This document shows positions 1 through 64,000 of a DNA stretch of 64,000 nucleotides, in pieces. The position numbers were made by a program, and so were the translations under genes. Origin of the DNA: Aggregatilinea lenta (GTDB lineage Bacteria > Chloroflexota > Anaerolineae > Aggregatilineales > Aggregatilineaceae). The notes below the pieces were generated by a model. That model saw only the letters and a program-made list of their open reading frames with translations. It did not search any database and was not told the origin of the DNA. Each line of letters begins with the position of its first letter. Within the stretch, counting starts at the first letter, position 1. Where the stretch lies: positions 310,001 to 374,000 of the forward strand of contig NZ_BFCB01000002.1 in the NCBI RefSeq assembly GCF_003569045.1. The letters run 5' to 3'.

Positions 1-368
1 AACGTGATCTGCAAGCCATCGGGCGACTTGACACGCGCGTTCAAATCATCCCAGGGTGTCAGGACAGGTTCATGAATCAGTGTAGCGCCGTATTTCAGCG
101 CATTCTCTACCGCAACATGAACATCCGGCACCTGAAATGCGAAACGAATCTGCCCTGGAACGCGCCACCCAACCTCGATCTGATCCACCGACGCGGCATG
201 TTCCGTGTCAAGGATTTCGAGCACGCCCCGTCCAGCATACAAGATTTGCCCCCGGCCATTGTCAGTCCACATATCACCGGGATCTAACCCTAATCCGTCC
301 CGATAAAAAGCGACAATTCGATCAAATTCCTCAGTTGTCAGAGCAACTCGTAGTTCGAAAACGGACAT
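1..368 (-). CDS. VOC (glyoxalase/bleomycin-resistance) family protein, 3' end cut by window edge
   Basis: Reading leftward from ATG at 368 gives MSVFELRVALTTEEFDRIVAFY and continues open to base 1, so the C-terminus is outside the window. The N-terminal beta-strand/helix pattern, the phrase YRDGLGLDPG and a later strand with FQVPDVHVAVENALKYGA are typical of the VOC fold, a paired beta-alpha-beta-beta-beta module found in glyoxalases and small-molecule resistance proteins. An AGAGGGAG ribosome-binding site precedes the ATG. It lies 47 bp downstream of the MDR oxidoreductase stop on the same strand and is probably the last visible gene of that operon. The substrate cannot be predicted. Confidence 0.75.
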   Translation of the reverse strand, partial: MSVFELRVALTTEEFDRIVAFYRDGLGLDPGDMWTDNGRGQILYAGRGVLEILDTEHAASVDQIEVGWRVPGQIRFAFQVPDVHVAVENALKYGATLIHEPVLTPWDDLNARVKSPDGLQIT

Positions 369-415
369 CGACACACTCTCCCTCTTACAAGACAGGCACA
401 GACATTTCGGCTAAA

Positions 416-1390
416 TCAATCAAGTGTGATGACAACATTTCCCGTTTTCCGTCCGGTTTCAACATACCGGTGGGCCTCAGCAATTTCTGCCAATGGATAG
501 GAGCGGTCAATGACAGGTTTGAACTTTCCCGCCTTGACGAGATCAAGCAGCAACGCCAGATAGCCTTGTTTTTCTTCGGTGGGTCGCAGTCCGGCAAACA
601 CGAGCTGTGCCTTTTGGCGACCGAATTTTGACGTCCACAACATCTGGCGCAGGATAGTGGGCGACAGGACGGTGGTGAGATAGATGCCGCCTGGTTTCAG
701 CACCCGTTTAGCACGTGAGAACGAGCTTTTGCCCACCGTGTCAAATACAACGTCGTATCGTTCTGTGGATTGAGTGAAATCTTCCTGCCTGTAATCAATC
801 ACACGGTCAGCGCCCAGCGATTTGACCAGATCGACATTGGTGGTACCGCATACACCTGTGACATTTGCGCCAAAGTGTTTTGCGAGCTGGACCGCGCTCG
901 ATCCGATACCCCCTGACGCGCCAATGATCAGAATCTTCTGACCCGGTTGGATATTTGCCGCACCCTGTATATTGGGGAGAGCAGTCATCGCGCCGGGGTG
1001 AATGGCAACCGCCTCAACATCGCTCAACTGGTCCGGGGTCAGCGCCATCGCGCTGTTTTCCGCCAGACTGATATATTCGGCATGAGCACCCACCTGCGGT
1101 GCGGCGGTCCCAAACACACGATCACCTACCCGAAATCGTGTAACAGCCTGCCCTACTGCTTCGATTTCCCCTGCAAACTCGCTGCCGGGGATTGTGTCCT
1201 TTGGTTTCATGATGCCCGTCGCCATCCGCGCCGAGAACACCTTGCCCCTGCGAAAGATGGTATCGGTTGTCTCAACCGTCGTCGCCTTGATCTTGATCAG
1301 CACTTCATTGTCCGCAGGGACTGGCTTTTCCACCTCGACAATCTGAAGGACATCAGGCGATCCGTACTTTGTATTTACGACTGCTTTCAT
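416..1390 (-). CDS. MDR-family NAD(P)-dependent quinone oxidoreductase / zinc-free alcohol dehydrogenase-like protein
   Basis: A 324-residue protein beginning MKAVVNTKYGSPDVLQ. It has the N-terminal GroES-like domain (about residues 20-130, with GSEFAGEIEAVG and FRVGDRVFG) and a Rossmann domain with ILIIGASGGIGSSAVQLAK and YRQEDFTQ. The C-terminal GNVVITLD is a common family ending. Cysteine zinc ligands of classical alcohol dehydrogenases are not evident, which favours the quinone oxidoreductase/enoyl reductase branch. The open frame extends 79 codons further upstream, but the chosen ATG at 1390 is preceded by GGAAAG and begins exactly at the family N-terminus. Same strand as its neighbours, probable operon. 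Confidence 0.88.
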   Translation of the reverse strand: MKAVVNTKYGSPDVLQIVEVEKPVPADNEVLIKIKATTVETTDTIFRRGKVFSARMATGIMKPKDTIPGSEFAGEIEAVGQAVTRFRVGDRVFGTAAPQVGAHAEYISLAENSAMALTPDQLSDVEAVAIHPGAMTALPNIQGAANIQPGQKILIIGASGGIGSSAVQLAKHFGANVTGVCGTTNVDLVKSLGADRVIDYRQEDFTQSTERYDVVFDTVGKSSFSRAKRVLKPGGIYLTTVLSPTILRQMLWTSKFGRQKAQLVFAGLRPTEEKQGYLALLLDLVKAGKFKPVIDRSYPLAEIAEAHRYVETGRKTGNVVITLD

Positions 1391-1475
1391 TTCTCTTTCC
1401 TTTCTAAGGTTCTGCAAGGCCCAGGCAACCCTACCTGAAGCCTCGCAGAAGTTATCGCCATGAGGCAACCCTGAA

Positions 1476-2234
1476 CTATGCGCTGATCCGCTCAGTTTGC
1501 GTGGTGGGAGCCGAAGCGTAGGTATCCTGCTGCTGGGTCTTGATTCCTTTCCACAGCAGCCACATGCACATCGACAGTTCAGCCAGCACCACCGGCCCGG
1601 AGAGCAGCATGTCCAACATGGATTCAACGTCGGCGTAGTTCGTCAACATGAAGTATGCGGCGGTATCGGCAACATAGATCACCGAGGCCATAATCATGCC
1701 GTAGCCCAAAATGCGTGGGAAAAGCTCCGACTTGACCAGCAGATAGCCAAGGATCAGGATGCTAAAGCCGAAGAAGACCAGCGCCAACCGGTAACCCGCC
1801 GCGTGCCCATCCAGGAACATCAGCGCCAGGGCGTTCGACTGGTCCGCGTTCAATGTGCCCAGATAGTCGGCCTCACCCAGCAGTTGCAGCGCGAAAAACA
1901 TATTCAACAGGTTAATGCCCAATGCGGCAGCCTGTCCCAGCCGGAAGAACGCCGCCATCAGCGCCAACGTATTGCTGACTGGTTTCAGCAGCACATAGAA
2001 AAGCGGGGCAATCGCTACGTCAGCCATGATCATGGCGAGGTCGGCCACAAACCCAAGACGGAACAGCCCTTCCGCATCCATGATGTTCTCAGCGGTGGCG
2101 GCAGCATCTCCGGCCACAATCAGGTTAGTGCGCACAACCATCTCAGCGAACAGGCCAGCGATGATGATCACGAGGTAAAGCACACCCGCGATGCGGGCGG
2201 TATAACGCAGCGAGGAGTTGGTGTTGGTGTTCAT
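1476..2234 (-). CDS. DUF4386-type multi-pass membrane protein
   Basis: A 252-residue hydrophobic protein starting MNTNTNSSLRYTARIAGVLYL, with roughly six or seven membrane segments. The N-terminal RYTARIAGVLYLVIIIAGLFAE, the central AAFFRLGQAAALGINLL and LALVFFGFSILILGYLL match the uncharacterised DUF4386 family, which is common in Chloroflexota and Actinomycetota. The upstream in-frame extension is rejected because AAGGAG lies just before the ATG at 2234. It is 19 bp downstream of the 84-residue small protein gene. Function is unknown; DUF4386 genes often sit near LuxR-type regulators, as here. Confidence 0.85.
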   Translation of the reverse strand: MNTNTNSSLRYTARIAGVLYLVIIIAGLFAEMVVRTNLIVAGDAAATAENIMDAEGLFRLGFVADLAMIMADVAIAPLFYVLLKPVSNTLALMAAFFRLGQAAALGINLLNMFFALQLLGEADYLGTLNADQSNALALMFLDGHAAGYRLALVFFGFSILILGYLLVKSELFPRILGYGMIMASVIYVADTAAYFMLTNYADVESMLDMLLSGPVVLAELSMCMWLLWKGIKTQQQDTYASAPTTQTERISA

Positions 2235-2253
2235 TATGTTCTCCTTGTGAGAG

Positions 2254-2508
2254 TCAATCGTTGTCGGGTTTATGAGTTTGCGGGTTGTCTTCTGGCGCAT
2301 CGTCGAGGTCCGGTTCGATGCGCACCACCGCGATTAATGGAATGCCCAGATCACGCACTTTGCGCAGCAGTCCGTATAAGGCGGCCTGATCGATTACGGT
2401 ACAGATTAAGCGCGTTTCGCCGTTGGTTTCGTGGACGATGTCGATCGCGTCAAGCCACTCGGCCCATTGAGGGTTGAGGTGTCCCCCAACCCTGATCTCG
2501 TAGCGCAT
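2254..2508 (-). CDS. Small conserved-looking protein of unknown function
   Basis: An 84-residue acidic protein, MRYEIRVGGHLNPQWAEWLD to the stop. The pattern GGHL..W.EWLD...I....NGETRL.....DQAALYGLLRKVRDLGIPLIAV resembles a family of small soluble proteins often found beside DUF4386 genes in Chloroflexota (recollection, not searched). It is packed 14 bp after the hydrolase stop and 19 bp before the DUF4386 gene, so it is co-transcribed. No catalytic motif is visible. Confidence 0.75.
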   Translation of the reverse strand: MRYEIRVGGHLNPQWAEWLDAIDIVHETNGETRLICTVIDQAALYGLLRKVRDLGIPLIAVVRIEPDLDDAPEDNPQTHKPDND

Positions 2509-2522
2509 GGGATTATCCGAGG

Positions 2523-3752
2523 TTAAAACCCTTGCGTATCATAGGTCACGCCAGGAAACTGGACTGAATCCGGGGCAAGTGCGGCAACCGCATCGGCATC
2601 CTGAGTCAGTTCTGTCAGCAGAAAGGCGGTGATGAAGTGCTGGGCAAGGTCATGGGCACGCTCCATGTCCCACACCGGGTCCGAGCAATAGGCGTCCAAG
2701 CCGATTTCGGTGAACCAGGGCAGCGCCTCGCAGGTTGCGCCGAAGATCATGTGTTCCGCGTCTTCGAAGGCCACGCGCGCTTTCGTCGGGCTTGAGACAT
2801 GTTCATAAGTCGGGTATGTGCCCCACAGATATGGCGTGCCGGTGTCAGCGGTGCCGCCCAACGCCATCACAGGGATCGTGATTTCCGCCAGGCCCGCTTC
2901 ACCGAAGAAGTACGCATCACCGGCCATCGAGACAATCGCATCTATGCGGGAATCGCCCCATCCCGGCCACAATCCTTCGGGAACAGCAGCGAACCCGGCC
3001 AGTTCAGCCATATCGGCGACACGCGGCACAACCAGCTCACACAGCCACGCATTCGGATCACCGGCTTCGCGCGCAGTGTCGCAGAGTGCTTCCATGCCAT
3101 CACTATCGAACCGTGCCCCCGCCATTGCCAGCGCCGTGTAGCCACCATAGGAATGCCCGACCACCGCTATCCGTTCGGTATCAATGAGACCGGTGAAAAT
3201 GCCCTCCGCCACCGATTGGGCTTCGACGTAATTCAGCACGACCTCGATCTCCTGCGGGCGTGTGATCGCCCCACGCCAGAAATCGCCCAGAGTCTCATCG
3301 ACCACTTCATAATGCTGCGGCGCGACGACCACAAACCCGTGCGAGGCGAGGTGTTCGGCTAACCACGCATAGCCGGTGCGTCCCAGCGAGTAGCCATGCG
3401 ACAGAATTACCAGGGGATATGGCCCCGAGCCGAGATCATATGACGCTGCGTTGATCGCGCTTCCGGTAACGGTCGGCTCCATGCCCATCGAGCTGTCGGG
3501 ATTCGTCATGTACGGGTAGGTGATAGCTTCTTCGGCCCCGTTTTCGTTCAGCGCGGGATACCAGATGGTGATATTGAGAGGCGCGTCACCATCGATCACC
3601 AGTTCCTGAGTGCCGACCGCATGAGAACCGCGCACGCCATAGGTGGGTGTGTCAGCCTGTGAGTTACCTTGACCGTCGGCTCTAGCTGCGGCAAACAACA
3701 GCAATAAGACGACGAGAATCGATGCATAGAGAGTTTTTTTATCGCCTGACAT
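2523..3752 (-). CDS. Secreted alpha/beta hydrolase (PAF-acetylhydrolase / dienelactone-hydrolase-like)
   Basis: A 409-residue protein with a signal peptide (KTLYASILVVLLLLFAAARA, residues 6-25) and an alpha/beta-hydrolase core. The oxyanion-side motif PLVILSHGYSLGRTGYAWLAEHLASHG lies near residues 110-135, the nucleophile elbow is GHSYGG, an acid candidate is in LGGTADTGTP, and the histidine candidate is in FEDAEHMIFG. This combination resembles PAF-acetylhydrolase-like secreted lipases. AAGGAG precedes the ATG at 3752. It is first in the leftward cluster hydrolase-small protein-DUF4386-MDR-VOC. Export is predicted; the ester substrate is unknown. Confidence 0.86.
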   Translation of the reverse strand: MSGDKKTLYASILVVLLLLFAAARADGQGNSQADTPTYGVRGSHAVGTQELVIDGDAPLNITIWYPALNENGAEEAITYPYMTNPDSSMGMEPTVTGSAINAASYDLGSGPYPLVILSHGYSLGRTGYAWLAEHLASHGFVVVAPQHYEVVDETLGDFWRGAITRPQEIEVVLNYVEAQSVAEGIFTGLIDTERIAVVGHSYGGYTALAMAGARFDSDGMEALCDTAREAGDPNAWLCELVVPRVADMAELAGFAAVPEGLWPGWGDSRIDAIVSMAGDAYFFGEAGLAEITIPVMALGGTADTGTPYLWGTYPTYEHVSSPTKARVAFEDAEHMIFGATCEALPWFTEIGLDAYCSDPVWDMERAHDLAQHFITAFLLTELTQDADAVAALAPDSVQFPGVTYDTQGF

Positions 3753-3871
3753 TTGCTACTCCTTGTGTCTAACTTGATGTGGGAGTAGCATAGCGGTCAG
3801 GCGGTGTTACCGTATAGACACTTTAGTGTTGTTGGGGGTGTTGTTTTAGAAGTTTGAGTGGAAAAACGGGC

Positions 3872-6544
3872 CTACAGCAGCCCTATTTCGCGGGCACGGG
3901 CGACGGCTTCCGTGCGTCTTTGAACGTCCAGTTTTCCATATATTCTGCGATTGTGACCTTTGACCGTGTCCTGCGCCAGGAAAAGCTGCTCACCGATCTC
4001 ACGATTCGAGAGTCCATCGGCAATGAGGCGCAAGACCTCTAGTTCGCGCTGGCTCAATGACTCAACCAGAGGCTGATCACAGAGCGACGCACTGCCGTTG
4101 TGTTTTTGCGTCTCAGCTTCGAAGGCCACCAATAACTGTGTGACATGGCCGGGCATTATCCCGCGAGCAGACGCTTCGAATAAGAGATGCTGCATCGGCG
4201 GTCCTTCATCGACAAAGGTACGCATCAGGCCGCCCGGTGCTGCCAGCGACAGCGCCTCATCCAGAATGCGCAGCGCCATATCCGTTTCGCCAAGCGCGTC
4301 GTGAGCCAGCATTTCCAGCACTATCGCCTTGAGGCGCTCATCATGCCAGCCTTTCGCTTCCATCTGTTGGCGATAGCGTTCTAGAACGGATAATGCCTTC
4401 GCCGGATCACCCTGCGCCCGATACACGCGTGCCTGGCTGAGTGGCAAATCATGAGCCTGCGCCAGATATGCCGCTCCGGTTACATCGCCCCGGTGCAGCA
4501 TGATGTGCACCTGCGCGGCAGCAACTGCCGGGATTTGCCGGACGAAACCGCGCTGGTATACGACCTGCTCAAGTTCAGCTAACAGTGCCGCCGCTTGCGC
4601 AACATCGCCCTGAGCTAGCGCCAGCTTCGCCAGAAAAAGCTCGCCCGAAGCCGAGACATCAACAATATCGATCTGCCGCGCTAACTGCACACTCTGCTCG
4701 CCATACTGTTGAGCGCGGTCCAAATCATTCCATTCATAATGAATACGCGCCAACCCCAAATACGCCGAACAGGCCATTGGTTGGTCCGGATCGCCGATCA
4801 ATTCAAGCGCACGTTGGTAACTTTCCGCCGCTTGATGCAGTTGGTTATCCGACAACTGCACAATGCCCAACCCGGTCGTAGCCAGAATATTGACGAAGAG
4901 ATTACCCGATGCCTCACTCATGGCAATGGCTTCGGCATACGCAGCTCTGGCAGCAGCGCGTTCGCCCCGGAACTGGTACGCAATCGCCAGTGTGCGCATA
5001 ACAACCGTTCGCATATACAGGTTATTGGGATGCAACAGCTCAAGCGCGCGCTGTGATTGCGCGATAATCATATCGGACTGGTAGTGATTGGCGGCCAACA
5101 TGGCACGGAGTGCGGCAATCCGTCCGGCCAGATCGCGCACGCTGTCTTGTGCGCTGTCGTCCGGTTCAAGCTTCTGCAACGCAGCTTCCGCTGCCTGTAG
5201 TTTGGGTTCAGCTTGTGCATTTTCGAATGTCGCCATCGCCACCCAACCATACAGCACCCACAACGCGGGATTGTTGTCCAACACGGTTTTAGACAACGAC
5301 TCCAACCAATTGCGGATCGGGTGAGCTGCACCACGAAAGTACAGCGGGACACCGGTGTTTTCGATTAACCGCCAAGCACGCTCAATATCATCAGCCACCG
5401 CTGCATGGTGAAACGCATCAAGCTCGAAACCGTTTTCCTCATACCAGACACTCGCCCGAATGTGTAATTCGGCATCGTCAATTTCCGTATGTCCTGATGA
5501 TGCGTCCGCGCTCTGCCGTAACTGCTGCCTCAGTAGTTCTGCGAAAAGATGATGATAGCGATACCAGCGCCGTTCGTTGTCCAATGGAACCAAAAACAGG
5601 TTGGCCTGTTCAAGATGTGCCAGAGCCGCCTGCGCCGCACCAGACTCATTCAGCAGGACAGCATCACACAGCGGACCACACAGTCGATCCAGAATCGAGG
5701 TGTACAGCAAAAAGGTCTGAACATGTGCGGGTTGCTGGTGCAGCACTTCCTCAACCAGATAGTCCATCACGAAACGGTGACTGCCGGTAAAAGACTGAAT
5801 AAACGTGGTAGTGTCCCCATGCCCCTGCATTGAAATCGCGGCTAATTGCAGACCCGCGATCCAGCCCTCGGTGCGCGTTTCCAGCGCGGCAACATCCGCC
5901 GTGGAGATGTTCAACCCCATCACACGATTCAGGAACTCAGTCGTTTCAGCATGGGTAAAACGCAAATCATCCACGCGCAGTTCGGTCAATTGACCACGTA
6001 CGCGCAGCCGAGCCAGTGGCAGATCAGGGTCCTCGCGGGTGGTAATGACCAGATGCAGTTGCGGAGGCAGATGTTCAACCAGAAAGGTGAGCGCATCATC
6101 TACTTGCGGCGCGTCAATGACGTGATAGTCATCCAGGACCAGCACAAGATTGCCAGGGCTGGCCGTGAGATCATTGACCAACGTTGTCAGAATCGCTTCA
6201 GTTGGTGGAGGCTGGGGGGATTGAAGCGCACCCAACACTGATTCGCCAACCTGTGGCACAACCGTTCGCAATGCGGCGATCAGATACGTCAGAAAACGTG
6301 CCGAATCACTGTCTTCTTCATCCAATGACAGCCAGGCAGCGGGACGCTCGCAACCGGCGATCCATTCGCTGATGAGTGTAGTTTTGCCAAAACCGGCAGG
6401 CGCGGAGATGAGTGTCAGTTTGCGCGCAAAAGCAGGGCTGAGACACAGATCGTCATCCAGCTGTTCAACGAGGCGGGAACGAAACACCGCGTCAGGGCGC
6501 GGTGGAGGGATATACAATTTCGTGGCTAGAATAGGCGTAGTCAT
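3872..6544 (-). CDS. LuxR-family MalT-like (LAL) ATP-dependent transcriptional activator
   Basis: An 890-residue protein beginning MTTPILATKLYIPPPRPDAV, the usual opening of MalT/LAL regulators. The STAND-type ATPase module has Walker A APAGFGKTT and Walker B LVLVLDDYHVID in the first 150 residues. A long TPR-like helical region follows (about 400-800). The C-terminal LuxR helix-turn-helix has SQRELEVLRLIADGLSNREI and LFLAQDTVKGHNRRIYGKL. Such proteins bind a small ligand and ATP, oligomerise and activate transcription; the ligand is unknown. The in-frame upstream residues are ignored because family members start at MTTP. It lies directly upstream of the hydrolase cluster on the same strand, and is a candidate regulator of it. 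Confidence 0.93.
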   Translation of the reverse strand: MTTPILATKLYIPPPRPDAVFRSRLVEQLDDDLCLSPAFARKLTLISAPAGFGKTTLISEWIAGCERPAAWLSLDEEDSDSARFLTYLIAALRTVVPQVGESVLGALQSPQPPPTEAILTTLVNDLTASPGNLVLVLDDYHVIDAPQVDDALTFLVEHLPPQLHLVITTREDPDLPLARLRVRGQLTELRVDDLRFTHAETTEFLNRVMGLNISTADVAALETRTEGWIAGLQLAAISMQGHGDTTTFIQSFTGSHRFVMDYLVEEVLHQQPAHVQTFLLYTSILDRLCGPLCDAVLLNESGAAQAALAHLEQANLFLVPLDNERRWYRYHHLFAELLRQQLRQSADASSGHTEIDDAELHIRASVWYEENGFELDAFHHAAVADDIERAWRLIENTGVPLYFRGAAHPIRNWLESLSKTVLDNNPALWVLYGWVAMATFENAQAEPKLQAAEAALQKLEPDDSAQDSVRDLAGRIAALRAMLAANHYQSDMIIAQSQRALELLHPNNLYMRTVVMRTLAIAYQFRGERAAARAAYAEAIAMSEASGNLFVNILATTGLGIVQLSDNQLHQAAESYQRALELIGDPDQPMACSAYLGLARIHYEWNDLDRAQQYGEQSVQLARQIDIVDVSASGELFLAKLALAQGDVAQAAALLAELEQVVYQRGFVRQIPAVAAAQVHIMLHRGDVTGAAYLAQAHDLPLSQARVYRAQGDPAKALSVLERYRQQMEAKGWHDERLKAIVLEMLAHDALGETDMALRILDEALSLAAPGGLMRTFVDEGPPMQHLLFEASARGIMPGHVTQLLVAFEAETQKHNGSASLCDQPLVESLSQRELEVLRLIADGLSNREIGEQLFLAQDTVKGHNRRIYGKLDVQRRTEAVARAREIGLL

Positions 6545-6580
6545 AGACCGATTATAAAAACCATAACTTTTCACTGCCAA

Positions 6581-6736
6581 CTAATATAGTAACAGCAGCA
6601 AGCCGGATGCCAGCGTGGCGAAGACTGTCCGGGCCGAGTTCCACTGATTCCATCGGGATTCGAAGTTCTCACGAGCCGCTTTGAGCGTTGCTTCATCTAC
6701 AGCGTCTACATTCACCTGTGGGGGCCAAAAAGTCGA
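6581..6736 (-). pseudogene. C-terminal fragment of a small membrane protein gene
   Basis: A 51-codon open stretch bounded on its 5' side by an in-frame TGA and lacking a ribosome-binding site. It reads ...VDEATLKAARENFESRWNQW then NSARTVFATLASGLLLLLY and stop. The arrangement (charged helix, W..WN..RT, final hydrophobic helix) resembles the tail of DUF1772-type membrane proteins, but this is a weak resemblance. The upstream part of the gene is absent; the next DNA is the 3' end of a truncated peptidase gene. It is best read as a remnant left by a deletion or recombination event. Confidence 0.5.
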
Positions 6737-6755
6737 TCAGCAGCCGATTCTTCGC

Positions 6756-8111
6756 TCAAGCAACCCGGCGACAGTCATGGTGCAGACCCGCCGCAGCGAA
6801 CACGGCGAGCAGCAGCACCAGGATGAGGCCCGCCGCCTGTAGATTGTCCACGCCGGGACGCCGCGATCCCCAGCCGAGCAGCGCGATGAAGCCCGCCACG
6901 ACGAACGCGATCAGGCCGTCGAGGAGCAGCGAGCCTTGATAGATGTCTATCTCCTGCTGCCAGACGGCCTCAGGGTGCATACCCTCGATCACGCTCCAGG
7001 CAACCGTCACCAGCAGGGTCCCCACGAGCAACAGTCCGACTAGTGCCGCCGCGCTCTTCGCCAGGGCAAGCGGGTTCAGCCGCTGCCGCTTCAGGCCGAA
7101 GCCCAGGACGCCGGCTACCCCAACCATCGCCAGGAGGGTCAGCGGCCATGTCCATGTGTTGGAGTAATGGAGGACAAGATTCGTGTCGAACACGCTGGCG
7201 AAGACGCGGTCCCCTGCTCGCGTTTCGCTGAGATCGATCCTGCCAAAATGCTCCGCGATCTGAACCATGCTGAAACCATAAGCCTGAAGCTTGCGCTCGT
7301 CAACGTGATCAACGTTGTCCAGCCGTGAGTGGTAGTAGGCCTGGTTGGTCCAGTTGTTCATGTTGGCCCCGGTATAGCCTGCTGCCTCGAACACGTCGAA
7401 ATCCTGGCCCCAGCGCTCAGCGTCACGCTCGCTGTTTTGCTGCGACTTGAGGAAGGCGCCGGAGTCCGCCGCAACGAGGTTTCGAACCAGCCAGCCATCC
7501 TCTTCGGCGGTATGCATCAGCACCAGCGGGCCTCGCCCGTCTGACGCGTCGTAGTTGAACACCACCCAGGGATGTTCTTCTACAAACACGTTCGCACCGA
7601 CCAGCCCGTACTCCTCAGCATCCGGAAAGAGGAAGAGCACGTCATTGCGCAGCGGCTCGTGCACCTGAAGCGTCCGCATGGCCTCCAGCATGGACGCGAC
7701 GCTCAGCCGGTTGTCGCCAATGCCGGGACCGCTGGCGACGCCGTCATAGTGGCCGACGAACAGGACCGCGCGAGTACTGTCCGTACCGGGCAAACGCACA
7801 AGGATGTTTTCGACCTGAAACGCGGTGCCCAGATCAGGATGGACCGCTACCGCTGATTGGATCTCAGGCGTCAGACCGAACGCCTCGATCTGACTGATGA
7901 TGTAGTCGCGGACGATCGCGTTCTCAACTGAGCCTGTGGGGCCGGGAGTGAGTGGCATCGCCTTCAGGTGCTCGAAGGCTCGAGCGGACGAGAACTGGTC
8001 GAGCGGCGCAGAGGCGGGCACGCCGTCAGGCATCGCGGTGACGCGCAAGCTCACCCAGGTGAGCACGGCCAGGATAAATGGCAAGTCTGCCTGGGTAGCC
8101 GGACTTCTCAT
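6756..8111 (-). CDS. M28-family metallopeptidase with membrane segments, apparently 3'-truncated
   Basis: A 451-residue protein with an N-terminal hydrophobic segment and an M28 zinc-peptidase domain: VGHYDGVASGPGIGDN supplies H and D ligands, FPDAEEYGLVGA the catalytic/ligand acidic pair, and YYHSRLDNVDHVD the last histidine. The region after residue 315 has at least four membrane helices, as in large Pff1-like membrane M28 proteins, which continue with more helices and a lumenal domain. Here the frame stops shortly after the fourth helix with an atypical tail GLHHDCRRVA next to a pseudogene fragment, so the gene is probably truncated. The catalytic domain is intact. ATG at 8111 is chosen; a GTG nine bases upstream is possible. 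Confidence 0.8.
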   Translation of the reverse strand: MRSPATQADLPFILAVLTWVSLRVTAMPDGVPASAPLDQFSSARAFEHLKAMPLTPGPTGSVENAIVRDYIISQIEAFGLTPEIQSAVAVHPDLGTAFQVENILVRLPGTDSTRAVLFVGHYDGVASGPGIGDNRLSVASMLEAMRTLQVHEPLRNDVLFLFPDAEEYGLVGANVFVEEHPWVVFNYDASDGRGPLVLMHTAEEDGWLVRNLVAADSGAFLKSQQNSERDAERWGQDFDVFEAAGYTGANMNNWTNQAYYHSRLDNVDHVDERKLQAYGFSMVQIAEHFGRIDLSETRAGDRVFASVFDTNLVLHYSNTWTWPLTLLAMVGVAGVLGFGLKRQRLNPLALAKSAAALVGLLLVGTLLVTVAWSVIEGMHPEAVWQQEIDIYQGSLLLDGLIAFVVAGFIALLGWGSRRPGVDNLQAAGLILVLLLAVFAAAGLHHDCRRVA

Positions 8112-8230
8112 ATAGAACACTTTTCGTAGCGCTCAATGCGATAAGTGTGGGCAATCGCAGTACAAGAGGAACAGCCAAGCTCCGAAATAGCCAAATCAAG
8201 GCGTGCGCATCTGGCACTGTATTGGACTTA

Positions 8231-8295
8231 TTGACGCGTTATTGACCCCCTGCGCGCGTTTCTTGACACGCAATTGACGCCCTTCCAGGTAGGAT
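8231..8295 (+). promoter_or_regulatory. Four-half-site operator and -10 for the first kdpDE unit
   Basis: TTGAC begins at 8231, 8242, 8263 and 8274 (spacings 11, 21 and 11), and a -10-like TAGGAT occupies 8290-8295. The 11-bp direct-repeat spacing and the 9-bp gap between the last heptamer and the -10 match the geometry of OmpR/PhoB-family class II promoters. The same layout recurs before kimA and before the usp-kdp operon. The predicted transcript starts near 8302, about 35 nt before the membrane-protein ATG. The regulator identity (KdpE) is inferred. Confidence 0.75.
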
Positions 8296-8336
8296 TCTAG
8301 GGTATGGACTCTAGATCTCACCTAGGCAGGAACACC

Positions 8337-8663
8337 ATGCAATCCTCTCGCCGTTACCGTTCGCACTGGCGCACAGCTCTCCTGGGTCTGATCGGGATCG
8401 GTGTGCTATGGGCCGAACACCAGGCCCACCTGAGCGGCGCGCAACACAAGCTGCTGCTGATCCTGCTCGTCGTCGTGTTTTATGTTGGGGCCGGACTGTG
8501 GACCGGAGCCAGCGCAGCGGCGGCATTCGGCGTGGAAACGCGCCGTTGCACCCTGGCGGCTGACTCAACCGTGACGCCACTTATCCGCGAGCAACCGGAA
8601 CTCGCAGTGCAGTTGTCGCAGCAGGTCCGCGCCGAGGTGCTGGACAATCCTGTGAGGCAGTGA
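8337..8663 (+). CDS. Small two-helix membrane protein preceding the KdpD-like kinase
   Basis: A 108-residue protein starting MQSSRRYRSHWRTALLGLIG, with an AGGA ribosome-binding site. It has a positively charged N-terminus, two hydrophobic segments (about 13-28 and 45-65, the latter KLLLILLVVVFYVGAGLW) and a soluble tail of about 40 residues ending ...VRAEVLDNPVRQ. It is the first gene after the four-half-site promoter, 103 bp before the kinase gene on the same strand, so co-transcription is likely. No family was recognised. A role linked to the sensor kinase is only suggested by position. Confidence 0.65.
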   Translation: MQSSRRYRSHWRTALLGLIGIGVLWAEHQAHLSGAQHKLLLILLVVVFYVGAGLWTGASAAAAFGVETRRCTLAADSTVTPLIREQPELAVQLSQQVRAEVLDNPVRQ

Positions 8664-8766
8664 AGGTTGCGCCAACCGCCCGGCGATCTGCTAAATCCGC
8701 GTCAATCGCGTATGATCCGGCTGCACGTGGAATCACTGGAGCAGCGAGCGCCTGGATCAGCCCGAT

Positions 8767-11439
8767 ATGGCCCACGACGCGGTCCAACCGCAGCCTCACG
8801 ATCAGTCTGAGCAACCCCAAACCGGGCACCCGGCGCGCGGCAAGCTCAAAATCTTCCTCGGGTACGCGGCGGGTGTGGGAAAGACCTACGCCATGCTCGA
8901 TGCTGCACGTCTGCGCCAGGACGAAGGCGTGGACGTGGTCATCGGGCAAGTCGAGACGCATGGCCGCGCCGAGGTCGAGGCGCTGACCCGAAGCCTGGAG
9001 ATGATCGCGCCGCGCACGATCGAGGGCGACGATGCGGGCGAGCTGGACCTCGACGCGGTGCTGGCCCGGCGACCCCAGTTGGTGTTGGTCGATAACCTGG
9101 CGCACACCAACGCACCGGGATCGCGCCACACGCGGCGGTTTCAGGACATCGAGGAGCTGCTGTCGGCAGGCATCGACGTTTACACCACGCTCAACATCCA
9201 ACATCTCGAAAGCCTGAACGATGTCGTGGCGCAGATCACCGGGCTGACCGTGCGCGAGACGGTTCCTGACCGGCTCATGGACGACGTGGACAGCATCGAG
9301 CTGATCGACCTGCCGCCCGACGAGCTGATCCGCCGCGTGCGCGAGGGCAAGGTCGCCCTACCCGCCTTCAACGGGCAGAGCGTGCCGGGTTTCTTCCGGC
9401 CCGGCAACCTGACCGCGCTGCGCGAACTGGCGCTGCGCCGGGCCGCCGCGCAGGTCGACGACGAGATGCGCGCCTACAAAAAGGCGCACGCGATCTTCTA
9501 TTCGTGGGCAGCGACCGACCGGCTGTTGGTGTGCATCAGCGCCAACCCACTCAGCGAGCGGCTGGTACGCGCCGGGCGGCGTCTCGCTGAGCAGGCCAAC
9601 GCGGAATGGTTCGTGGTCTACGTCGAGACGCCGCGAACAGCACACCTGTCGGATACGGAGCGTGACCGCATCGCGCGCACCCTGCGTCTGGCCGAAGAAC
9701 TCGGCGCGAGCACGGTGATCGTTCCCGGCCAGTCCGTGGCCGACTCGATCCTGCAATACGCCCGCGCGCACAACGTCACCAAGATCATCGTGGGCAAGTC
9801 GCTGGGTGCAGGCTGGCGTGACGCGCTGCGCCGCTCGGTCGTAGAGCGCATCATCCAGCACAGCGACGAAATCGACGTGTTCGTGATCAGCGCGCCCGCA
9901 GCACCGATCCCGCGCCTGCCGTACCTGCCGCCGCGCCTGCCCGATCTGCGCCATGCGTTGTACAGCGCCGGGCTGGTCGCACTGGTCACGCTGTTTGGCC
10001 AGTTCGTGCACCGGATCATCGAGCCGACCAATCTGGTGATGGTTTACCTGCTGGTGGTGGTCATCGCCGCGACACGCTGGGGGCGAGGACCGTCCCTGCT
10101 CGCGGCGGGGCTGAGCGTACTGGCGTTCGACTTCTTCATCGTGCCGCCCCGACTGACCCTGGCCGTCTCGGACGCACAGTACCTGCTCACCTTCGTCGGG
10201 CTGTTCGGCACCGGCATGGTCATCAGTACCCTGGCCGCGCGCGAGCGCGAGCAGATGGAAGCGGCCCAGCGCCGCGAAACGTACACCGCCGCCCTGTATG
10301 CACTCAGCCGCGACCTCGCCACGACCATCGATCTCGGCGTCATCGTCGAGGCGGCGATCAAGCACGTCAGCGACCTGTTCAACTGCGAGGTGGCAATCTT
10401 CCTGCCCGGTGACGAGGGGTTGGTCCTGGCCACCCACAGTCCGGATTTCACCGACGAGCCGCAGAGCGGCGCGGTCGCGGCATGGGTCTTCCAGCGCGGG
10501 CAGATGGCGGGCCACGGCACGGAAACGCTCAACACCGCGCGGGCGCGCTATCTGCCGCTAAAAACGGCGCAAAGCACATCGGGCGTGGTCAGCGTCCGGC
10601 TGAACGAAGCCGATCCGCCGCTCAACCCGGACCAGGAGCGGCTGCTGCAAGCGCTGCTCAGCCAGGCTGCGCTGGCCATTGAAGCGACGCAGCTCGCCCA
10701 GAACGCGCGGCAGGCGCAGCTTTTGCGCGAAACGGAAAAGCTGCAAACCGCGCTGCTGAACTCCGTCTCGCACAACCTGCGCACGCCGCTGGTATCGATC
10801 ACCGGGGCGCTGAGCAGCCTGCGCGACGACGCGGGGTTCCTCGACGAGACTGCGCAGCGCGAGCTGCTCGATACCGCGTGGGAAGAAGCCGAGCGCCTGA
10901 ACCATCTGGTGGGCAACCTGCTCAACATGACGCGGCTCGAAGCGGGCGCGATGCGGCTGGGCACAACGCTATGCGACGTGCAGGATCTGGTCGGCGTGAC
11001 GCTGGCCCAGATGAGCAATCGCCTGCGCCACCGGACGGTCAATGTTGACGTGCCGGGCAGTCTGCCGCCCATCTCCATCGATCTGGTGCTGGTCGCACAG
11101 GCGTTGGTCAATCTGGTGGACAACGCCATAAAGTACTCACCGCCGGACGCGCCGATCGAGATCCGCGCCTACGAAGCGGGGCCGGATGTACGAATTGACG
11201 TCAGCGACCACGGGCCGGGCATCCTGCCCGCCGATTTGAAGCACATCTTCGACAAGTTTTACCGCGTGCAGCGCCTGAGCGACGTCACCGGCAGCGGCCT
11301 GGGTCTGTCGATCAGCCAGGGTATCGTCGAGCTGCACAACGGGCGCATCTGGGCCACTAACCGCGAGAACGGCGGCGCACGCTTCACTATCGCGCTACCT
11401 GCCGCCAGCATCCACTCATCACAGGAGAACCAGCCATGA
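8767..11439 (+). CDS. kdpD: KdpD-like osmosensitive/K+-responsive sensor histidine kinase (first copy)
   Basis: An 890-residue protein with the full KdpD architecture. The N-terminal KdpD domain has Walker A GYAAGVGKTYAML (about residues 34-45) and LVDNLAHTNAPGSRH. Next come a universal-stress-like domain (about 245-370), a DUF4118 membrane block of four helices (about 385-490), a GAF-like region (about 510-640), a HisKA box SVSHNLRTPL with H669, and an HATPase with NLVDNAIKYSPP, DHGPGILP and GSGLGLSIS. It controls phosphorylation of KdpE-type regulators in response to K+ limitation or turgor. Its stop overlaps the regulator ATG by 4 bp. Unusually, no kdpFABC follows; the next gene is a KimA-type transporter. 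Confidence 0.93.
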   Translation: MAHDAVQPQPHDQSEQPQTGHPARGKLKIFLGYAAGVGKTYAMLDAARLRQDEGVDVVIGQVETHGRAEVEALTRSLEMIAPRTIEGDDAGELDLDAVLARRPQLVLVDNLAHTNAPGSRHTRRFQDIEELLSAGIDVYTTLNIQHLESLNDVVAQITGLTVRETVPDRLMDDVDSIELIDLPPDELIRRVREGKVALPAFNGQSVPGFFRPGNLTALRELALRRAAAQVDDEMRAYKKAHAIFYSWAATDRLLVCISANPLSERLVRAGRRLAEQANAEWFVVYVETPRTAHLSDTERDRIARTLRLAEELGASTVIVPGQSVADSILQYARAHNVTKIIVGKSLGAGWRDALRRSVVERIIQHSDEIDVFVISAPAAPIPRLPYLPPRLPDLRHALYSAGLVALVTLFGQFVHRIIEPTNLVMVYLLVVVIAATRWGRGPSLLAAGLSVLAFDFFIVPPRLTLAVSDAQYLLTFVGLFGTGMVISTLAAREREQMEAAQRRETYTAALYALSRDLATTIDLGVIVEAAIKHVSDLFNCEVAIFLPGDEGLVLATHSPDFTDEPQSGAVAAWVFQRGQMAGHGTETLNTARARYLPLKTAQSTSGVVSVRLNEADPPLNPDQERLLQALLSQAALAIEATQLAQNARQAQLLRETEKLQTALLNSVSHNLRTPLVSITGALSSLRDDAGFLDETAQRELLDTAWEEAERLNHLVGNLLNMTRLEAGAMRLGTTLCDVQDLVGVTLAQMSNRLRHRTVNVDVPGSLPPISIDLVLVAQALVNLVDNAIKYSPPDAPIEIRAYEAGPDVRIDVSDHGPGILPADLKHIFDKFYRVQRLSDVTGSGLGLSISQGIVELHNGRIWATNRENGGARFTIALPAASIHSSQENQP

Positions 11440-12131
11440 CCGAACCTGCCGTGCGCGTGCTGATTGTGGACGACGACCAGGCGATCCGGCGCTTTCTGCG
11501 CACCTCGCTTGGCGCGCACAACTACGCCACGTTTGAGGCCGCTACGGGGCAGGAAGCGCTCGAAGCCGTCATCGCGGACAAGCCCGACGTGCTGATCCTC
11601 GACCTGGGGCTGCCCGACATGGATGGACTGGAAGTCACGCGTAAGCTGCGCGAATGGTCGCACCTGCCGATCATCATCCTATCCGTGCGCGAGCACGAAG
11701 ACGACAAGATCGCCGCGCTGGACGCAGGCGCGGACGATTATTTGACCAAGCCGTTCGGCGTCGGCGAGCTGTTGGCGCGGCTGCGCGTCGCGCTGCGCCA
11801 TGCCAGCACGCCTGCCGAAGAGGAAGCTGTGTTCACGCAGGGCGATCTGCTGGTGGATCTCGCGCGGCGCATCGTCAAGGTGGACGGGCGCGAGGTGCAG
11901 CTCACCCCGACCGAATACTCGCTGCTGCGCGTGCTGGTAGCGCACGCGGGCAAGGTCCTCACCCATCACCAACTGCTGCGTGAGGTATGGGGGCCGGGTT
12001 ACGAGGACGAAAGCCACCTGCTGCGCGTCAACATCAGCAACCTGCGCGGCAAGCTCGAAGCCGAACCCGCCCGCCCGCAGCACATCCTCACCGAACCGGG
12101 CGTCGGCTACCGCTTCCGCGCCAGCAGCTAG
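11436..12131 (+). CDS. kdpE: KdpE-like OmpR-family response regulator (first copy)
   Basis: A 231-residue protein. The receiver domain has VDDDQAIRRFLRTSL, the phospho-acceptor aspartate in LILDLGLPDMDGLEV, and the conserved lysine in DYLTKPFG. The C-terminal winged helix has LTPTEYSLLRVLVAHAGKVL and VNISNLRGKLEAEPARPQHI, ending EPGVGYRF. It is translationally coupled to the kinase (ATGA overlap). OmpR-family regulators bind tandem direct repeats of about 11 bp, which is what is found upstream of this operon and of kimA, so autoregulation and control of kimA are likely. Confidence 0.93.
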   Translation: MTEPAVRVLIVDDDQAIRRFLRTSLGAHNYATFEAATGQEALEAVIADKPDVLILDLGLPDMDGLEVTRKLREWSHLPIIILSVREHEDDKIAALDAGADDYLTKPFGVGELLARLRVALRHASTPAEEEAVFTQGDLLVDLARRIVKVDGREVQLTPTEYSLLRVLVAHAGKVLTHHQLLREVWGPGYEDESHLLRVNISNLRGKLEAEPARPQHILTEPGVGYRFRASS

Positions 12132-12154
12132 CGGTCCGCCTGCGCCGGATAAAA

Positions 12155-12219
12155 TTGACACTTTCTTGATGCGCATGCGCCCCATCTTGATATTCCCTTG
12201 ACCCCTCACATGGGATAAT
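12155..12219 (+). promoter_or_regulatory. Four-half-site operator and -10 for kimA
   Basis: TTGAC/TTGAT half-sites begin at 12155, 12166, 12187 and 12198 (spacings 11, 21, 11), with GATAAT at 12214-12219. Each position matches the promoter at 8231-8295 exactly in spacing, although the spacer sequences differ. The predicted start near 12226 gives a leader of about 138 nt before the kimA ATG. No consensus -35 is needed if an activator occupies the half-sites. Confidence 0.78.
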
Positions 12220-12289
12220 TGATCCACTATTCCGTTCATGTCACGCCCTGCGTGATTCGATATTTTGCCCCGTCATCCCGCCAATTTGA

Positions 12290-12345
12290 GGCAGCGCCAT
12301 CCGAGACTTTTGCGGGCGTTTTGGGCTGCCACAGAACGATGGCGC
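12290..12345 (+). promoter_or_regulatory. kimA 5' leader with two overlapping, potentially exclusive helices
   Basis: GGCAGC (12290-12295) can pair with GCTGCC (12325-12330), and GCGCCATC (12294-12301) can pair with GATGGCGC (12338-12345). The two 5' arms share two bases and the order is a-b-a'-b', so the helices either compete or form a pseudoknot-like fold. The second helix ends about 20 nt before the start codon, close to the region a ribosome would need. The ydaO/c-di-AMP riboswitch, which controls kimA in Bacillus, was looked for and not recognised. Confidence 0.4.
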
Positions 12346-12363
12346 GGCAACAGAAGGTGAAAC

Positions 12364-14349
12364 ATGGCATCGCTTGATGCTCAACAGAAGGCCCATTTTT
12401 CCCTGTCTCGCTGGCTAATCGGTAAGCCGCTGGAAACCACCGCACTGCCCCATCAAGTCATCACACGACCGATCGGGCTGGCGGTGTTCGCCTCGGACGC
12501 GCTGTCGTCCACGGCCTACGCCACCGAAGAAATCCTGATTATCCTGGCGCTGGCCGGGACCGGGGCGGCGACACTCGGCCTCTCGATCCCGATCGCTTTC
12601 GCGATTGCCGCGCTGTTGATTATCGTCACCATCTCGTACCGCCAGACGATCTACGCCTACCCGAACGGCGGCGGCGCGTACATCGTCGCGCGTGATAACC
12701 TGGGCGAGCTGCCTGCGCAGATTGCGGGCGCGGCCCTGCTGACGGACTACATCCTGACCGTAGCGGTCAGTGTCTCATCCGGCGTGGCGCAGATTACGTC
12801 CGGATTCCCAGAGCTGTTCCCGTACAAGGTTTACATGGCGATTGGCGTGATCGTGCTGATGACCATCGTCAATCTGCGCGGCGTCAAGGAGAGTGGGCGC
12901 ATCTTCGCCGTGCCGACCTATTTCTTCCTGGGCACGATGTTCCTGACGCTTGGCGTCGGCTTCGTGCGCTACCTGCTCGGCGATCTACCCACCGTTGTCG
13001 ACGTCGAGGTCGTACACAACTCAACCCAGGCGCTGGGGCTGTTCCTGGTCCTGCGCGCGTTCTCCAGCGGCTGCGCGGCCCTGACCGGTATCGAGGCGAT
13101 CTCGAACGGCATCACGGCCTTCAAAGAACCGCGCAGCCATAACGCCGCCGTGACGCTGGTCTGGATGAGCGCTCTACTCATCTCGCTGTTCCTGGGTATT
13201 ACCCTGATCGCGCACCAGATCCACGCCATGCCGAGCGAAACCGAAACAGTGATCTCGCAGTTGGGGCGCACGATTTACGGCCAGGGCAGCATCTTCTACA
13301 TGATGACGCTGGCCGGGACCGCGCTGATCCTGCTCATGGCCGCCAACACCAGCTACGCGGACTTCCCGCGCCTCGCCGCCCTGCACGCGGGCGATGGCTT
13401 CCTGCCGCGCCAGCTCACCTATCGCGGCAGCCGCCTGGTGTTCTCGTGGGGCATTTTGGGGCTGGCGTCCTGCGCCTCGCTGCTGGTGCTCGTCGCCCAG
13501 GCCAGCACCACCCGGTTGATTCCGCTGTATGCCATCGGCGTGTTCCTGAGCTTCACCATGTCGCAGACGGGCATGGTGGTCCGCCTGCGCAAGATCGGCA
13601 AGCTGAAGCCGGGTGAAGAGGTGCAGGGCCGTGAAACGGTCATGCGTTACGATCCGCACTGGCGGCTGAAGAGCTTCATCAGCGGCTTCGGCGCGCTTTG
13701 CACCGGCGTGGTGATGATCGTCTTCGCGGTGACCAAGTTCACCACCGGCGCGTGGTTCGTGATCGTTCTGATCCCGACGCTGGTGTTTGTCTTCTTCCGC
13801 ATTCACTATCATTACCGTGACGTGGCCCGCTCGTTGAGCCTGGAAGGCAAGCCGGTCGAGGTCGAAAAGCGGCCCGTGCAGACGATCATCCTGGTGGATG
13901 ACGTGCACGCCGAGACGGTGCGGCTGGTGGACTTCGCCAAGTCGCTCGACCACCCGTGGCACGCGATTCACATCGCGGTTAACCCGGACAAAGTGGACAG
14001 CATCCGCGAGAAGTGGGAGAAGCGCGTCGGCGAAGGCGAGCTGGTCATCGTCCCATCGCCCTATCGCCTGCTGGCCGAGCCGCTGCGCCAGTACATCGAA
14101 GATTTGCAGGAACAGACGCCGGGCAGCTACGTGCACATCATCATGGGCCACCTGGCGATGGACACCTTCTGGGAGCAGGCGCTGCACCAGAACAGCGCCG
14201 TGATGTTCAATCTGGCGCTGGGCCGGATGGAGCGCGTCGGCGTGACGAGCGTGCCGTACCAGATCCACCGCAACCACAAAAGCGAACACGCGGTTGAAGC
14301 GGCTGAGGCCGTGCTCGACGAGCTTGAGGCCGATACGGTAGAGGTGTAG
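12364..14349 (+). CDS. kimA: KimA-type (APC superfamily) potassium transporter
   Basis: A 661-residue protein with about twelve membrane helices up to residue 480 and a cytoplasmic C-terminal domain of about 180 residues. Sequence landmarks match Bacillus KimA/YdaO as remembered: RWLIGKPLETTALPHQ at the start, ASDALSSTAYATEEILIILA, YRQTIYAYPNGGGAYIV, FSSGCAALTGIEAISNGITA and IPLYAIGVFLSFTMSQTGM. The tail (VQTIILVDDVHAETVRLVDF) is universal-stress-like, as in KimA. KimA is a high-affinity K+/H+ symporter. Its position after a KdpDE pair and a shared operator support a K+ role. An in-family alternative would be another APC permease. Confidence 0.85.
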   Translation: MASLDAQQKAHFSLSRWLIGKPLETTALPHQVITRPIGLAVFASDALSSTAYATEEILIILALAGTGAATLGLSIPIAFAIAALLIIVTISYRQTIYAYPNGGGAYIVARDNLGELPAQIAGAALLTDYILTVAVSVSSGVAQITSGFPELFPYKVYMAIGVIVLMTIVNLRGVKESGRIFAVPTYFFLGTMFLTLGVGFVRYLLGDLPTVVDVEVVHNSTQALGLFLVLRAFSSGCAALTGIEAISNGITAFKEPRSHNAAVTLVWMSALLISLFLGITLIAHQIHAMPSETETVISQLGRTIYGQGSIFYMMTLAGTALILLMAANTSYADFPRLAALHAGDGFLPRQLTYRGSRLVFSWGILGLASCASLLVLVAQASTTRLIPLYAIGVFLSFTMSQTGMVVRLRKIGKLKPGEEVQGRETVMRYDPHWRLKSFISGFGALCTGVVMIVFAVTKFTTGAWFVIVLIPTLVFVFFRIHYHYRDVARSLSLEGKPVEVEKRPVQTIILVDDVHAETVRLVDFAKSLDHPWHAIHIAVNPDKVDSIREKWEKRVGEGELVIVPSPYRLLAEPLRQYIEDLQEQTPGSYVHIIMGHLAMDTFWEQALHQNSAVMFNLALGRMERVGVTSVPYQIHRNHKSEHAVEAAEAVLDELEADTVEV

Positions 14350-14380
14350 TCCTACTCACCGATCCACGACTTAGGTTCGA

Positions 14381-14418
14381 AAAGCCCTATCTGGCGCGCC
14401 CAGGTAGGGCTTTGTTTT
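14381..14418 (+). terminator. Rho-independent terminator after kimA
   Basis: A 14-bp stem (AAAGCCCTATCTGG with CCAGGTAGGGCTTT, one G-T wobble) with a 5-nt loop spans 14381-14413 and is followed by TGTTTT. It lies 31 bp after the kimA stop. Confidence 0.85.
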
Positions 14419-14592
14419 GGGGCCTGTTATGAACTTCTAGCCCCCTTCCCCCGCAAGGAGGGAAGGGGAATGAGGCAAAAACAGGCGGAGCAAGCCCCGT
14501 CCTTATAGGTTATGGGGCATTGGGCGAGGGAGAAACGTGCATTTTCTCCCTCAGAAAGTGCATCACAGCCTCTAGAGCGCAGATGGGTCGCT

Positions 14593-15309
14593 TCACTCGA
14601 CCTTCAGGCGATACCCCACGCCTGGCTCGGTTAACAGGTAGCGCGGGCGGGTCGGATCGGCTTCGATCTTATGGCGAAGCTGCCCCATGTAAACGCGCAG
14701 ATAGTGGCTCTCGTTCGCGTACGAAGGACCCCAGACTTCGCTGAGGAGCTGGCGATGGGTCACGACGCGGCCCGCATAGCGGACCAACGTGGTCAGAAGT
14801 TTGTATTCGAGCGGCGTGAGGTGCACTTCGACACCCTGTATGCTGACATGGCGACGCGCCAGATCCACCCGCAAATCGCCGACCTCAAAGGTCGCTTCCT
14901 CGCTGCCCTGCGCGTGGAACGAATGCCGCAGCGCGACACGAATACGGGCGAGCAGCTCGCTCGTGCCGAACGGCTTCGTCAGGTAATCGTCCGCTCCCGC
15001 ATCCAGCGCCGCGACCTTGTCGTGTTCCTGCTCCCGCGCCGACACGACGATCACAGGGGTCGAGGACCATTCGCGCAGCCGCCGCATGACTTCCAGGCCA
15101 TCCAGATCGGGCAGTCCCAGATCCAGAATGATCACGTCCGGCGCGTGCAGCGCTGCCTTGTTGATCCCGTCTGCCGCCGTTGCCGTTTCCAAAATGCGAT
15201 AGCCGTTGCTGGTGAGCGTGGTACGCAAGAACCGCCGAATCTGCACATCGTCTTCGATGACCAGAATCAGCGTATTTTGCTCAGAAGCAGATCCAGAAGC
15301 GTCACTCAT
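14593..15309 (-). CDS. kdpE: KdpE response regulator (second copy, kdp operon)
   Basis: A 238-residue OmpR-family regulator beginning MSDASGSASEQNTLILVIED. The receiver has VIEDDVQIRRFLRTTL, phospho-acceptor aspartate in VIILDLGLPDLDGLEV, and lysine in DYLTKPFG. The DNA-binding winged helix ends in EPGVGYRLKVE. The start at 15309 overlaps the kdpD stop by 8 bp, giving translational coupling; the longer upstream frame is a shadow of kdpD. It is the last gene of the leftward operon and points towards kimA, convergent with it. It is clearly paralogous to the regulator at 11436, with nearly identical receiver motifs. Confidence 0.93.
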   Translation of the reverse strand: MSDASGSASEQNTLILVIEDDVQIRRFLRTTLTSNGYRILETATAADGINKAALHAPDVIILDLGLPDLDGLEVMRRLREWSSTPVIVVSAREQEHDKVAALDAGADDYLTKPFGTSELLARIRVALRHSFHAQGSEEATFEVGDLRVDLARRHVSIQGVEVHLTPLEYKLLTTLVRYAGRVVTHRQLLSEVWGPSYANESHYLRVYMGQLRHKIEADPTRPRYLLTEPGVGYRLKVE

Positions 15310-17989
15310 CGTCTGTAACAACCTCCGGTGGCTCGCCGTCCAACGGCAGCGTGAAGCGGAACACCGCCCCGCCATCAGGGCGATTCTCGGCCCAGATACG
15401 CCCGCCGTGAATTTCGACGATTCCCCGGCAAATCGCCAGTCCCAGCCCGGCGCCGCGCGTTGCGGCAGGCTGCGCGCGATAAAACTTGTCGAAGATACGC
15501 TGCTCGTCTCCGGCCCGGAGTCCCGGTCCGTGATCGGCAATTTCAACCAACACGCCCCCCTCTATGCGCCGCGCAGAGAGATCGATGGGAGAGCCAGGCG
15601 GCGTATATTTGACCGCATTATCGAGCAGGTTGACCAACACCTGATCGATCAGGGTGCTGTCGAACGGCACGAGCGGCAGATCGTCGGGCAGCGTAACTGA
15701 CACACTCCGGCCCGCCAGCCGTTTCTCCAGCCGGTTCAGCGTCGCGCCGATGACTTCTTCCAGGAGCTGCCATTCCTTGTTGACGTGGATACCGCCCGAT
15801 TGCAAACGCGTCATGTCGAGCAAATTGCTGACCAGCCGGTTCAGTCGCTCGGCCTCTTCGTAGGTCACCTGTGCCAGCTCATGGCGACTTTCAGGCGTCA
15901 ACGTCGCATCATTTTCGAGCAGGCTGCTCGCCGCCCCGGTGATCACCGCCAGCGGCGTGCGCAGATCGTGCGAGACCGAACTTAACAGCGAGTTACGCAG
16001 CCGCTCCGTCTCGATCTGCATGTGCGCCTGTTCCGCTTCCTCGGCCAACTGCGCGCGCTCCACGGCCAGCGAGGTCTGGTTGGCGAACGTCTCGACCAGA
16101 TGCATTTGATCGGGTGAAAACAAACGCTGCGCCTGGTTGGGGAAAATACCGATCACGCCCGCCGTGCCCTGCAGCGTGCGCAGCGGCAGGTACAGCCCCT
16201 GTGCGCCGGGCAGCGCCTGGGTTCCCAACCCGGCAGCCTGTCCATGATCATACACCCACCGGGCAACGCCCTGCTCGTGTACCGTCAGCCCAGCGGCGCT
16301 TTCGGGGACGTGAATGCTCAGATTCCCCTGCGCATCCGGCAGCACCACCACGGCGCGGCTGTCGAACACCTCGCTGATATGCTGCGCGGCAATCGCGGCC
16401 AGGGTCGCGGTGCCCTGGCTGTTCGCTAAATCGCGGCTCATGGCGTAGAGATTGGCCGTGTGGCGTTCCCGCTCGCGCGCGGCCTCGGCCTGCTGTTTGA
16501 TGCGTACCGTCAGCGTGCTGATCGTCATGCCGACGAGCAGCATGATGATGAACGTCACGATGTACTGGCTGTCGGACACGGCAAAAGTCAGGTAAGGCGT
16601 GACGAAGAAGAAGTCGAACGCCAGTACGCTCAGCAGCGCGGCCAGCATCGACGGTCCGCGCCCATAACGCGCCGCCGCGAAGACCACACCAACCAGATAG
16701 ACCATGATCAGGTTGGCGAGGTCGAAGTAGGGCAGCATCAAGCGCGCGAGCAGGGTGCACAGAACGAACACGAGCAGGGTATTGGCGTAGGCCCGCCAGC
16801 CGCTGGTGCGCCGCAGCATCTGGATGGGCAATGTCGAACGAGCGGGATCAGGATCGCCGCTGATGACGTAAATATCGATCTTCTCGCTGTGGCGCACCAA
16901 TTCGTCCAGCACCGACCCAAACACGATATCGCGCCAGCGCGGGTGAGAAGGTTTGCCGACGATGATCTTGCTGACGTTGCGCTCATGCGCGTAGGCCAGC
17001 AGCTCCTGGCTCACATTGTGACCGAACCGGATCGCGGTTTCCGCCCCCAACTGCTCCGCGAGGCGCAACGTCTGGATCGCCCGGTCGCGATCCTTTTCCG
17101 GCAGCCGCGCATGGGACGGCGTCTCGATGTACACGGCCAGCCACTCGGCGCGCAGGCCACTCGCCATCCGTTTAGCCGCCCGTACCAGCCGCCGCGAGAG
17201 TGGGCTGGGACTGATGCTGACCAGGATACGTTCGGCGGCGGGCCACGTCTGTTTCACCGCATGATCGCGCCGGTAGTCCTGCATCTGCTCGTCCACCCGG
17301 TCGGCGGTGCGACGCAGGGCCAGTTCGCGCAGGGCCATCAGGTTGCCCTTGCGGAAGAAGTTCTGCATGGCGCGCTCCGCCTGCCCTGGGACATACACCT
17401 TGCCCTCTTTGAGGCGTTGAAGCAGATCATCAGGCGCAAGATCGACCATTTCCACTTCGTCGGCCTGTTCCAGCAGGGAGTCCGGGATCGTCTCGCGCAC
17501 GACGACGCCGGTAATCTGGCTCACGATATCGGTCAGGCTTTCGAGGTGCTGGACGTTGACGGTGGTGTAAACATTGATACCCGCCGCAAGCAGCTCCTCG
17601 ACGTCCTGATACCGTTTCGGGTGCCGCATCCCTGGCGCATTGGTATGGGCCAGCTCGTCTACCAGGATCAGTTGCGGATGCCGCGCGATGGCCGCGTCCA
17701 GATCGAACTCACGCAGCGCAGCACCCTGGTAGTCCACGAGGCGCGACGGAATCGCTTCCAGGCCGTGCAACAGCGCTTCCGTCTCGGCCCGCCCGTGCGG
17801 CTCGATGTAGCCCACCACGACGTCGATGCCCTCCGCCTGGCGCATGTGCGCCGCGTCGAGCATGCTGTACGTCTTGCCGACACCCGCCGTCGCGCCGAAG
17901 AAGATCTTCAGTTTTCCCCGGCGCTCCCGGTTCTCGTCGGCGCGGAGGCGCGCCAGGATCGCATCCGGATCGGGCCGCTGTTCGTCCAT
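15302..17989 (-). CDS. kdpD: KdpD sensor histidine kinase (second copy, kdp operon)
   Basis: An 895-residue protein. The KdpD domain has Walker A GATAGVGKTYSML and LVDELAHTNAPGMRHPKRYQ. It continues with a universal-stress domain (SKIIVGKPSHPRWRD), four membrane helices (DUF4118; LMLPYFDLANLIMVYLVGVV), a GAF-like region, a HisKA box SVSHDLRTPLAVITGA and an HATPase with NLLDNAVKYTPPGSP, DHGPGLRAG and GAGLGLAICRGIVEIHGG. It lies 80 bp downstream of kdpC. The start MDEQRPDPD at 17989 is chosen because AAGGA lies 11 bp before it; MTPFMDEQ at 18001 is an alternative. It senses K+ limitation and acts on KdpE. Confidence 0.93.
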   Translation of the reverse strand: MDEQRPDPDAILARLRADENRERRGKLKIFFGATAGVGKTYSMLDAAHMRQAEGIDVVVGYIEPHGRAETEALLHGLEAIPSRLVDYQGAALREFDLDAAIARHPQLILVDELAHTNAPGMRHPKRYQDVEELLAAGINVYTTVNVQHLESLTDIVSQITGVVVRETIPDSLLEQADEVEMVDLAPDDLLQRLKEGKVYVPGQAERAMQNFFRKGNLMALRELALRRTADRVDEQMQDYRRDHAVKQTWPAAERILVSISPSPLSRRLVRAAKRMASGLRAEWLAVYIETPSHARLPEKDRDRAIQTLRLAEQLGAETAIRFGHNVSQELLAYAHERNVSKIIVGKPSHPRWRDIVFGSVLDELVRHSEKIDIYVISGDPDPARSTLPIQMLRRTSGWRAYANTLLVFVLCTLLARLMLPYFDLANLIMVYLVGVVFAAARYGRGPSMLAALLSVLAFDFFFVTPYLTFAVSDSQYIVTFIIMLLVGMTISTLTVRIKQQAEAARERERHTANLYAMSRDLANSQGTATLAAIAAQHISEVFDSRAVVVLPDAQGNLSIHVPESAAGLTVHEQGVARWVYDHGQAAGLGTQALPGAQGLYLPLRTLQGTAGVIGIFPNQAQRLFSPDQMHLVETFANQTSLAVERAQLAEEAEQAHMQIETERLRNSLLSSVSHDLRTPLAVITGAASSLLENDATLTPESRHELAQVTYEEAERLNRLVSNLLDMTRLQSGGIHVNKEWQLLEEVIGATLNRLEKRLAGRSVSVTLPDDLPLVPFDSTLIDQVLVNLLDNAVKYTPPGSPIDLSARRIEGGVLVEIADHGPGLRAGDEQRIFDKFYRAQPAATRGAGLGLAICRGIVEIHGGRIWAENRPDGGAVFRFTLPLDGEPPEVVTDDE

Positions 17990-18069
17990 GAATGGAGTCA
18001 TCCTTATACCGCGTTTGGCACGATCATAGCGCAAAACCCATAACTCAAATACGGCGCGTTACGATGCGG

Positions 18070-18675
18070 TTAATCCAGTGCGTCCAGGGCCAGGTTCAGT
18101 TCCAGCACGTTGACGCGCGGCTCGCCCAGCACCCCCAGCCAACGATCCTCGGTGTGATCGTTGACCAGGGCAATCACCGCCGCCTCGTCCAGGCCGCGCG
18201 CGCGGGCCACGCGCGAAACCTGATAGAGCGCTGCCGCCGGGCTGATATGCGGATCGAGGCCGCTGGCGGAGGCCGTCACCAGATCGACCGGGACGGGCGC
18301 GGTGTTCGCGGGGTCGGTGGCCTGCAGCGCGTCGATGCGCGCCTGAACCGCGTCCAGCAAAGCGGGATTAAGCGGGCCGAAGTTCGAGCCAGACGAGGCC
18401 GCCGCGTTGTACGGTTCCGGGCCGGTCGCGGAGAGCCGCCCCCAGAAGTAGGCCGGATCGTCGAACGATTGGCCGATCAGCTCGGAACCGATGGCCTGCC
18501 CATCGCGCACGATCAGGCCGCCGTTGGCCTTACCGGGGAAGATCGCCTGTGCGATTCCGGTGATAATTAGCGGGTAGATCACCCCGGTGAGCAGTGTCAG
18601 CAGCGCTAACAGTACCAGCGCCGGACGCAGCGCGTTCCACAGCCCAGCAGCGCGTGATTTCGTGATATGCTCCAT
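18070..18675 (-). CDS. kdpC: KdpC, K+-transporting ATPase subunit C
   Basis: A 201-residue protein with one N-terminal membrane helix ([21 protein letters not shown]) and a periplasmic/extracellular-side domain. Family landmarks are [65 protein letters not shown] and [16 protein letters not shown]. KdpC stabilises the KdpFABC complex and raises its K+ affinity. [10 protein letters not shown] at 18675 is chosen because GGGAGGGGGAG precedes it. The gap to the kdpB stop is 13 bp. Confidence 0.96.
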
Positions 18676-18688
18676 TTCTCCCCCTCCC

Positions 18689-20767
18689 CTACACCAATCC
18701 AAGCGCGGCCAGCAGCAGATCGATCAGCTTGATCCCGATGAACGGCACGATCAGCCCACCCAGGCCATACACCAGCAGGTTGTTGCGCAGCAGCGTCGAC
18801 GCCCCCACCGGGCGGTAGCGCACGCCGCGCAGCGCCAGCGGGATCAGGACGATGATGATCAGCGCGTTGAAGATTACGGCGGACAGGATCGCGCTTTGCG
18901 GCGTGGTCAGGTCCATCACGTTGAGGCGATCCAGCGCGGGGTACGTGCTGGCGAAGGCCGCCGGGATGATGGCGAAGTACTTCGAGACGTCGTTGGCGAT
19001 GCTGAACGTGGTCAGCGCGCCGCGCGTCATCAAAAGCTGCTTGCCGATCTCTACGATCTCGATCAGCTTGGTCGGGTTGGAGTCGAGATCGATCATGTTC
19101 CCGGCTTCCTTCGCGGCCTGCGTGCCGGTGTTCATCGCTACGGCGACGTCCGCCTGAGCCAGCGCGGGCGCGTCGTTCGTGCCGTCGCCCGTCATGGCAA
19201 CCAAGCGTCCCCCGGCCTGGCTGTCGCGGATCAGCTTCAGTTTGGCTTCGGGCGTGGCCTGCGCCAGAAAATCATCGACGCCCGCCTCCGCCGCGATGGC
19301 CGCTGCCGTCAGCGGGTTGTCGCCCGTGATCATGACGGTTTTGATGCCCATGCGGCGCAGTTCCGCGAAGCGTTCCGCAATCCCGCCCTTGACGATGTCC
19401 TTGAGCTGGATCACGCCCAGCACGCGCGGGCCGTCGGCCACCACGAGCGGCGTCGCGCCCTGCGTGGCGATGTCGTCCACCAGCATGCGCACAGCGGAGG
19501 GGAAGGGGCTGCCCTGTTCCTCGACGAACGCCTGGATCGCGTCGGCGGCTCCCTTGCGGATGCAGCGACCGTCCATATCGATGCCGCTCATGCGCGTCTG
19601 GGCCGTGAAGGGCACGAACGCCGCGCCGAGGGCGTGCACGTCGCGCTCGCGCAGGCCGTATTTCTCCTTCGCCAGCACGACGATGCTGCGGCCTTCGGGC
19701 GTCTCGTCGGCCAGTGACGCCAACTGCGCGGCATCGGCCAGCACGTCGGGACTGATCCCCTGCACCGGGAAGAAGGCGGTCGCCTGGCGGTTGCCGAGCG
19801 TGATCGTGCCGGTCTTGTCCAGCAGCAGCACGTCCACGTCTCCGGCGGCTTCGACCGCACGCCCGGACATAGCGATCACGTTGGCCTGGATCATGCGGTC
19901 CATGCCCGCGATGCCGATGGCCGACAGCAGCCCGCCGATGGTCGTCGGGATCAGACACACCAGCAGCGCGACGAGCACCGTCACCGTGACCGGCTCGCCC
20001 TGCCCGGCGGCGTCCACGCTGTAGATCGAAAACGGCAGCAGGGTCGCGGCGGCCAGCAGGAAGACGATCGTCAGCGCGGCCAGCAGGATATTCAGCGCGA
20101 TCTCGTTGGGCGTCTTCTGGCGCTTGGCGCCTTCGACCATCGAAATCATGTGATCCAGAAACGTCTCGCCGGGGTTGGCCTCGATCTGCACCACCAGCCA
20201 GTCGGACAGCACGCGCGTGCCGCCCGTGACGGCGCTGCGGTCGCCACCGCTCTCGCGGATGACCGGGGCGCTTTCGCCCGTGATCGCGCTCTCGTCCACC
20301 GACGCCACGCCCTTGAGCACGTTGCCGTCGCTGGGAATGATATCACCCGCTTCGACCAGCACCACGTCCCCCTTGCGCAGCGCGGTCGAGGGCACGATGT
20401 GGTATTCCGCCGCATGATCCGGGCGGGTGAGCTTCTTGGCGCTGGTGTCCTGGCGGGAGCGGCGCAGAGCGTCGGCCTGGGCCTTGCCGCGCCCCTCGGC
20501 CATCGCCTCGGCGAAGTTGGCGAACAGCACCGTGAACCACAGCCACGCGGACACGGCCAGGATGAAGCCGGGCGCGGCCTCGCCCTCGTCCACCAACGCC
20601 TGCAGGAACAGGGCCGTGGTCACCACACTGCCGACCTCGACGACGAACATCACCGGGTTTTTGAACTGGTGGCGCGGGTCGAGCTTGCGCCCGGCCTCCA
20701 CCGCCGCCCGCCTGACAATCGGCGGATCGAACAGCGGGCGCGCCTGAGCTTTCGTTTGTACGGTCAT
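18689..20767 (-). CDS. kdpB: KdpB, P-type K+-transporting ATPase catalytic subunit
   Basis: A 692-residue type IA P-type ATPase. The phosphorylation loop is [16 protein letters not shown], the A-domain motif [17 protein letters not shown], and the hinge [17 protein letters not shown], with [20 protein letters not shown] and [18 protein letters not shown] in the membrane core. It couples ATP hydrolysis to K+ movement through KdpA/KdpB. An ATG directly after the kdpA stop (20794) would add nine residues but lacks a ribosome-binding site; MTVQTKAQ at 20767 has GAGGA upstream. All catalytic motifs are intact. Confidence 0.97.
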
Positions 20768-20794
20768 GGATGTTTTTAGATCCTCAAGCCCCAT

Positions 20795-22537
20795 TTACAG
20801 GGCCATCTGCAACTGCTCGACGATGGGGCCAAGCGCCAGCGCCGGGATGAACGCCAGCGCGCCCACGATGATCACGATGCCGATCAGCAGCACGACGAAC
20901 AACGGCGTGTGCGTGGGCAGCGTGCCCGCGCCCGCCGGAGCGGACTTCTTGCGCGCCAGCGACCCGGCCAGCGCCAGGATGGGTACGATGATCCAGTAGC
21001 GCGCCAGCAGCATGGCGATGCCCAGCGCCGTGTTGTAGAACGGCGTATTGGCGCCCAGCCCGGCGAACGCGCTGCCGTTGTTGTTCCCGGCGGAGGTGAA
21101 GGCATAGAGCGCCTCGCTGAAGCCGTGCGCGCCGGGGTTGTAGATCGTCGCCCTGCCGCCATCCGTGACCAACGCAATCGCCGTGCCGACCAGCACGATC
21201 AGCGGCATGATCAGAATGATGATCGAGACCATCTTCATCTCGTAGGCTTCGATCTTCTTGCCCAGGTATTCCGGCGTGCGGCCCACCATCAGGCCCGCCA
21301 CGAACACCGCGACGATCACGAAGGCCAGCATGCCGTACAGGCCCGACCCCACGCCGCCGAAGATAGTCTCTCCCATATGCATCATGAACAGCGGCACGAG
21401 GCCGCCCAGCGGCGTAAACGAATCGTGCATCGCGTTGACCGAGCCGTTCGAGGCGGCAGTGGTGGCTGTCGCCCACAGCGCGGAGTTCGCCACGCCGAAG
21501 CGCAGCTCTTTGCCTTCCATGTTGCCGCCGGGATTGGCGTCGCTGGCGGTTTGATCGACGCCCAGCGCCGCGATGCGCGGGTTGCCGTGCGCCTCGGCGG
21601 CGTAGGCGGCGAGCGTAAAACCGACCAGCACGATCAGCATCGCGGCGAAGATCGCCCAGCCCTGCCGCGTATCGCCCACCATCTTGCCAAAGGTGTAGCA
21701 TAGGGCCGCCGGAATCAGCAGGATCGACAGTGACTCCAGGAAGTTAGTGAGCGGCGTGGGATTCTCGAACGGGTGCGACGAATTGACGTTGAAGAAGCCG
21801 CCGCCGTTGGTCCCCAACTGCTTGATGGCGATTTGCGACGCCGCCGGACCGAGTGCGATCTGCTGCGTGGTGACGGGGATCCCGTCTGCGCCGGTCACCG
21901 GCTGCACGAGGTCGACCGTCGCGGCGTGGTCGAAGGTCTGCACGACACCCTGCGAGATCAGGATCACGGCCAGGACAACCGACAGCGGCAGCAGGATATA
22001 CAGCGTGCTACGCGTCATATCCACCCAGAAGTTGCCGATGGTCGCGGCGGAGCGGCGCACGATGCCCCGGATCAACGCGACGAGCACGGCCATGCCGGTG
22101 GCTGCCGAGACGAAGTTCTGTACCGTCAGCCCGATCATCTGCGTGAGATAGCTCATGGTCGTCTCGCCGCCGTAACCCTGCCAGTTGGTGTTGCTGGTGA
22201 AGCTGATCGCGGTATTGAACGACGAATCGGACGAGACGCCCGGCAGATCCTGCGGGTTGAGCGGCAGCGCGCCTTGCAGCCGCTGGAGCGCGTAGAGCAC
22301 GAGCAGGCCAGCCGCGTTAAACACCAGCACGGCCAGCGCGTAGCCCTTCCAGCTCATTTCGCGCTCCGGGTGCACGCCGCCCAGATGGTAGAACAGGCGC
22401 TCCGCTGGCCCAAGTACACGGTCCAGCGGGGTCGATTGGCCCTCGTAGACGCGCGCCATGTAGCTGCCCAGCGGCTTGACTGCCAGCGCGAGTACCACGA
22501 TATACAGGCCGATCTGAAGCAGGCCGTTGGCGGTCAT
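20795..22537 (-). CDS. kdpA: KdpA, K+-binding/translocating subunit
   Basis: A 580-residue, ten-helix protein starting MTANGLLQIGLYIVVLALAV, with family landmarks KPLGSYMARVYEG, FNTAISFTSNTNWQGYGGE, QLGTNGGGFFNVNSSHPFEN, FMMHMGETIFGGVGSGLYGM and FTSAGNNNGSAFAGL. These contain the four pseudo-repeat selectivity-filter regions of the SKT superfamily (for example SNTNWQGYGG and GTNGGGFF). Its ATG overlaps the kdpF stop (TGATG). It is the K+ entry pathway of the Kdp complex in the membrane. Confidence 0.97.
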   Translation of the reverse strand: MTANGLLQIGLYIVVLALAVKPLGSYMARVYEGQSTPLDRVLGPAERLFYHLGGVHPEREMSWKGYALAVLVFNAAGLLVLYALQRLQGALPLNPQDLPGVSSDSSFNTAISFTSNTNWQGYGGETTMSYLTQMIGLTVQNFVSAATGMAVLVALIRGIVRRSAATIGNFWVDMTRSTLYILLPLSVVLAVILISQGVVQTFDHAATVDLVQPVTGADGIPVTTQQIALGPAASQIAIKQLGTNGGGFFNVNSSHPFENPTPLTNFLESLSILLIPAALCYTFGKMVGDTRQGWAIFAAMLIVLVGFTLAAYAAEAHGNPRIAALGVDQTASDANPGGNMEGKELRFGVANSALWATATTAASNGSVNAMHDSFTPLGGLVPLFMMHMGETIFGGVGSGLYGMLAFVIVAVFVAGLMVGRTPEYLGKKIEAYEMKMVSIIILIMPLIVLVGTAIALVTDGGRATIYNPGAHGFSEALYAFTSAGNNNGSAFAGLGANTPFYNTALGIAMLLARYWIIVPILALAGSLARKKSAPAGAGTLPTHTPLFVVLLIGIVIIVGALAFIPALALGPIVEQLQMAL

Positions 22538-22626
22538 CAAAACACCTCCGGCTTGAGCAGCGCCACGACCAGATACAACAGCAGCATGAGGGCGATCAAG
22601 CCCACGATCACATACAGCAGCGACAT
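22537..22626 (-). CDS. kdpF: KdpF, small stabilising subunit
   Basis: A 29-residue single-helix peptide (MSLLYVIVGLIALMLLLYLV, then VALLKPEVF) located immediately before kdpA, with an overlapping TGATG stop/start. KdpF is the lipid-like accessory subunit of KdpFABC, and both the LLKPE tail and the position are diagnostic. A GGAGGG ribosome-binding site lies within the last codons of the preceding small ORF, so the two are translationally linked. Confidence 0.92.
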   Translation of the reverse strand: MSLLYVIVGLIALMLLLYLVVALLKPEVF

Positions 22627-22630
22627 ACCC

Positions 22631-22720
22631 CTATCCCTCCTGAAGCCGTCCGCAAAGCGCGAGCAGGCCCCACGTCAGCACAAAAAACAGCAGCGTCGCC
22701 CCGACGAATAACGCATCCAT
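22631..22720 (-). CDS. 29-residue hydrophobic peptide upstream of kdpF
   Basis: A short frame MDALFVGATLLFFVLTWGLL plus ALCGRLQEG, with an AAGGAG ribosome-binding site 9 bp before the ATG at 22720. It forms one membrane helix with a positively charged end. It has the same length as kdpF and lies 4 bp before it. Similar tiny ORFs in front of kdpF exist in other genomes as far as I recall, without an assigned function. Its position suggests a second small subunit or regulator of the Kdp complex; this is inference. Confidence 0.7.
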   Translation of the reverse strand: MDALFVGATLLFFVLTWGLLALCGRLQEG

Positions 22721-22777
22721 CGCTTGACTCTCCTTGATGGTCGAAGGTGGGAAAATTTCCGGTACTGGAACGCCGGA

Positions 22778-23278
22778 TCAGTGATGGGCCGCCAGCGAAC
22801 GCGCGGGGCTGTCGGATGCCGAGCGGTCCGGCCTGCACGCGAGGTCCTGTGGGAAGGGGAACTGCTCGACAAGAGCGCAGCCCATCTGCGCCAGGCGGCG
22901 GCGTAGAAGCCGTGCTTGAAGTGCGGACCAGCGGGGAATGAGGCTCGGCGGCAGGTGCACGCATACGGTCTGCGCGCCGACCGCGCCAGCCGCCTCGACG
23001 ATGGCGGGCATGAAGTCGCTGTACTGCATTTCATACAGCGCAACCGGCACGCCGTACCCCTCCGCGATCTGCGTATAGTCGCGCAGATCGCACTGGAACT
23101 GCGATGAAAGCTGGCGGTAGGGCAGATCCGTCCCCAGCCAGCTCAGGCGCTGCGCCGGGATCAATGCAACCAGCGCGATGCCAGCCTGCATTTCACGGGC
23201 CAGCACACACGCGGCATGCAGTGCCTCCGCAGTCCACATTCTTTCCTCGACAACGACCATAATGGTTTGAGCGGCCAT
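22778..23278 (-). CDS. Universal-stress-like protein, first gene of kdp operon
   Basis: A 166-residue protein beginning MAAQTIMVVVEERMWTAEAL. It shows the alternating beta/alpha pattern of the USP/HUP fold: a first strand, a helix ALHAACVLAREMQ, a strand IALVALIPAQ, and a later helix/strand pair AIVEAAGAVGAQTVCVHLPP. The glycine-rich nucleotide-binding loop of ATP-binding USPs is not obvious. It is 57 bp upstream of the 29-aa ORF on the same strand and downstream of the third copy of the potassium operator, so it is probably co-transcribed with kdpFABCDE. A role in tuning Kdp is suggested by position only; KdpD itself contains a USP domain. Confidence 0.7.
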   Translation of the reverse strand: MAAQTIMVVVEERMWTAEALHAACVLAREMQAGIALVALIPAQRLSWLGTDLPYRQLSSQFQCDLRDYTQIAEGYGVPVALYEMQYSDFMPAIVEAAGAVGAQTVCVHLPPSLIPRWSALQARLLRRRLAQMGCALVEQFPFPQDLACRPDRSASDSPARSLAAHH

Positions 23279-23361
23279 GTGCTTTCTCAACTCTCTACGG
23301 CGTGGGGCAGCGCTCTCCTGCTGAATACGCGCCGATTCACAGGGTGATCGTGATGCTGTGA

Positions 23362-23426
23362 ATTGTAATGAGGAAACGATAAGGGAAAGCTCAGGATTGA
23401 GGCGAAAGAGGTCAAAAATGTATCAA
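23362..23426 (-). promoter_or_regulatory. Promoter/operator of usp-kdpFABCDE, third copy of the potassium architecture
   Basis: On the minus strand TTGAT begins at 23426 and TTGAC at 23415 (spacing 11). The positions expected for the proximal pair (23394, 23383) hold the degenerate CTGAG and CTTAT, and TACAAT begins at 23367. The offset from first half-site to -10 is 59 bp, the same as at 8231 and 12155. The predicted transcript starts near 23355, about 77 nt before the usp ATG. Confidence 0.65.
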
Positions 23427-23439
23427 GGTCAGCGTGCCG

Positions 23440-23478
23440 CGAAACAACAGCGACCCGCTGGTCAGTCCAGCGGGTCGC
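23440..23478 (-). terminator. Probable rho-independent terminator downstream of the 80-aa ORF
   Basis: A perfect 12-bp stem (GCGACCCGCTGG with CCAGCGGGTCGC) and 5-nt loop at 23450-23478, followed in the leftward direction by TGTTGTTT. It would end leftward transcription from the 80-residue gene, just before the kdp promoter. Confidence 0.7.
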
Positions 23479-23511
23479 ATCGAATATCTTATGGGTTGCG
23501 GGCTAGAAGCG

Positions 23512-23640
23512 CTCAGAACGAGCATGGAAAGCGGCTTGACTCCCCTTGCCGTTACTCACGACAAGCACCTTCCGCCGTACCGCGCTCCTGCTCCCTGGGG
23601 AAAAAGGGGCCGAGGGATGAGGGTTTCCGCAGACACGCTT
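23512..23640 (-). repeat. MITE-like element, copy C (inverted relative to copies A and B)
   Basis: The minus strand reads AGCGTGTCTGCGGAAACCC, then CTCATCCCTCGGCCCC, and ends GCTTTCCATGCTCGTTCTGAG. This matches, end to end, the elements at 37503-37629 and 55321-55448. The ends are imperfect inverted repeats. It lies between the 80-aa gene and the kdp promoter region. Confidence 0.75.
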
Positions 23641-23653
23641 AAAAAGCGCAGGC

Positions 23654-23896
23654 TCACCCCTCGCCGTCGTCCTCGTCGAGCGGGAAGACTTCCGAGAACA
23701 GATGCAGGTCGGACGTGACCGGCGTCTCGGTCATCTGAAAATCGGTGCCCTCGATGTAGGCATGCAGCGTGCGCTGGATGCCATCGCGACCTGTGTAGGC
23801 GATGGTATGCTCGCCTTGATACAGCTCCTCGTCGGCAAGCTCACACAGCAGGCCGTGCAGTGATCCCAGCTTATAGACCAAGGTTTCGTAGACCAT
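23654..23896 (-). CDS. Small protein of unknown function
   Basis: An 80-residue acidic protein beginning MVYETLVYKLGSLHGLLCEL, with a G-rich ribosome-binding site (AGGGGG) upstream. Its second half contains YTGRDGIQRTLHAYIEGTDF and an acidic tail PLDEDDGEG. Composition and codon use look coding, and a terminator-like hairpin follows about 175 bp downstream. No family was recognised. Confidence 0.55.
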   Translation of the reverse strand: MVYETLVYKLGSLHGLLCELADEELYQGEHTIAYTGRDGIQRTLHAYIEGTDFQMTETPVTSDLHLFSEVFPLDEDDGEG

Positions 23897-24024
23897 CGGA
23901 CTGCCCCCTGCTCACTCAGCGTTCAAAACAATGATATCATTGAGGAGCAGAGTGTTTACCGCCCAGTTTCCAATTATTCGTGAATTCTGTGGGCATGCGT
24001 GAGCCTCCGCACCCACCGCCGGAC

Positions 24025-24918
24025 TCAGCCCAGGAACAGACCGCCGTCCGCGCCAGCCCAAACCAGCGCCGGTGCGCCCCGGAACCACTGCGCAAACGCG
24101 GACAGCGCCGGTGCGCCCAGCCCGGTACCGCTCCAGCCCTCTACGCTCAGGCACTTCTGACCTTCCGCGCTCGACGCGCGCACCCACCACGCCGATGCCG
24201 CGCGGCTATAGATCGCGCTCCAGCCGCCGCTGTGCTGCGCCCACAGGTAGCTGCCATCCATCTGCACACGCTGCACCTGGATCGCCAGCCCGGCGCGCAG
24301 ATTGCCCACCCGTGTGGAGCTGGTGCCCGGTGCACTGCGGACCAGCACGCCCACGCTCAGCGTCACGGTACAGGTCGATGCCGGAACCGCCGTTGGTTGG
24401 GGGGTATTGGGCACCGGGGTGTTCGGCTGAGGCGTGCCGGTCGTCGGGAAACGCACGTCGAGGCACTCCTGCGTGACGTCATAGTTGCCGTAGGCCGAAT
24501 TGTTGTAGTACGCCGCGGCCCACACGGTCGTTCCGCTGGTCGTCTGCAAGCGGATCCACTCGTCCACGCGCAGCGCCGTGATGTCGTTGTACTGCACCTC
24601 GGTCACGCGCCACACGCTGCCCGGCTGCGCCCGCCCCGCGATGGCGAAATCCGTGCCCGGCCCTGTGCGCAGGTTGAGCGCCGGGCTTGCCATCACGGTG
24701 AAGTTACAGAGGGGCGTGCCCGACTGTGCCGCCGTCACCGAGAGGCCCGCCGCGCCCGCGCTGATCAGCAGCACGCTCAACACCAGCGCCGTGATCCAGC
24801 CGCGCACCGGGATGCTGCCCGGCAGCACGCGCTTCCACCTCCACCCTACGGAATCCATGTCTTGCTCAGTCGACCGTTCGACCGCACCATCTTCACCATC
24901 ACACCGTTGCTTGCTCAT
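24025..24918 (-). CDS. Membrane-anchored or secreted protein with two SH3-like domains
   Basis: A 297-residue protein starting MSKQRCDGEDGAVERSTEQD. GGAGAAGG precedes the ATG, so the longer upstream frame is not used. One hydrophobic segment (GWITALVLSVLLISAGAAGL, about residues 39-58) anchors or exports it. Two bacterial SH3-like modules follow: LNLRTGPGTDFAIAGRAQPG and LVRSAPGTSSTRVGNLRAGL, separated by a Pro-Thr linker (TGTPQPNTPVPNTPQPTAVP). Such modules bind cell-wall or surface polymers. The C-terminal 40 residues after KCLSVEGWSG are glycine/alanine rich and end abruptly, so a lost downstream domain is possible. Confidence 0.75.
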   Translation of the reverse strand: MSKQRCDGEDGAVERSTEQDMDSVGWRWKRVLPGSIPVRGWITALVLSVLLISAGAAGLSVTAAQSGTPLCNFTVMASPALNLRTGPGTDFAIAGRAQPGSVWRVTEVQYNDITALRVDEWIRLQTTSGTTVWAAAYYNNSAYGNYDVTQECLDVRFPTTGTPQPNTPVPNTPQPTAVPASTCTVTLSVGVLVRSAPGTSSTRVGNLRAGLAIQVQRVQMDGSYLWAQHSGGWSAIYSRAASAWWVRASSAEGQKCLSVEGWSGTGLGAPALSAFAQWFRGAPALVWAGADGGLFLG

Positions 24919-25045
24919 CAGAAGCCTTCTCCCATCACACCGTCTACAACAACAATCCGATAATCCCCGCCCAGCAAAAAACAGTTCCTTCGATCCTAGC
25001 GACCTGCCCCCGCGATGCCCACCCCCTCTGCCACATCCCAAACGC

Positions 25046-25073
25046 AAAAAAGCCTCTGCCGGGCGGCAAAGGC
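25046..25073 (-). terminator. Rho-independent terminator of the two-helix membrane protein gene
   Basis: On the minus strand GCCTTTGCC, a short loop and GGCAGAGGC (one mismatch) are followed by TTTTTT. It lies 33 bp past the stop of the gene at 25106. Confidence 0.85.
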
Positions 25074-25105
25074 TGCGCAATCAGGACTCGATAGGGAAGA
25101 TCGGG

Positions 25106-25456
25106 CTAGAGCGGCACGTTGCGTTTATAGATCTGGAGCATCAAGGCGCGCACGTCGTGCAGGTATTCCGTCTGGTCGATTTGTAGATCGATGTAGCTGG
25201 CCAGCGCCAGCAGCGAGACGAACAGCGCCAACCCCACCGCAACGAGGATCGCGCCGACGCGCACCGCGTCGCCGGTGTCGTAGTCGGCGGGCACCGTGTA
25301 CACCCCGCTGTCGTTGACCACCTTTTCGACATCCTCATTGCCGTCCACCAACACGACCGCGACGACCACCGCAGCAATCATCGCGATCAAGGCAATTCCG
25401 GCCAGAACGCCGTATATGAAGCTGGCAAACCGTAAAGCGCCATATCCTTTGTGCAT
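25106..25456 (-). CDS. Small membrane protein with two helices flanking an extracytoplasmic loop
   Basis: A 116-residue protein starting MHKGYGALRFASFIYGVLAG, with GGAG/AGGGGG upstream (an ATG five codons earlier is possible). Two long hydrophobic helices (about 12-40 and 68-92) flank an acidic loop (DGNEDVEKVVNDSGVYTVPA). The C-terminal part LQIDQTEYLHDVRALMLQIY looks like a short amphipathic helix. It has its own terminator. No family was recognised. Confidence 0.7.
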   Translation of the reverse strand: MHKGYGALRFASFIYGVLAGIALIAMIAAVVVAVVLVDGNEDVEKVVNDSGVYTVPADYDTGDAVRVGAILVAVGLALFVSLLALASYIDLQIDQTEYLHDVRALMLQIYKRNVPL

Positions 25457-25876
25457 CGCCCCCTGCTCCATCCGACTGTGGTGCAGCCCTGTAACGACCT
25501 GGCACCACCTGTTGATAAGACCTGAACCTATAATAGCATAGATGCGCCTTTATACGTGTGCATTTTCTGCCTGCCCGGCACAGCGGCGACACCAAAACCA
25601 GGTCGGGCCGGATGACTCGCTCGGCTGTGAAACGGCCCGATCAGTGGCGAGACCTCACCCCGGCCCCTCTCTCCAGTCAGGGCTGGAGAGGGGAGACAAG
25701 CAGGATCGCGTATTCCTTAGAGTTTGCGCATAGCCGGGTAGAACAAACTCTACCCCTACGGAAAAACGGCAGGAGGCGTTCGAGGAAGGCCGAATAGACC
25801 GCCGTGGGGCAGTTCGTGAAGTACCCCTACGAAAGCAGTGCCGGCGTGGGGGATGGCGGCATGACGTCAAGGCGCG
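25457..25876. repeat. Intergenic region with hairpin and palindrome repeats
   Basis: No gene is seen in these 420 bases. It contains one copy of the CCTCACCCC..GAGGGGAG hairpin family (25653-25697; stem around CCCCTCTCTCCAG/CTGGAGAGGGG) and one of the GGGTAGA.CAA.CTCTACCCC palindromes (25736-25756). The left part may hold the promoter of the leftward membrane protein gene. Confidence 0.6.
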
Positions 25877-26824
25877 TTACGCCTGCTCTTCATCAAGCTG
25901 GTTGATGGCGTCCTTCACCACCAGCGCGCTGCGGCGCAGGGCGTCCTGCTCGTCGTCGGCGAGCGTGAACAGGCAGTTATTCAGCACGCCCTGTGCCCCC
26001 ACCAGATTGGGCAGCGACACGGTCACGTCCTCGACCCCGGCGACCTCGTCAACCGGACTGCACACGGTCAGCAGCGAGCGCTGATCGCCGAGGATCACGC
26101 CTGTCACGCGCGCCAGCGCGCTGCCGACCCCGTAATACGTCGCGCCCTTGCCCTCGATGATGTGGTACGCCGCGCGGCGCACCTGCTCGTCAATGGTCTC
26201 CCGCACCTCGTCCGTGATCTCGTTCTCGCCTGCGCAAAACTGGTCCAGCGGAATCCCGCCAATGCTCACGCCCGACCACGCCAGCACCTCGGAATCACCG
26301 TGCTCGCCCAGCACATAAGCGTGCACGTTGTACGCCTCGATCCCTAACCGGCGGCTGAGCAACGACCGGAACCGCGCCGTATCGAGCATCGTGCCGGACC
26401 CCAGCACGCGACTGGCGGGCACGCCCACCTCCACGGCAAACCGGGCGGCGAGGTGTGTCATGATGTCCACGGGATTGGTTGCCACCACCAGCACCGCGTC
26501 CGGCGCATATTTCAGGACGCTGGGGATCACCTCGCGGAACACGGCAGCGTTGCGTCCCAGCAGTTGAAGCCGCGTTTCGCCGGGGCGCTGTCCCACACCT
26601 GCCGAGATGATCACCACCGCGCTGTTCGCCAGGTCTTCGTAGTCACCCGCCCGCACCACCATCGGCTGCGCAAAGGGCACCGCGTGCAGAATATCGTCCG
26701 CCTCGGCGCGGGCGCGGGCGCTGTTCTTGTCGGTCAGCACGATCTCGCGGCCCACGCCGCGCATCACCAGCGCATAGGCGGCGGTCGCGCCGACCATGCC
26801 GCTGCCCACGATTCCAATCTTCAT
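25877..26824 (-). CDS. ldh: L-lactate dehydrogenase
   Basis: A 315-residue LDH/MDH-superfamily protein. The NAD-binding motif is [17 protein letters not shown]. The specificity loop is [14 protein letters not shown], where glutamine rather than arginine indicates lactate/pyruvate over malate/oxaloacetate. Catalytic residues are the D and R in [11 protein letters not shown] and H in LGEHGDSEV, with the ATNPVDIMT motif also present. MKIGIVG at 26824 is the start because AGGAGG lies just upstream; the longer frame adds a non-homologous leader. It interconverts pyruvate and L-lactate with NADH in the cytoplasm. It is divergent from the large lipoprotein gene. Confidence 0.95.
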
Positions 26825-27073
26825 CGGTCTGCCCTCCTGCTGGTCCACGTGTAAGTTCAATTCTGGCAGGTTTCCCTCCGGCTTACCACCTGCCCCTGCC
26901 GTTCTGAACGCAGCGTGGTCAATTTTCGACGCTTGCGCAATGATCTGGCTACGGTTAGCGGACGCTAGTGGCGAAATTGCGCGAAGGGTAATAGACTGAA
27001 TATTGGATTATTAGATAAATCCGAGCACCGCCGCACCCGTGTGAATCGCCCGCGGCGGCCAGGAGGGGACCGT

Positions 27074-30000
27074 ATGACATCCGGCACACGCCGACATTCC
27101 AATCTCCGGCTGGCACTCCTGCCGCTGCTGTTCTTGATGGCAGCAGCGCTGGCGTGCAACCTGACCGGCAACGACGAAGAGAGCGACCAGGGCACTCCGG
27201 TCGGTGGTGATGGACGTCCGGGCGCGCTCGTTCAGGCGCCTGACAACGGCGCGCAGGTGCTGATCAACAGCGACGTGCTGATCTACGCGGTAGCGACCGA
27301 CCCCGTCGGCGTGACGCGCGTCGAGCTGATCGTGGACGACACGGTCATCGCGTCGCAAGCGTCCCCTCAGCTTGAAACCGGCGACAAGGAATTTGAGGTC
27401 TTGTTCCGCTGGCAGCCGACGAGCCTCGGCCCGGAACAGCTCACCGTGCTACCCTGGCGCGGCGACGTGCGCGGCGATCCGCAGACGATCGAGCTAACCG
27501 CCCGCCAGCGCGCGAACCTCATCACCCAGACGCCGGGGTCAACGCAGGCAACGATCCCCTTCCTGACGGCGACGCAGGTCGCGCAGGACCGCACCTGCCG
27601 CGTGCAGATCACAGTCGGCTCGCTCAGCGTGCGCCAGGGTCCCGGCCTGGTTTATAACGTCATCGATCAGGTCACCATTGGCCAGATTCTCGGCGTGACG
27701 GGCCGCCAGCTCTACCCGGATTCGTGGTGGCAGGTCTACTACAACGGGCGCTATGGCTGGGTGAGCGGCTACTACGTGAACCAGCTCGGCGACTGCTCGA
27801 CCATCGGAATCGCCCTGCCCCCGGCCACGCCGACGCTGCGCCCCAACACGACGCCGCCGACCGTGCAGCCGACCAATACGCCGCTGCCGCCGTCACCGAC
27901 GCCGATCATCATCACCGCGACACCCCTTCCGCCGGGCAGCCCGACTGTGACGCCCAGCCCGGAGCCGTGCCGCGTGCGAATCAACGTGGACGGTCTGCCG
28001 GTCTACAGCGGCCCCGGCACCAACTACACCCGCATGACGATCCTCAGCGCCGGTCAGGTGTTCCCGCTCATCGCGCGGGATACGCTCGCACAGTGGTGGC
28101 AGATCGCCATCGCGGGTACCTACGGCTGGGTCCAGGCGTCCAACACGACTCTGACCGGGAGCTGCACGACGATCCCGATCGGCGCGATCCCGCCAACGCC
28201 AACCAATACACCGTCCGCGACGGCGGTCCCACCCACTGCGACCCCGACCAACACGGCGACCGGCGTGCCGCCGACCGCGACCAATACCGGCACAGCAACC
28301 GCGATGCCGACTGACACGGCGACGCCAACTGACACGGCAACCAATACCGACACCCCGACGGCGACCGATACCGGCGCGCCAACCGCGACACCGACGGACA
28401 CGCCCACGGCGACGGATACGGGTGCGCCGACCGCGACACCGACGGATACACCCACTGCGACGGATACCGGCGCGCCCACGGCGACCGACACCGACACGCC
28501 GGAACCGACCGCGACCGACACCGAAACAGCGATCCCGACGGCGACGGATACCGGCGCGCCCACGGCTACCGACACCCCGATCCCCACGGATACGGATACG
28601 CCGGAGCCGACGGCAACCGACACCGCCGTGCCGACCGAGACGAACACACCCGAACCCACGGCAACGGATACGCCAGAGCCGACCGAAACGCCCGTTCCGA
28701 ACGAGCCGCCGGTGGTCGAGCCGATCAACGCGCAGCAGTTGAACGTGGGCGAATCGAGCACGGTGAACTACACCGCGTCCGATCCTGAAGGCGGCGTCTT
28801 GAACGTCAGCGCGCAGTCGAGCGCGCCGGACATCGTCGCCGTCACGCAGCCGGAGAGCGGCAGCTTCCAGATCGAGGGCCTCGCGCCCGGCACGGCGATG
28901 GTTACCCTGCTCGCGCAGGACGGCGAAGGCGCGCAGAACAGCGCTTCGTTCGAGGTGACGGTCATCCAGCCCAACCAGAAGCCGCTCATCGACCCGATCG
29001 CCCCGCAGCAGATCAACGCGGGCGAAACCGGCGGCGTGCCGTACAACGCGTCCGATCCGGAAGGCGACTCGCTGACGGCGATCGCGCAGTCCGATAACGA
29101 CAGCGTGGTTCAGGCCAGCATCGCCGAGGGTAATGTCATCGCCCTGACCGCAGGCCAGCCGGGTACCGCTTCGGTGACCGTCACCGTCAGCGATCCGGGC
29201 GGTCTGACGGCCAGCACCACCTTCCAGGTCACGGTCATCCAGCCCAACCAGCCGCCCACTATCGACCCGATCGCGCCGCAGCAGTTGAACGCGGGCGAAT
29301 CCGGCGGCGTGCCGTATAACGCATCCGATCCAGAAGGCGATCCGCTGACGGCGATCGCGCAGTCCGATAACGACGGCGTGGTTCAGGCCAGCATCGCCGA
29401 GGGTAATGTCATCGCCCTGACCGCAGGCCAGCCGGGTACCGCTTCGGTGACCGTCACCGTCAGCGATCCGGGCGGTCTGACGGCCAATACCACCTTCCAG
29501 GTCACGGTCATCCAGCCCAACCAGCCGCCCACTATCGACCCGATCGCGCCGCAGCAGATCAACGCAGGCGAATCCGGCGGCGTGCCGTACAACGCGTCCG
29601 ATCCGGAAGGCGATCCGCTCAGTGCGGTCGCACAGTCCGATAACGACGGCGTGGTCCAGGCCAGCATCGCCGAGGGCAGCATCGTGGCGCTGACTACCGG
29701 ACAGCCCGGTACAGCAACCGTGACCGTCACCGTCAGCGATCCGGGCGGTCTGACGGCCAATACCACCTTCCAGGTGACCGTCATCCAGCCGAACCAGCCG
29801 CCCGCCATCGACGGCATTGCGCCGCAGGCGATGCAGACCGGCGACCAGCTGGATGTGCCCTACAACGCGTCCGACCCGGACGGCGATCCGCTGACGGCGG
29901 TCGCGCAGTCCGATAACCCCGGCGTGGTCGATGCCTCGATCGCCGAGGGCAATGTGGTCCACTTGAGTGCGACCGGCCCCGGCACGGCGACCGTCGCCGT

Positions 30001-31447
30001 GACTGTGCAGGACGACGAAGGCGCGCCCGCAAGCACGTCCTTCACCGTCACCGTCGAGCAGCCCAACCAGCAACCCGACATTCAGGCCATCGAAGCGCAG
30101 ACGCTCGGCCTGGGCGAGTCGCGCGACGTGGCGTTCACCGCCTCCGACCCGGACGGCGATCCGCTGACGGCGCTGGCCCAGGTCGATAACCCGGCCATCG
30201 TGACCGCGACGGTCACGCAGCCGGGCGTGGTCAATCTCGTCGCCAACGGCCCCGGCACGGCCTCGGTCGTGGTGGCCGTGGACGACGGGCGCGGCGGCAC
30301 AGACAGCACCACCTTCCAGGTCACGGTCGAGCAGCCCAACCAGCCGCCGATCGTGAACGAGATCGGGCCGCAGGTGATGGACCCCGGCACGACGCTGGAC
30401 GTCGCGTACGGCGCGTCCGATCCTGAAGGCGCAGGCATCGCCGTCACCGCGCAGTCGGACGATCCGAACGTGGTGCAGCCCGGCCAGCCGGAAAGCGGCA
30501 TCGTGACCCTGACGGCAGTCAACCCCGGCACGGCGACGATCACCATCACCGCGCAGGACGCACAGGGCGCGACCGGCTCGACCAGCTTCACGGTCACGGT
30601 CAACACCCCGGCAGAGCCGACCGCAGTGGCCCAGGCCCCCACGCCCAGCGTGGACCTGAACGAGGTCCCGGTCCTCACGCCAATCGAAGACGACGTGCGG
30701 GACACCGCCGAGCAGATCTACGATCAGGGCCAGTCGCTCCAGCCGCCCGCCAATACCGGCGTGTTCAGCGCCGTGGGCGATACCCCGCCCGCCGCGCTGA
30801 TGTCCGACCTGGGCGACGCGCAGGGCGACTTCAGCGGCCTGTCGGACGGCGATGAGCTATTCGCCCTCGTCAACGACTTCACGCTGGCCCCGCTGAGTAC
30901 CGGCGGCAACAGCTTCACCCAGGGCGGCGCGCTCGCCAGCAACCCGAACTGGACCGCAGGCGACCTGCTCGACCCGGCCAACGCCGATCCGAACGTTTGC
31001 CCCGGCGAAACGCCGCTCGGCTGTGAGCTGCGCGTCAACCGACCCGCCGTGGTGTTCGTCTTCGCCGGGCGCAACGACGCCTTCGCAGGCACGCCGATCG
31101 ACCAGTTCGAAGCGGAGCTGACGCAGGTGGTCCAGACGATCGTCAACGCCGGGGCGATCCCGGTCCTGACGACCATCCCCGGCGATCCGAGCGTCTATAC
31201 CGGCGTGCCGCCGTACAACGCGGTTATCGCCACCCTCGCGGACGACAACGACCTGCCGCTGATCAACGTCTGGCGCGCGATCAACGACAACGTGCCGGCG
31301 TCGGTCCAGGGCGATCTCACGCTGAGCAGCTTCGGCGCGAACGACGTATTCTCGTCCGACGCGCTGAACAACTACGGCGTTCCGGTCCGCAACGTCCAGG
31401 TGCTGCGTATGCTGCGCAACCTCCAGCAGGAAGTGCTGAATCCGTAG
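27074..31447 (+). CDS. Large surface lipoprotein: SH3 domains, Pro-Thr stalk, seven 91-residue repeats, degenerate SGNH-like C-terminus
   Basis: A 1457-residue protein starting MTSGTRRHSNLRLALLPLLF after an AGGAGGGG site. The signal peptide ends in a lipobox AALAC. In order it has an Ig-like region (residues 45-140), an SH3-like domain (about 177-245), a Pro-Thr linker, a second SH3-like domain (about 297-362), a Thr/Pro stalk of TPT/TDT repeats (about 372-540) and seven 91-residue cadherin/Ig-like units (about 540-1175, with QPNQPPTIDPIAPQQ and NASDPEGDPLTA). The C-terminal region has FSAVGDT (about 1230) and VFAGRND (about 1333), resembling SGNH-hydrolase blocks I and III, but the nucleophile serine is T. 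It is probably an adhesin-like or wall-binding surface protein without obvious catalysis. Confidence 0.85.
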   Translation: MTSGTRRHSNLRLALLPLLFLMAAALACNLTGNDEESDQGTPVGGDGRPGALVQAPDNGAQVLINSDVLIYAVATDPVGVTRVELIVDDTVIASQASPQLETGDKEFEVLFRWQPTSLGPEQLTVLPWRGDVRGDPQTIELTARQRANLITQTPGSTQATIPFLTATQVAQDRTCRVQITVGSLSVRQGPGLVYNVIDQVTIGQILGVTGRQLYPDSWWQVYYNGRYGWVSGYYVNQLGDCSTIGIALPPATPTLRPNTTPPTVQPTNTPLPPSPTPIIITATPLPPGSPTVTPSPEPCRVRINVDGLPVYSGPGTNYTRMTILSAGQVFPLIARDTLAQWWQIAIAGTYGWVQASNTTLTGSCTTIPIGAIPPTPTNTPSATAVPPTATPTNTATGVPPTATNTGTATAMPTDTATPTDTATNTDTPTATDTGAPTATPTDTPTATDTGAPTATPTDTPTATDTGAPTATDTDTPEPTATDTETAIPTATDTGAPTATDTPIPTDTDTPEPTATDTAVPTETNTPEPTATDTPEPTETPVPNEPPVVEPINAQQLNVGESSTVNYTASDPEGGVLNVSAQSSAPDIVAVTQPESGSFQIEGLAPGTAMVTLLAQDGEGAQNSASFEVTVIQPNQKPLIDPIAPQQINAGETGGVPYNASDPEGDSLTAIAQSDNDSVVQASIAEGNVIALTAGQPGTASVTVTVSDPGGLTASTTFQVTVIQPNQPPTIDPIAPQQLNAGESGGVPYNASDPEGDPLTAIAQSDNDGVVQASIAEGNVIALTAGQPGTASVTVTVSDPGGLTANTTFQVTVIQPNQPPTIDPIAPQQINAGESGGVPYNASDPEGDPLSAVAQSDNDGVVQASIAEGSIVALTTGQPGTATVTVTVSDPGGLTANTTFQVTVIQPNQPPAIDGIAPQAMQTGDQLDVPYNASDPDGDPLTAVAQSDNPGVVDASIAEGNVVHLSATGPGTATVAVTVQDDEGAPASTSFTVTVEQPNQQPDIQAIEAQTLGLGESRDVAFTASDPDGDPLTALAQVDNPAIVTATVTQPGVVNLVANGPGTASVVVAVDDGRGGTDSTTFQVTVEQPNQPPIVNEIGPQVMDPGTTLDVAYGASDPEGAGIAVTAQSDDPNVVQPGQPESGIVTLTAVNPGTATITITAQDAQGATGSTSFTVTVNTPAEPTAVAQAPTPSVDLNEVPVLTPIEDDVRDTAEQIYDQGQSLQPPANTGVFSAVGDTPPAALMSDLGDAQGDFSGLSDGDELFALVNDFTLAPLSTGGNSFTQGGALASNPNWTAGDLLDPANADPNVCPGETPLGCELRVNRPAVVFVFAGRNDAFAGTPIDQFEAELTQVVQTIVNAGAIPVLTTIPGDPSVYTGVPPYNAVIATLADDNDLPLINVWRAINDNVPASVQGDLTLSSFGANDVFSSDALNNYGVPVRNVQVLRMLRNLQQEVLNP
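28961..30598 (+). repeat. Tandem 273-bp coding repeats
   Basis: Units begin at 28961, 29234, 29507, 29780, 30053 and 30326, exactly 273 bp (91 codons) apart. An earlier, more diverged unit lies near 28690. The units at 28961, 29234 and 29507 are nearly identical at DNA level, including synonymous positions, which points to recent duplication or gene conversion. Confidence 0.9.
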
Positions 31448-31806
31448 TGTGAAAGGCAGGGATTGGGGAATGGGGATCGGGAAATAGGGAAAAGCAAGGG
31501 CAAAGGCGGACCTCACCCCCGGCCCCTCTCCAATCAAGTTGGAGAGGGGAGAAAACAGGGTCCGGTGGATTTTGTCAGGGGCGGGCTAGAAACCCGCCCT
31601 TTTTGCTGCGCAGGAATCGTTCAAGAGAGGGCGTCACAACGGGAACCTGCGGGGAGGAAGGCAAACCTCCCCACGCAACACGAGTTGCACGGGAACTTCG
31701 GAAAAGAAACGGGTAGAGCAAGCTCTACCCCGCCGGAAGGGCAATCAGATGGTTTTGGGCGAACGCCGCTGCCTGAGCGCCCGCGCTGCAGCGTTTCGCT
31801 GGCCGA
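31448..31806. repeat. Intergenic region with stacked palindromic repeats
   Basis: No gene is seen. It contains the hairpin family copy at 31511-31551 (CCCCTCTCCAA..TTGGAGAGGGG), a GGGCGGG..CCCGCCC terminator, a CCCACGCAAC..GTTGCACGGG stem near 31670-31692, and the perfect palindrome GGGTAGAGCAAGCTCTACCC at 31711-31730. Confidence 0.65.
31579..31604 (+). terminator. Probable terminator after the large lipoprotein gene
   Basis: GGGCGGG and CCCGCCC arms with an 8-nt loop followed by TTTTT, about 130 bp after the stop codon. The same GGGCGGGTTN..AACCCGCCC motif occurs in other gaps, so it may be a repeat co-opted as a terminator. Confidence 0.6.
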
Positions 31807-32139
31807 TTACGCGATGCCCAGCACGGTTTGCAGCTTGAGCGCCAGGCCCATGTCGCCCTGCACCTTGATCTTGCCCTGCATGAACGCGGTCATCGGGTTG
31901 AGCTGCCCATTGACCAGCGCCAGAAAATCCTCCGACGACGAGCGCAGCGTCATCGTGGGCGCCTCGTGCATGCCCTCGTGCGCCTCGACCTGCTGGTTCG
32001 CAACCTTGACCCAGTAATTTCCGCCAGTATCGCCGCTCAGCACAAACTGAAACACGGCGTCCATGCCTTCGGCCTTGTCCGGGTGGAACCCTTCTTCAAT
32101 GTGCGTGAATACTTCGTCGACCGAATTCACCTGTGGCAT
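31807..32139 (-). CDS. SCP2 sterol-carrier-domain protein
   Basis: A 110-residue protein covering a single SCP2 domain: MPQVNSVDEVFTHIEEGFHP at the start, a central sheet AVFQFVLSGDTGGNYWVKVA, then the typical APTMTLRSSSEDFLALVNGQ and LNPMTAFMQGKIKVQGDMGL. The family binds lipids in a hydrophobic tunnel and is often a stand-alone cytoplasmic protein. AGGAGG precedes the ATG. It is divergent from the esterase gene. The ligand is unknown. Confidence 0.9.
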   Translation of the reverse strand: MPQVNSVDEVFTHIEEGFHPDKAEGMDAVFQFVLSGDTGGNYWVKVANQQVEAHEGMHEAPTMTLRSSSEDFLALVNGQLNPMTAFMQGKIKVQGDMGLALKLQTVLGIA

Positions 32140-32277
32140 GCCCTATCCTCCTGCCTTTGAGAAGTCTGTCACAGCCGGGTAATTGACCCTAACTATAACA
32201 GCACACTGCCCCATTTCCTAGCGCGGCGGCGCGCCCGGCTCTCACCCGACGCTCGCCCGACAACTGGCCCGCCGCTA

Positions 32278-32306
32278 TTGCCCGCCGGAGAGGCGTCCGC
32301 TACAAT
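32278..32306 (+). promoter_or_regulatory. Sigma-70-like promoter of esterase operon
   Basis: TTGCCC (32278-32283), a 17-bp spacer and TACAAT (32301-32306). The predicted start near 32313 leaves a short leader with AAGGAGG before the GTG at 32334. Confidence 0.6.
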
Positions 32307-32333
32307 TCGAGCCGGAACAGAAGGAGGAAACGC

Positions 32334-33344
32334 GTGTCTGACAGTCCGAGCCGCGTCGTACAACCTGTCGTCGTCTGTGCCGCCCTGCGCGACAATCCGC
32401 TGGGCGATCCCGCCGAACGCCGCGTCGCCATCTACCTGCCGCCCGGCTACGATGACGACCCAACGCGCCGCTACCCGTCGCTCTACCTGCTCAGCAGCCA
32501 CGGCAGCACCGGCCCCGCCCTGCTGAACTGGCAGCCCTGGGACGTGTCGATCGTGCAGCAGCTCGACGCGCTGATCGCGTCCGGGCGCATGGCCCCGGCC
32601 ATCGTCGTCATGCCAGATTTGTGGACGCGCTTTGGCAGCTCGCAGTTCATCAACTCGGCGGGCATCGGGCGCTACGAAGACGCGCTGGTCGGGGAGATCG
32701 TGCCGTTCGTGGATACACAGTACCGCACGCTGCCGGACGCGACCCATCGCGGCGTGGTCGGGCGCAGCAGCGGCGGCTACGGCGCGCTGGTCCAGGCCAT
32801 GCACCACCCGGAGGTCTTCGGCGCGTTCGCCTGCCACAGCGGCGACCTGTACTGGGAATATACCTGCCTGCCGGGCCTGTCGAAGATGCACCAGCAGATC
32901 GCGCAGGTTGGCGGCCTGGACGCCTTCATCCGCGACATCCCATCGATCCGGCCCAAAGGCGGCGCGTTCTGGGAGCTGGTGATGACCGTCTGCTGGGCGG
33001 CGGCCTTCGGCGACAACCCCGACGCGCCGCACGGCTTCGACCTACCCATCGACCCCGACACAGGCGCGCTGGACGAAACCGTCTGGGCGCGGTGGCTGGC
33101 GCACGATCCGCTGCGCAAGCTGGATGATCCGGCCTACGCGGACGCCCTGCGCGGCGCGCGGCTGGCCTTCATCGACGTGGGCAGTTACGACGAGTACCAG
33201 CTTCAGGTCGGGGCGCGGCTGCTGCACCGCAAGCTCGACGCGCTCGGCATCGCGCATGAGTACCAGGAATTCCCCGACGGGCATCGCGGCACGCACTACC
33301 GCTACGAGACGTCCCTGCCGCTGCTGGCCGAGGCGCTCAGGTGA
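32334..33344 (+). CDS. Esterase-D/enterochelin-esterase-like alpha/beta hydrolase
   Basis: A 336-residue protein of the putative esterase family (PF00756 type). The N-terminal part has RVAIYLPPGYDDDPTRRYPS and LYLLSSHGSTG; the nucleophile elbow is VVGRSSGGYGALV. A late histidine lies in FPDGHRGTHYRYET and an acidic candidate in IDVGSYDEYQL. No signal peptide is seen. GTG at 32334 is the start, placed 5 bp after AAGGAGGA. Its stop overlaps the next GTG (GTGA), so it is co-translated with the LysM-M23 lipoprotein. The natural substrate is unknown. Confidence 0.88.
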   Translation: MSDSPSRVVQPVVVCAALRDNPLGDPAERRVAIYLPPGYDDDPTRRYPSLYLLSSHGSTGPALLNWQPWDVSIVQQLDALIASGRMAPAIVVMPDLWTRFGSSQFINSAGIGRYEDALVGEIVPFVDTQYRTLPDATHRGVVGRSSGGYGALVQAMHHPEVFGAFACHSGDLYWEYTCLPGLSKMHQQIAQVGGLDAFIRDIPSIRPKGGAFWELVMTVCWAAAFGDNPDAPHGFDLPIDPDTGALDETVWARWLAHDPLRKLDDPAYADALRGARLAFIDVGSYDEYQLQVGARLLHRKLDALGIAHEYQEFPDGHRGTHYRYETSLPLLAEALR

Positions 33345-34918
33345 CTACGCCTCGCCCCGTCCGCCGCTTGATTACCCCGCTCGGCCTCGCGCTTCTGGCG
33401 CTGGTTGCGGCGGGCTGCTCGCTTGGTACGAGCGGCGAGCGCGTGATCTACGTCACCGCTACACCCTACTATGACGAACAGGGCGAGCTGGTCATCCCGC
33501 CCACGCCCAGTCCCAGCAAGCCGACGCCCCTGCCGATCCAGCCCACGCCCAACCCCACGCGCCCGGTCCCGCAGAGCAGCGGCCTGTACGTGGTCCAGCC
33601 CGGCGACACGCTCGGCACCATCGCCACGCTTTACGGCCTGACCGTCGACGATCTACTGGCGCTCAACTCCCTGGACGACGCCAACACGCTCGAAGTCGGG
33701 CAGACGCTCAACGTGCCCGGCGGCGAGGTCGAGTTCGCGCCGGACTTCAAGCTGATTCCCGACAGCGAGCTGGTGTACAGCCCCGGCGCAAGCAGCTTCA
33801 GCGTGACGGCCTTCGCCAAGTTCCAACAGGGCTTTCTGCGCGCTTATTCCGAGATGATCGACGACAAATCGTGGAGCGGCGTGGAGATCGTGGACTTCGT
33901 CGCGCGCAGCTACAGCGTCAACCCGCGCCTGCTGCTGGCCCTGCTCGAATATCGCGGCGGCTGGATCACCGAGCCGTACCCCGACGACGACCAGCGGGTC
34001 GATTACCCGATGGGCCTCGTCGTCACGGGACGGGAGGGGCTGTATTACCAGATGCTCGACGCCGCCGACGCGCTCAACGCGGGCTATTATGGCTGGAAGT
34101 ATCGCGGCGAGATCTCACTGCCCTTCGGCGAGCAGCGCGTGTTTTACGCCAGTGACGTCAACCCTGGCACGGTCGGCGTGCAGTACATGCTCAGCGTGAC
34201 CACCTCCTACGCCCAGTGGCAGCGCGACGTCAGCGCGGACGGGTTTTACCAGACGTACCTCAACCTGTTCGGCGATCCGTTCGAGGTCGCGGTCGAGCCG
34301 CTGGTCCCGGCCAATTTGCAGCAGCCCCGGCTGACGCTGCCCTTTGCGCCGGGCGAGGAATGGGTCTTTACCGGCGGGCCGCACGGCGGCTACAACAGCG
34401 GATCGGCGTGGTCGGCGGTGGACTTCGCGCCGCCCAAGCCGCCCGACGAGCTGATCAACGCGCAGGGGTCGTGCTACATCTCGCCCTACTGGGTGACGGC
34501 GGCGGCGGACGGCGTGATCGCGCGCAGCGGCAGCGGCTACGTCGTGCTCGACCTGGACGGCGACGGCGACGAGCACACCGGCTGGACGCTGGTCTACCTG
34601 CACATCGACGACTTTGAGATAGTCAAGCCTGGCACCGAGGTCAAAGCGGGCGACCCGCTCGGCCACCCATCGTGCATGGGCGGTTTCAGCAATGGCACGC
34701 ATCTGCACTTCAGCCGCCGCTACAACGGCGAGTGGCTGCCCGTGGAGTGCTCGACATGCGCGCCGGGGGTGACGATCCCGGCGGAAGTGCTCGGCGACTG
34801 GACGATGCGCGGCTACGCCGGGCAGGAATATCAGGGCTATATGACGCGCGAGGGCGACGACGGCTACCGCCAGGCGGACCAGACGCGCGATTTCGGGCAA
34901 AACAAGGTTATGTGGTGA
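33341..34918 (+). CDS. Lipoprotein with LysM and M23-type (lysostaphin-like) peptidase domains
   Basis: A 525-residue protein. The signal peptide ends in lipobox VAAGCSLG (about residue 27). A Pro-rich linker (TPSPSKPTPLPIQPTPNPTR) is followed by a LysM domain (YVVQPGDTLGTIATLYGLTV, about 86-130). A central helical domain with a putative transglycosylase-like helix bundle follows, then an M23 domain from about 345. Metal-ligand candidates are H in GPHGGY, D in AVDFAPP, H in LVYLHID and H in GTHLHFS. It is probably a cell-wall hydrolase. It overlaps both neighbours by 1-4 bp in a three-gene operon. Confidence 0.87.
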   Translation: MTTPRPVRRLITPLGLALLALVAAGCSLGTSGERVIYVTATPYYDEQGELVIPPTPSPSKPTPLPIQPTPNPTRPVPQSSGLYVVQPGDTLGTIATLYGLTVDDLLALNSLDDANTLEVGQTLNVPGGEVEFAPDFKLIPDSELVYSPGASSFSVTAFAKFQQGFLRAYSEMIDDKSWSGVEIVDFVARSYSVNPRLLLALLEYRGGWITEPYPDDDQRVDYPMGLVVTGREGLYYQMLDAADALNAGYYGWKYRGEISLPFGEQRVFYASDVNPGTVGVQYMLSVTTSYAQWQRDVSADGFYQTYLNLFGDPFEVAVEPLVPANLQQPRLTLPFAPGEEWVFTGGPHGGYNSGSAWSAVDFAPPKPPDELINAQGSCYISPYWVTAAADGVIARSGSGYVVLDLDGDGDEHTGWTLVYLHIDDFEIVKPGTEVKAGDPLGHPSCMGGFSNGTHLHFSRRYNGEWLPVECSTCAPGVTIPAEVLGDWTMRGYAGQEYQGYMTREGDDGYRQADQTRDFGQNKVMW

Positions 34919-35733
34919 TGGTTATGGAATTCGTTCGTTCGAGGTTGGTCCGGCAGCGATTCGCGGGTCTGCTCCTGCTGGCGGCGCTGGTCGCGGCGGG
35001 CGGCACGCTCGTTAACAGCGCGATCGCCCGCGCAGATAACGGCGGCGGCGCGCCGGACAGTATGGCGCTGCAAGCCACGCCGATTCAGCTCACGTTCCCC
35101 GCGCCCAGCGCGACGCAAGGACCGCCGACCGGCACGGCGACTCGCACGGCGACCGCCGCGGGACGCCCCGTGATCGAGGCCGTCACCGCGGAAACCAACG
35201 TACGCGCCGGGCCGGACATCAACGAGCCGCGCGTCGCGGTGATAAGCCCCGGCACGCAGTACCCGGTCGTGGGTCGCCGCTTCGACTGGTACCAGATCGA
35301 GATGCCGGAAGCATCCGGCGGCGTCGGCTGGGTCTACAGCGGCGTGGTGACGCTCATCGGCGACGAGGCGGCCATCCCCAACCTGGAACTGGACCAGATC
35401 GCCACGGTCGATCCGTCACTGCAAGCCGTGCAGCAGACCGCCGACTTCGTCACGGCGACGCCCGGCGCGCTCCTGACGCTGACCGCCATCGGGCAAGTCA
35501 CGCCGACTGGAGTCTTCACGTCCGAAGGCGGCGAAGCGGCCACGCTGGAACCCGGCGCGCCGCTGCCGACCTTCACGCCGCCGCCCTTCACCAACACGCC
35601 GATCATCATCCCGCAGGCGTCCGGCGCGACGTCCGAAGCCAGCGACGACGCCATCCCGCCGATCGTGCCTATCCTTGCGCTGGCGGCACTCGGACTGCTG
35701 GGGCTGATGGTCGCGCTCCTGCGTCGTCTGTAA
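34918..35733 (+). CDS. SH3-domain protein with N-terminal signal and C-terminal membrane anchor
   Basis: A 271-residue protein beginning MVMEFVRSRLVRQRFAGLLL. The ATG overlaps the previous stop (TGATG). A signal peptide (to about residue 40) is followed by a Thr-rich linker, an SH3-like module (TNVRAGPDINEPRVAVISPG and SGGVGWVYSGVV), a long low-complexity spacer, and a C-terminal helix IVPILALAALGLLGLMVALL with RRL. It is likely an outward-facing wall-associated membrane protein acting with the co-transcribed LysM-M23 lipoprotein. The longer frame upstream is a shadow of the previous gene. Confidence 0.8.
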   Translation: MVMEFVRSRLVRQRFAGLLLLAALVAAGGTLVNSAIARADNGGGAPDSMALQATPIQLTFPAPSATQGPPTGTATRTATAAGRPVIEAVTAETNVRAGPDINEPRVAVISPGTQYPVVGRRFDWYQIEMPEASGGVGWVYSGVVTLIGDEAAIPNLELDQIATVDPSLQAVQQTADFVTATPGALLTLTAIGQVTPTGVFTSEGGEAATLEPGAPLPTFTPPPFTNTPIIIPQASGATSEASDDAIPPIVPILALAALGLLGLMVALLRRL

Positions 35734-36703
35734 CACCCACTGCCACGCGCTCGTCGTTACTCGCTTCATCCCGCCGCGCCCGCACGTCAAGCGCGGCCAT
35801 CACGCCGAGCGCGATCAGCACCACGGCCAGCGGCATCCAGAGGCGGCGCAGCCCGGCACGCGGCGGCTCGGCGGGACGTGGAACGCGGAACCGGATCACT
35901 TGCAGCAGCATCGCCGCGCCGAAGACGCCCAGCACCAGCAGCGTCAGCCACGCCACGTCCAGGTAGGCTTTGCCCGCCATCTCCCGCGCGAGGTCGTCGC
36001 GCAGCGCGAAGCTGGTATAGACGAATGCCGCGTGCGCCGCGAACCCGGCCCAGGCCGACCCGGTCAGGTACACGGCCAGCGCCGCGACCCAGCCCACCAG
36101 CAAGTAGCCACCCAGCGAAGCCAAGCCCCAGGGCAACCCCGGCACGATGTTCTGCACCGCGCCCAGGCTCATCAGCGCGCCGCCGACCGCGCCCGCGATC
36201 CATGCCGCGCGCCAGCGGCCCACCGCGCGTCCCAGCGCAGGCTCGACCCCTCCCCACACCAGCCACGCCTGGACCAGCGGGGCCAGCACCACCGCGAACA
36301 GGATTTGCAGCTCGTACGACGCATCGTGCAGGCGCGCGCCGAAGAACGTATCCGGCAGATCGATCAGCGATTGGGCCGCCGGCAGCGAACCCGCTTCCAG
36401 CAGCGCGTGGTTGGTCAGGTCCATCAGCCACCACGCCACCGGCCAGATCGCGAACCCGGCCAGCGCCGCCAGCACGAGCACAACCGGCTCCGGTCCCTCT
36501 GCCGCCGTGCGCGGCGCGGATCGCCACAGGGCCAGCGCAGAGCCTCCGGTCACCAGCACGGTGAGCACCCACCGCAGCGTCAACGCGCTGCTGTCCGCCA
36601 GGGCCGTCTGCGCCGCCAACAGCACGCCGCCCACGATCGCCGCCACCCATAGCACTCGTCCGTCCGGCCCGCTTGAATCCACGCGATTCACCGCCATTTT
36701 CAT
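35669..36703 (-). CDS. Multi-pass membrane protein of unknown function
   Basis: A 344-residue protein beginning MKMAVNRVDSSGPDGRVLWV with about eight hydrophobic helices, for example VLWVAAIVGGVLLAAQTALA, LQILFAVVLAPLVQAWLVWG and WLTLLVLGVFGAAMLLQVI. The layout superficially recalls CPBP intramembrane proteases, but the paired-glutamate and histidine motifs are missing. Its polar C-terminal tail is encoded within the last 65 bp of the convergent SH3 gene. An alternative start 13 codons upstream exists without better support. Confidence 0.65.
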   Translation of the reverse strand: MKMAVNRVDSSGPDGRVLWVAAIVGGVLLAAQTALADSSALTLRWVLTVLVTGGSALALWRSAPRTAAEGPEPVVLVLAALAGFAIWPVAWWLMDLTNHALLEAGSLPAAQSLIDLPDTFFGARLHDASYELQILFAVVLAPLVQAWLVWGGVEPALGRAVGRWRAAWIAGAVGGALMSLGAVQNIVPGLPWGLASLGGYLLVGWVAALAVYLTGSAWAGFAAHAAFVYTSFALRDDLAREMAGKAYLDVAWLTLLVLGVFGAAMLLQVIRFRVPRPAEPPRAGLRRLWMPLAVVLIALGVMAALDVRARRDEASNDERVAVGVTDDAGARPSAPAVRVPPAQG

Positions 36704-37122
36704 ATAGAGCGTGTTATGCACTTTCACACCGTTACCGGGCAAAACAGCGCTGTGTCAAGAGCACCTCACCCCCTAACCCCTCTCCAATCGGATTGGAGAG
36801 GGGAAAATCCACCCCACGCAACCCTGTTGCGCGGGGACCCCGGAAACGAGCGTCAGCAAGTGGGGGTGAGGTTGTTCTTTCTGCACACCGGCTCGGCCAA
36901 AAAGCTCATAACAGCCTCTAGAACTCACACAGAAGCCTGCACGCCTTCATTATACCCGTGTCGCCGCGCGGATTTTGGTCAGGATTTGTTAGCGATCCGG
37001 GCCGGCGGGTCCAAATCCGCTGCCGCCGCGTCCCCGGTAAAGCCTGCCTAGACCCGCGCGGTTCAGTGCGCAGCTAATAGGCGATTTACTGGCGTTCTCT
37101 CGTGCTGCTGCCGTTTCAATGG
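36704..37122. repeat. Intergenic region with hairpin repeats
   Basis: No gene is seen. The hairpin family copy CCTCACCCC..CCCCTCTCCAATC/GATTGGAGAGGGG spans 36764-36804 and a CACGCAAC..GTTGCGCGGGG stem follows. The right half is unstructured and leads into the promoter of the STAS gene. Confidence 0.55.
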
Positions 37123-37128
37123 TATAAT
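37123..37128 (+). promoter_or_regulatory. Extended -10 promoter of the STAS gene
   Basis: TGG directly followed by TATAAT (37123-37128) forms an extended -10; no good -35 is seen. The predicted start near 37135 is about 30 nt before the ATG. Confidence 0.5.
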
Positions 37129-37164
37129 GCCCATCAGTATCCTGTGACAAGGAGCCTGGGCATA

Positions 37165-37503
37165 ATGACGATGGAAATCAACGTGTCTGAAATGCGTCGC
37201 GTTCGTCTCTTTGAGGTGATCGGGCGCGTCGATAGCACCAATGCAACGGAGCTTGGCACCACGCTCGACAAGGCCGCCGACGACGGGAATAACAACCTCG
37301 TACTCGACCTGAGCGGCGTGGACTACATGAGCAGCGCCGGACTGCGCGAGATGGTGCGTATTCTCAAGCGTGTGAAGCGCAGCGGTGGCGATCTGCGCAT
37401 CGCCAACCCATCCGAGCGCGTCAAAGAGGTGTTGGAGCTGGCCGGACTGGACTCGATCTTCGAGATTTATCCGACCCAGGTCGAGGCCGTTGGCAGCTTC
37501 TAA
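37165..37503 (+). CDS. STAS-domain anti-anti-sigma factor (RsbV/SpoIIAA-like)
   Basis: A 112-residue single STAS domain: MTMEINVSEMRRVRLFEVIG, RVDSTNATELGTTLDKAADD, and the phosphorylatable-serine motif VDYMSSAGLREMVRILK. AAGGAG lies 10 bp before the ATG. In partner switching, the unphosphorylated form sequesters an anti-sigma kinase; a PP2C phosphatase reactivates it. Kinase and phosphatase candidates follow at 37748 and 38721, so the three genes form a module. Alternatively it could control a diguanylate-cyclase-like or other non-sigma output. Confidence 0.92.
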   Translation: MTMEINVSEMRRVRLFEVIGRVDSTNATELGTTLDKAADDGNNNLVLDLSGVDYMSSAGLREMVRILKRVKRSGGDLRIANPSERVKEVLELAGLDSIFEIYPTQVEAVGSF

Positions 37504-37629
37504 GAGTGTTTACGGAAACCCTCATCCCCCGGCCCCTTCTCCCTGAGGGAGAAGGGGAGCAGAACAGCGGAAGGTGCTGGTCGTGAGTCATGAGAAGGGG
37601 AGTAAAACCGGTTTCCATACACGCTCTGA
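37503..37629 (+). repeat. MITE-like element, copy A
   Basis: A 127-bp element whose ends AGAGTGTTTACGGAAACC and GGTTTCCATACACGCTCT are imperfect inverted repeats (about 14 of 18 matching). An internal hairpin (CCCCTTCTCCCTGAGGGAGA) is present. It begins at the last base of the STAS stop codon. Homologous copies are at 23512, 38583 and 55321. Confidence 0.8.
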
Positions 37630-37747
37630 AGGGCGATGCCCGTTCATCCGGTGGGCCATTGTGCCCGCCGGCGATCGCGGTTGGCCCCTTGCCAAACACG
37701 CTTATGATTGCAACGCTAATGACCACACAGCCTGATCGAGGAACATC

Positions 37748-38557
37748 ATGGCCGACGTAAACTGCCTCGAGATCGCTGCCCGGCTCGATGACGTCCGCCT
37801 CGCCTGTGATATGGTGGTTGACGCGGCAGAAAGCGCCGCCCTCGATGAGCGCGCTGTGTACCACTGCCAGATGGCGGTGGACGAGGCACTGACCAACATC
37901 ATCGAGCACGGCTATGCGTATGAAACCGACGGCAACGCCATCGAGGTTTGCTGCACCGTCGAGCACGACCGGTTCGTCATCACTATCACGGACGACAGCC
38001 CGGCCTTCAACCCGCTGGGCCACACCGCGCCGGACCCCAGCGAGCCGCTCGACACGCGCGAGCCGGGCGGTTGGGGCATCTACTTCATCCGCAAGCTGAT
38101 GGATGACGTGAGCTACGCGCGGGTGAACGATCACAACCAGCTCGTCCTGATCAAAAACCGTCCTCTGGCCGACGCCGTACCCTCTGCAGGGGTGGCGTCC
38201 GGCATCGAAGAAGCCTTCGCCTCGCGCGTGCTCGACAACGGCGCGGTGGTGATCTGGCCGAACGGGCGGCTCGACAGCAATACCAGTCCCGTGCTGGAAC
38301 AGGTGCTCAACGCGCACCTGCAGCGCGGGCATTACTGGTTGTTCGTGGATTTGGCCGGAGTGGAGTACATCGCCAGCAGCGGACTCAAGATCCTGGTGTC
38401 GGCCTGGCGCCGCGCCAACGAGCACAACGGCGATCTCGTCCTCAGCGGGCTTCAACCACGCATCATCGAAATCCTTGAGATGGTGGGCTTCGACATGCTC
38501 TTCCAGATCTTCCCGGATCTCGACGACGCCCTCCAAGCTCAATCCAAAAGCGCCTGA
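37748..38557 (+). CDS. Anti-sigma-factor serine kinase fused to a STAS domain
   Basis: A 269-residue protein. Residues 1-140 are an RsbW/SpoIIAB-type HATPase: N-box MAVDEALTNIIEHGYAY, G1 ITDDSPAFNPLG and G2 EPGGWGIYFIRKLMDDVSY. Residues about 150-260 are a STAS domain with VEYIASSGLKILVSAWRRA, keeping the phosphorylatable serine. Kinase and antagonist are normally separate polypeptides; the fusion could give built-in autoinhibition. It is located between a stand-alone STAS gene and a SpoIIE phosphatase. A GAGGAA site precedes the ATG. No sigma factor gene is adjacent. Confidence 0.9.
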   Translation: MADVNCLEIAARLDDVRLACDMVVDAAESAALDERAVYHCQMAVDEALTNIIEHGYAYETDGNAIEVCCTVEHDRFVITITDDSPAFNPLGHTAPDPSEPLDTREPGGWGIYFIRKLMDDVSYARVNDHNQLVLIKNRPLADAVPSAGVASGIEEAFASRVLDNGAVVIWPNGRLDSNTSPVLEQVLNAHLQRGHYWLFVDLAGVEYIASSGLKILVSAWRRANEHNGDLVLSGLQPRIIEILEMVGFDMLFQIFPDLDDALQAQSKSA

Positions 38558-38582
38558 TTCATCGCAACCGGTTCCGGTTGTC

Positions 38583-38708
38583 GAGAGCCTGTGTGGAAAG
38601 CAACGCCCCTTCTTTTTCTCGCCGCTCACGGTGAGCGCCTCCCAGCCTGCTTCCCTTTTCCCTGGGGGAGAAGGGGCCGGGGGATGAGGGTTGCCGTACA
38701 CACTCTGA
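38583..38708 (-). repeat. MITE-like element, copy D (inverted, diverged centre)
   Basis: On the minus strand it begins AGAGTGTGTACGGCAACCC, continues CTCATCCCCCGGCCCCTTCT, and ends with TTTCCACACAGGCTCTC. Outer arms match copies A and B; the middle has diverged and carries an extra GCTCACCGTGAGC palindrome. Confidence 0.7.
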
Positions 38709-38720
38709 GGGCAGAACCTC

Positions 38721-41700
38721 TTGGACAGTACGCTCATCGTCGTCATGGTGGTGGGTGCCACGCTGGCGGTCGGCGGCTTTGGCTTCGGCCTGCTCACCGG
38801 CTACTGGCGCGGACGTGCACGGGGCATCGCCCTGGCCGCCAACGAGCGCCCCACCCCCGAGCTGGATATGATCGCCGGGGCGGGCAATGCCATCCTGAGT
38901 GTGCCCCTGCGCGTCGATCCGCTGTGTGAGGTCATTTACCAGCAGGCGACGCGCATCGTCGATACGCGCAACTTCCAGATCGGGCTGTTCGACGGCAACG
39001 ACTACGAGATCAAAGTGTGGCTGCGCGCCGCGCAGCGCCTGCCTGCGCAGCGCTTCGTCAACGTCGCGGATGACGGCATCGTCGGTTGGATCAGGCGCAC
39101 CGGCTCCGGCCTGCTCGTGCGCGACTTCCAGCGCGAATGGGACACCCTGCCCGCGCGCCCCAGCCACTACAGCGTCAAGCCCGCGCGCTCGGCCATCTTC
39201 GCCCCGCTGATCTCCGGCGGCGACGTGCTGGGCGTGATCGCCGTGCAGAGTGACCAGCCGGACAGCTTCAACGACGAGGACATGCGCCTGCTGACGCTGC
39301 TCGCCAACCAGGCGTCCAGCGCGATCCGCAACGCGCAGATGTTCGAGTCCGCGCAGGAGCAGGCCCGCCAGCTTCAACTGATCAACGACGTCTCGCGCCA
39401 GCTCACCGCGATCCAGCCCCTGCCGGACCTGTTCCGCCAGATCGTGACGCTGATTCACGAGGCGTTCGGCTACTACGCGGTCAGCATCTTCATCTGGAAC
39501 GAAAAGACCGACACCATCCAACTGCGCGCCAGCAGCCACGCCGACTTCATCGCCAGCGATTTTTCCACCGCGCCGGGCCAGGGTCTCGTCGGCTGGGCGG
39601 CGACGGAACAGCAGTCTGCCGTGGCGCCCAACGCGGTCGAAGATCCCCGCTTTTTGCCGACCGTCGCGCTGGCCGAGACGCGCTCGGAAGTCTGCGTGCC
39701 GCTGATCGTGCAGCAGCGCGTAATGGGCGTGCTCGACGTGCAGAGCGACGAGCTGGACACGTTCGGCAGCGACGACGTGTTCATGCTCGAAGCGCTGGCC
39801 GGGCAACTCGCGCTCGCCATTCAGGAAGCCGAATCCTACGACGCGGAGCGCCGCCAGACCGAGCGCGTCAACGCCATGACCGAGGTCGCGCGGGCGCTGG
39901 TGTCGATCCTCGACATTGACGACCTGCTGGACGAAGTGGTCGATCTGGTCACCGATCACCTCGGCTACGACCGCGTACACCTGTTCCTGCGCGTCGCAGA
40001 GCGGCTGGCGTTCCGCAGCGGTAGCGGCGTGAACAGCGGGCGCTGGGCGCTCGAAAAGCTCTCGTACCCACTGGAAGGCAAGGGCATGATCCCGCTCGCC
40101 GCGCGCGAAGGCCGCCCGGTCATCAGCGGCAACGTGCGCGAGGAAGACGCCTACATCCCCGGCCCCGGACGCGAAGACACGGTCAGCGAAATGGCCGTGC
40201 CGATCCGCATGGGGCCGCACCTGCTGGGCGTGTTCGACATTCAAAGCCCGGAACCGGACGCCTTCACCGAAGACGACAGCCTGCTGATCCAGGCGCTGGC
40301 GGACACGGTCGCGATCGCGCTGCGCAACGCCAGTCTGTTCGCCAACGAGCAGCGGCGGCGCATGCTCTCCGAGACCCTGCGCGAGCTGAGCACCGTGCTC
40401 GGCTCCTCGCTGGACCTCAACAGCGTGTTGGACGGCATCCTGGTCGGGCTGGAACGTGTGGTCGATTACACGGCGGGCGTCATCCTGCTGCGCGACACCG
40501 ACAACGACTGTTACCGGGCCAGCGCCGCCCAGGGCGACATCGTGGACGCAGATTCGCCCATCTGGGCCGAGACGATCCGCGAGGACGAGGTCAGCGAGGA
40601 CCGTCTGCTCGACATGCTGCACCGCCTCTACAGCCACGCCCACGACGCCGACGCCGCGCACGACGAAATCCTCGTGCCGCTGACCGTCGCGGGCGAGTCG
40701 ATCGGCACCCTGATCATCGAGCGCATCGGCGCAGACCGCTTCACGCCGGAAGACAAAGAAATCATCAGCACGTTTGCCAGTCAGGCCGCCATCGCCATCA
40801 CCAACGCGCAGTTGTACATGGCCCAGCGCGAAGAAGCGTGGGTGTCGACCGCGCTGCTGCAGGTGGCCGAGGCGACCGCCCGTGCCACGACGCTGGACGA
40901 GGTGCTGAGCACCGTCGCGCGCATCACGCCGCTGCTGGTCGGCGTGGAATGGAGCGCGGTACTGCTGGCCGACCAGCCGTCGGTCTTCCGCGTGGTGGAG
41001 ATCGCCGGGACGCGCCCGGAGCTGGCCGCCGCGTTCAACAAGTTCACGCTTACGCCGCTCACGTGGCCGCCGCTGGCCGACCTCAGCACGACCGGCCAGC
41101 CGGTGCTCATCGACGGCAGCACGCCCAAGCCCGACAACCTGCCGGTCGATATCAACATCGGCCAGGGGGTAATGCTGCCCCTGTTCGCCAAGGGCGAGCT
41201 GATGGGCCTGATCCTGATTGGCCAGAGCGACGACACCGAGCCGATGACCGAGCGTAAGATCGAGTTGGTAAGCGGCATCGCCAACCAGGCCGCGCTCGCC
41301 ATCGAAAGCGCGCAGTTGTTCGCTGCCCAGCAGGAAGAAGCGTGGGTGACGACGGCCCTGCTCCAGGTGGCCGAAGCGGTCAACACGCAGATCGACGCCG
41401 ACCAGAGCCTGGACACCATCGTGCGCCTGACTCCGCTGCTGGTGGGCGTCGAGCGCTGCGGCGTCATGAAGTGGGATCACGAAAATCTGTGCTTTGTAGG
41501 CGGCCCGGCATGGGGCCTTTCGCCGGAACACCGGTCGAGCTTTGCCCACGTCGAGCTGCCCGTGGACGAGGGACCGTTCCTGATGCAGCTGACCGAAACC
41601 GCCGATCCGCTCTCGGCGGGCGTCGGCGGCGAGTGCCCGCTGCCGCCCGTGCTGCAAACTCTGTTCGAAAGCCCCGCGCTGCTGGGCCTGCCGCTGATCG

Positions 41701-42617
41701 CGCGCGGGCACCTCGTCGGCGCGATGATGGTGGACCACCCCGCGCTCGGCGGCCCGATCGACCAGCGACGCCTGAACATCCTGACCGGCATCGCGCACCA
41801 GACCGCGCTCGCGCTGGAAAACGCCCGGCTCCAGGCGGAAGCGACCGCCGCCGAGCGCATCGAGCGCGAGCTGGAAGTGGCGCGCGGCATCCAGACCAGC
41901 TTTTTGCCGGACACGACCCCGCGCGAATCGGGCTGGGACGTCTCCGCGTTTTACCGCGCCGCGCGACAGGTCGGCGGCGACTTCTACGACTTCTTCCCGC
42001 TGGACGATCACAAGTGGGCGGTCGTCATTGCGGACGTGGCGGACAAGGGCGTCCCGGCGGCGCTGTTCATGGCGTTGTGCCGCACCCTGCTGCGCGCGGT
42101 CGGTACCAACCGCCGCTCGCCGGGCGAGACGCTGACGCGCGTCAACGATCTGCTGCTCGACGACAACCGCGCCGAGCTGTTCGTCACAGTCTGGTACGGG
42201 GTGTGGGACGCCCAAAGCGGCTGCCTGACCTTCTGTAGTGGCGGCCACAACCCGCCGCTGTTGGTCCACGCCGACGGGCGCGCCGAGCAGCTCGTGGCGC
42301 GCGGCATCGCCCTGGGCGTCGTGCCGAACATCCGGCTGGACGAAAAAGAGGTCACGATCCGCCCCGGCGAGCTGGTCGCGCTCTACACCGACGGCGTCAC
42401 CGAGGCGATCCGCAGCGACCAGAGCGCGTTCGGCGTGGCGGGCCTGCAATCGGCGCTCGTCGCCAGCCGCAACCGCCCGGCGACCCAGATCGGCAGGCAC
42501 GTGCTCGACGCCGTGGACAGCTTCGTGCTGGGCGAGGCGCAGTTCGACGACATCACACTGGTGGTGATCAAACGCCTGGAAGCCGATCCGGACGCACTCG
42601 ACCTCGACAGCCCGTGA
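38721..42617 (+). CDS. SpoIIE/RsbU-type PP2C serine phosphatase with six GAF domains
   Basis: A 1298-residue protein. One N-terminal membrane helix (IVVMVVGATLAVGGFGFGLL) is followed by six GAF-like repeats (about 68-213, 215-375, 378-535, 545-700, 705-870, 872-1040) and a C-terminal SpoIIE phosphatase (about 1060-1285) with ELEVARGIQTSFLP, ARQVGGDFYDFFPL, VVIADVADKGVPAALFM, FCSGGHNPPLL and LYTDGVTEA. Metal-binding aspartates are present. It should dephosphorylate the STAS antagonist(s) encoded upstream, with GAF domains sensing small ligands or redox. TTG at 38721 follows GAGG; a downstream ATG eight codons in is an alternative. Confidence 0.92.
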   Translation: MDSTLIVVMVVGATLAVGGFGFGLLTGYWRGRARGIALAANERPTPELDMIAGAGNAILSVPLRVDPLCEVIYQQATRIVDTRNFQIGLFDGNDYEIKVWLRAAQRLPAQRFVNVADDGIVGWIRRTGSGLLVRDFQREWDTLPARPSHYSVKPARSAIFAPLISGGDVLGVIAVQSDQPDSFNDEDMRLLTLLANQASSAIRNAQMFESAQEQARQLQLINDVSRQLTAIQPLPDLFRQIVTLIHEAFGYYAVSIFIWNEKTDTIQLRASSHADFIASDFSTAPGQGLVGWAATEQQSAVAPNAVEDPRFLPTVALAETRSEVCVPLIVQQRVMGVLDVQSDELDTFGSDDVFMLEALAGQLALAIQEAESYDAERRQTERVNAMTEVARALVSILDIDDLLDEVVDLVTDHLGYDRVHLFLRVAERLAFRSGSGVNSGRWALEKLSYPLEGKGMIPLAAREGRPVISGNVREEDAYIPGPGREDTVSEMAVPIRMGPHLLGVFDIQSPEPDAFTEDDSLLIQALADTVAIALRNASLFANEQRRRMLSETLRELSTVLGSSLDLNSVLDGILVGLERVVDYTAGVILLRDTDNDCYRASAAQGDIVDADSPIWAETIREDEVSEDRLLDMLHRLYSHAHDADAAHDEILVPLTVAGESIGTLIIERIGADRFTPEDKEIISTFASQAAIAITNAQLYMAQREEAWVSTALLQVAEATARATTLDEVLSTVARITPLLVGVEWSAVLLADQPSVFRVVEIAGTRPELAAAFNKFTLTPLTWPPLADLSTTGQPVLIDGSTPKPDNLPVDINIGQGVMLPLFAKGELMGLILIGQSDDTEPMTERKIELVSGIANQAALAIESAQLFAAQQEEAWVTTALLQVAEAVNTQIDADQSLDTIVRLTPLLVGVERCGVMKWDHENLCFVGGPAWGLSPEHRSSFAHVELPVDEGPFLMQLTETADPLSAGVGGECPLPPVLQTLFESPALLGLPLIARGHLVGAMMVDHPALGGPIDQRRLNILTGIAHQTALALENARLQAEATAAERIERELEVARGIQTSFLPDTTPRESGWDVSAFYRAARQVGGDFYDFFPLDDHKWAVVIADVADKGVPAALFMALCRTLLRAVGTNRRSPGETLTRVNDLLLDDNRAELFVTVWYGVWDAQSGCLTFCSGGHNPPLLVHADGRAEQLVARGIALGVVPNIRLDEKEVTIRPGELVALYTDGVTEAIRSDQSAFGVAGLQSALVASRNRPATQIGRHVLDAVDSFVLGEAQFDDITLVVIKRLEADPDALDLDSP

Positions 42618-43018
42618 GCCGCGCGTTCGTCTCCGCCAGCTACGGGCACCGCGTCGCGCTGGCCCCCGCCCTTGCCGCGATCCGTGCCGCGCTGATCGCC
42701 GCCGGGTGGACACCGTGCATATTCGTCGAGGCGTACATCTTCGCCCCGAGCGATCAGCGTGCCATGATGGAGGCGATGCAAGCCGAACTGCGCGCCAGCA
42801 ATCTGCTCGTCGCGGAGGTCACGCACAAGGCCATCGGCGTGGGCGTTGAAGCCGGCTATGCCGCCGCGCTCGGTCTGCCGATCGTCGCCGTGCGCCATGC
42901 GGACGCCGAGCCATCGACGACGGTCGGCGGGCTGGCGGCGCGGACGGTCGTGTACCGGGAGCCGGGCGACCTGGAACGCGATCTCGCGCAGGCGGTGCGG
43001 GATCTGTTCGGGGAATAG
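42614..43018 (+). CDS. Nucleoside 2-deoxyribosyltransferase-like protein
   Basis: A 134-residue protein starting at a GTG that overlaps the phosphatase stop (GTGA). The fold signature of the deoxyribosyltransferase family (PF05014 type) is visible: FVSASYGHR at the first strand, SNLLVAEVTHKAIGVGVEAG and YAAALGLPIVAVRHADAEPS, where the glutamate in GVEAGYA corresponds to the usual catalytic nucleophile. It could cleave or transfer N-glycosidic deoxyribose in nucleotide salvage or sanitation. The link to the signalling genes may only be transcriptional. Confidence 0.75.
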   Translation: MSRAFVSASYGHRVALAPALAAIRAALIAAGWTPCIFVEAYIFAPSDQRAMMEAMQAELRASNLLVAEVTHKAIGVGVEAGYAAALGLPIVAVRHADAEPSTTVGGLAARTVVYREPGDLERDLAQAVRDLFGE

Positions 43019-43492
43019 CCACGAGCGGTTAGCTCAGAGCAAAAAGCAAAGGCTCACCTCACCCCCGGCCCCTCTCCAACTTGATTGGAGAGGGGAGACA
43101 GGCAAAAGCTTCGGGAGTTTTGTCGGGGCGGATTGCAAACCCGCCCCTATACAATTCCAGCGGCGAGGCTCTGTCTTCCGTAGGGACGGGGCAAGCCCCG
43201 CCCGTTGTCAGCAAAGCGGGGTAGGGCAAGCCCTACCCCTACGCAGATCCGGCTTGGCGACTCGCTCCATAAGTCCGTTCATCGCAGGGATCAGGTATAA
43301 ATCAGTCCGGTAACCTGATACACATGGGGCGGGTAGCGATGCGCCCTAAGTGAAAGCGAGGACGCACAAACCACCCCCACGCGACCGTGGTGGTGCGGGG
43401 TTTCGGGGAATAAAACGGGCGATGCTTGCATCGCCCCTACACGACAAACCCCAATCCGCACGCACAACGGCATCCGCGTGCGCGGCGAGCCG
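43019..43492. repeat. Intergenic repeat cluster
   Basis: No gene is seen in 474 bases. It holds a hairpin-family copy (43057-43097), the palindromes GGGGCAAGCCCC (43188-43199), GGGGTAGGGCAAGCCCTACC (from 43217) and GGGCGATGCTTGCATCGCCC (from 43417), plus a CCCACGCGACC..GGTGCGGGG stem near 43377. This is the densest such cluster in the window. Confidence 0.65.
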
Positions 43493-43567
43493 CTACAGCA
43501 CGATTCCAAACAGGATCATCAGAAGAAACGCGATGATCGCGCCAATCCCCGGTATAACAGGCTCCAT
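43493..43567 (-). CDS. 24-residue hydrophobic peptide
   Basis: A tiny frame MEPVIPGIGAIIAFLLMILF plus GIVL and a TAG stop. A strong AAGGAG site lies 9 bp before the ATG at 43567. It is one membrane helix. It starts 55 bp downstream of the beta-lactamase-like gene on the same strand and could be its last cistron. No homologue is known to me; coding status rests on the ribosome-binding site and composition. Confidence 0.5.
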   Translation of the reverse strand: MEPVIPGIGAIIAFLLMILFGIVL

Positions 43568-43622
43568 CGCACAGTACTCCTTCGGTCGATAGGTTCAGGC
43601 ACAAAAACCCCGCCGGACGCCC

Positions 43623-45344
43623 TCATTGGTTCCAGCCGTCGAACGTGCGGCAGTCGCCCGCACCGCCGTAACAGGCGGTCGGCAGCGGATCGCCGTTTTC
43701 GTCGAGGCGGTTCGCGTTGATGTCGTTCAGGTTCACCTGATCGGACGAGGATACCGTCACGCAGTCGATCGCGGTCAGCTCGTTGATCGGCGCGCGGCGC
43801 TGGTACATCGCCGTCTCCGGGTTGAAGTAGTTGTACGTCAGGCGGCTGGCTTCTTCGAGCAGCACCCAACTGTCGATCGTCGGCAGGTTGTTGCCGTCCA
43901 GGTCGCGCTCCCACGTGTACATCACAAAGATGTACGGGCCGTTCGGCGCATAGACGATGCCCGCATCGCCGGTCGTCTCCGTGCCCCAGCCGTTCTTGTG
44001 CGCGATGCGCGTGCCCAGCGGGATGCCCAGCTCCATCAGGCGGTCGATGCGGTTGCCGCTCATGACCTCGATCATCTGGCTGCATTCCTGCTGCGTGTAC
44101 GCGTCGGGATAGACCGCCTTCAGGCCGCTGCCATACTCCGCGCAGTCGTAGATTTCGCTCAAGAGCAGCCCCATATCCTCAGCGGTCGTCTCCGCGTACG
44201 GATCGGGGTTGGCGTCAAATTCCTCGTTGGCGGGCGTGTCGGGACGGCACACCGCCGCCTCGAACTGCAGCCGCTCCTCGCCCACGTACAGCGGCGCGCT
44301 GATGAAGGTGTGCTCCGCGCCGAGATCCTGCGCCGTGCACGAGACCTGATTCAGCCCCTCGCGCAGCATCGCTTCTTCGTTGGTTCCCGTGCCGGTCACC
44401 TGCATCAGGAAGTTGGACGCCGAGTTATTGCTGCACAGGATCGACTCGGTGAGCAGATACGCGACGTCCGGCTCGCTTTCGACCAGCAGCTTGTCGCGGA
44501 ACAGGTTGACCATGATCGGGATCTTGATCGTGCTGACCGCGCTGTACGCGATGTCCGGCTGGATGACGACCTCTTCGCCAGTCGATATGTTCAGGATATA
44601 GACCGAGGCCAGCGTGTCCGCGCCGTTGTACTGGAACCCGCGCGACTGGAACAGCGTCAGCAGCGCGTCGCGCAGCGAGTTGATGTCCTGGCGCGGCGCG
44701 TCGATCTGGACCATCGGCAGGATCACCTTGCGGGCCTGCGTCTCCGGCTGCTGGAGCGCCGCCTCGATCAGCGGGAGGGCGGCGTCCACATCCAGGCGGC
44801 TGCTCGCCACCGACAGGCGGAAGGTCAGCGTGTTGACGTCGAACCCACCGCCCTCGGCCAGCGGCTGGTCATAGCGCGCGGCCAGCGCCTCCAGGTACTC
44901 GCGCAGATCGCCTTCTTCCAGCGTCACGTCGAGCGGCACGGTGATCGCGCCGACGGGCCGCCGCCACAGGTAGTTCCAGAAGCCCAACCAGAAGTTCTTC
45001 TGGCGGCTGCTCTGCGACCGCACGGAGCCAAGCATCGCGTCGCTGTTGGTGCGAAAGCCCACCGCCTGCGGATCGAGGTAAATCGTGCTGCCGTTGTAGA
45101 CCAGCTCGACCGGCTGGTTCATGTAGACCGCTTCCCAGCGTGCCTGCGCCTGTGCTTCTTCCAGCCCACCGACCGGAACCCCCGCCACCGTGACATCCGG
45201 CTGGAGCGATTCCTGGGTATTGCTGTACTGCACCAGCTCGATCATGCTTACCACGATCGCCGCCAGCAGCAGCAGGGCCGAGAAGATTTCCAGCACCGGC
45301 AGCTGCAGCCTGCGCCGGTCCTCGCGCAAATGTCCGTATTCCAC
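43623..45344 (-). CDS. Membrane-anchored class-A beta-lactamase-like serine hydrolase with PG-binding domain
   Basis: A 573-residue protein. The N-terminal membrane anchor (VLEIFSALLLLAAIVVSMIE) is followed by a putative peptidoglycan-binding-4-like region (about 50-240, VTVAGVPVGGLEEAQAQARW). A class-A beta-lactamase-type domain (about 240-500) has SxxK in AVSTIKIPIMV, SxN in CSNNSASNF, and HKNGWGTE in place of the KTG motif. The K-N-G variant and anchor suggest a cell-wall transpeptidase/carboxypeptidase-like or structural protein rather than an antibiotic-resistance enzyme. It is the first gene leftward from a gap shared with the NUDIX gene. Confidence 0.82.
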   Translation of the reverse strand: MEYGHLREDRRRLQLPVLEIFSALLLLAAIVVSMIELVQYSNTQESLQPDVTVAGVPVGGLEEAQAQARWEAVYMNQPVELVYNGSTIYLDPQAVGFRTNSDAMLGSVRSQSSRQKNFWLGFWNYLWRRPVGAITVPLDVTLEEGDLREYLEALAARYDQPLAEGGGFDVNTLTFRLSVASSRLDVDAALPLIEAALQQPETQARKVILPMVQIDAPRQDINSLRDALLTLFQSRGFQYNGADTLASVYILNISTGEEVVIQPDIAYSAVSTIKIPIMVNLFRDKLLVESEPDVAYLLTESILCSNNSASNFLMQVTGTGTNEEAMLREGLNQVSCTAQDLGAEHTFISAPLYVGEERLQFEAAVCRPDTPANEEFDANPDPYAETTAEDMGLLLSEIYDCAEYGSGLKAVYPDAYTQQECSQMIEVMSGNRIDRLMELGIPLGTRIAHKNGWGTETTGDAGIVYAPNGPYIFVMYTWERDLDGNNLPTIDSWVLLEEASRLTYNYFNPETAMYQRRAPINELTAIDCVTVSSSDQVNLNDINANRLDENGDPLPTACYGGAGDCRTFDGWNQ

Positions 45345-45406
45345 CTAAACCTCCCTGGCCGGGCGCGCCATCCCGGCGTGATTCGCTGGTGTGTTGGTAA
45401 GCTTGT

Positions 45407-45931
45407 TTATAGTTCCGGGCCATCCAGCGCCGCACGCAGCGCCAGCGCCTGGAATTCGATCATCGGCGGCACGGCGTCGATGGGCGTCCAACGCGCGGCG
45501 AGCAGCTCGCCGCTCAGCCGGATCGCCTGCCCGTCGCCATCCAGCACGCACAGGTACGCCACGTCCATGTGATGGGGCATGCCCGGCGCACGCTGCACCA
45601 GCAGCGGTCGCACCGCGCGCACGCGCAGCCCGGTTTCCTCGCGGAACTCCCGCGCCACGCCTACCGCCGGATCTTCGCGCCGTCCCAGCCAGCCGCCCGG
45701 CAGTCCCCACGGGTGCACGGCGTGGAATACGTGCTCCACCAGCAGCACGCGCTCGCCGGATGCGTCGAGCAGCACGCCGACCGCCCCAATCGTGAAGCGC
45801 GGCTGCGCGAGTTGGTAGATCCGCTGGACCGCATACGCCGCCCACGGGAAGCGCTGCAGCGCGCGCGCCAACCTGCGCCGGGGTCCGGTGTGGGGCGCTG
45901 CGCCGTCCGCTGCCGTCATCTCGGCGTCCAT
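45407..45931 (-). CDS. NUDIX hydrolase
   Basis: A 174-residue protein with the NUDIX box GGWLGRREDPAVGVAREFRE followed by ETGLRV, fitting GX5EX7REUXEEXGU. Upstream is RFTIGAVGVLLDASGERVLL and downstream VQRAPGMPHHMDVAYLCVL. Such enzymes hydrolyse nucleoside diphosphates linked to another moiety, often damaged nucleotides or sugars. GGAAG lies 7 bp before the ATG at 45931. The substrate cannot be assigned. Confidence 0.92.
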   Translation of the reverse strand: MDAEMTAADGAAPHTGPRRRLARALQRFPWAAYAVQRIYQLAQPRFTIGAVGVLLDASGERVLLVEHVFHAVHPWGLPGGWLGRREDPAVGVAREFREETGLRVRAVRPLLVQRAPGMPHHMDVAYLCVLDGDGQAIRLSGELLAARWTPIDAVPPMIEFQALALRAALDGPEL

Positions 45932-46152
45932 GTCTGACTTCCTGCTTCCTCACGTCGTGCCGGTAAAGGACAAGAGGCCAACTGCGCCCTGGTCCGGCGG
46001 CATGGCCCCCTCGTTTACTGATCCTGTGGATGCAAGCTCGCGGCAAGTGTACCGCCGCCCTGCGGCAAAGTCCAAATCCACCCCGGCGGGCACGCGCCGG
46101 CAAGCCGGAGCAGTACAGGCAGGTTTCCCGGCGCGCACCCGATTTGTAATCG

Positions 46153-46161
46153 TGTTATACT
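46153..46161 (+). promoter_or_regulatory. Extended -10 promoter of the kinase-like gene
   Basis: TGT followed by TATACT (46156-46161) gives an extended -10; no clear -35. The predicted start near 46168 is about 37 nt before the ATG at 46205. Confidence 0.4.
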
Positions 46162-46204
46162 ACACAAGCGCAAAGATCGGAATGCAGTATGGACGAGGAT
46201 CTGC

Positions 46205-49200
46205 ATGGACTCCGCCCCCGAATTTCTAGACCTTTTCACCGAGTCAACAGGCGAGCTGCTCTACTTTCTGGTCGTGATTATGATCGGGCAGGCGGCCCTG
46301 CTGATGGCCCTCAGCCAACGCCTGCGCAGCAAGTCGGAGACGGCGGCGGGGCACTACGCCATCCTGCTGACCGGGGTCGTCCTGGCCTGGATCACGCTCA
46401 TGGGCGGCGCGTTGTATGCGCTGGTCACCGACACGCCCGCCGACGCGATTTTGCCGCCGCTGGAACGCGCGAACAATGCGCTGGTCGTGGTACTGGCGGG
46501 CGCGGCGCTGCTGGCCGCCGACAGCCACCAATCGGAGCGCGGATTCTGGCGTGTGGTCGGGCTGCTGAGTCTGCTGATCGTCGCGGTCGGCGCGGCCACG
46601 GTCGTGCAGTGGCATCCGCTGGCCGAAGCGGAAGAGTTTAACCGCCACAGCCTGGGACTGGCCTGGACCGCCGGGACGATGGCGCTGCTGGTCATCGAGC
46701 TGGCGCTGCTGTTCACGCGCTTCCGCCTCACCGCTGACCTGCCGCTCAAGGCGCTGTTCTTCCTGGCGCTGCTGGCCGGTTATGGCTATACCACGCTGCT
46801 CATGGCGGGCGACAACCTCGAAGGCGACACCGCCGGGTCGCTGCGGCTGGCGTTCATCGTCGCCATGCCGATGCTGGTCACGGTCGTATATCGCCTCGTA
46901 GTCGACCGCCTGACGATGGTGATCGACGAGATCTCCGAGTACGCCGACGCCGTGTCGCGCCCGCAGGCTGCGATCCATCCCGGCGCGGCGGCGATGGTCC
47001 CACCCGTGCCCGCCACCGTGTCCACCAGCGAATCGATGGCACTGCTCAAGGCGATGGGCCTCATGCTGGAGCGTGAAGAGCCCGACAGCATCCCGCGCCA
47101 GATCGTCGTGGCGGTCGCCTCGGTGCTCAAGGCCGACATCGCCGCGCTGGTCTCCAACGAAGACGACAGTTGGGCGGACATCATCGCCGCCTACGACAAC
47201 ATCCAGCAGCGCCACATCCCCGGATTGGCGCTCAACCTGGAAGAACAACCCACGGTGGTCAAGGCCATCAAAGAGAAGATGCAAATCCCGCTCTACCCGG
47301 ACCGCAATCTGGACGAGCTGGTGGACCTCTTCACGCGCCTGGACATCAATCAAGTCGGCCCGGCCTATATCCAGCCCCTGACGCGCAGCGGACAGGTGAT
47401 CGGCGTGCTGATCGTCGCCTTGCCTTACACCAACCGCGACCTGACCGGCACCGAGCACAGCCTGCTCGAAGGCCTGGCGCCGATCGCCGCGCGGCTGCTG
47501 CTGCTCAGCCGGGCCGCGCACCGCACCCGCTTCGAGGCGGAGGACCGCGCGATTCAGGCTATCGTCGAGGGCGCGTCGCCGGACGAGATCGACCAGGAGA
47601 GCGTGCTGGCCGCGCGTCACGAGATGCAGTCGAGCCTGGAACTCGCCCAGGAACAGATCGCCGAACTCAGCCGCCTCGTGCGCGACCTGCAGGTCGAGCT
47701 GGACTACGAGCGCAGCCGCATGGCGCAACTGCTTGAAGACGGCGACGAGGCGCTGACCATTTCGCAGCGCATCGAGGTCCTGTCGAAGGAGCGCCAGCAG
47801 TTGGCTGCCGAGCGCGAGCTGCTCTCGCAGGCCCTGCAAGAAGCGCAGGCCAGCCTCGCCAGCGCCACCGCCGAAGACGACGCGGACGTGTACGGCACGA
47901 TGATCGAGTCGCTGCGGCACGAACGCGACGAGCTTCAGGTGCAGAAGGTCAAGCTGGAACGCCAGCTTGAGGATATTCGCCACGCGCGCGAAACGGCAGT
48001 GCCGTCCGCGCTCAAGGACATGCTCGAAGAACTGGGCCAGGAGAAGGCGCGCCTCTCCGACGAGCGCGACCAGATGCGCGGCGAATTGGACGACGTCTAC
48101 CGCCAGTTGGAAGCGCTCGGCATCGAAGGCGGCCCGCTGGCGCTGGCCAAGACGCTCGGCTATCTGACCGAGGAACGGCAGTTCTACAAGGCCCGCTCCG
48201 AAAAAGTGGCACAGGAGCGCGATCTGCTGGTGGCCGAGCGCCAGAAGCTCAGCGACCAGTTGGAGCGCGAAGCCGAGCGCGAAGCCAAGATCGTCGCGCT
48301 GGAAGCCGAGCTGCGTCGCCTCGCCACCGACCGCGAAGCGCTGCAAAAACATCGTGACGCCGCCCGCACCGAGCGCGACGAGCTGCTTAAAGCACGCGAA
48401 ACGTGGCTGGCGAACCGCACCCGTCTGCTCGGCGAACTCAGCGGGCTTCAGGCCGAAATGGACGAGATCGTCTCGCTGCGCGACCGCGCCGCCACCGACC
48501 GGCAGCAACTCGCCAGCGACCGCAGCCGCCTCGAAGCCGAGCGCGATCGTCTGCTGGCCGAGCGCACCGCACTGCAAACCGAGCGCGACCAGTTGATGGC
48601 GCGCATTGAGGGCAACCGCGACCTGCTGGAACAGCTCGGTGCGGATGGCGTGGGCCAGCTCAAAACCATGATCGACGACCTGACGCACGAGCGCGAAGCG
48701 CTGAAGGCCCAGCTTGAACAGGTCGAGCAGCAGCTAGAGGCCGCCGACCGCGCGCCGCGCGCGCCGAGCGGATCGTCCACGCAGCTCACCAAGCCGATCG
48801 CGCCGGAAAATGCCGACGTCATGCTCTCGCTGGCGCAGGAGCTGCGCACGCCGATGAGTTCGATCATGGGCTATACCGATCTGCTGCTAGCCGAATCGGT
48901 TGGCATCCTCGGCGCGCTCCAGCGCGAGTTTTTGGAACGCGTGCAGGCCAACATCAAGCGCCTCAACGCACTGATCCAGGATCTGGTCAGCATCACCGCG
49001 CTTGACTCGGAGGATTTCAAGCTCCAGCCTGCCACGATCGACATGATGACCGTGATCGAGGACGCGATCACCAACGCCGGAGCGCAGTTCCGCGAGAAGA
49101 ATATTACGCTCTACCTCGATCTGGCCGACGAGCTGCCCCCCCTGCGCGCCGACCACGACGCGATGGAACAGGTCGCGGCGCAGCTGCTCTCCAACGCCTA

Positions 49201-49564
49201 CCTCGCCACCCCACCGGACAGCGAAATTACCATCACGGCGCGCTATGAGCAGGGCTTCGTCCCGCCGCTCAGCTCGGATATGGCCCCTGCGCCGGGGGCG
49301 GTGGACGGCATTTACGTCGCGGTGACGGACCAGGGCGGCGGCGTGCCGGTCGACGAGCAGCGCCGCGTCTTCCGGCGGCTCTATCGCGCGGACCACCCGC
49401 TGATCCAGGGCCTGGGCGACACGGGCGTCGGCCTGTCGATCGCCAAGGCGCTGGTCGAGGCGCACGGCGGCACGATCTGGTTCGAGAGCCAACCGGGCCA
49501 GGGCAGCACCTTCCAATTTATTATCCCCCTGTCGCCCGATGCCGTGGCGACGAAGGAGGCATGA
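46205..49564 (+). CDS. Histidine-kinase-like membrane protein with long coiled coil, lacking the phospho-acceptor histidine
   Basis: A 1119-residue protein. About seven N-terminal membrane helices (to residue 245) are followed by a GAF-like domain (about 280-440), a very long coiled coil (about 465-850, rich in ERDQL/AERE heptads), a HisKA-like dimerisation region (871-940) and an HATPase with VTDQGGGVPVDEQRRVF and TGVGLSIAKALVEAHGG (to about 1112). In the H-box the sequence is SLAQELRTPMSSIMGY: residue 878 is glutamine (CAG 48836-48838) where kinases have histidine. It may be a pseudokinase or scaffold. It is followed after 3 bp by a LysM protein gene, so they are co-expressed. Confidence 0.88.
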   Translation: MDSAPEFLDLFTESTGELLYFLVVIMIGQAALLMALSQRLRSKSETAAGHYAILLTGVVLAWITLMGGALYALVTDTPADAILPPLERANNALVVVLAGAALLAADSHQSERGFWRVVGLLSLLIVAVGAATVVQWHPLAEAEEFNRHSLGLAWTAGTMALLVIELALLFTRFRLTADLPLKALFFLALLAGYGYTTLLMAGDNLEGDTAGSLRLAFIVAMPMLVTVVYRLVVDRLTMVIDEISEYADAVSRPQAAIHPGAAAMVPPVPATVSTSESMALLKAMGLMLEREEPDSIPRQIVVAVASVLKADIAALVSNEDDSWADIIAAYDNIQQRHIPGLALNLEEQPTVVKAIKEKMQIPLYPDRNLDELVDLFTRLDINQVGPAYIQPLTRSGQVIGVLIVALPYTNRDLTGTEHSLLEGLAPIAARLLLLSRAAHRTRFEAEDRAIQAIVEGASPDEIDQESVLAARHEMQSSLELAQEQIAELSRLVRDLQVELDYERSRMAQLLEDGDEALTISQRIEVLSKERQQLAAERELLSQALQEAQASLASATAEDDADVYGTMIESLRHERDELQVQKVKLERQLEDIRHARETAVPSALKDMLEELGQEKARLSDERDQMRGELDDVYRQLEALGIEGGPLALAKTLGYLTEERQFYKARSEKVAQERDLLVAERQKLSDQLEREAEREAKIVALEAELRRLATDREALQKHRDAARTERDELLKARETWLANRTRLLGELSGLQAEMDEIVSLRDRAATDRQQLASDRSRLEAERDRLLAERTALQTERDQLMARIEGNRDLLEQLGADGVGQLKTMIDDLTHEREALKAQLEQVEQQLEAADRAPRAPSGSSTQLTKPIAPENADVMLSLAQELRTPMSSIMGYTDLLLAESVGILGALQREFLERVQANIKRLNALIQDLVSITALDSEDFKLQPATIDMMTVIEDAITNAGAQFREKNITLYLDLADELPPLRADHDAMEQVAAQLLSNAYLATPPDSEITITARYEQGFVPPLSSDMAPAPGAVDGIYVAVTDQGGGVPVDEQRRVFRRLYRADHPLIQGLGDTGVGLSIAKALVEAHGGTIWFESQPGQGSTFQFIIPLSPDAVATKEA

Positions 49565-49567
49565 TTC

Positions 49568-51601
49568 ATGCAGCGCCGCCGGGACCGAGGCAGTGAACTG
49601 GTCGTCGCGATTGCCGCCATTGGAACGCTGGCGCTGGCGCTGACGTTCGGCGTCATCCTGACGTTGAGCAGCAGCAGCGACGATGACGAGAACAGCACGG
49701 CGACCGCCGTCGTGGAGCAGATCGGCGGGGGCGTAACGCCCACCGTCGCGCTGACCGAAGCCGCAACCGAGATCGCGACTGAGATCGCCACCGAAATCGC
49801 CACCGAGGAACCGAGCGCCACGCCGCGTCCGACCCGCACAGCGACCGCAGTTCCGACGGACACAGCCGCCCCCACAGCCACACGCACGCCGCAGCCGAGC
49901 GACACCGCCCTGGCCGACACCGACACGCCCGAACCAACCGATACTAACGCGCCGCAGCCAACCGAAGCGCTCGCCGTGGTCGTGACCGAGGAGCCAACCG
50001 CCGTCGCGCTGGCGATCACTGCCACACCGGAGCCGAGCGACACGCCGCGTCCGACTGCGACCGACACTGCCACGATTACGCCGTCGCCCACCGCAACGGA
50101 CACGGATACTCCGGAACCGACAGTGACGCTGACGAGGACGGCCACCGACACCGCGACGCCAGAACCGACGGTCTCACGCACGCCGTCCGATACGCCGGAG
50201 CCAACCGACACCGCCACGCCGGAGCCGAGCGACACGCCGCGTCCGACTGCAACCGCCACGGACACGATTACGCCGTCGCCCACCGCAACGGACACGGATA
50301 CTCCGGAACCAACAGTGACGTTGACGAGGACGGCCACCGACACCGCGACGCCAGAACCGACGGCCTCGCGCACGCCATCCGACACGCCGGAGCCAACCGA
50401 CACCGCCACGCCGGAGGCGAGCGACACGCCGCGTCCAACCAACACGGCGACCGCAACCGGCACGGACACGCCGGAGCCTACGGACACCGCCACGCCGCGC
50501 CCGACCGCCGTCGCGCTGGTCGCCAGCGATACGCCCACGGCTACCCGCACAATCGAGCCGTCGGATACACCGGAGCCAACCGATACGGCCACGCCGGAGC
50601 CGAGCAACACGCCGCGTCCAACCAACACGGCGTCTGCCACGGCAACGCGGACCCCGTCCGATACGCCTGTGCCAACTGAAACGGACACGCCCGAACCGAC
50701 CGATACGGCACGGCCCACTGCGACCGGCACCGCCATGCCGCGCCCGACCCTAACGCCGACCCATACACCCAGCGTGACGCCGTCTTCGACGCGGACGCCT
50801 TCGAATACGCCGGAACCCACCGCTACGGCGACGGCGACGCCCAGCCCGACCGCGACGGCCTCGCGCACGCCTTCGCGCACGCCGTCTGACACGCCGGAAC
50901 CGACCGACACCGCCACACCGCGCGACACGCTCACGCCGTCGCCGACCGGTCCCACGCCGACGTTGACCTTCACGCCTTATCCGACGCTGACGCCGAGCGC
51001 CACGCCCGTCGGCGGCGAGCAGACCAGCACGCCCGCGCCGAGCGGCTGCGTCGTACCCGAAGACTGGACGCCCTACACCATCCAGAGCGGCGACACGCTC
51101 TTCCGGCTGGCGCTGCGCTGGGGTCTGACCGTCGACGAGCTGGCCGAGGGGAACTGCATCGAGGATCGCAACAACATCACGTCCGGCCAGATCATCTACG
51201 CCCCGGCGGACAGCAACGTCACGCCGGTTCCGCTGACACCGGGCGCGCAGACCTCCGCCACGCCGACGCGCATCGAGAGCATGATCAGCTTCGACTGCGG
51301 CAACCCGGACGCGACGATCACCAACCCGGCGGCGGGCACGATCCTCAGCGGGACGGTCGCGATTTACGGCACGGCGACCGACCCGGACTTCCAGTTCTAC
51401 CGGCTCCAGGTGTCCGGTTCCGGCACGAACGACGCCGACTTCGCAACGCTGAACTCGTTCTTCCAGCCGGTGATCAACGGGCAGCTTGGCACGGTCCCGA
51501 CCGACGCCTTCGCGCCCGGCGACTACTGGCTGCGCCTGAGCGTCGTAGACAACAGCGGGCAGTACCGCCCGCAGTGCACGGTCCAGGTCCGGTTCGACTA
51601 G
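49568..51601 (+). CDS. Surface protein with Pro-Thr stalk, LysM domain and C-terminal Ig-like domain
   Basis: A 677-residue protein starting MQRRRDRGSELVVAIAAIGT. It has one N-terminal membrane helix, then about 420 residues of Thr-Pro-Asp/Glu-rich repeats (TDTATPEPTDTP type), a LysM domain (YTIQSGDTLFRLALRWGLTV, about 500-545) and a C-terminal Ig-like/FN3-like domain with IYGTATDPDFQFYRLQVSGS. It is probably anchored in the membrane and binds peptidoglycan through LysM. The stalk contains a 192-bp near-exact DNA duplication. Co-transcribed with the kinase-like gene (3-bp gap). Confidence 0.85.
   Translation: MQRRRDRGSELVVAIAAIGTLALALTFGVILTLSSSSDDDENSTATAVVEQIGGGVTPTVALTEAATEIATEIATEIATEEPSATPRPTRTATAVPTDTAAPTATRTPQPSDTALADTDTPEPTDTNAPQPTEALAVVVTEEPTAVALAITATPEPSDTPRPTATDTATITPSPTATDTDTPEPTVTLTRTATDTATPEPTVSRTPSDTPEPTDTATPEPSDTPRPTATATDTITPSPTATDTDTPEPTVTLTRTATDTATPEPTASRTPSDTPEPTDTATPEASDTPRPTNTATATGTDTPEPTDTATPRPTAVALVASDTPTATRTIEPSDTPEPTDTATPEPSNTPRPTNTASATATRTPSDTPVPTETDTPEPTDTARPTATGTAMPRPTLTPTHTPSVTPSSTRTPSNTPEPTATATATPSPTATASRTPSRTPSDTPEPTDTATPRDTLTPSPTGPTPTLTFTPYPTLTPSATPVGGEQTSTPAPSGCVVPEDWTPYTIQSGDTLFRLALRWGLTVDELAEGNCIEDRNNITSGQIIYAPADSNVTPVPLTPGAQTSATPTRIESMISFDCGNPDATITNPAAGTILSGTVAIYGTATDPDFQFYRLQVSGSGTNDADFATLNSFFQPVINGQLGTVPTDAFAPGDYWLRLSVVDNSGQYRPQCTVQVRFD
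50031..50414 (+). repeat. 192-bp tandem duplication in stalk-coding region
   Basis: Blocks starting at 50031 and 50223 (AGCCGAGCGACACGCCGCGT in both) are nearly identical for 192 bp, equal to 64 codons. Shorter repeats of the same type fill 49800-50950. Confidence 0.8.
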
Positions 51602-51631
51602 GCCAAACACCACGGCCAATCGCGATTTGTG

Positions 51632-51660
51632 GGGCGGGTCTGTGACCCGCCCTGTTTTTT
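51632..51660 (+). terminator. Rho-independent terminator after the LysM stalk protein gene
   Basis: GGGCGGGTC, loop TGT, GACCCGCCC, then TGTTTTTT; 31 bp past the stop codon. Confidence 0.85.
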
Positions 51661-52068
51661 GCGTGCGTGCGGCATGTTGATGTGTTCAGCCCCCCCATCC
51701 CCTGGCCCCTTCCCTCCGCTTGCGTGGGGAAGGGAAAAAAGAAAAGAGCCGGGCGGGTTATAACCCCGCCCACCCCGCCCTTACAAGACGCCATTACGTG
51801 GCGTTCGCCCATAAACTCGCAAGGCGGGGGACGGAGAAAACGGGCGGAGCAAGCCCCGCCCCTACGAAGCACATCGATCCGTCGCTTGTCTGTCCGTTCC
51901 GCGCCCTTGCTGAAAAATTGATCGCTGGCCGCTGACGGCGATAACCTGCCTGCCGCCCCACGCTCACCTGCCAACCGCTTGCCATTCAACCCCCGTGCGC
52001 TACACTTGGCAGGCGCAGGCGCGACGACGCGCCGCGCATCCAACATGAGCCTTAACGGAGTTTGCCCT
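51661..52068. repeat. Intergenic region with palindromic repeats
   Basis: No gene is seen in about 400 bases. A CCCCTTCCCTCCGC..GGGGAAGGG imperfect hairpin lies near 51699-51734, and the GGGCGGAGCAAGCCCCGCCC palindrome at 51842-51861. The right end contains the LCP gene leader with GGAG at 52057-52060. Confidence 0.55.
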
Positions 52069-53589
52069 ATGCGCCACGCATTCCGCTTTGCCGCGCTGCT
52101 CGGCCTGCTGATCGTCCTGGTCGGCAGCCTGTTCGCCGCGAGCCTGATCACACCCGGCGGCGCGCTGGCCGCGCTTCAGGCCACCATCCCGCCGACAAAC
52201 ACGCCGCGCGCGACGATTCCGCCGACCAATACGCCGCGCGTCGCCGCGACCGACCCGGCGACCGTCGTGCCAACGCAGCCCGCGATCCTGCCCACCCCGA
52301 CGCTGTACTATCCCGACGTGGTGACGAACAGCGAGCAGGCGACGGCTATCCCTACGGCCATGCCGCGTCTGCGCGCCGTGGACGACAACGGCAACGCCTA
52401 CAATGTGCTCAACGTGCTGCTGCTCGGCCACGACGGCGACATTGTGCCCACCGATCCCAACTTCCACACCGACACGATGATCGTCGTCTCGGTCAACCGC
52501 GACACGAACACGGTGAGCATGCTCTCACTGCCCCGCGACCTGTTCGTGTATATCCCCAACTTCGGCATGGGGCGGCTGAACCAGGCGTACGCCTACGGTG
52601 AAAGCATCGGCTGGACCGACGGCGGCTGGGGCATGCTGGCCCAGACGATCCTCTACAACTTCGGGATCGACGTACACTACTACGCCATGATCGACTTCGA
52701 GGCGTTCGAGCAGATCATCGATACCGTCGGCGGCGTGACCGTGGCCGTGGACTGCCCGATCCAGGACCAGTGGTGCACCGGCGCGGCCTGCGCGGACGGC
52801 GTGGCGGGCAATGAGACGAACGAGGACTATGAGCTGCGCACGCTGGACGTGGGCGTTTACGACATGGACGCCGACCTCGCACTGTGGTATTCGCGCAGCC
52901 GCGCCAACACGCTGGACTTCGACCGGGGCCGCCGCCAGCAGCAGATCCTGCGCGCGATCTGGGCCAGGGGCAAGGACCTGGGCATGATCGCCGAGCTGCC
53001 CAGCCTGTGGGATCAGATGACGTCCGTCGTGCAGACCAACTTCCCGCTGTCCGAAGCGCTGACGCTGGCCCCCCTGGCGCTGACGATCCAGCCCAACGAC
53101 ATCGAGAATCACTTCTTCCGCAAGGGCGCGGAGACGGTCGCGTGGCAGCCCGCATCCGGCCCCTACGCGGGCGCGTACGTGCAGCTCCCCGGCCCCAACG
53201 GCGGCATGAACCTGCTGCTGGAGGACTTCATCTCGCCGCCGACCAGCAACCGTCTGCGCCTGGAAAACCCCGGCATCCAGATCTACAACGGGACCGCCAA
53301 CGAAAACTGGGATCTCGTCGCGCAGGATCGCCTCATCTGGGAAGGCTTCGCACCCCAGGCGATGGGTCACCGCGATGGCGACTATCCGCAGACGGTCATC
53401 ATCGATCACACCGGCAGCAGCAAGGGCAGCAGCCTGAACGACCTGGTGCGCCTGCTCAACGTCGCGCCCAACAACATCCAGATGGAGCCGGACCCGAACC
53501 GCACTGTGGACTTTGAGATCATCCTCGGCAGCGACTACAACTCGTGCGTGGACCGCCAGTGGGTCGCGCCGAAGGATACCGGCAGCTAG
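52069..53589 (+). CDS. LytR-CpsA-Psr (LCP) family protein
   Basis: A 506-residue protein starting MRHAFRFAALLGLLIVLVGS, with a signal/anchor helix and a Pro-Thr linker (TIPPTNTPRATIPPTNTPRV). The LCP domain (about 110-320) has LNVLLLGHDGDIVPTDPNFH, TDTMIVVSVNRDTNTVSMLS, LPRDLFVYIP, VGGVTVAVDCPIQDQW and LWYSRSRANTLDFDRGRRQQ, including the conserved arginines and aspartates that bind pyrophosphate lipids. LCP enzymes attach glycopolymers to peptidoglycan, supporting a peptidoglycan-containing envelope. A further C-terminal domain of about 180 residues is not assigned. GGAG precedes the ATG. Confidence 0.92.
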   Translation: MRHAFRFAALLGLLIVLVGSLFAASLITPGGALAALQATIPPTNTPRATIPPTNTPRVAATDPATVVPTQPAILPTPTLYYPDVVTNSEQATAIPTAMPRLRAVDDNGNAYNVLNVLLLGHDGDIVPTDPNFHTDTMIVVSVNRDTNTVSMLSLPRDLFVYIPNFGMGRLNQAYAYGESIGWTDGGWGMLAQTILYNFGIDVHYYAMIDFEAFEQIIDTVGGVTVAVDCPIQDQWCTGAACADGVAGNETNEDYELRTLDVGVYDMDADLALWYSRSRANTLDFDRGRRQQQILRAIWARGKDLGMIAELPSLWDQMTSVVQTNFPLSEALTLAPLALTIQPNDIENHFFRKGAETVAWQPASGPYAGAYVQLPGPNGGMNLLLEDFISPPTSNRLRLENPGIQIYNGTANENWDLVAQDRLIWEGFAPQAMGHRDGDYPQTVIIDHTGSSKGSSLNDLVRLLNVAPNNIQMEPDPNRTVDFEIILGSDYNSCVDRQWVAPKDTGS

Positions 53590-53836
53590 TACAGCGACGC
53601 AGAAATAGACTGGCGGATCTTCGTAGGGGCGATGCAAGCATCGCCCGTTTGTTGTAGGGTCCATTCATGAATTGTCCCCTACCGGGTAGAGCAAGCTCTA
53701 CCCCTGCAACCAGGGGCATAGTTGCGCGCTGATGCGCTAGCGCCGCACCAATCCGGCCCGGCGGAGCGCCTGTGCTGCGGCTCCGCCGGGCCGCTGCACG
53801 CCCGGCTGCACGCCCGGCTGCACGCTCACTGCGCTC
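53590..53836. repeat. Intergenic palindromes and 12-bp tandem repeats
   Basis: No gene. Contains GGGCGATGCAAGCATCGCCC (53627-53646), GGGTAGAGCAAGCTCTACCC (53684-53703), a perfect 14-bp stem CGGCCCGGCGGAGC/GCTCCGCCGGGCCG (53754-53767 with 53780-53793), and three tandem GCTGCACGCCCG-like units from 53793. Confidence 0.65.
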
Positions 53837-53866
53837 TTGCTTGTCTCCGCAGCGGTCAGGTATAAT
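53837..53866 (+). promoter_or_regulatory. Sigma-70-like promoter of yebC
   Basis: TTGCTT (53837-53842), 18-bp spacer, TATAAT (53861-53866). The leader to the ATG is about 80 nt. Confidence 0.6.
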
Positions 53867-53951
53867 CACGGTAAATCGAAACGAATAAACTGGGCGGCCT
53901 CGCTGCCTTTCGCTTCGCTCAAAAACGATCTAACTCTTTTGGGGAGATGTC

Positions 53952-54710
53952 ATGTCTGGTCATAATAAGTGGTCCACCATTAAGCGCAAGAAGGGCGCGG
54001 AAGACGCGAAGCGCGGCAAGATTTTCACGCGCGTCACGCGCGAAATTATGATGGCTGCACGCGAAGGCAGTCCCGACCCGGATTCGAATGCAGCGCTGCG
54101 GCTGGCGGTCGATAAAGCGCGGGCTGCGAACATGCCCAAGGACAACATCGAGCGCGCGATCAATCGCGGCGCGGGCATCGGCGATGACGCCGTGCAGATG
54201 GAATCCATCGTCTACGAGGGTTACGGCCCCGGCGGCACGGCCATCGTCATCGACGTGCTGACCGACAACAAAAACCGCACCCTGGCTGACATCAAGTACG
54301 TCTTCAACCGCAACAATGGCAACATGGCGGCGGCAGGCTCGGTACTGTGGCAGTTCGACCAGAAGGGCTACATCGCGGTCAACGCGGACGGCGTGGACTA
54401 CGACGAGCTGTTCCTGGCGGCGGCGGAAGTCGGCGCGGAAGACGTGCAGCAGGCTGAAGACGACGTGTACAACATCTATACCCCGCGCGAAGACCTCGCG
54501 CGCGTGGCGGGCGCCCTGCGCGAAGCCGGGTACAAGATCGAGGACAGCGAATTGACCTGGGTCCCCAAGAACGAAGTCGAGCTGGAGACGCAGCAAGCAA
54601 TGCAGGTTATGGGCCTGATCGAGAAACTCGAAGATCTGGATGACATTCAGGGCGTCGCCTCCAATCTGCGCATCACCGACGAGGTAGCCGCCGCCCTCGA
54701 AGCCGCCTAA
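53952..54710 (+). CDS. yebC: YebC/PmpR-family DNA-binding/translation regulator
   Basis: A 252-residue protein with the complete family pattern: MSGHNKWSTIKRKKGAEDAK at the start, DKARAANMPKDNIERAINRG, YEGYGPGGTAIVIDVLTDNK, NRTLADIKYVFNRNNGNMA, and a C-terminal domain ending in VASNLRITDEVAAALEAA. The family acts as a transcriptional regulator in some bacteria and has been tied to ribosome stalling at proline stretches. It is first of the cluster yebC-ruvC-ruvA, a widely conserved gene neighbourhood, though a terminator separates it from ruvC. Confidence 0.96.
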   Translation: MSGHNKWSTIKRKKGAEDAKRGKIFTRVTREIMMAAREGSPDPDSNAALRLAVDKARAANMPKDNIERAINRGAGIGDDAVQMESIVYEGYGPGGTAIVIDVLTDNKNRTLADIKYVFNRNNGNMAAAGSVLWQFDQKGYIAVNADGVDYDELFLAAAEVGAEDVQQAEDDVYNIYTPREDLARVAGALREAGYKIEDSELTWVPKNEVELETQQAMQVMGLIEKLEDLDDIQGVASNLRITDEVAAALEAA

Positions 54711-54741
54711 GCGGGCGCACCACTTGCGATTGCGATTATTT

Positions 54742-54781
54742 CCGGCGGGTTCCTGTGTTGGTGCGACCCGCCGGTTTGTTT
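54742..54781 (+). terminator. Rho-independent terminator after yebC
   Basis: CCGGCGGGT and ACCCGCCGG arms with a 15-nt loop followed by TTTGTTT; 31 bp past the yebC stop. Confidence 0.75.
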
Positions 54782-54827
54782 GGTGCAGCGTGCGGCCCCG
54801 CCCGCGCGCAAGAAACGAGATCCGCTG

Positions 54828-55322
54828 ATGTTAGTGCTGGGCATCGACCCTGGAACGGCGACCACCGGCTTCGGCCTAGTCCGCGAGCACGACGACGGCA
54901 CGCTGGAAGCGGCACATTACGGCGTGATCACCACGCCTGCCAAAACGCCGATGCCCGACCGGCTGCACATGCTCTACCGCGAGATGTCCGCGTTGATCGC
55001 CACATACCAGCCGGACGCCGCCGCCATCGAGACGCTGTTCTTCGGCAAAAACGTCACTACAGCGATCACCGTCGCGCAGGGACGCGGGGTGATCCTGCTC
55101 GCCCTGGCCGAAGCGGGTCTGCCCATCCGTGAGTACAAGCCTTCCGAGATCAAGCAGGCCATCGCGGGTTATGGCAACGCGGAAAAGTACCAGATGCAGG
55201 AGATGATCCGCCAACTTCTGGACCTGGACGACATCCCCCGCCCCGACGATGCCGCCGACGGCCTGGGCGTGGCGATCACCGACCTGAATGCCAGCCGCTT
55301 CGAGCGCATGGCGTGGGACTGA
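54828..55322 (+). CDS. ruvC: RuvC Holliday-junction endonuclease
   Basis: A 164-residue protein, normal length for RuvC. Catalytic acidic residues are visible: D in LGIDPGTATTGFG, E in AAIETLFFGKNVTTA, and the D pair in RPDDAADGLGVAI. QGRGVILLALAEAGLPIREY and YKPSEIKQAIAGYGNAEKYQ are also typical. It resolves Holliday junctions with RuvAB. ATG at 54828 is chosen because the family begins directly with the first strand. The stop codon abuts MITE-like copy B, which separates it from ruvA. Confidence 0.95.
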   Translation: MLVLGIDPGTATTGFGLVREHDDGTLEAAHYGVITTPAKTPMPDRLHMLYREMSALIATYQPDAAAIETLFFGKNVTTAITVAQGRGVILLALAEAGLPIREYKPSEIKQAIAGYGNAEKYQMQEMIRQLLDLDDIPRPDDAADGLGVAITDLNASRFERMAWD

Positions 55323-55448
55323 GCGTGTGCACGGAAACCCTCATCCCCCGGCCCCTTCTCCCTGAGGGAGAAGGGGAGCAGGACAGCGGAAGATGCTTGT
55401 CGCGAGTTACGAGAAGAGATGTAAAGGCGCTTTCCATATACGCTCTGA
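55321..55448 (+). repeat. MITE-like element, copy B
   Basis: A 128-bp element starting AGCGTGTGCACGGAAACCC and ending CTTTCCATATACGCTCTGA. It shares an identical core CCTCATCCCCCGGCCCCTTC and CCCTGAGGGAGAAGGGGAGC with copy A. It begins within the ruvC stop codon, just as copy A begins within the STAS stop. Confidence 0.8.
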
Positions 55449-55479
55449 GCACCGCCCTGAGTGAATCGAGGAAGCCCGA

Positions 55480-56055
55480 ATGATCGATATTCTGACCGGC
55501 CAGGTGGCCGTGCTGGGCGACGATTACGTGGTAGTGATGGTGGGTGGCGTCGGGCTGCGCGTCTACGTGCCCAAGACGATCTTCGACACCGTCACCGGGC
55601 GCGGGCAGATCCTCACGCTCTACACGCACCTCGTCGTGCGCGAGGATGCGCTCATCCTCTACGGCTTCCCCAACGAGGAAGAACGCACCCTGTTCGACAC
55701 GCTGATCACCGTCAGCGGCGTGGGGCCACGCCTCGCCGTCGCAATCCTGGGCGCACTGTCGGTCGAGCACCTGCACAACGCCGTCGCGTCCGAAAGCCCG
55801 GAGATCCTGACGCGCGTGCCGGGCATCGGCAAGAAGCTGGCGCAGAAGCTGGTCTTCGAGCTGAAGGACAAGCTGAGGGCCGATTTGCCGCTTGGCCTCA
55901 GCGCCATCAGCGACGTGGACACCGACGTGCTGGCGACTCTGACCGCGCTCGGTTACAGCGTAGTCGAGGCGCAGTCGGCGCTGCAATCCATCCCCCGCGA
56001 CGCGCCGCAAGACGTCGAGGAGCGCGTGCGCATCGCGCTGGAATACTTCGCCTGA
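55480..56055 (+). CDS. ruvA: RuvA Holliday-junction-binding protein
   Basis: A 191-residue protein. The N-terminal OB domain is MIDILTGQVAVLGDDYVVVM with GVGLRVYVPK, followed by the loop LYTHLVVREDALILYGF. Helix-hairpin-helix motifs are VSGVGPRLAVAIL and VPGIGKKLAQKLVFELKDK, and the C-terminal RuvB-binding domain has ALTALGYSVVEAQSAL. It targets RuvB to junctions. GAGGAAG precedes the ATG. ruvB is not in the window; thyX follows after 35 bp. Confidence 0.96.
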   Translation: MIDILTGQVAVLGDDYVVVMVGGVGLRVYVPKTIFDTVTGRGQILTLYTHLVVREDALILYGFPNEEERTLFDTLITVSGVGPRLAVAILGALSVEHLHNAVASESPEILTRVPGIGKKLAQKLVFELKDKLRADLPLGLSAISDVDTDVLATLTALGYSVVEAQSALQSIPRDAPQDVEERVRIALEYFA

Positions 56056-56090
56056 TTTGATTTTTTGATGGCAACCACTCCGAGGACACC

Positions 56091-56828
56091 ATGACCGACG
56101 ACGTGACGCCCCGCGAAACCCTGCTTGGCCGCCGGATCGACGTGCTGGACAAGGGCTGGATCGAGCTTCAGGACATCATGGGCGACGATCTCGCCATCGT
56201 GAACGCGGCGCGCGTCTCGTTCCTGGGCGAAAGTAAGGGGTCGGAGCGCGACAAGAAACTGCTGTTTTACCTGATGCGCCACCGCCACACCTCGCCCTTC
56301 GAGCAGGTGGAGTTCCGCTTCCGCGTGCGCGCGCCGCTGGTGACATGGTGGCAGTGGGTCCGGCACCGCACCTGGAACATGAACGCGCAGTCGGGGCGTT
56401 ATACGCCCTTCGTCGAGAACGACTTTTACGTGCCGGACGCGTGGCGGCTCCAGGCCCGCGACAACAAGCAGGCCAGCGACGGCACGCTTTCCGCCGAGGA
56501 CGGCGCGGCACTCACCGAGCAGCTTCTGGATCATTACCGGCGGGGGTTCGAGCTGTACCAGGCCGCGCTCGACCGGGGCGTGGCGCGCGAACAGGCGCGG
56601 GTGTTCCTGCCCGGCTTTGCGGTGTATTACACGTGGGTGGTCAAGGTGGACGCGCACAACCTGATGCACTTCCTGCGGCTGCGCATGGCCCCGGACGCGC
56701 AGCACGAGATCCGGGTGTATGCTCAGGCGATCTACGAACACTTCTTCAAGCCCGCCCTGCCCTGGACGGCGGAAGCCTTCGAGATGTACGTCCTGCCCGA
56801 CCTCGGCCCGATCAAGCCGGAGGGGTAG
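56091..56828 (+). CDS. thyX: ThyX, flavin-dependent thymidylate synthase
   Basis: A 245-residue protein with the ThyX signature RHRTWNMNAQSGRYT (RHRX7S class). It also has VNAARVSF near residue 40, LMRHRHTSPFEQVEFRFRVR, and RVFLPGFAVYYTWVVKVDAH followed by NLMHFLRLR for substrate and FAD binding. It methylates dUMP to dTMP using methylene-tetrahydrofolate and NADPH/FAD. GAGGACACC precedes the ATG. Use of ThyX in place of ThyA is common in Chloroflexota and Actinomycetota. Confidence 0.96.
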   Translation: MTDDVTPRETLLGRRIDVLDKGWIELQDIMGDDLAIVNAARVSFLGESKGSERDKKLLFYLMRHRHTSPFEQVEFRFRVRAPLVTWWQWVRHRTWNMNAQSGRYTPFVENDFYVPDAWRLQARDNKQASDGTLSAEDGAALTEQLLDHYRRGFELYQAALDRGVAREQARVFLPGFAVYYTWVVKVDAHNLMHFLRLRMAPDAQHEIRVYAQAIYEHFFKPALPWTAEAFEMYVLPDLGPIKPEG

Positions 56829-57111
56829 CCGGGCGGTTAGCGCAGAGACCTCACCCCCGACCCCTCTCCAATCAAGTTGGAGAGGGGAGAAAAGCCACAC
56901 ATACCGGGTTTTGCGTAGGGGGTAACACTTGCCCTACCCGGCTTTTCTCTCAACGGGCGGAGCAAGCTCCGCTCCTACGAAAGGCCGTTTTTACCTTGGA
57001 AATGGTTAACGTAATGCGAATGGGTTAGAAACCCGCCCCTACACCACCTGCCGCCTTGGACACCAGGGCTACGGTTTCGCTGTTGGCTAATCTTAACGGC
57101 AACGCGCTGCG
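56829..57111. repeat. Intergenic region with hairpin repeats
   Basis: Holds a hairpin-family copy (56849-56889) preceded by GCGGTTAGCGCAGAG, the same flank as at 43026. It also holds a GGGCGGAGCAAGCTCCGCTC palindrome (56955-56974) and a GGGTTAGAAACCCGCCCC motif near 57024. No gene is seen. Confidence 0.55.
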
Positions 57112-57492
57112 CTACAGGATATAGCCCTGCGCCAGCCCGACCAGGATCAGCATCACCAGCAGGATCACCCCGGCCACGCCCAGCGACACGTACAGCACCG
57201 CCGCACGACCGGCCCGCCAGGCTGCACCGGGCGTGCTGTCAAAGCCCACCAGCGCCCACCAGCCGACGACGTACAGCACCACGCCGACCGCGATCGCGAT
57301 CAGCGCCGGTGTTGTGCCGGGGTCGGAAATGTCGCGCAGCAGCGCGCGATCGACGATCACCGAGACCAGCGCGGTCAGGGTCAGCGTCACCACCAGACTC
57401 AACACAATGCGCGCCGTCCGGGGCAGCCGGTCCAGACGCATCGCCCACAGTTCGATCCGAGAATATGAAGTCATCCTGTCTGCTCGCGACAT
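57112..57492 (-). CDS. Small three-helix membrane protein
   Basis: A 126-residue protein starting MSRADRMTSYSRIELWAMRL with AGGAGG four bases upstream. Three hydrophobic helices are seen: IVLSLVVTLTLTALVSVIVD, ALIAIAVGVVLYVVGWWALV and VLYVSLGVAGVILLVMLILV. The second and third are joined by a short polar stretch GFDSTPGAAWRAGRA. It lies 45 bp downstream of the globin gene on the same strand. No family was recognised; a respiratory or transport role cannot be argued from sequence. Confidence 0.65.
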   Translation of the reverse strand: MSRADRMTSYSRIELWAMRLDRLPRTARIVLSLVVTLTLTALVSVIVDRALLRDISDPGTTPALIAIAVGVVLYVVGWWALVGFDSTPGAAWRAGRAAVLYVSLGVAGVILLVMLILVGLAQGYIL

Positions 57493-57537
57493 CGATCCTC
57501 CTCGCGCTTGCCCCCGCACTTCAGTCAGGATTTCCCC

Positions 57538-57927
57538 CTAATCGGGGTTGTACGTATTGATCATGCCCGTTGCGGCCCGCTCGAAGTAGGCCAGCATCGC
57601 GCCCCGCGCCGGATCGGCAATCTCCGCCTCATCCAGCGCGGCTTGCATATGCTGCATCCACACGTCGCGCGCCGCCTGATCAATCCTAAACGGAAGATGT
57701 CGCGCGCGCAAGCGCGGGTGTCCGCGCTCGTCGGAGTACGTCGCCGGACCACCGAACAACTGGATCAGGAACAGGCGCAGCCGCCGGGCCGCCGCGTCAA
57801 GCTCGTCGTCGGGATACATCGGGCGCAGCACGGGGTCCGTCGCCACGCGGCGGTAAAAGCCGTCGATCAGGCGCTCGAACGCCTCCGGCCCAATCTGCTC
57901 GTACACGCTCAAATCCGAGTCACTCAT
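57538..57927 (-). CDS. glbO: Group II truncated hemoglobin (GlbO-type)
   Basis: A 129-residue protein: SVYEQIGPEAFERLIDGFYR, VATDPVLRPMYPDDELDAAA, LRLFLIQLFGGPATYSDERG, and the proximal-histidine region HPRLRARHLPFRIDQAARDV then WMQHMQAALDEAEI. Group II truncated globins bind heme and are linked to O2/NO chemistry or redox sensing. Symbol glbO is by family. It is divergent from the channel-like gene, with a promoter region that contains two exact 12-bp direct repeats. Confidence 0.93.
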   Translation of the reverse strand: MSDSDLSVYEQIGPEAFERLIDGFYRRVATDPVLRPMYPDDELDAAARRLRLFLIQLFGGPATYSDERGHPRLRARHLPFRIDQAARDVWMQHMQAALDEAEIADPARGAMLAYFERAATGMINTYNPD

Positions 57928-57978
57928 ACCCTATCCACTTCCACAACTGAGAATCGTTGGCAAAACCAGAGGGCTATT

Positions 57979-58015
57979 ATACTATCTCAGGGGTAACTCA
58001 GTGATACTATCTCAG
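57979..58015. repeat. Two exact 12-bp direct repeats between divergent genes
   Basis: ATACTATCTCAG occurs at 57979-57990 and 58004-58015, 25 bp apart, with an extra CTCAG between them. The repeats overlap -10-like TATACT/GATACT hexamers on the + strand. They could be an operator or a duplicated promoter for the globin and/or channel-like gene. Confidence 0.5.
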
Positions 58016-58088
58016 CAGGCGACCGGCACCGCGCGCCAGGATTCACCTGGGATTCACGCTATCCGCCCGCACCACAAACAGGACCAAG

Positions 58089-59192
58089 ATGCCACTCGCT
58101 GACGCTCTTGCTCGCTTGATCGTCGCCATTTTCGGGATCAGCCTCAGCCTCGGCGCGGGCTTTTCGGCGGTGCGGACGTTCGTGCTGCCGCGCAGCACCA
58201 ACGATCCCATTATGCGCTTCGTGTTCGTCCACCTGTACGGCGTCTTCTACACGCTGGAGCGGCGCATCACGTCTTATGAGTGGCGCGACCGCATCGCGGC
58301 GATGTACGCGCCAATCGGCCTGCTGCTGCTCCCGGCTATCTGGATGACGCTGATCACGATCGGCTACGCCTGCGTCTACTGGGCCATCGGCGTGCGCCCG
58401 ATCTACAACGCCTTCACGCTCAGCGGCTCGTCGCTGCTGACGCTCGGCTTCCAGCGCGCGGACGGCTTCGGCGTGATGGCGATCTCGTTCTCCGAGGCGA
58501 CCATCGGCCTGATTCAGATCGCGCTGATCATTTCCTACCTGCCGACGATGTACAGCGAGTTTTCCAAGCGCGAGGAAAACGTCTCGCTGCTGACCGTGCG
58601 CGCTGGATCGCCGCCGACCGCACTCGAGCTGCTGCTGCGCTACGACCGCATCCACGGCATGGCCCAGCTCGACGCAATCTGGCCGGTGTGGGAAATTTGG
58701 TTCGCCGACCTGGAAGAAAGCCACAGCTCGCTCGCGCCGCTGATGTTCTTCCGCTCGCCCAGCCCAGAGCGGTCGTGGATCACGGCGGCGGGCACCATTC
58801 TCGACGCGGCCTCGCTCTATAGCTCGACGCTCGATCTGCCGCCCAACCCGCGCGCCGACCTGTGCATTCGCGCGGGCTACATCGCGCTGCGCACCATCGC
58901 GAACTTCTTCGAGATCCGGTACAACCCGGCGCCCAATCCCGACGATCCGATTAGCATCCGCCGCGAGGAGTACGACGAGGTCTACGACGCGCTGGCTGCC
59001 GCGCTGCTGCCCGTGCGCGCCGACCGCGAGCAGGCGTGGCGCAATTTCGCGGGCTGGCGCGTGAATTACGACGTGGCGCTGCTGGGGCTGGCCGAGCGGC
59101 TCCAGGCGCCCTACGCCCCCTGGACCTCCGACCGGGGCGTCGCGGACGGGCTGTTCGCGTCGCGCGCAAAAATCGATCCCACGCTCGAATAA
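58089..59192 (+). CDS. Membrane protein with a possible two-helix channel-like pore
   Basis: A 367-residue protein. Hydrophobic helices lie near residues 8-28, 72-98 and 130-150. Between the last two is FTLSGSSLLTLGFQRADGFG, which resembles the pore helix and filter of 2TM ion channels (T-x-x-T-V-G-Y/F-G) but has LGFQ at the filter end. The C-terminal 200 residues are cytoplasmic and unassigned (LLRYDRIHGMAQLDAIWPVW). It might be a divergent ion channel or a channel-derived sensor; confidence in function is low. Start MPLADALARL is placed 161 bp after the divergent globin start. Confidence 0.7.
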   Translation: MPLADALARLIVAIFGISLSLGAGFSAVRTFVLPRSTNDPIMRFVFVHLYGVFYTLERRITSYEWRDRIAAMYAPIGLLLLPAIWMTLITIGYACVYWAIGVRPIYNAFTLSGSSLLTLGFQRADGFGVMAISFSEATIGLIQIALIISYLPTMYSEFSKREENVSLLTVRAGSPPTALELLLRYDRIHGMAQLDAIWPVWEIWFADLEESHSSLAPLMFFRSPSPERSWITAAGTILDAASLYSSTLDLPPNPRADLCIRAGYIALRTIANFFEIRYNPAPNPDDPISIRREEYDEVYDALAAALLPVRADREQAWRNFAGWRVNYDVALLGLAERLQAPYAPWTSDRGVADGLFASRAKIDPTLE

Positions 59193-59243
59193 GGCTACAA
59201 TCGGGCGATTGTACCCGCAGTACACCCGTCCGAAAGGCGAGCC

Positions 59244-60149
59244 TTGAACGACCAACCCTCCGTGATCATCTACACCGACGGCGGCAGCCGCCCGAATCCC
59301 GGTCCCGGCGGCTGGGGCGCGCTGCTCATCGCCGCCAATGGCACGCAAAAAGAACTCAGCGGCGCCGAGCCAGACACGACCAACAATCGCATGGAACTGA
59401 CCGCCGCGATCGAAGCCCTGCGCGCGCTCAAGCAGCCGTGCACCGTCGAGCTGCACACCGATTCCGAGTACCTCAAGCGCGGCATCACCGAGTGGCTGCC
59501 CGGCTGGGTCGCGCAGAACTGGCGCACAGCGGGCAAGAAGCCCGTGCAGAACCAGGAACTGTGGCAGGCCCTGCACGTCGAAACGCAGCGGCACGACATC
59601 CATTGGCAGTGGGTCAAGGGCCACGCCGGGAACGCCTATAACGAGCGCGTGGACCGGCTGGCGACCGCCGCCCGCGAAAAGCTGGTGCGGGCATCCGGCG
59701 GGCAGGCTGCGCTGGCTCCGGTCCAGGTCGAGATCGCGCTGCGCGTCTCCGTGCCCAAGTCCGGCGGGCGCGGCGGCTACGCGATCCGCGTTAGCCGAAC
59801 CGCCGAGGACGCCGAGCCGCATGTGCTGACCGGCAGCGAAGACGCGACCAACAGCTACCGCCTGGAACTCGTCGCCGCGCTGGAGGCGCTGCGCAACACC
59901 GAGCCGGGCGACGTCGTGCGCGTCTTCTGCCGCAGCGACACGCTGTTCCGGGGCATGACGCAGTGGGTGCACGGCTGGCAGCGCGGCGGCTGGCAGACCA
60001 AGGAAGGCAAGCCTGTCAAGCACCAGGATTTGTGGCAGGCGCTCGTCGCCGAGACGCAGCAGCGCACGGTCGAGTGGGTGCGCGAGGACGACGCGCCCGC
60101 CGTCGCGGAGGGGCTGGACCAGCTCGCCGCAGACACCGCCCGGAAATGA
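59244..60149 (+). CDS. rnhA: RNase HI with a second, degenerate RNase-H-like domain
   Basis: A 301-residue protein. Residues 1-145 are a complete RNase HI: VIIYTDGGSRPNPGPGGWGA (first D), NNRMELTAAIEAL (E), LHTDSEYLKRGITEWL (D), and KGHAGNAYNERVDRLA (H, D). Residues about 158-300 repeat the fold: NSYRLELVAALEALR keeps E, FCRSDTLFRGMTQWVHGW keeps D, but the first YTDGGS-like strand reads ALRVSVPKSGG without Asp, so this half is probably inactive. The extension could bind nucleic acid or partners. TTG at 59244 with AAAGG upstream is the start. It removes RNA from RNA-DNA hybrids. Confidence 0.93.
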   Translation: MNDQPSVIIYTDGGSRPNPGPGGWGALLIAANGTQKELSGAEPDTTNNRMELTAAIEALRALKQPCTVELHTDSEYLKRGITEWLPGWVAQNWRTAGKKPVQNQELWQALHVETQRHDIHWQWVKGHAGNAYNERVDRLATAAREKLVRASGGQAALAPVQVEIALRVSVPKSGGRGGYAIRVSRTAEDAEPHVLTGSEDATNSYRLELVAALEALRNTEPGDVVRVFCRSDTLFRGMTQWVHGWQRGGWQTKEGKPVKHQDLWQALVAETQQRTVEWVREDDAPAVAEGLDQLAADTARK

Positions 60150-60182
60150 CAGAGAACACTCCGGCAGGTAGCGCGGGTACGG

Positions 60183-60188
60183 TATAAT
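60183..60188 (+). promoter_or_regulatory. -10 element of the CDF gene
   Basis: TATAAT at 60183-60188, 65 bp before the ATG; no convincing -35 at 16-18 bp upstream. Confidence 0.4.
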
Positions 60189-60252
60189 CAGGGTTCGGCG
60201 GCTGAGCGCAGCAGGAGCCGGATCGCCCGGCGGGCCGCCAGAAGGAAAGCGT

Positions 60253-61680
60253 ATGTCACAGGTGTCATCCGCCATATCCACTGCTCCAACCACCGCCGAA
60301 AGCGTGCGGCGCGTGCTGTGGATCGTGCTCGTGCTCAATGTCGTCGTCGCGGGGGCCAAGCTGGCGACCGGCCTGCTGACCGGCGCGGTGGCGATGATCG
60401 CGGACGGCTTCCACTCATCAATGGATGCCTCGTCGAACATCGTCGGGCTGGTCGGCACCAAGCTGGCCGCGCAGCCGCCCGATGAAGATCACCCCTACGG
60501 CCACCGCCGTTTCGAGACACTCGCCACGCTCGCCATCGGCGGGCTGCTGCTGGTCGCCGCGTGGGAGATCCTGCAAACCATGCTCGACCGCCTGCTGAAC
60601 GGCGGCCAGCCCGACGTCACCGCGGCCAGCTTCGTGATTATGTTCGGCACGATGATCGTCAACCTGGGCGTGACGATCTACGAGCGGCGGCGAGGCCACG
60701 CGCTGCACTCGGACATCCTGCTGGCGGACGCGGCGCACACCTCCAGCGACTTTTTCGTCTCCCTCTCGGTGATCGCCAGCCTCGCGCTGTCGTCGTTCGG
60801 CTTCGCCTGGTCGGACATCGCCATCGCGCTGCTGATCGTGCTGGTCATCGGGCGCGCGGGCGTGGGCATCATCCGCCAGACGAGCAACATCCTGGCGGAC
60901 CAGCAGACGCTCGACCCGCACGATGTGCAGCGGGCTATTCAGGACGTGCCGGGCCTGGACGAAATCGTGCGCGTGCGCAGCCGCGGCCCCGCCGACGCGA
61001 TCCACGTGGACATAGACGCGCGCATTCAGCCCGCCGTCACCACCGATCACGCCTACGCCATCGCGCGTACCGTGCGCGAGCGCCTCACCGCCGCCTACCC
61101 GCAGGTCGAGGAGGTCCAGGTCAATTTCGTGCCGCAAAAACCGGCCACACTCGACTACGGGCTGGAAACGCGCGCCGTCGCCGACGGCCTGGGCCTGCGC
61201 GTGCACGAGGTGATCCCGGTTCCCGCGCAGGACGGCGTCGTGCTCGAAATGCACGTCGAGGTCCGCCCCGGCCTGACCCTGGGCGAAGCACACCGGCAGG
61301 CCAGCGAATTGGAGCGGCGGCTGGCCAAGCGCATCCCCAGCATACGCGGCGTGATCACGCACATCGAGCCAAGCAGTGACCAGGGCGCGCCGATCAGCCA
61401 GTCGCACACGGCGCTGGAGCTTCGCGACCGCGCGCTGGACATCGCGCAAACGCTGTACCCGGACGCCGAGTGGTGCGACGCCTCGATCCGGCTGGCGCTG
61501 GGCGGCTACGCGCTCACGCTGTGCTGCCGCCTGCCCGGCTCGATGAGCGTCGAAGAGGCGCACGGTATCGCGGAGCACGTCGAGGCGGTGCTGCGCACCG
61601 AGCTACCGCTGGTCCAGCGTATCACGATCCACACCGAGCCGGTCGAAGACATCGCCCCGGTTGCGGACGGCCATTCCTGA
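60253..61680 (+). CDS. Cation diffusion facilitator (CDF) metal transporter with extended C-terminus
   Basis: A 475-residue protein, much longer than the usual 300. Six membrane helices occupy residues 20-215. Metal-site motifs are ADGFHSSMDASSN (HxxxD, helix 2) and LADAAHTSSDFFVS (HxxxD, helix 5), with DEDHPYGHRRFETLATL between. After the canonical dimerisation domain (about 215-295, HVDIDARIQPAVTTDHAYAI) there are two more domains of the same type (about 300-375 and 385-465, ending GIAEHVEAVLRTELPLVQRI). CDF proteins export Zn2+, Fe2+ or Mn2+ by proton exchange; HD-HD sites usually favour Zn/Cd or Fe. Confidence 0.93.
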   Translation: MSQVSSAISTAPTTAESVRRVLWIVLVLNVVVAGAKLATGLLTGAVAMIADGFHSSMDASSNIVGLVGTKLAAQPPDEDHPYGHRRFETLATLAIGGLLLVAAWEILQTMLDRLLNGGQPDVTAASFVIMFGTMIVNLGVTIYERRRGHALHSDILLADAAHTSSDFFVSLSVIASLALSSFGFAWSDIAIALLIVLVIGRAGVGIIRQTSNILADQQTLDPHDVQRAIQDVPGLDEIVRVRSRGPADAIHVDIDARIQPAVTTDHAYAIARTVRERLTAAYPQVEEVQVNFVPQKPATLDYGLETRAVADGLGLRVHEVIPVPAQDGVVLEMHVEVRPGLTLGEAHRQASELERRLAKRIPSIRGVITHIEPSSDQGAPISQSHTALELRDRALDIAQTLYPDAEWCDASIRLALGGYALTLCCRLPGSMSVEEAHGIAEHVEAVLRTELPLVQRITIHTEPVEDIAPVADGHS

Positions 61681-61704
61681 CCCGATCGTCCTCGTCACGG
61701 CGCG

Positions 61705-61734
61705 TTGACGGAGCCAGTCGCCAACCGCTATAAT
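61705..61734 (+). promoter_or_regulatory. Strong sigma-70-like promoter of glycosyltransferase gene
   Basis: TTGACG (61705-61710), 18-bp spacer, TATAAT (61729-61734). The predicted start is about 61741. Confidence 0.75.
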
Positions 61735-61740
61735 GTCCGT

Positions 61741-61765
61741 GCGACGCTCGGCGAGCGTCGCGTTT
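61741..61765 (+). promoter_or_regulatory. Hairpin at the predicted 5' end of the glycosyltransferase mRNA
   Basis: GCGACGCTC, loop GGC, GAGCGTCGC (61741-61761), followed by GTTTT. The stem begins where transcription from 61729-61734 would start. It may stabilise the 5' end, act as an attenuator, or terminate read-through from the CDF gene 60 bp upstream. Confidence 0.6.
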
Positions 61766-61801
61766 TGTGTGCACGCTGCGCCCGATCAGGAGATGCCGCA
61801 C

Positions 61802-62833
61802 GTGGCCCCTTCTCAAACTCACCACCAGTATCCCTACGACCTGTCCGTTGTGCTGCCGGTTTACAACGAGGTCGATAATATTCATCTGGTCCACGACGAG
61901 CTGGCCGACGTTCTCGGCAGTCTGGACCTGCGTTACGAGATCATTTATGTGGACGACGGCAGTCGCGACGGCACGACGGCCCGCATCGTCGAGCTGTGCG
62001 AGGCCCACCCGGACGTGGTGCGCGGCGTGCTGCTGCGGCGCAACTTCGGGCAGACTGCCGCGATCCAGGCGGGCATCGACCACGCCAACGGCGCGGTGAT
62101 CGCGCTAATGGACGCCGACCTGCAAAACGATCCGCACGACATCCCGCTGATGCTCGACCAGATGGACACCGAGGGGTACGACCTCGTCAGCGGCTGGCGC
62201 AAGAACCGCCAGGACAAGGCGCTTTCGCGCAAGCTGCCGTCGCACATCGCCAACGGGCTGATCGCGCGCGTGACGGGCGTGCACCTGCACGACTACGGCT
62301 GCACGCTGAAGACGTACCGCCGCGAGGTGCTCGATCACGTCCGGCTGTACGGCGAAATGCACCGCTTCATCCCCGTGCTGGCGAACGCGGCAGGCGCGCG
62401 CATCGTGGAGCGCGTGGTCAACCACCGCGCGCGCATTCACGGCAAGTCGAAATACGGCCTGTGGCGCACGATCAAGGTCGTGCTGGACCTGATGACGGTC
62501 AAGTTCCTGACCAGCTACAACACCCGCCCGATGTATATCTTCGGCGGCGGCGGCTTCATCCTGAGCATGCTGAGCGGCCTGAGCGTGCTGGTGATGCTGC
62601 TGAGTGGGATCTTCGCCGGGGACATCCTGTGGAACTCGCCCTGGCCGATCTTCGCAGGGATCTTCGCGGCGCTGGCGGGCCAGTCGATCCTGATGGGGCT
62701 GATGATGGAAATGCTGATGCGCACCTACTACGAGTCGCAGGGCAAAGGTCCGTACGCGATCCGGCAGGTGATCAACGCGCACAAACACGTCGCCACGCCC
62801 GTCATGGAGACGATGATCGACGCGGCGGGGTAA
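61802..62833 (+). CDS. GT2-family glycosyltransferase (GtrB/DPM1-like), membrane anchored
   Basis: A 343-residue protein. The GT-A domain has VVLPVYNEVDNIHLVHDELA, IIYVDDGSRDGTTARIVEL, RRNFGQTAAIQAGIDHANGA and the metal-binding LMDADLQNDPHDIP. HDYGCTLKTYRREVLDHVRL and HRARIHGKSKYGLWRTIKVV are typical of polyprenyl-phosphate glycosyltransferases. Two C-terminal membrane helices follow (about 245-310). It likely transfers a sugar to undecaprenyl phosphate. GTG at 61802 is preferred because AGGAG lies 9 bp upstream; ATG at 61793 would sit directly on that site. Confidence 0.92.
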   Translation: MAPSQTHHQYPYDLSVVLPVYNEVDNIHLVHDELADVLGSLDLRYEIIYVDDGSRDGTTARIVELCEAHPDVVRGVLLRRNFGQTAAIQAGIDHANGAVIALMDADLQNDPHDIPLMLDQMDTEGYDLVSGWRKNRQDKALSRKLPSHIANGLIARVTGVHLHDYGCTLKTYRREVLDHVRLYGEMHRFIPVLANAAGARIVERVVNHRARIHGKSKYGLWRTIKVVLDLMTVKFLTSYNTRPMYIFGGGGFILSMLSGLSVLVMLLSGIFAGDILWNSPWPIFAGIFAALAGQSILMGLMMEMLMRTYYESQGKGPYAIRQVINAHKHVATPVMETMIDAAG

Positions 62834-62852
62834 AATCCATAGCACTTCATGC

Positions 62853-62904
62853 CATTCATGCTGTTTCCAACTCAGACGCTATCAGCCGAGAAACAGCATG
62901 AATG
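62853..62904. repeat. 15-bp perfect inverted repeat before the PD40 gene
   Basis: CATTCATGCTGTTTC (62853-62867) and GAAACAGCATGAATG (62890-62904) are perfectly complementary, with a 22-nt loop. No U-run follows. The right arm contains an in-frame ATG (62898) of the downstream gene. Confidence 0.75.
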
Positions 62905-62960
62905 TGCCTAAGCCAGCGAAACAGCTTGAAGCGTCAACGAATGGGAAAGGCTGCTTGCCC

Positions 62961-64000
62961 GTGCGTAAAGCCTTGGTTGTCGCGCTTGTGACTTTCCTGG
63001 CGCTGTGCGGTGCCACGCCGACCGCTGCCGAAAGTCTCCTTCCGGGCCGCCTCCTCCTCTGCAAAACCGCCCAACACGCCACCCACAGCCAGCTAGTCCT
63101 GACGGATTTCAGCGGTGAAGACGCCATTCTAGCCGACAACGTATGGATCTGCCCGCAGACAAGCGACGTTTCACCGGACGGATCAAAGGTCAGCTACCGC
63201 ACCGAAAATGGGTGGGTGATGCAGGCAATAACCATAGATGGGCAACCCATACTAGAGTTTCCTCTGCCGCCGCTGCCGGGAGATCTGCCGAGCCACTGGC
63301 ATCTCTGGGGCTGGTTCGACGTGGAGAATCTCCTGCTCTCCACATTAGAAGCCGGAAAACTCACCTTCTACACGTTGAACATCCAGGAAAGCTCACCTGA
63401 ACTCGTCCCCGTCGCATACCTGAACCAGTTCTTCGACTGGGATTTCTCAGAATTAGCAGCGTATGGAATCGATCCGAGCTACTACTTTGTCTTCAATCCA
63501 CGTTTCGACAGTGTGACTACGCCGATCACCAAAAATGCTGCGAGCGGCCTAATAGAGGCGAACCAGCTCTTTATCTGGAATCTGGCCGACTCTCCAGCAC
63601 GGTTGTCCGGCACATTCGAGCGCATTTTCCCCTGGTGGGAGTATGGCAACGCTGGACTTCCCGACTGGTCACCATCTGGGGAGCGCCTCGCGTTGGCTCT
63701 GTGGGATCAAACGCGGTCTGTCACCGAAAACAGCGGTGAGGATCCCGCCATCTACACTTTTTCGCTTGACGCCGGACTACAGTTGGTTGCCGAAATGCTC
63801 ACCCAGGATGCAGACAGTACCGTCGCGCCTGACCACTTGTCATGGAGTCCAGACGGTAGGCAGATCGCGCTGTGGGAGCATCCCCGAGCCGACGACTCAA
63901 CTAAGCTCACCGTTATCGACGTGGAAACCGGGAATATCGAAGCGATCGGACAGGGCCGACTGCCCGTCAGTCCCCGGTCTGGTCGCCGGACGGTCGCTAC
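62961..64000 (+). CDS. Secreted PD40/TolB-like beta-propeller protein, 3' end outside window; frame shifted near the edge
   Basis: GTG at 62961 (GGAAAGG upstream) gives MRKALVVALVTFLALCGATP, a clear signal peptide; an in-frame ATG at 62898 would add 21 residues. The open frame continues to base 64000. Propeller-blade motifs SPDGSKVSYR, DWSPSGERLALALWD and SWSPDGRQIALWE recur at blade-like spacing. At the very end the frame reads LPVSPRSGRRTVA, whereas VWSPDGRY, the expected next blade motif, is encoded in another frame (63977-64000). One extra base in the preceding CCCC run would restore it. Either a sequencing error or a real frameshift. GC content is lower than in neighbours. Confidence 0.7.
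   Translation, partial: MRKALVVALVTFLALCGATPTAAESLLPGRLLLCKTAQHATHSQLVLTDFSGEDAILADNVWICPQTSDVSPDGSKVSYRTENGWVMQAITIDGQPILEFPLPPLPGDLPSHWHLWGWFDVENLLLSTLEAGKLTFYTLNIQESSPELVPVAYLNQFFDWDFSELAAYGIDPSYYFVFNPRFDSVTTPITKNAASGLIEANQLFIWNLADSPARLSGTFERIFPWWEYGNAGLPDWSPSGERLALALWDQTRSVTENSGEDPAIYTFSLDAGLQLVAEMLTQDADSTVAPDHLSWSPDGRQIALWEHPRADDSTKLTVIDVETGNIEAIGQGRLPVSPRSGRRTVA

Follow-up and report, generated by a model that had tools for sequence, protein, structure and literature searches.

A recurrent layout of four half-sites before kdp and kimA genes in Aggregatilinea lenta and other bacteria, a likely KdpE-dependent promoter of potassium genes

Three sites among the kdp and kimA genes

The window analysed here is a stretch of 64,000 nucleotides from the genome of Aggregatilinea lenta, and its features are collected in Table 1. 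Two complete KdpD/KdpE pairs (8767-12131 and 14593-18034) are oriented towards each other on either side of kimA, and the recognition helices of their regulators differ. The product of the gene between the pairs, which we take to be a KimA-like importer, has no NCBIfam match; the 166-aa ORF has neither a Pfam nor an NCBIfam match, and no Pfam family was found for the small ORF behind site 1. A search of the window for a leader RNA element of kimA gave no Rfam match at gathering level. Two further kimA-like genes lie elsewhere in the genome, one of them (L386, C3:2422355-2424250) 76% identical, and neither is preceded by the layout described below (best scores -30.1 and -35.1).

Table 1. Sites and genes of the locus, with positions counted in the window
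Feature	Position	Strand	Remarks
Site 1	8231..8278	+	half-sites TTGAC at 8231, 8242, 8263 and 8274; precedes ORF 8304-8663 and kdpD1E1
-10 of site 1	8290..8295	+	TAGGAT; offset +59, kept in relatives
Small ORF between site 1 and kdpD1	8304..8663	+	alternative start 8337; hydrophobic stretches by eye
kdpD1, sensor kinase	8767..11439	+	Pfam KdpD, Usp, DUF4118, HisKA, HATPase
kdpE1, response regulator	11436..12131	+	helix LLRVNISNLR, N at E. coli position 198
Site 2	12155..12202	+	half-sites at 12155, 12166, 12187 and 12198; precedes kimA
-10 of site 2	12214..12219	+	GATAAT; offset +59
kimA, presumed potassium importer	12364..14349	+	Pfam AA_permease_2
kdpE2	14593..15309	-	helix YLRVYMGQLR (Q198); putative start
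kdpD2	15302..18034	-	assigned by Pfam
kdpC, kdpB, kdpA	18070..22540	-	assigned by Pfam
166-aa ORF	22778..23278	-	first gene past site 3, heads the kdpFABC operon; "usp-like" is an impression only
-10 of site 3	23362..23367	-	TACAAT; offset +59
Site 3	23379..23426	-	TTGAT 23426, TTGAC 23415, CTGAG 23394, CTTAT 23383; precedes the usp-like/kdpFABC operon

In sites 1 and 2, half-sites of the form TTGAY begin at offsets 0, 11, 32 and 43 and a -10 hexamer begins at +59, that is, 16 bp past the start of the last half-site and 11 bp past its end. A preliminary description of this DNA had reported the eight half-sites, the two -10-like hexamers, the 11-21-11 spacing and the 16-bp step to the -10, all of which are present in the sequence as described. 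It had also proposed dimers "21 bp (two turns) apart", which has to be corrected, as 21 bp is the step between the inner half-sites, and the two half-site pairs are 32 bp, or three turns, apart from start to start and from centre to centre.

The pair TTGAYN6TTGAY occurs five times in the window, with 0.13 expected, and the fifth occurrence (23411-23426, minus strand) is part of site 3, whose proximal half-sites are degenerate. When the window sites were left out of the profile described below, site 3 scored 30.7 against a maximum of -19.5 among 400 background segments. TTGTT at 23447 had also been considered as the upstream half-site of the kdpFABC promoter, and was dropped, the profile register starting at 23426 and running downstream. 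The layout precedes the kdpD1E1 unit, kimA and the kdpFABC operon.

The full pattern has two matches in the window, both free of mismatches, and 100 shuffles gave none with up to three mismatches. Sites 1 and 2 are the sole complete sites in the 6.2-Mb genome; with up to three mismatches allowed, the whole genome yields one extra match, which is site 2 read in an overlapping register, and one match to the backward control pattern. By itself, the half-site pair is unremarkable across the genome, matching 21 times where the backward control matches 14 times. A sequence-only profile model, trained on 40 rows that include sites 1 and 2 and not site 3 (six of the 46 instances introduced below were omitted from its alignment), puts sites 1, 2 and 3 at ranks 1, 2 and 3 in the genome, with E-values of 1.5e-11, 1.0e-8 and 0.136, respectively, in this own-genome search. 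The layout in the window is confirmed as real and lies far above chance.

Occurrence of the layout in the class and the order

A search of 298 class genomes with up to two mismatches gave 121 matches to the pattern, as against 24 to the backward pattern. The layout recurs before kdp and kimA genes in related genomes: among the 35 class matches with no more than one mismatch that lie outside this genome, found without use of the -10, 27 have a kdp or kimA gene downstream (at least 40% identical, on the same strand and within 3 kb; median distance 252 bp), namely KdpA in 14 cases, KimA in seven, KdpE in three, KdpD in two and KdpB in one. Eight lack such a gene, one of them lying at a contig end and another having kdpD at 3.2 kb. 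Two features that were not part of the search pattern are also shared by the 35 matches. TANNNT stands exactly at +59 in 24 of them (mean over the other offsets from 49 to 99, 0.44), and TTTC leads half-site 2 (per base 30, 31, 33 and 28 of 35) and, less strictly, half-site 3 (20, 24, 29 and 26 of 35). GACAAT, CATAAT and GATAAT, i.e. -10 hexamers of the type of site 2, are found at +59 in genomes of the same order.

A larger set of 46 instances, which includes both complete window sites, agrees with these counts. It draws on 40 regions, of which 31 cover every match with zero or one mismatch outside this genome and the other nine (L085-L093) are two-mismatch matches chosen by eye for their resemblance to the emerging consensus; matches in L065, L067, L079 and L080, where tblastn gave no potassium gene, are omitted. 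Since its letter counts are partly selected, the figures relied on are those of the 35 unselected matches. The scoring profile was made from the 46 instances, leaving out the scored genome for kdpA and kimA regions of the class and this genome for regions of the phylum.

kdpA is present in 22 of 150 class genomes. When kdpA upstream regions were drawn regardless of the motif, and the profile for each was made without its own genome, 19 of the 21 scorable regions scored above zero and the other two scored -8.2 and -20.3; L096 (153 bp of upstream DNA), L117 (a second copy) and L118 (a fragment) are omitted from this count. Two of the 19 positive sites, site 3 of the window and that of G146, lie about 0.9 kb from kdpA. 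A match to the model with an E-value of at most 0.001 was found in 17 of the 22 genomes with kdpA and in 6 of the 128 without it, the two sets being matched by genome handle and the 199 model-searched genomes being taken to include the 150.

The preliminary description had also raised the possibility that the layout is absent before the orthologous operons of close relatives, which is not the case. Within the same order, kdpA and KdpD are confined to the same five of 20 genomes, each of which has the site upstream of kdpA (scores of 45.2 in G055, 53.5 in G107, 18.2 in G146, 51.6 in G242 and 25.6 in G270). The closest relative compared, G232 of the same family, has no site and provides no test, because neither kdpA nor KdpD was found in it at the cut-offs used. 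Six two-mismatch matches in same-order genomes that lack kdpA (two in G083, one each in G019, G127, G222 and G262) are probably due to chance. The relatives G035, G114 and G067 show no clear fourth half-site, and in family f26 the spacing is off by 1 bp.

For kimA, which has a match in 80 of the 150 class genomes, upstream regions were scored at 30 loci, two of them with less than 320 bp of upstream DNA. Eight of these 30 listed loci exceed the background maximum (background segments were 700 bp long and scored upstream regions up to 1400 bp): seven of the 15 with KdpD/KdpE in the locus and one of the 15 without. Sites in the class were also seen before genes for a KdpB-like ATPase, a ClC channel with a TrkA_C domain, a permease with Usp domains and a sodium/calcium exchanger (L062, L063, L060, L388).

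The KdpE regulators and the layout in other lineages

KdpE (NF007820) is the best NCBIfam model for both regulators of the window, whose scores of 282.4 bits (KdpE1) and 299.3 bits (KdpE2) stay below its curated cut-off of 325. The closest solved structure to KdpE1 is that of KdpE, 4kny, and among 30 genomes KdpE1 is 71% identical to the KdpE of the L237 genome and at most 64% identical to the rest. R193 and R200, which are required for DNA binding by E. coli KdpE according to the accessible part of PMC3264566, are kept in KdpE1 and KdpE2.

Residue 198 of KdpE varies together with base 3 of the upstream half-sites. Among 30 loci listed of the 35 with a match, from 36 genomes of the pan-genome set searched, with the best KdpE taken per genome and KdpD in the locus in 29 of the 30, 11 of the 13 whose KdpE has H198 show TTTA at half-sites 1 and 2 (one TTGA, one mixed), whereas 13 of the 17 whose KdpE has N, Q or E198 show TTGA (two TTTA, two mixed). 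The association between residue and base over the unmixed cases has a Fisher p of 6.9e-5, a statistic that ignores shared ancestry; per half-site, with kinship likewise ignored, p is 1.7e-5, 0.0025, 0.26 and 0.057 for half-sites 1 to 4. In loci holding both a site and KdpE, N or Q198 mostly pairs with TTGA, the exception being L271 (Q198, TTTA). The window follows the same rule, with N198 in KdpE1, Q198 in KdpE2 and TTGA at the start of all three sites. This covariation ties the element to KdpE, and KdpE1 or KdpE2 is the candidate binder of the window sites.

The layout is not confined to the class. Upstream of kdpF in E. coli K-12 we read TTTAT N6 TTTAC N16 TTTGC N6 TTTGC N11 TACCCT, with the same offsets (0, 11, 32, 43 and 59) as in the window, and in other lineages the half-site word at these offsets is TTTAY. 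In the phylum, where KdpA was found in 56 of 201 genomes, 13 of 24 further kdpA upstream regions among the 30 loci listed score above zero and 11 are without the layout; L151, with 187 bp of upstream DNA, and five loci counted before with the class are left out of this set. A named set of 17 kdpA regions comprises E. coli and 16 of the 60 plasmid matches listed, out of 461 plasmid kdpA records. Six of the 17 (E. coli, Enterobacter, Duffyella, Cupriavidus, Mycetohabitans and Proteus, the last with one half-site displaced by 1 bp) combine TANNNT at +59 with half-site words that can be recognised, though imperfect, at each of the four offsets, two (Azospirillum and Paracoccus) fit in part, and nine lack the layout. 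In the class of an Enterobacter, kdpA occurs in 9 of 94 genomes, and of eight scorable regions six exceed all 200 shuffles, one is borderline and one is without the layout. Many kdpA promoters of other lineages do not have the layout.

When promoters were selected on the upstream pair only, 44 of 63 kdpA promoters had a good pair. In these 44, a second pair scores highest on average at +32 (z 5.3; 25 of 44), and TANNNT is most frequent at +59 (17 of 44, as against a mean of 0.6 per offset). Of these two peaks, the phylum subset taken by itself shows the one at +32 and not the one at +59.

An exact scan of public genomes for the layout gave at least 116 stretches, 80 of which are listed as loci. 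Among the 82 matches listed, 54 lie within 1.5 kb before KdpA (42), KimA (9) or KdpD (3), and the 28 that do not stand before kdpA, kimA or kdpD include contig ends, AT-rich sequences resembling chance and candidate new targets. Burkholderia and its close kin make up 20 of the 80 loci listed, which also represent relatives of Geobacter, Nitrosomonas, Bdellovibrionales, Myxococcales, Planctomycetota, Acidobacteria, Nitrospirae, Clostridia and Chloroflexota. Plausible predicted targets are Kup (L244), PtsN (L210), a porin (L200), a glutamine-synthetase-like gene of three Enterobacteriaceae (L229, L232, L239) and, in L263, a protein that resembles P-II at a score below the Pfam cut-off. The layout stands directly before the PtsN-like gene in L210:2761-3385; PtsN acts on KdpD in E. 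coli. The porin-like gene (BBP2) preceded by the layout at L200:3923 is from Nitrosomonas and has kdpE upstream in the locus, and a Nitrosospira ORF at L263:7312 resembles it by eye. In L229, L232 and L239 (Enterobacter, Phytobacter) the glutamine-synthetase-like gene lies directly past a strict four-half-site promoter. The next ORF in L229 resembles trehalose-phosphate synthase by eye, and no E. coli genome has most of the L239 stretch at the DNA level. As kdpFABC is the sole known target of E. coli KdpE in what we have of PMC7657598, the wider targets are predictions for other organisms.

A probable KdpE-activated promoter module and its alternatives

The preliminary description had attributed control of the kdpDE unit and kimA to a KdpE-like regulator. 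That attribution is strongly supported by the layout before kdp and kimA genes elsewhere and by the covariation with the recognition helix at half-sites 1 and 2; the site of the kdpFABC operon and the wider distribution, E. coli included, had been missed. We consider it likely that the element is a KdpE-activated promoter module of the potassium regulon that lacks a -35 box and accommodates two KdpE dimers. Upon potassium shortage, KdpD would phosphorylate KdpE, and a KdpE dimer would bind half-sites 1 and 2, at about -71 to -56 from the presumed start, the position of KdpE in E. coli. A second dimer on half-sites 3 and 4, at about -39 to -24, would take the place of the -35, on the same face of the DNA as the first (32 bp, three turns), and would help RNA polymerase to use the -10 that begins 16 bp past the start of the last half-site; both ranges assume a start 7 bp past the -10 hexamer. 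The module would thus drive the small ORF with kdpD1E1, kimA, and the usp-like ORF with kdpFABC (probably together with D2E2). Binding by two dimers, with KdpE on half-sites 3 and 4, is what we infer, and cooperativity between the dimers, the transcription start and induction at low potassium are to be read as predicted parts of this scheme.

The best-studied counterpart is the KdpE site of E. coli kdpFABC, where, in the part of PMC3264566 at hand, the footprint spans -72 to -50 and covers half-sites TTTATA and TTTACA, 11 bp apart. It shares with the window sites the 11-bp pair, its position relative to the -10 (about -71 to -56 here, if the start is 7 bp past the -10) and, in all likelihood, the regulator. 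The upstream pairs 8231/8242, 12155/12166 and 23426/23415 fit this KdpE-type pair, with G instead of T as base 3. On the other hand, two half-sites are described there and four are found here, and the E. coli sequence itself carries the two further words at matching offsets, as TTTGC. In the KdpE and kdp-promoter literature as partly accessible to us (including PMC3264566, PMC5458449, PMC7657598 and PMC5716572, the original footprint papers lying outside the search) we found no report of a second half-site pair, and within those texts only the upstream pair of the E. coli kdp promoter appears to be described as a KdpE site. In D. radiodurans, too, a response regulator activates kdp when potassium is limiting; according to PMC5716572 (seen in part), it shares only 23.9% identity with the KdpE of E. 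coli. The layout was not found in a scan upstream of kdpA in that genome, where kdpB lies ahead of kdpA.

For the proximal pair, the closest working analogy is PhoB: in a structural model, its dimer lies over the -35 region and contacts sigma and alpha (PMC3348028, from the portion seen). In both cases a direct-repeat pair would replace the -35 close upstream of the -10. The pho box differs in its half-site (TGTCA, as given in the accessible text of PMC3264566, versus TTGAY here), in its regulator and regulon, and in that a second pair lies here 32 bp upstream of the proximal one.

Whether the proximal pair is read by KdpE is the point on which the main alternative turns. It is possible, though we favour it less, that only half-sites 1 and 2 bind KdpE and that half-sites 3 and 4 are kept for region 4 of sigma, for RNA polymerase or for DNA bending. 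The covariation with residue 198 is significant at half-sites 1 and 2 only, and since it is weak at half-sites 3 and 4 the proximal pair is perhaps not read by KdpE in the same way; the known E. coli footprint is likewise restricted to half-sites 1 and 2 in the available text of PMC3264566, and site 3 and several relatives have degenerate words in the proximal pair. Against this, many lineages carry TTKAY again in the proximal pair, with the 11-bp spacing unchanged, and half-site 3 keeps much of the TTTC lead of half-site 2.

We think it improbable that a regulator of the OmpR/PhoB family other than KdpE reads the sites. Many members of this family use direct repeats of about 11 bp, and both window regulators fall under the curated KdpE cut-off; yet the KdpE model remains the best for both, the targets are mostly potassium genes, and the covariation concerns the helix of KdpE. 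Ordinary sigma-70 -35 boxes of overlapping promoters are a still poorer explanation of the TTGAC words, even though the -35 consensus begins with TTGAC. It was rejected on spacing, since such boxes would stand 10 or 21 bp away from the -10, where an ordinary sigma-70 promoter has a spacer of about 17 bp, and the same offsets carry TTTAY in other lineages. No -35 fits, because offsets 36-41, where a 17-bp spacer would put it, are C-rich in the 46-instance set. Finally, chance or recent duplication of one promoter segment, suggested by two full sites only 4 kb apart, is refuted by their differing spacer sequences, the empty shuffles and the recurrence of the layout in many genomes of the class and the public collections, so that the preliminary view of a shared geometry that is not simple duplication holds.

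Returning to the module with two KdpE dimers, we lean, with modest confidence, towards a broader reading in which the four-half-site promoter would be the ancestral KdpE promoter across many phyla, with two tandem dimers three turns apart, with a second KdpE site replacing the -35 that has gone unnoticed in E. coli kdpFABC (TTTGC-N6-TTTGC), and with targets beyond kdp such as kimA, kup, ptsN, ClC-type channels and the glutamine-synthetase-like gene. A repeat seen in one window would then become a readable promoter code for the potassium regulons of many lineages, with a fixed geometry, predicted targets and a base-to-residue rule linking residue 198 of KdpE to base 3 of the half-site, and it may expose the apparently undescribed second half of a textbook two-component promoter, that of E. 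coli kdp.
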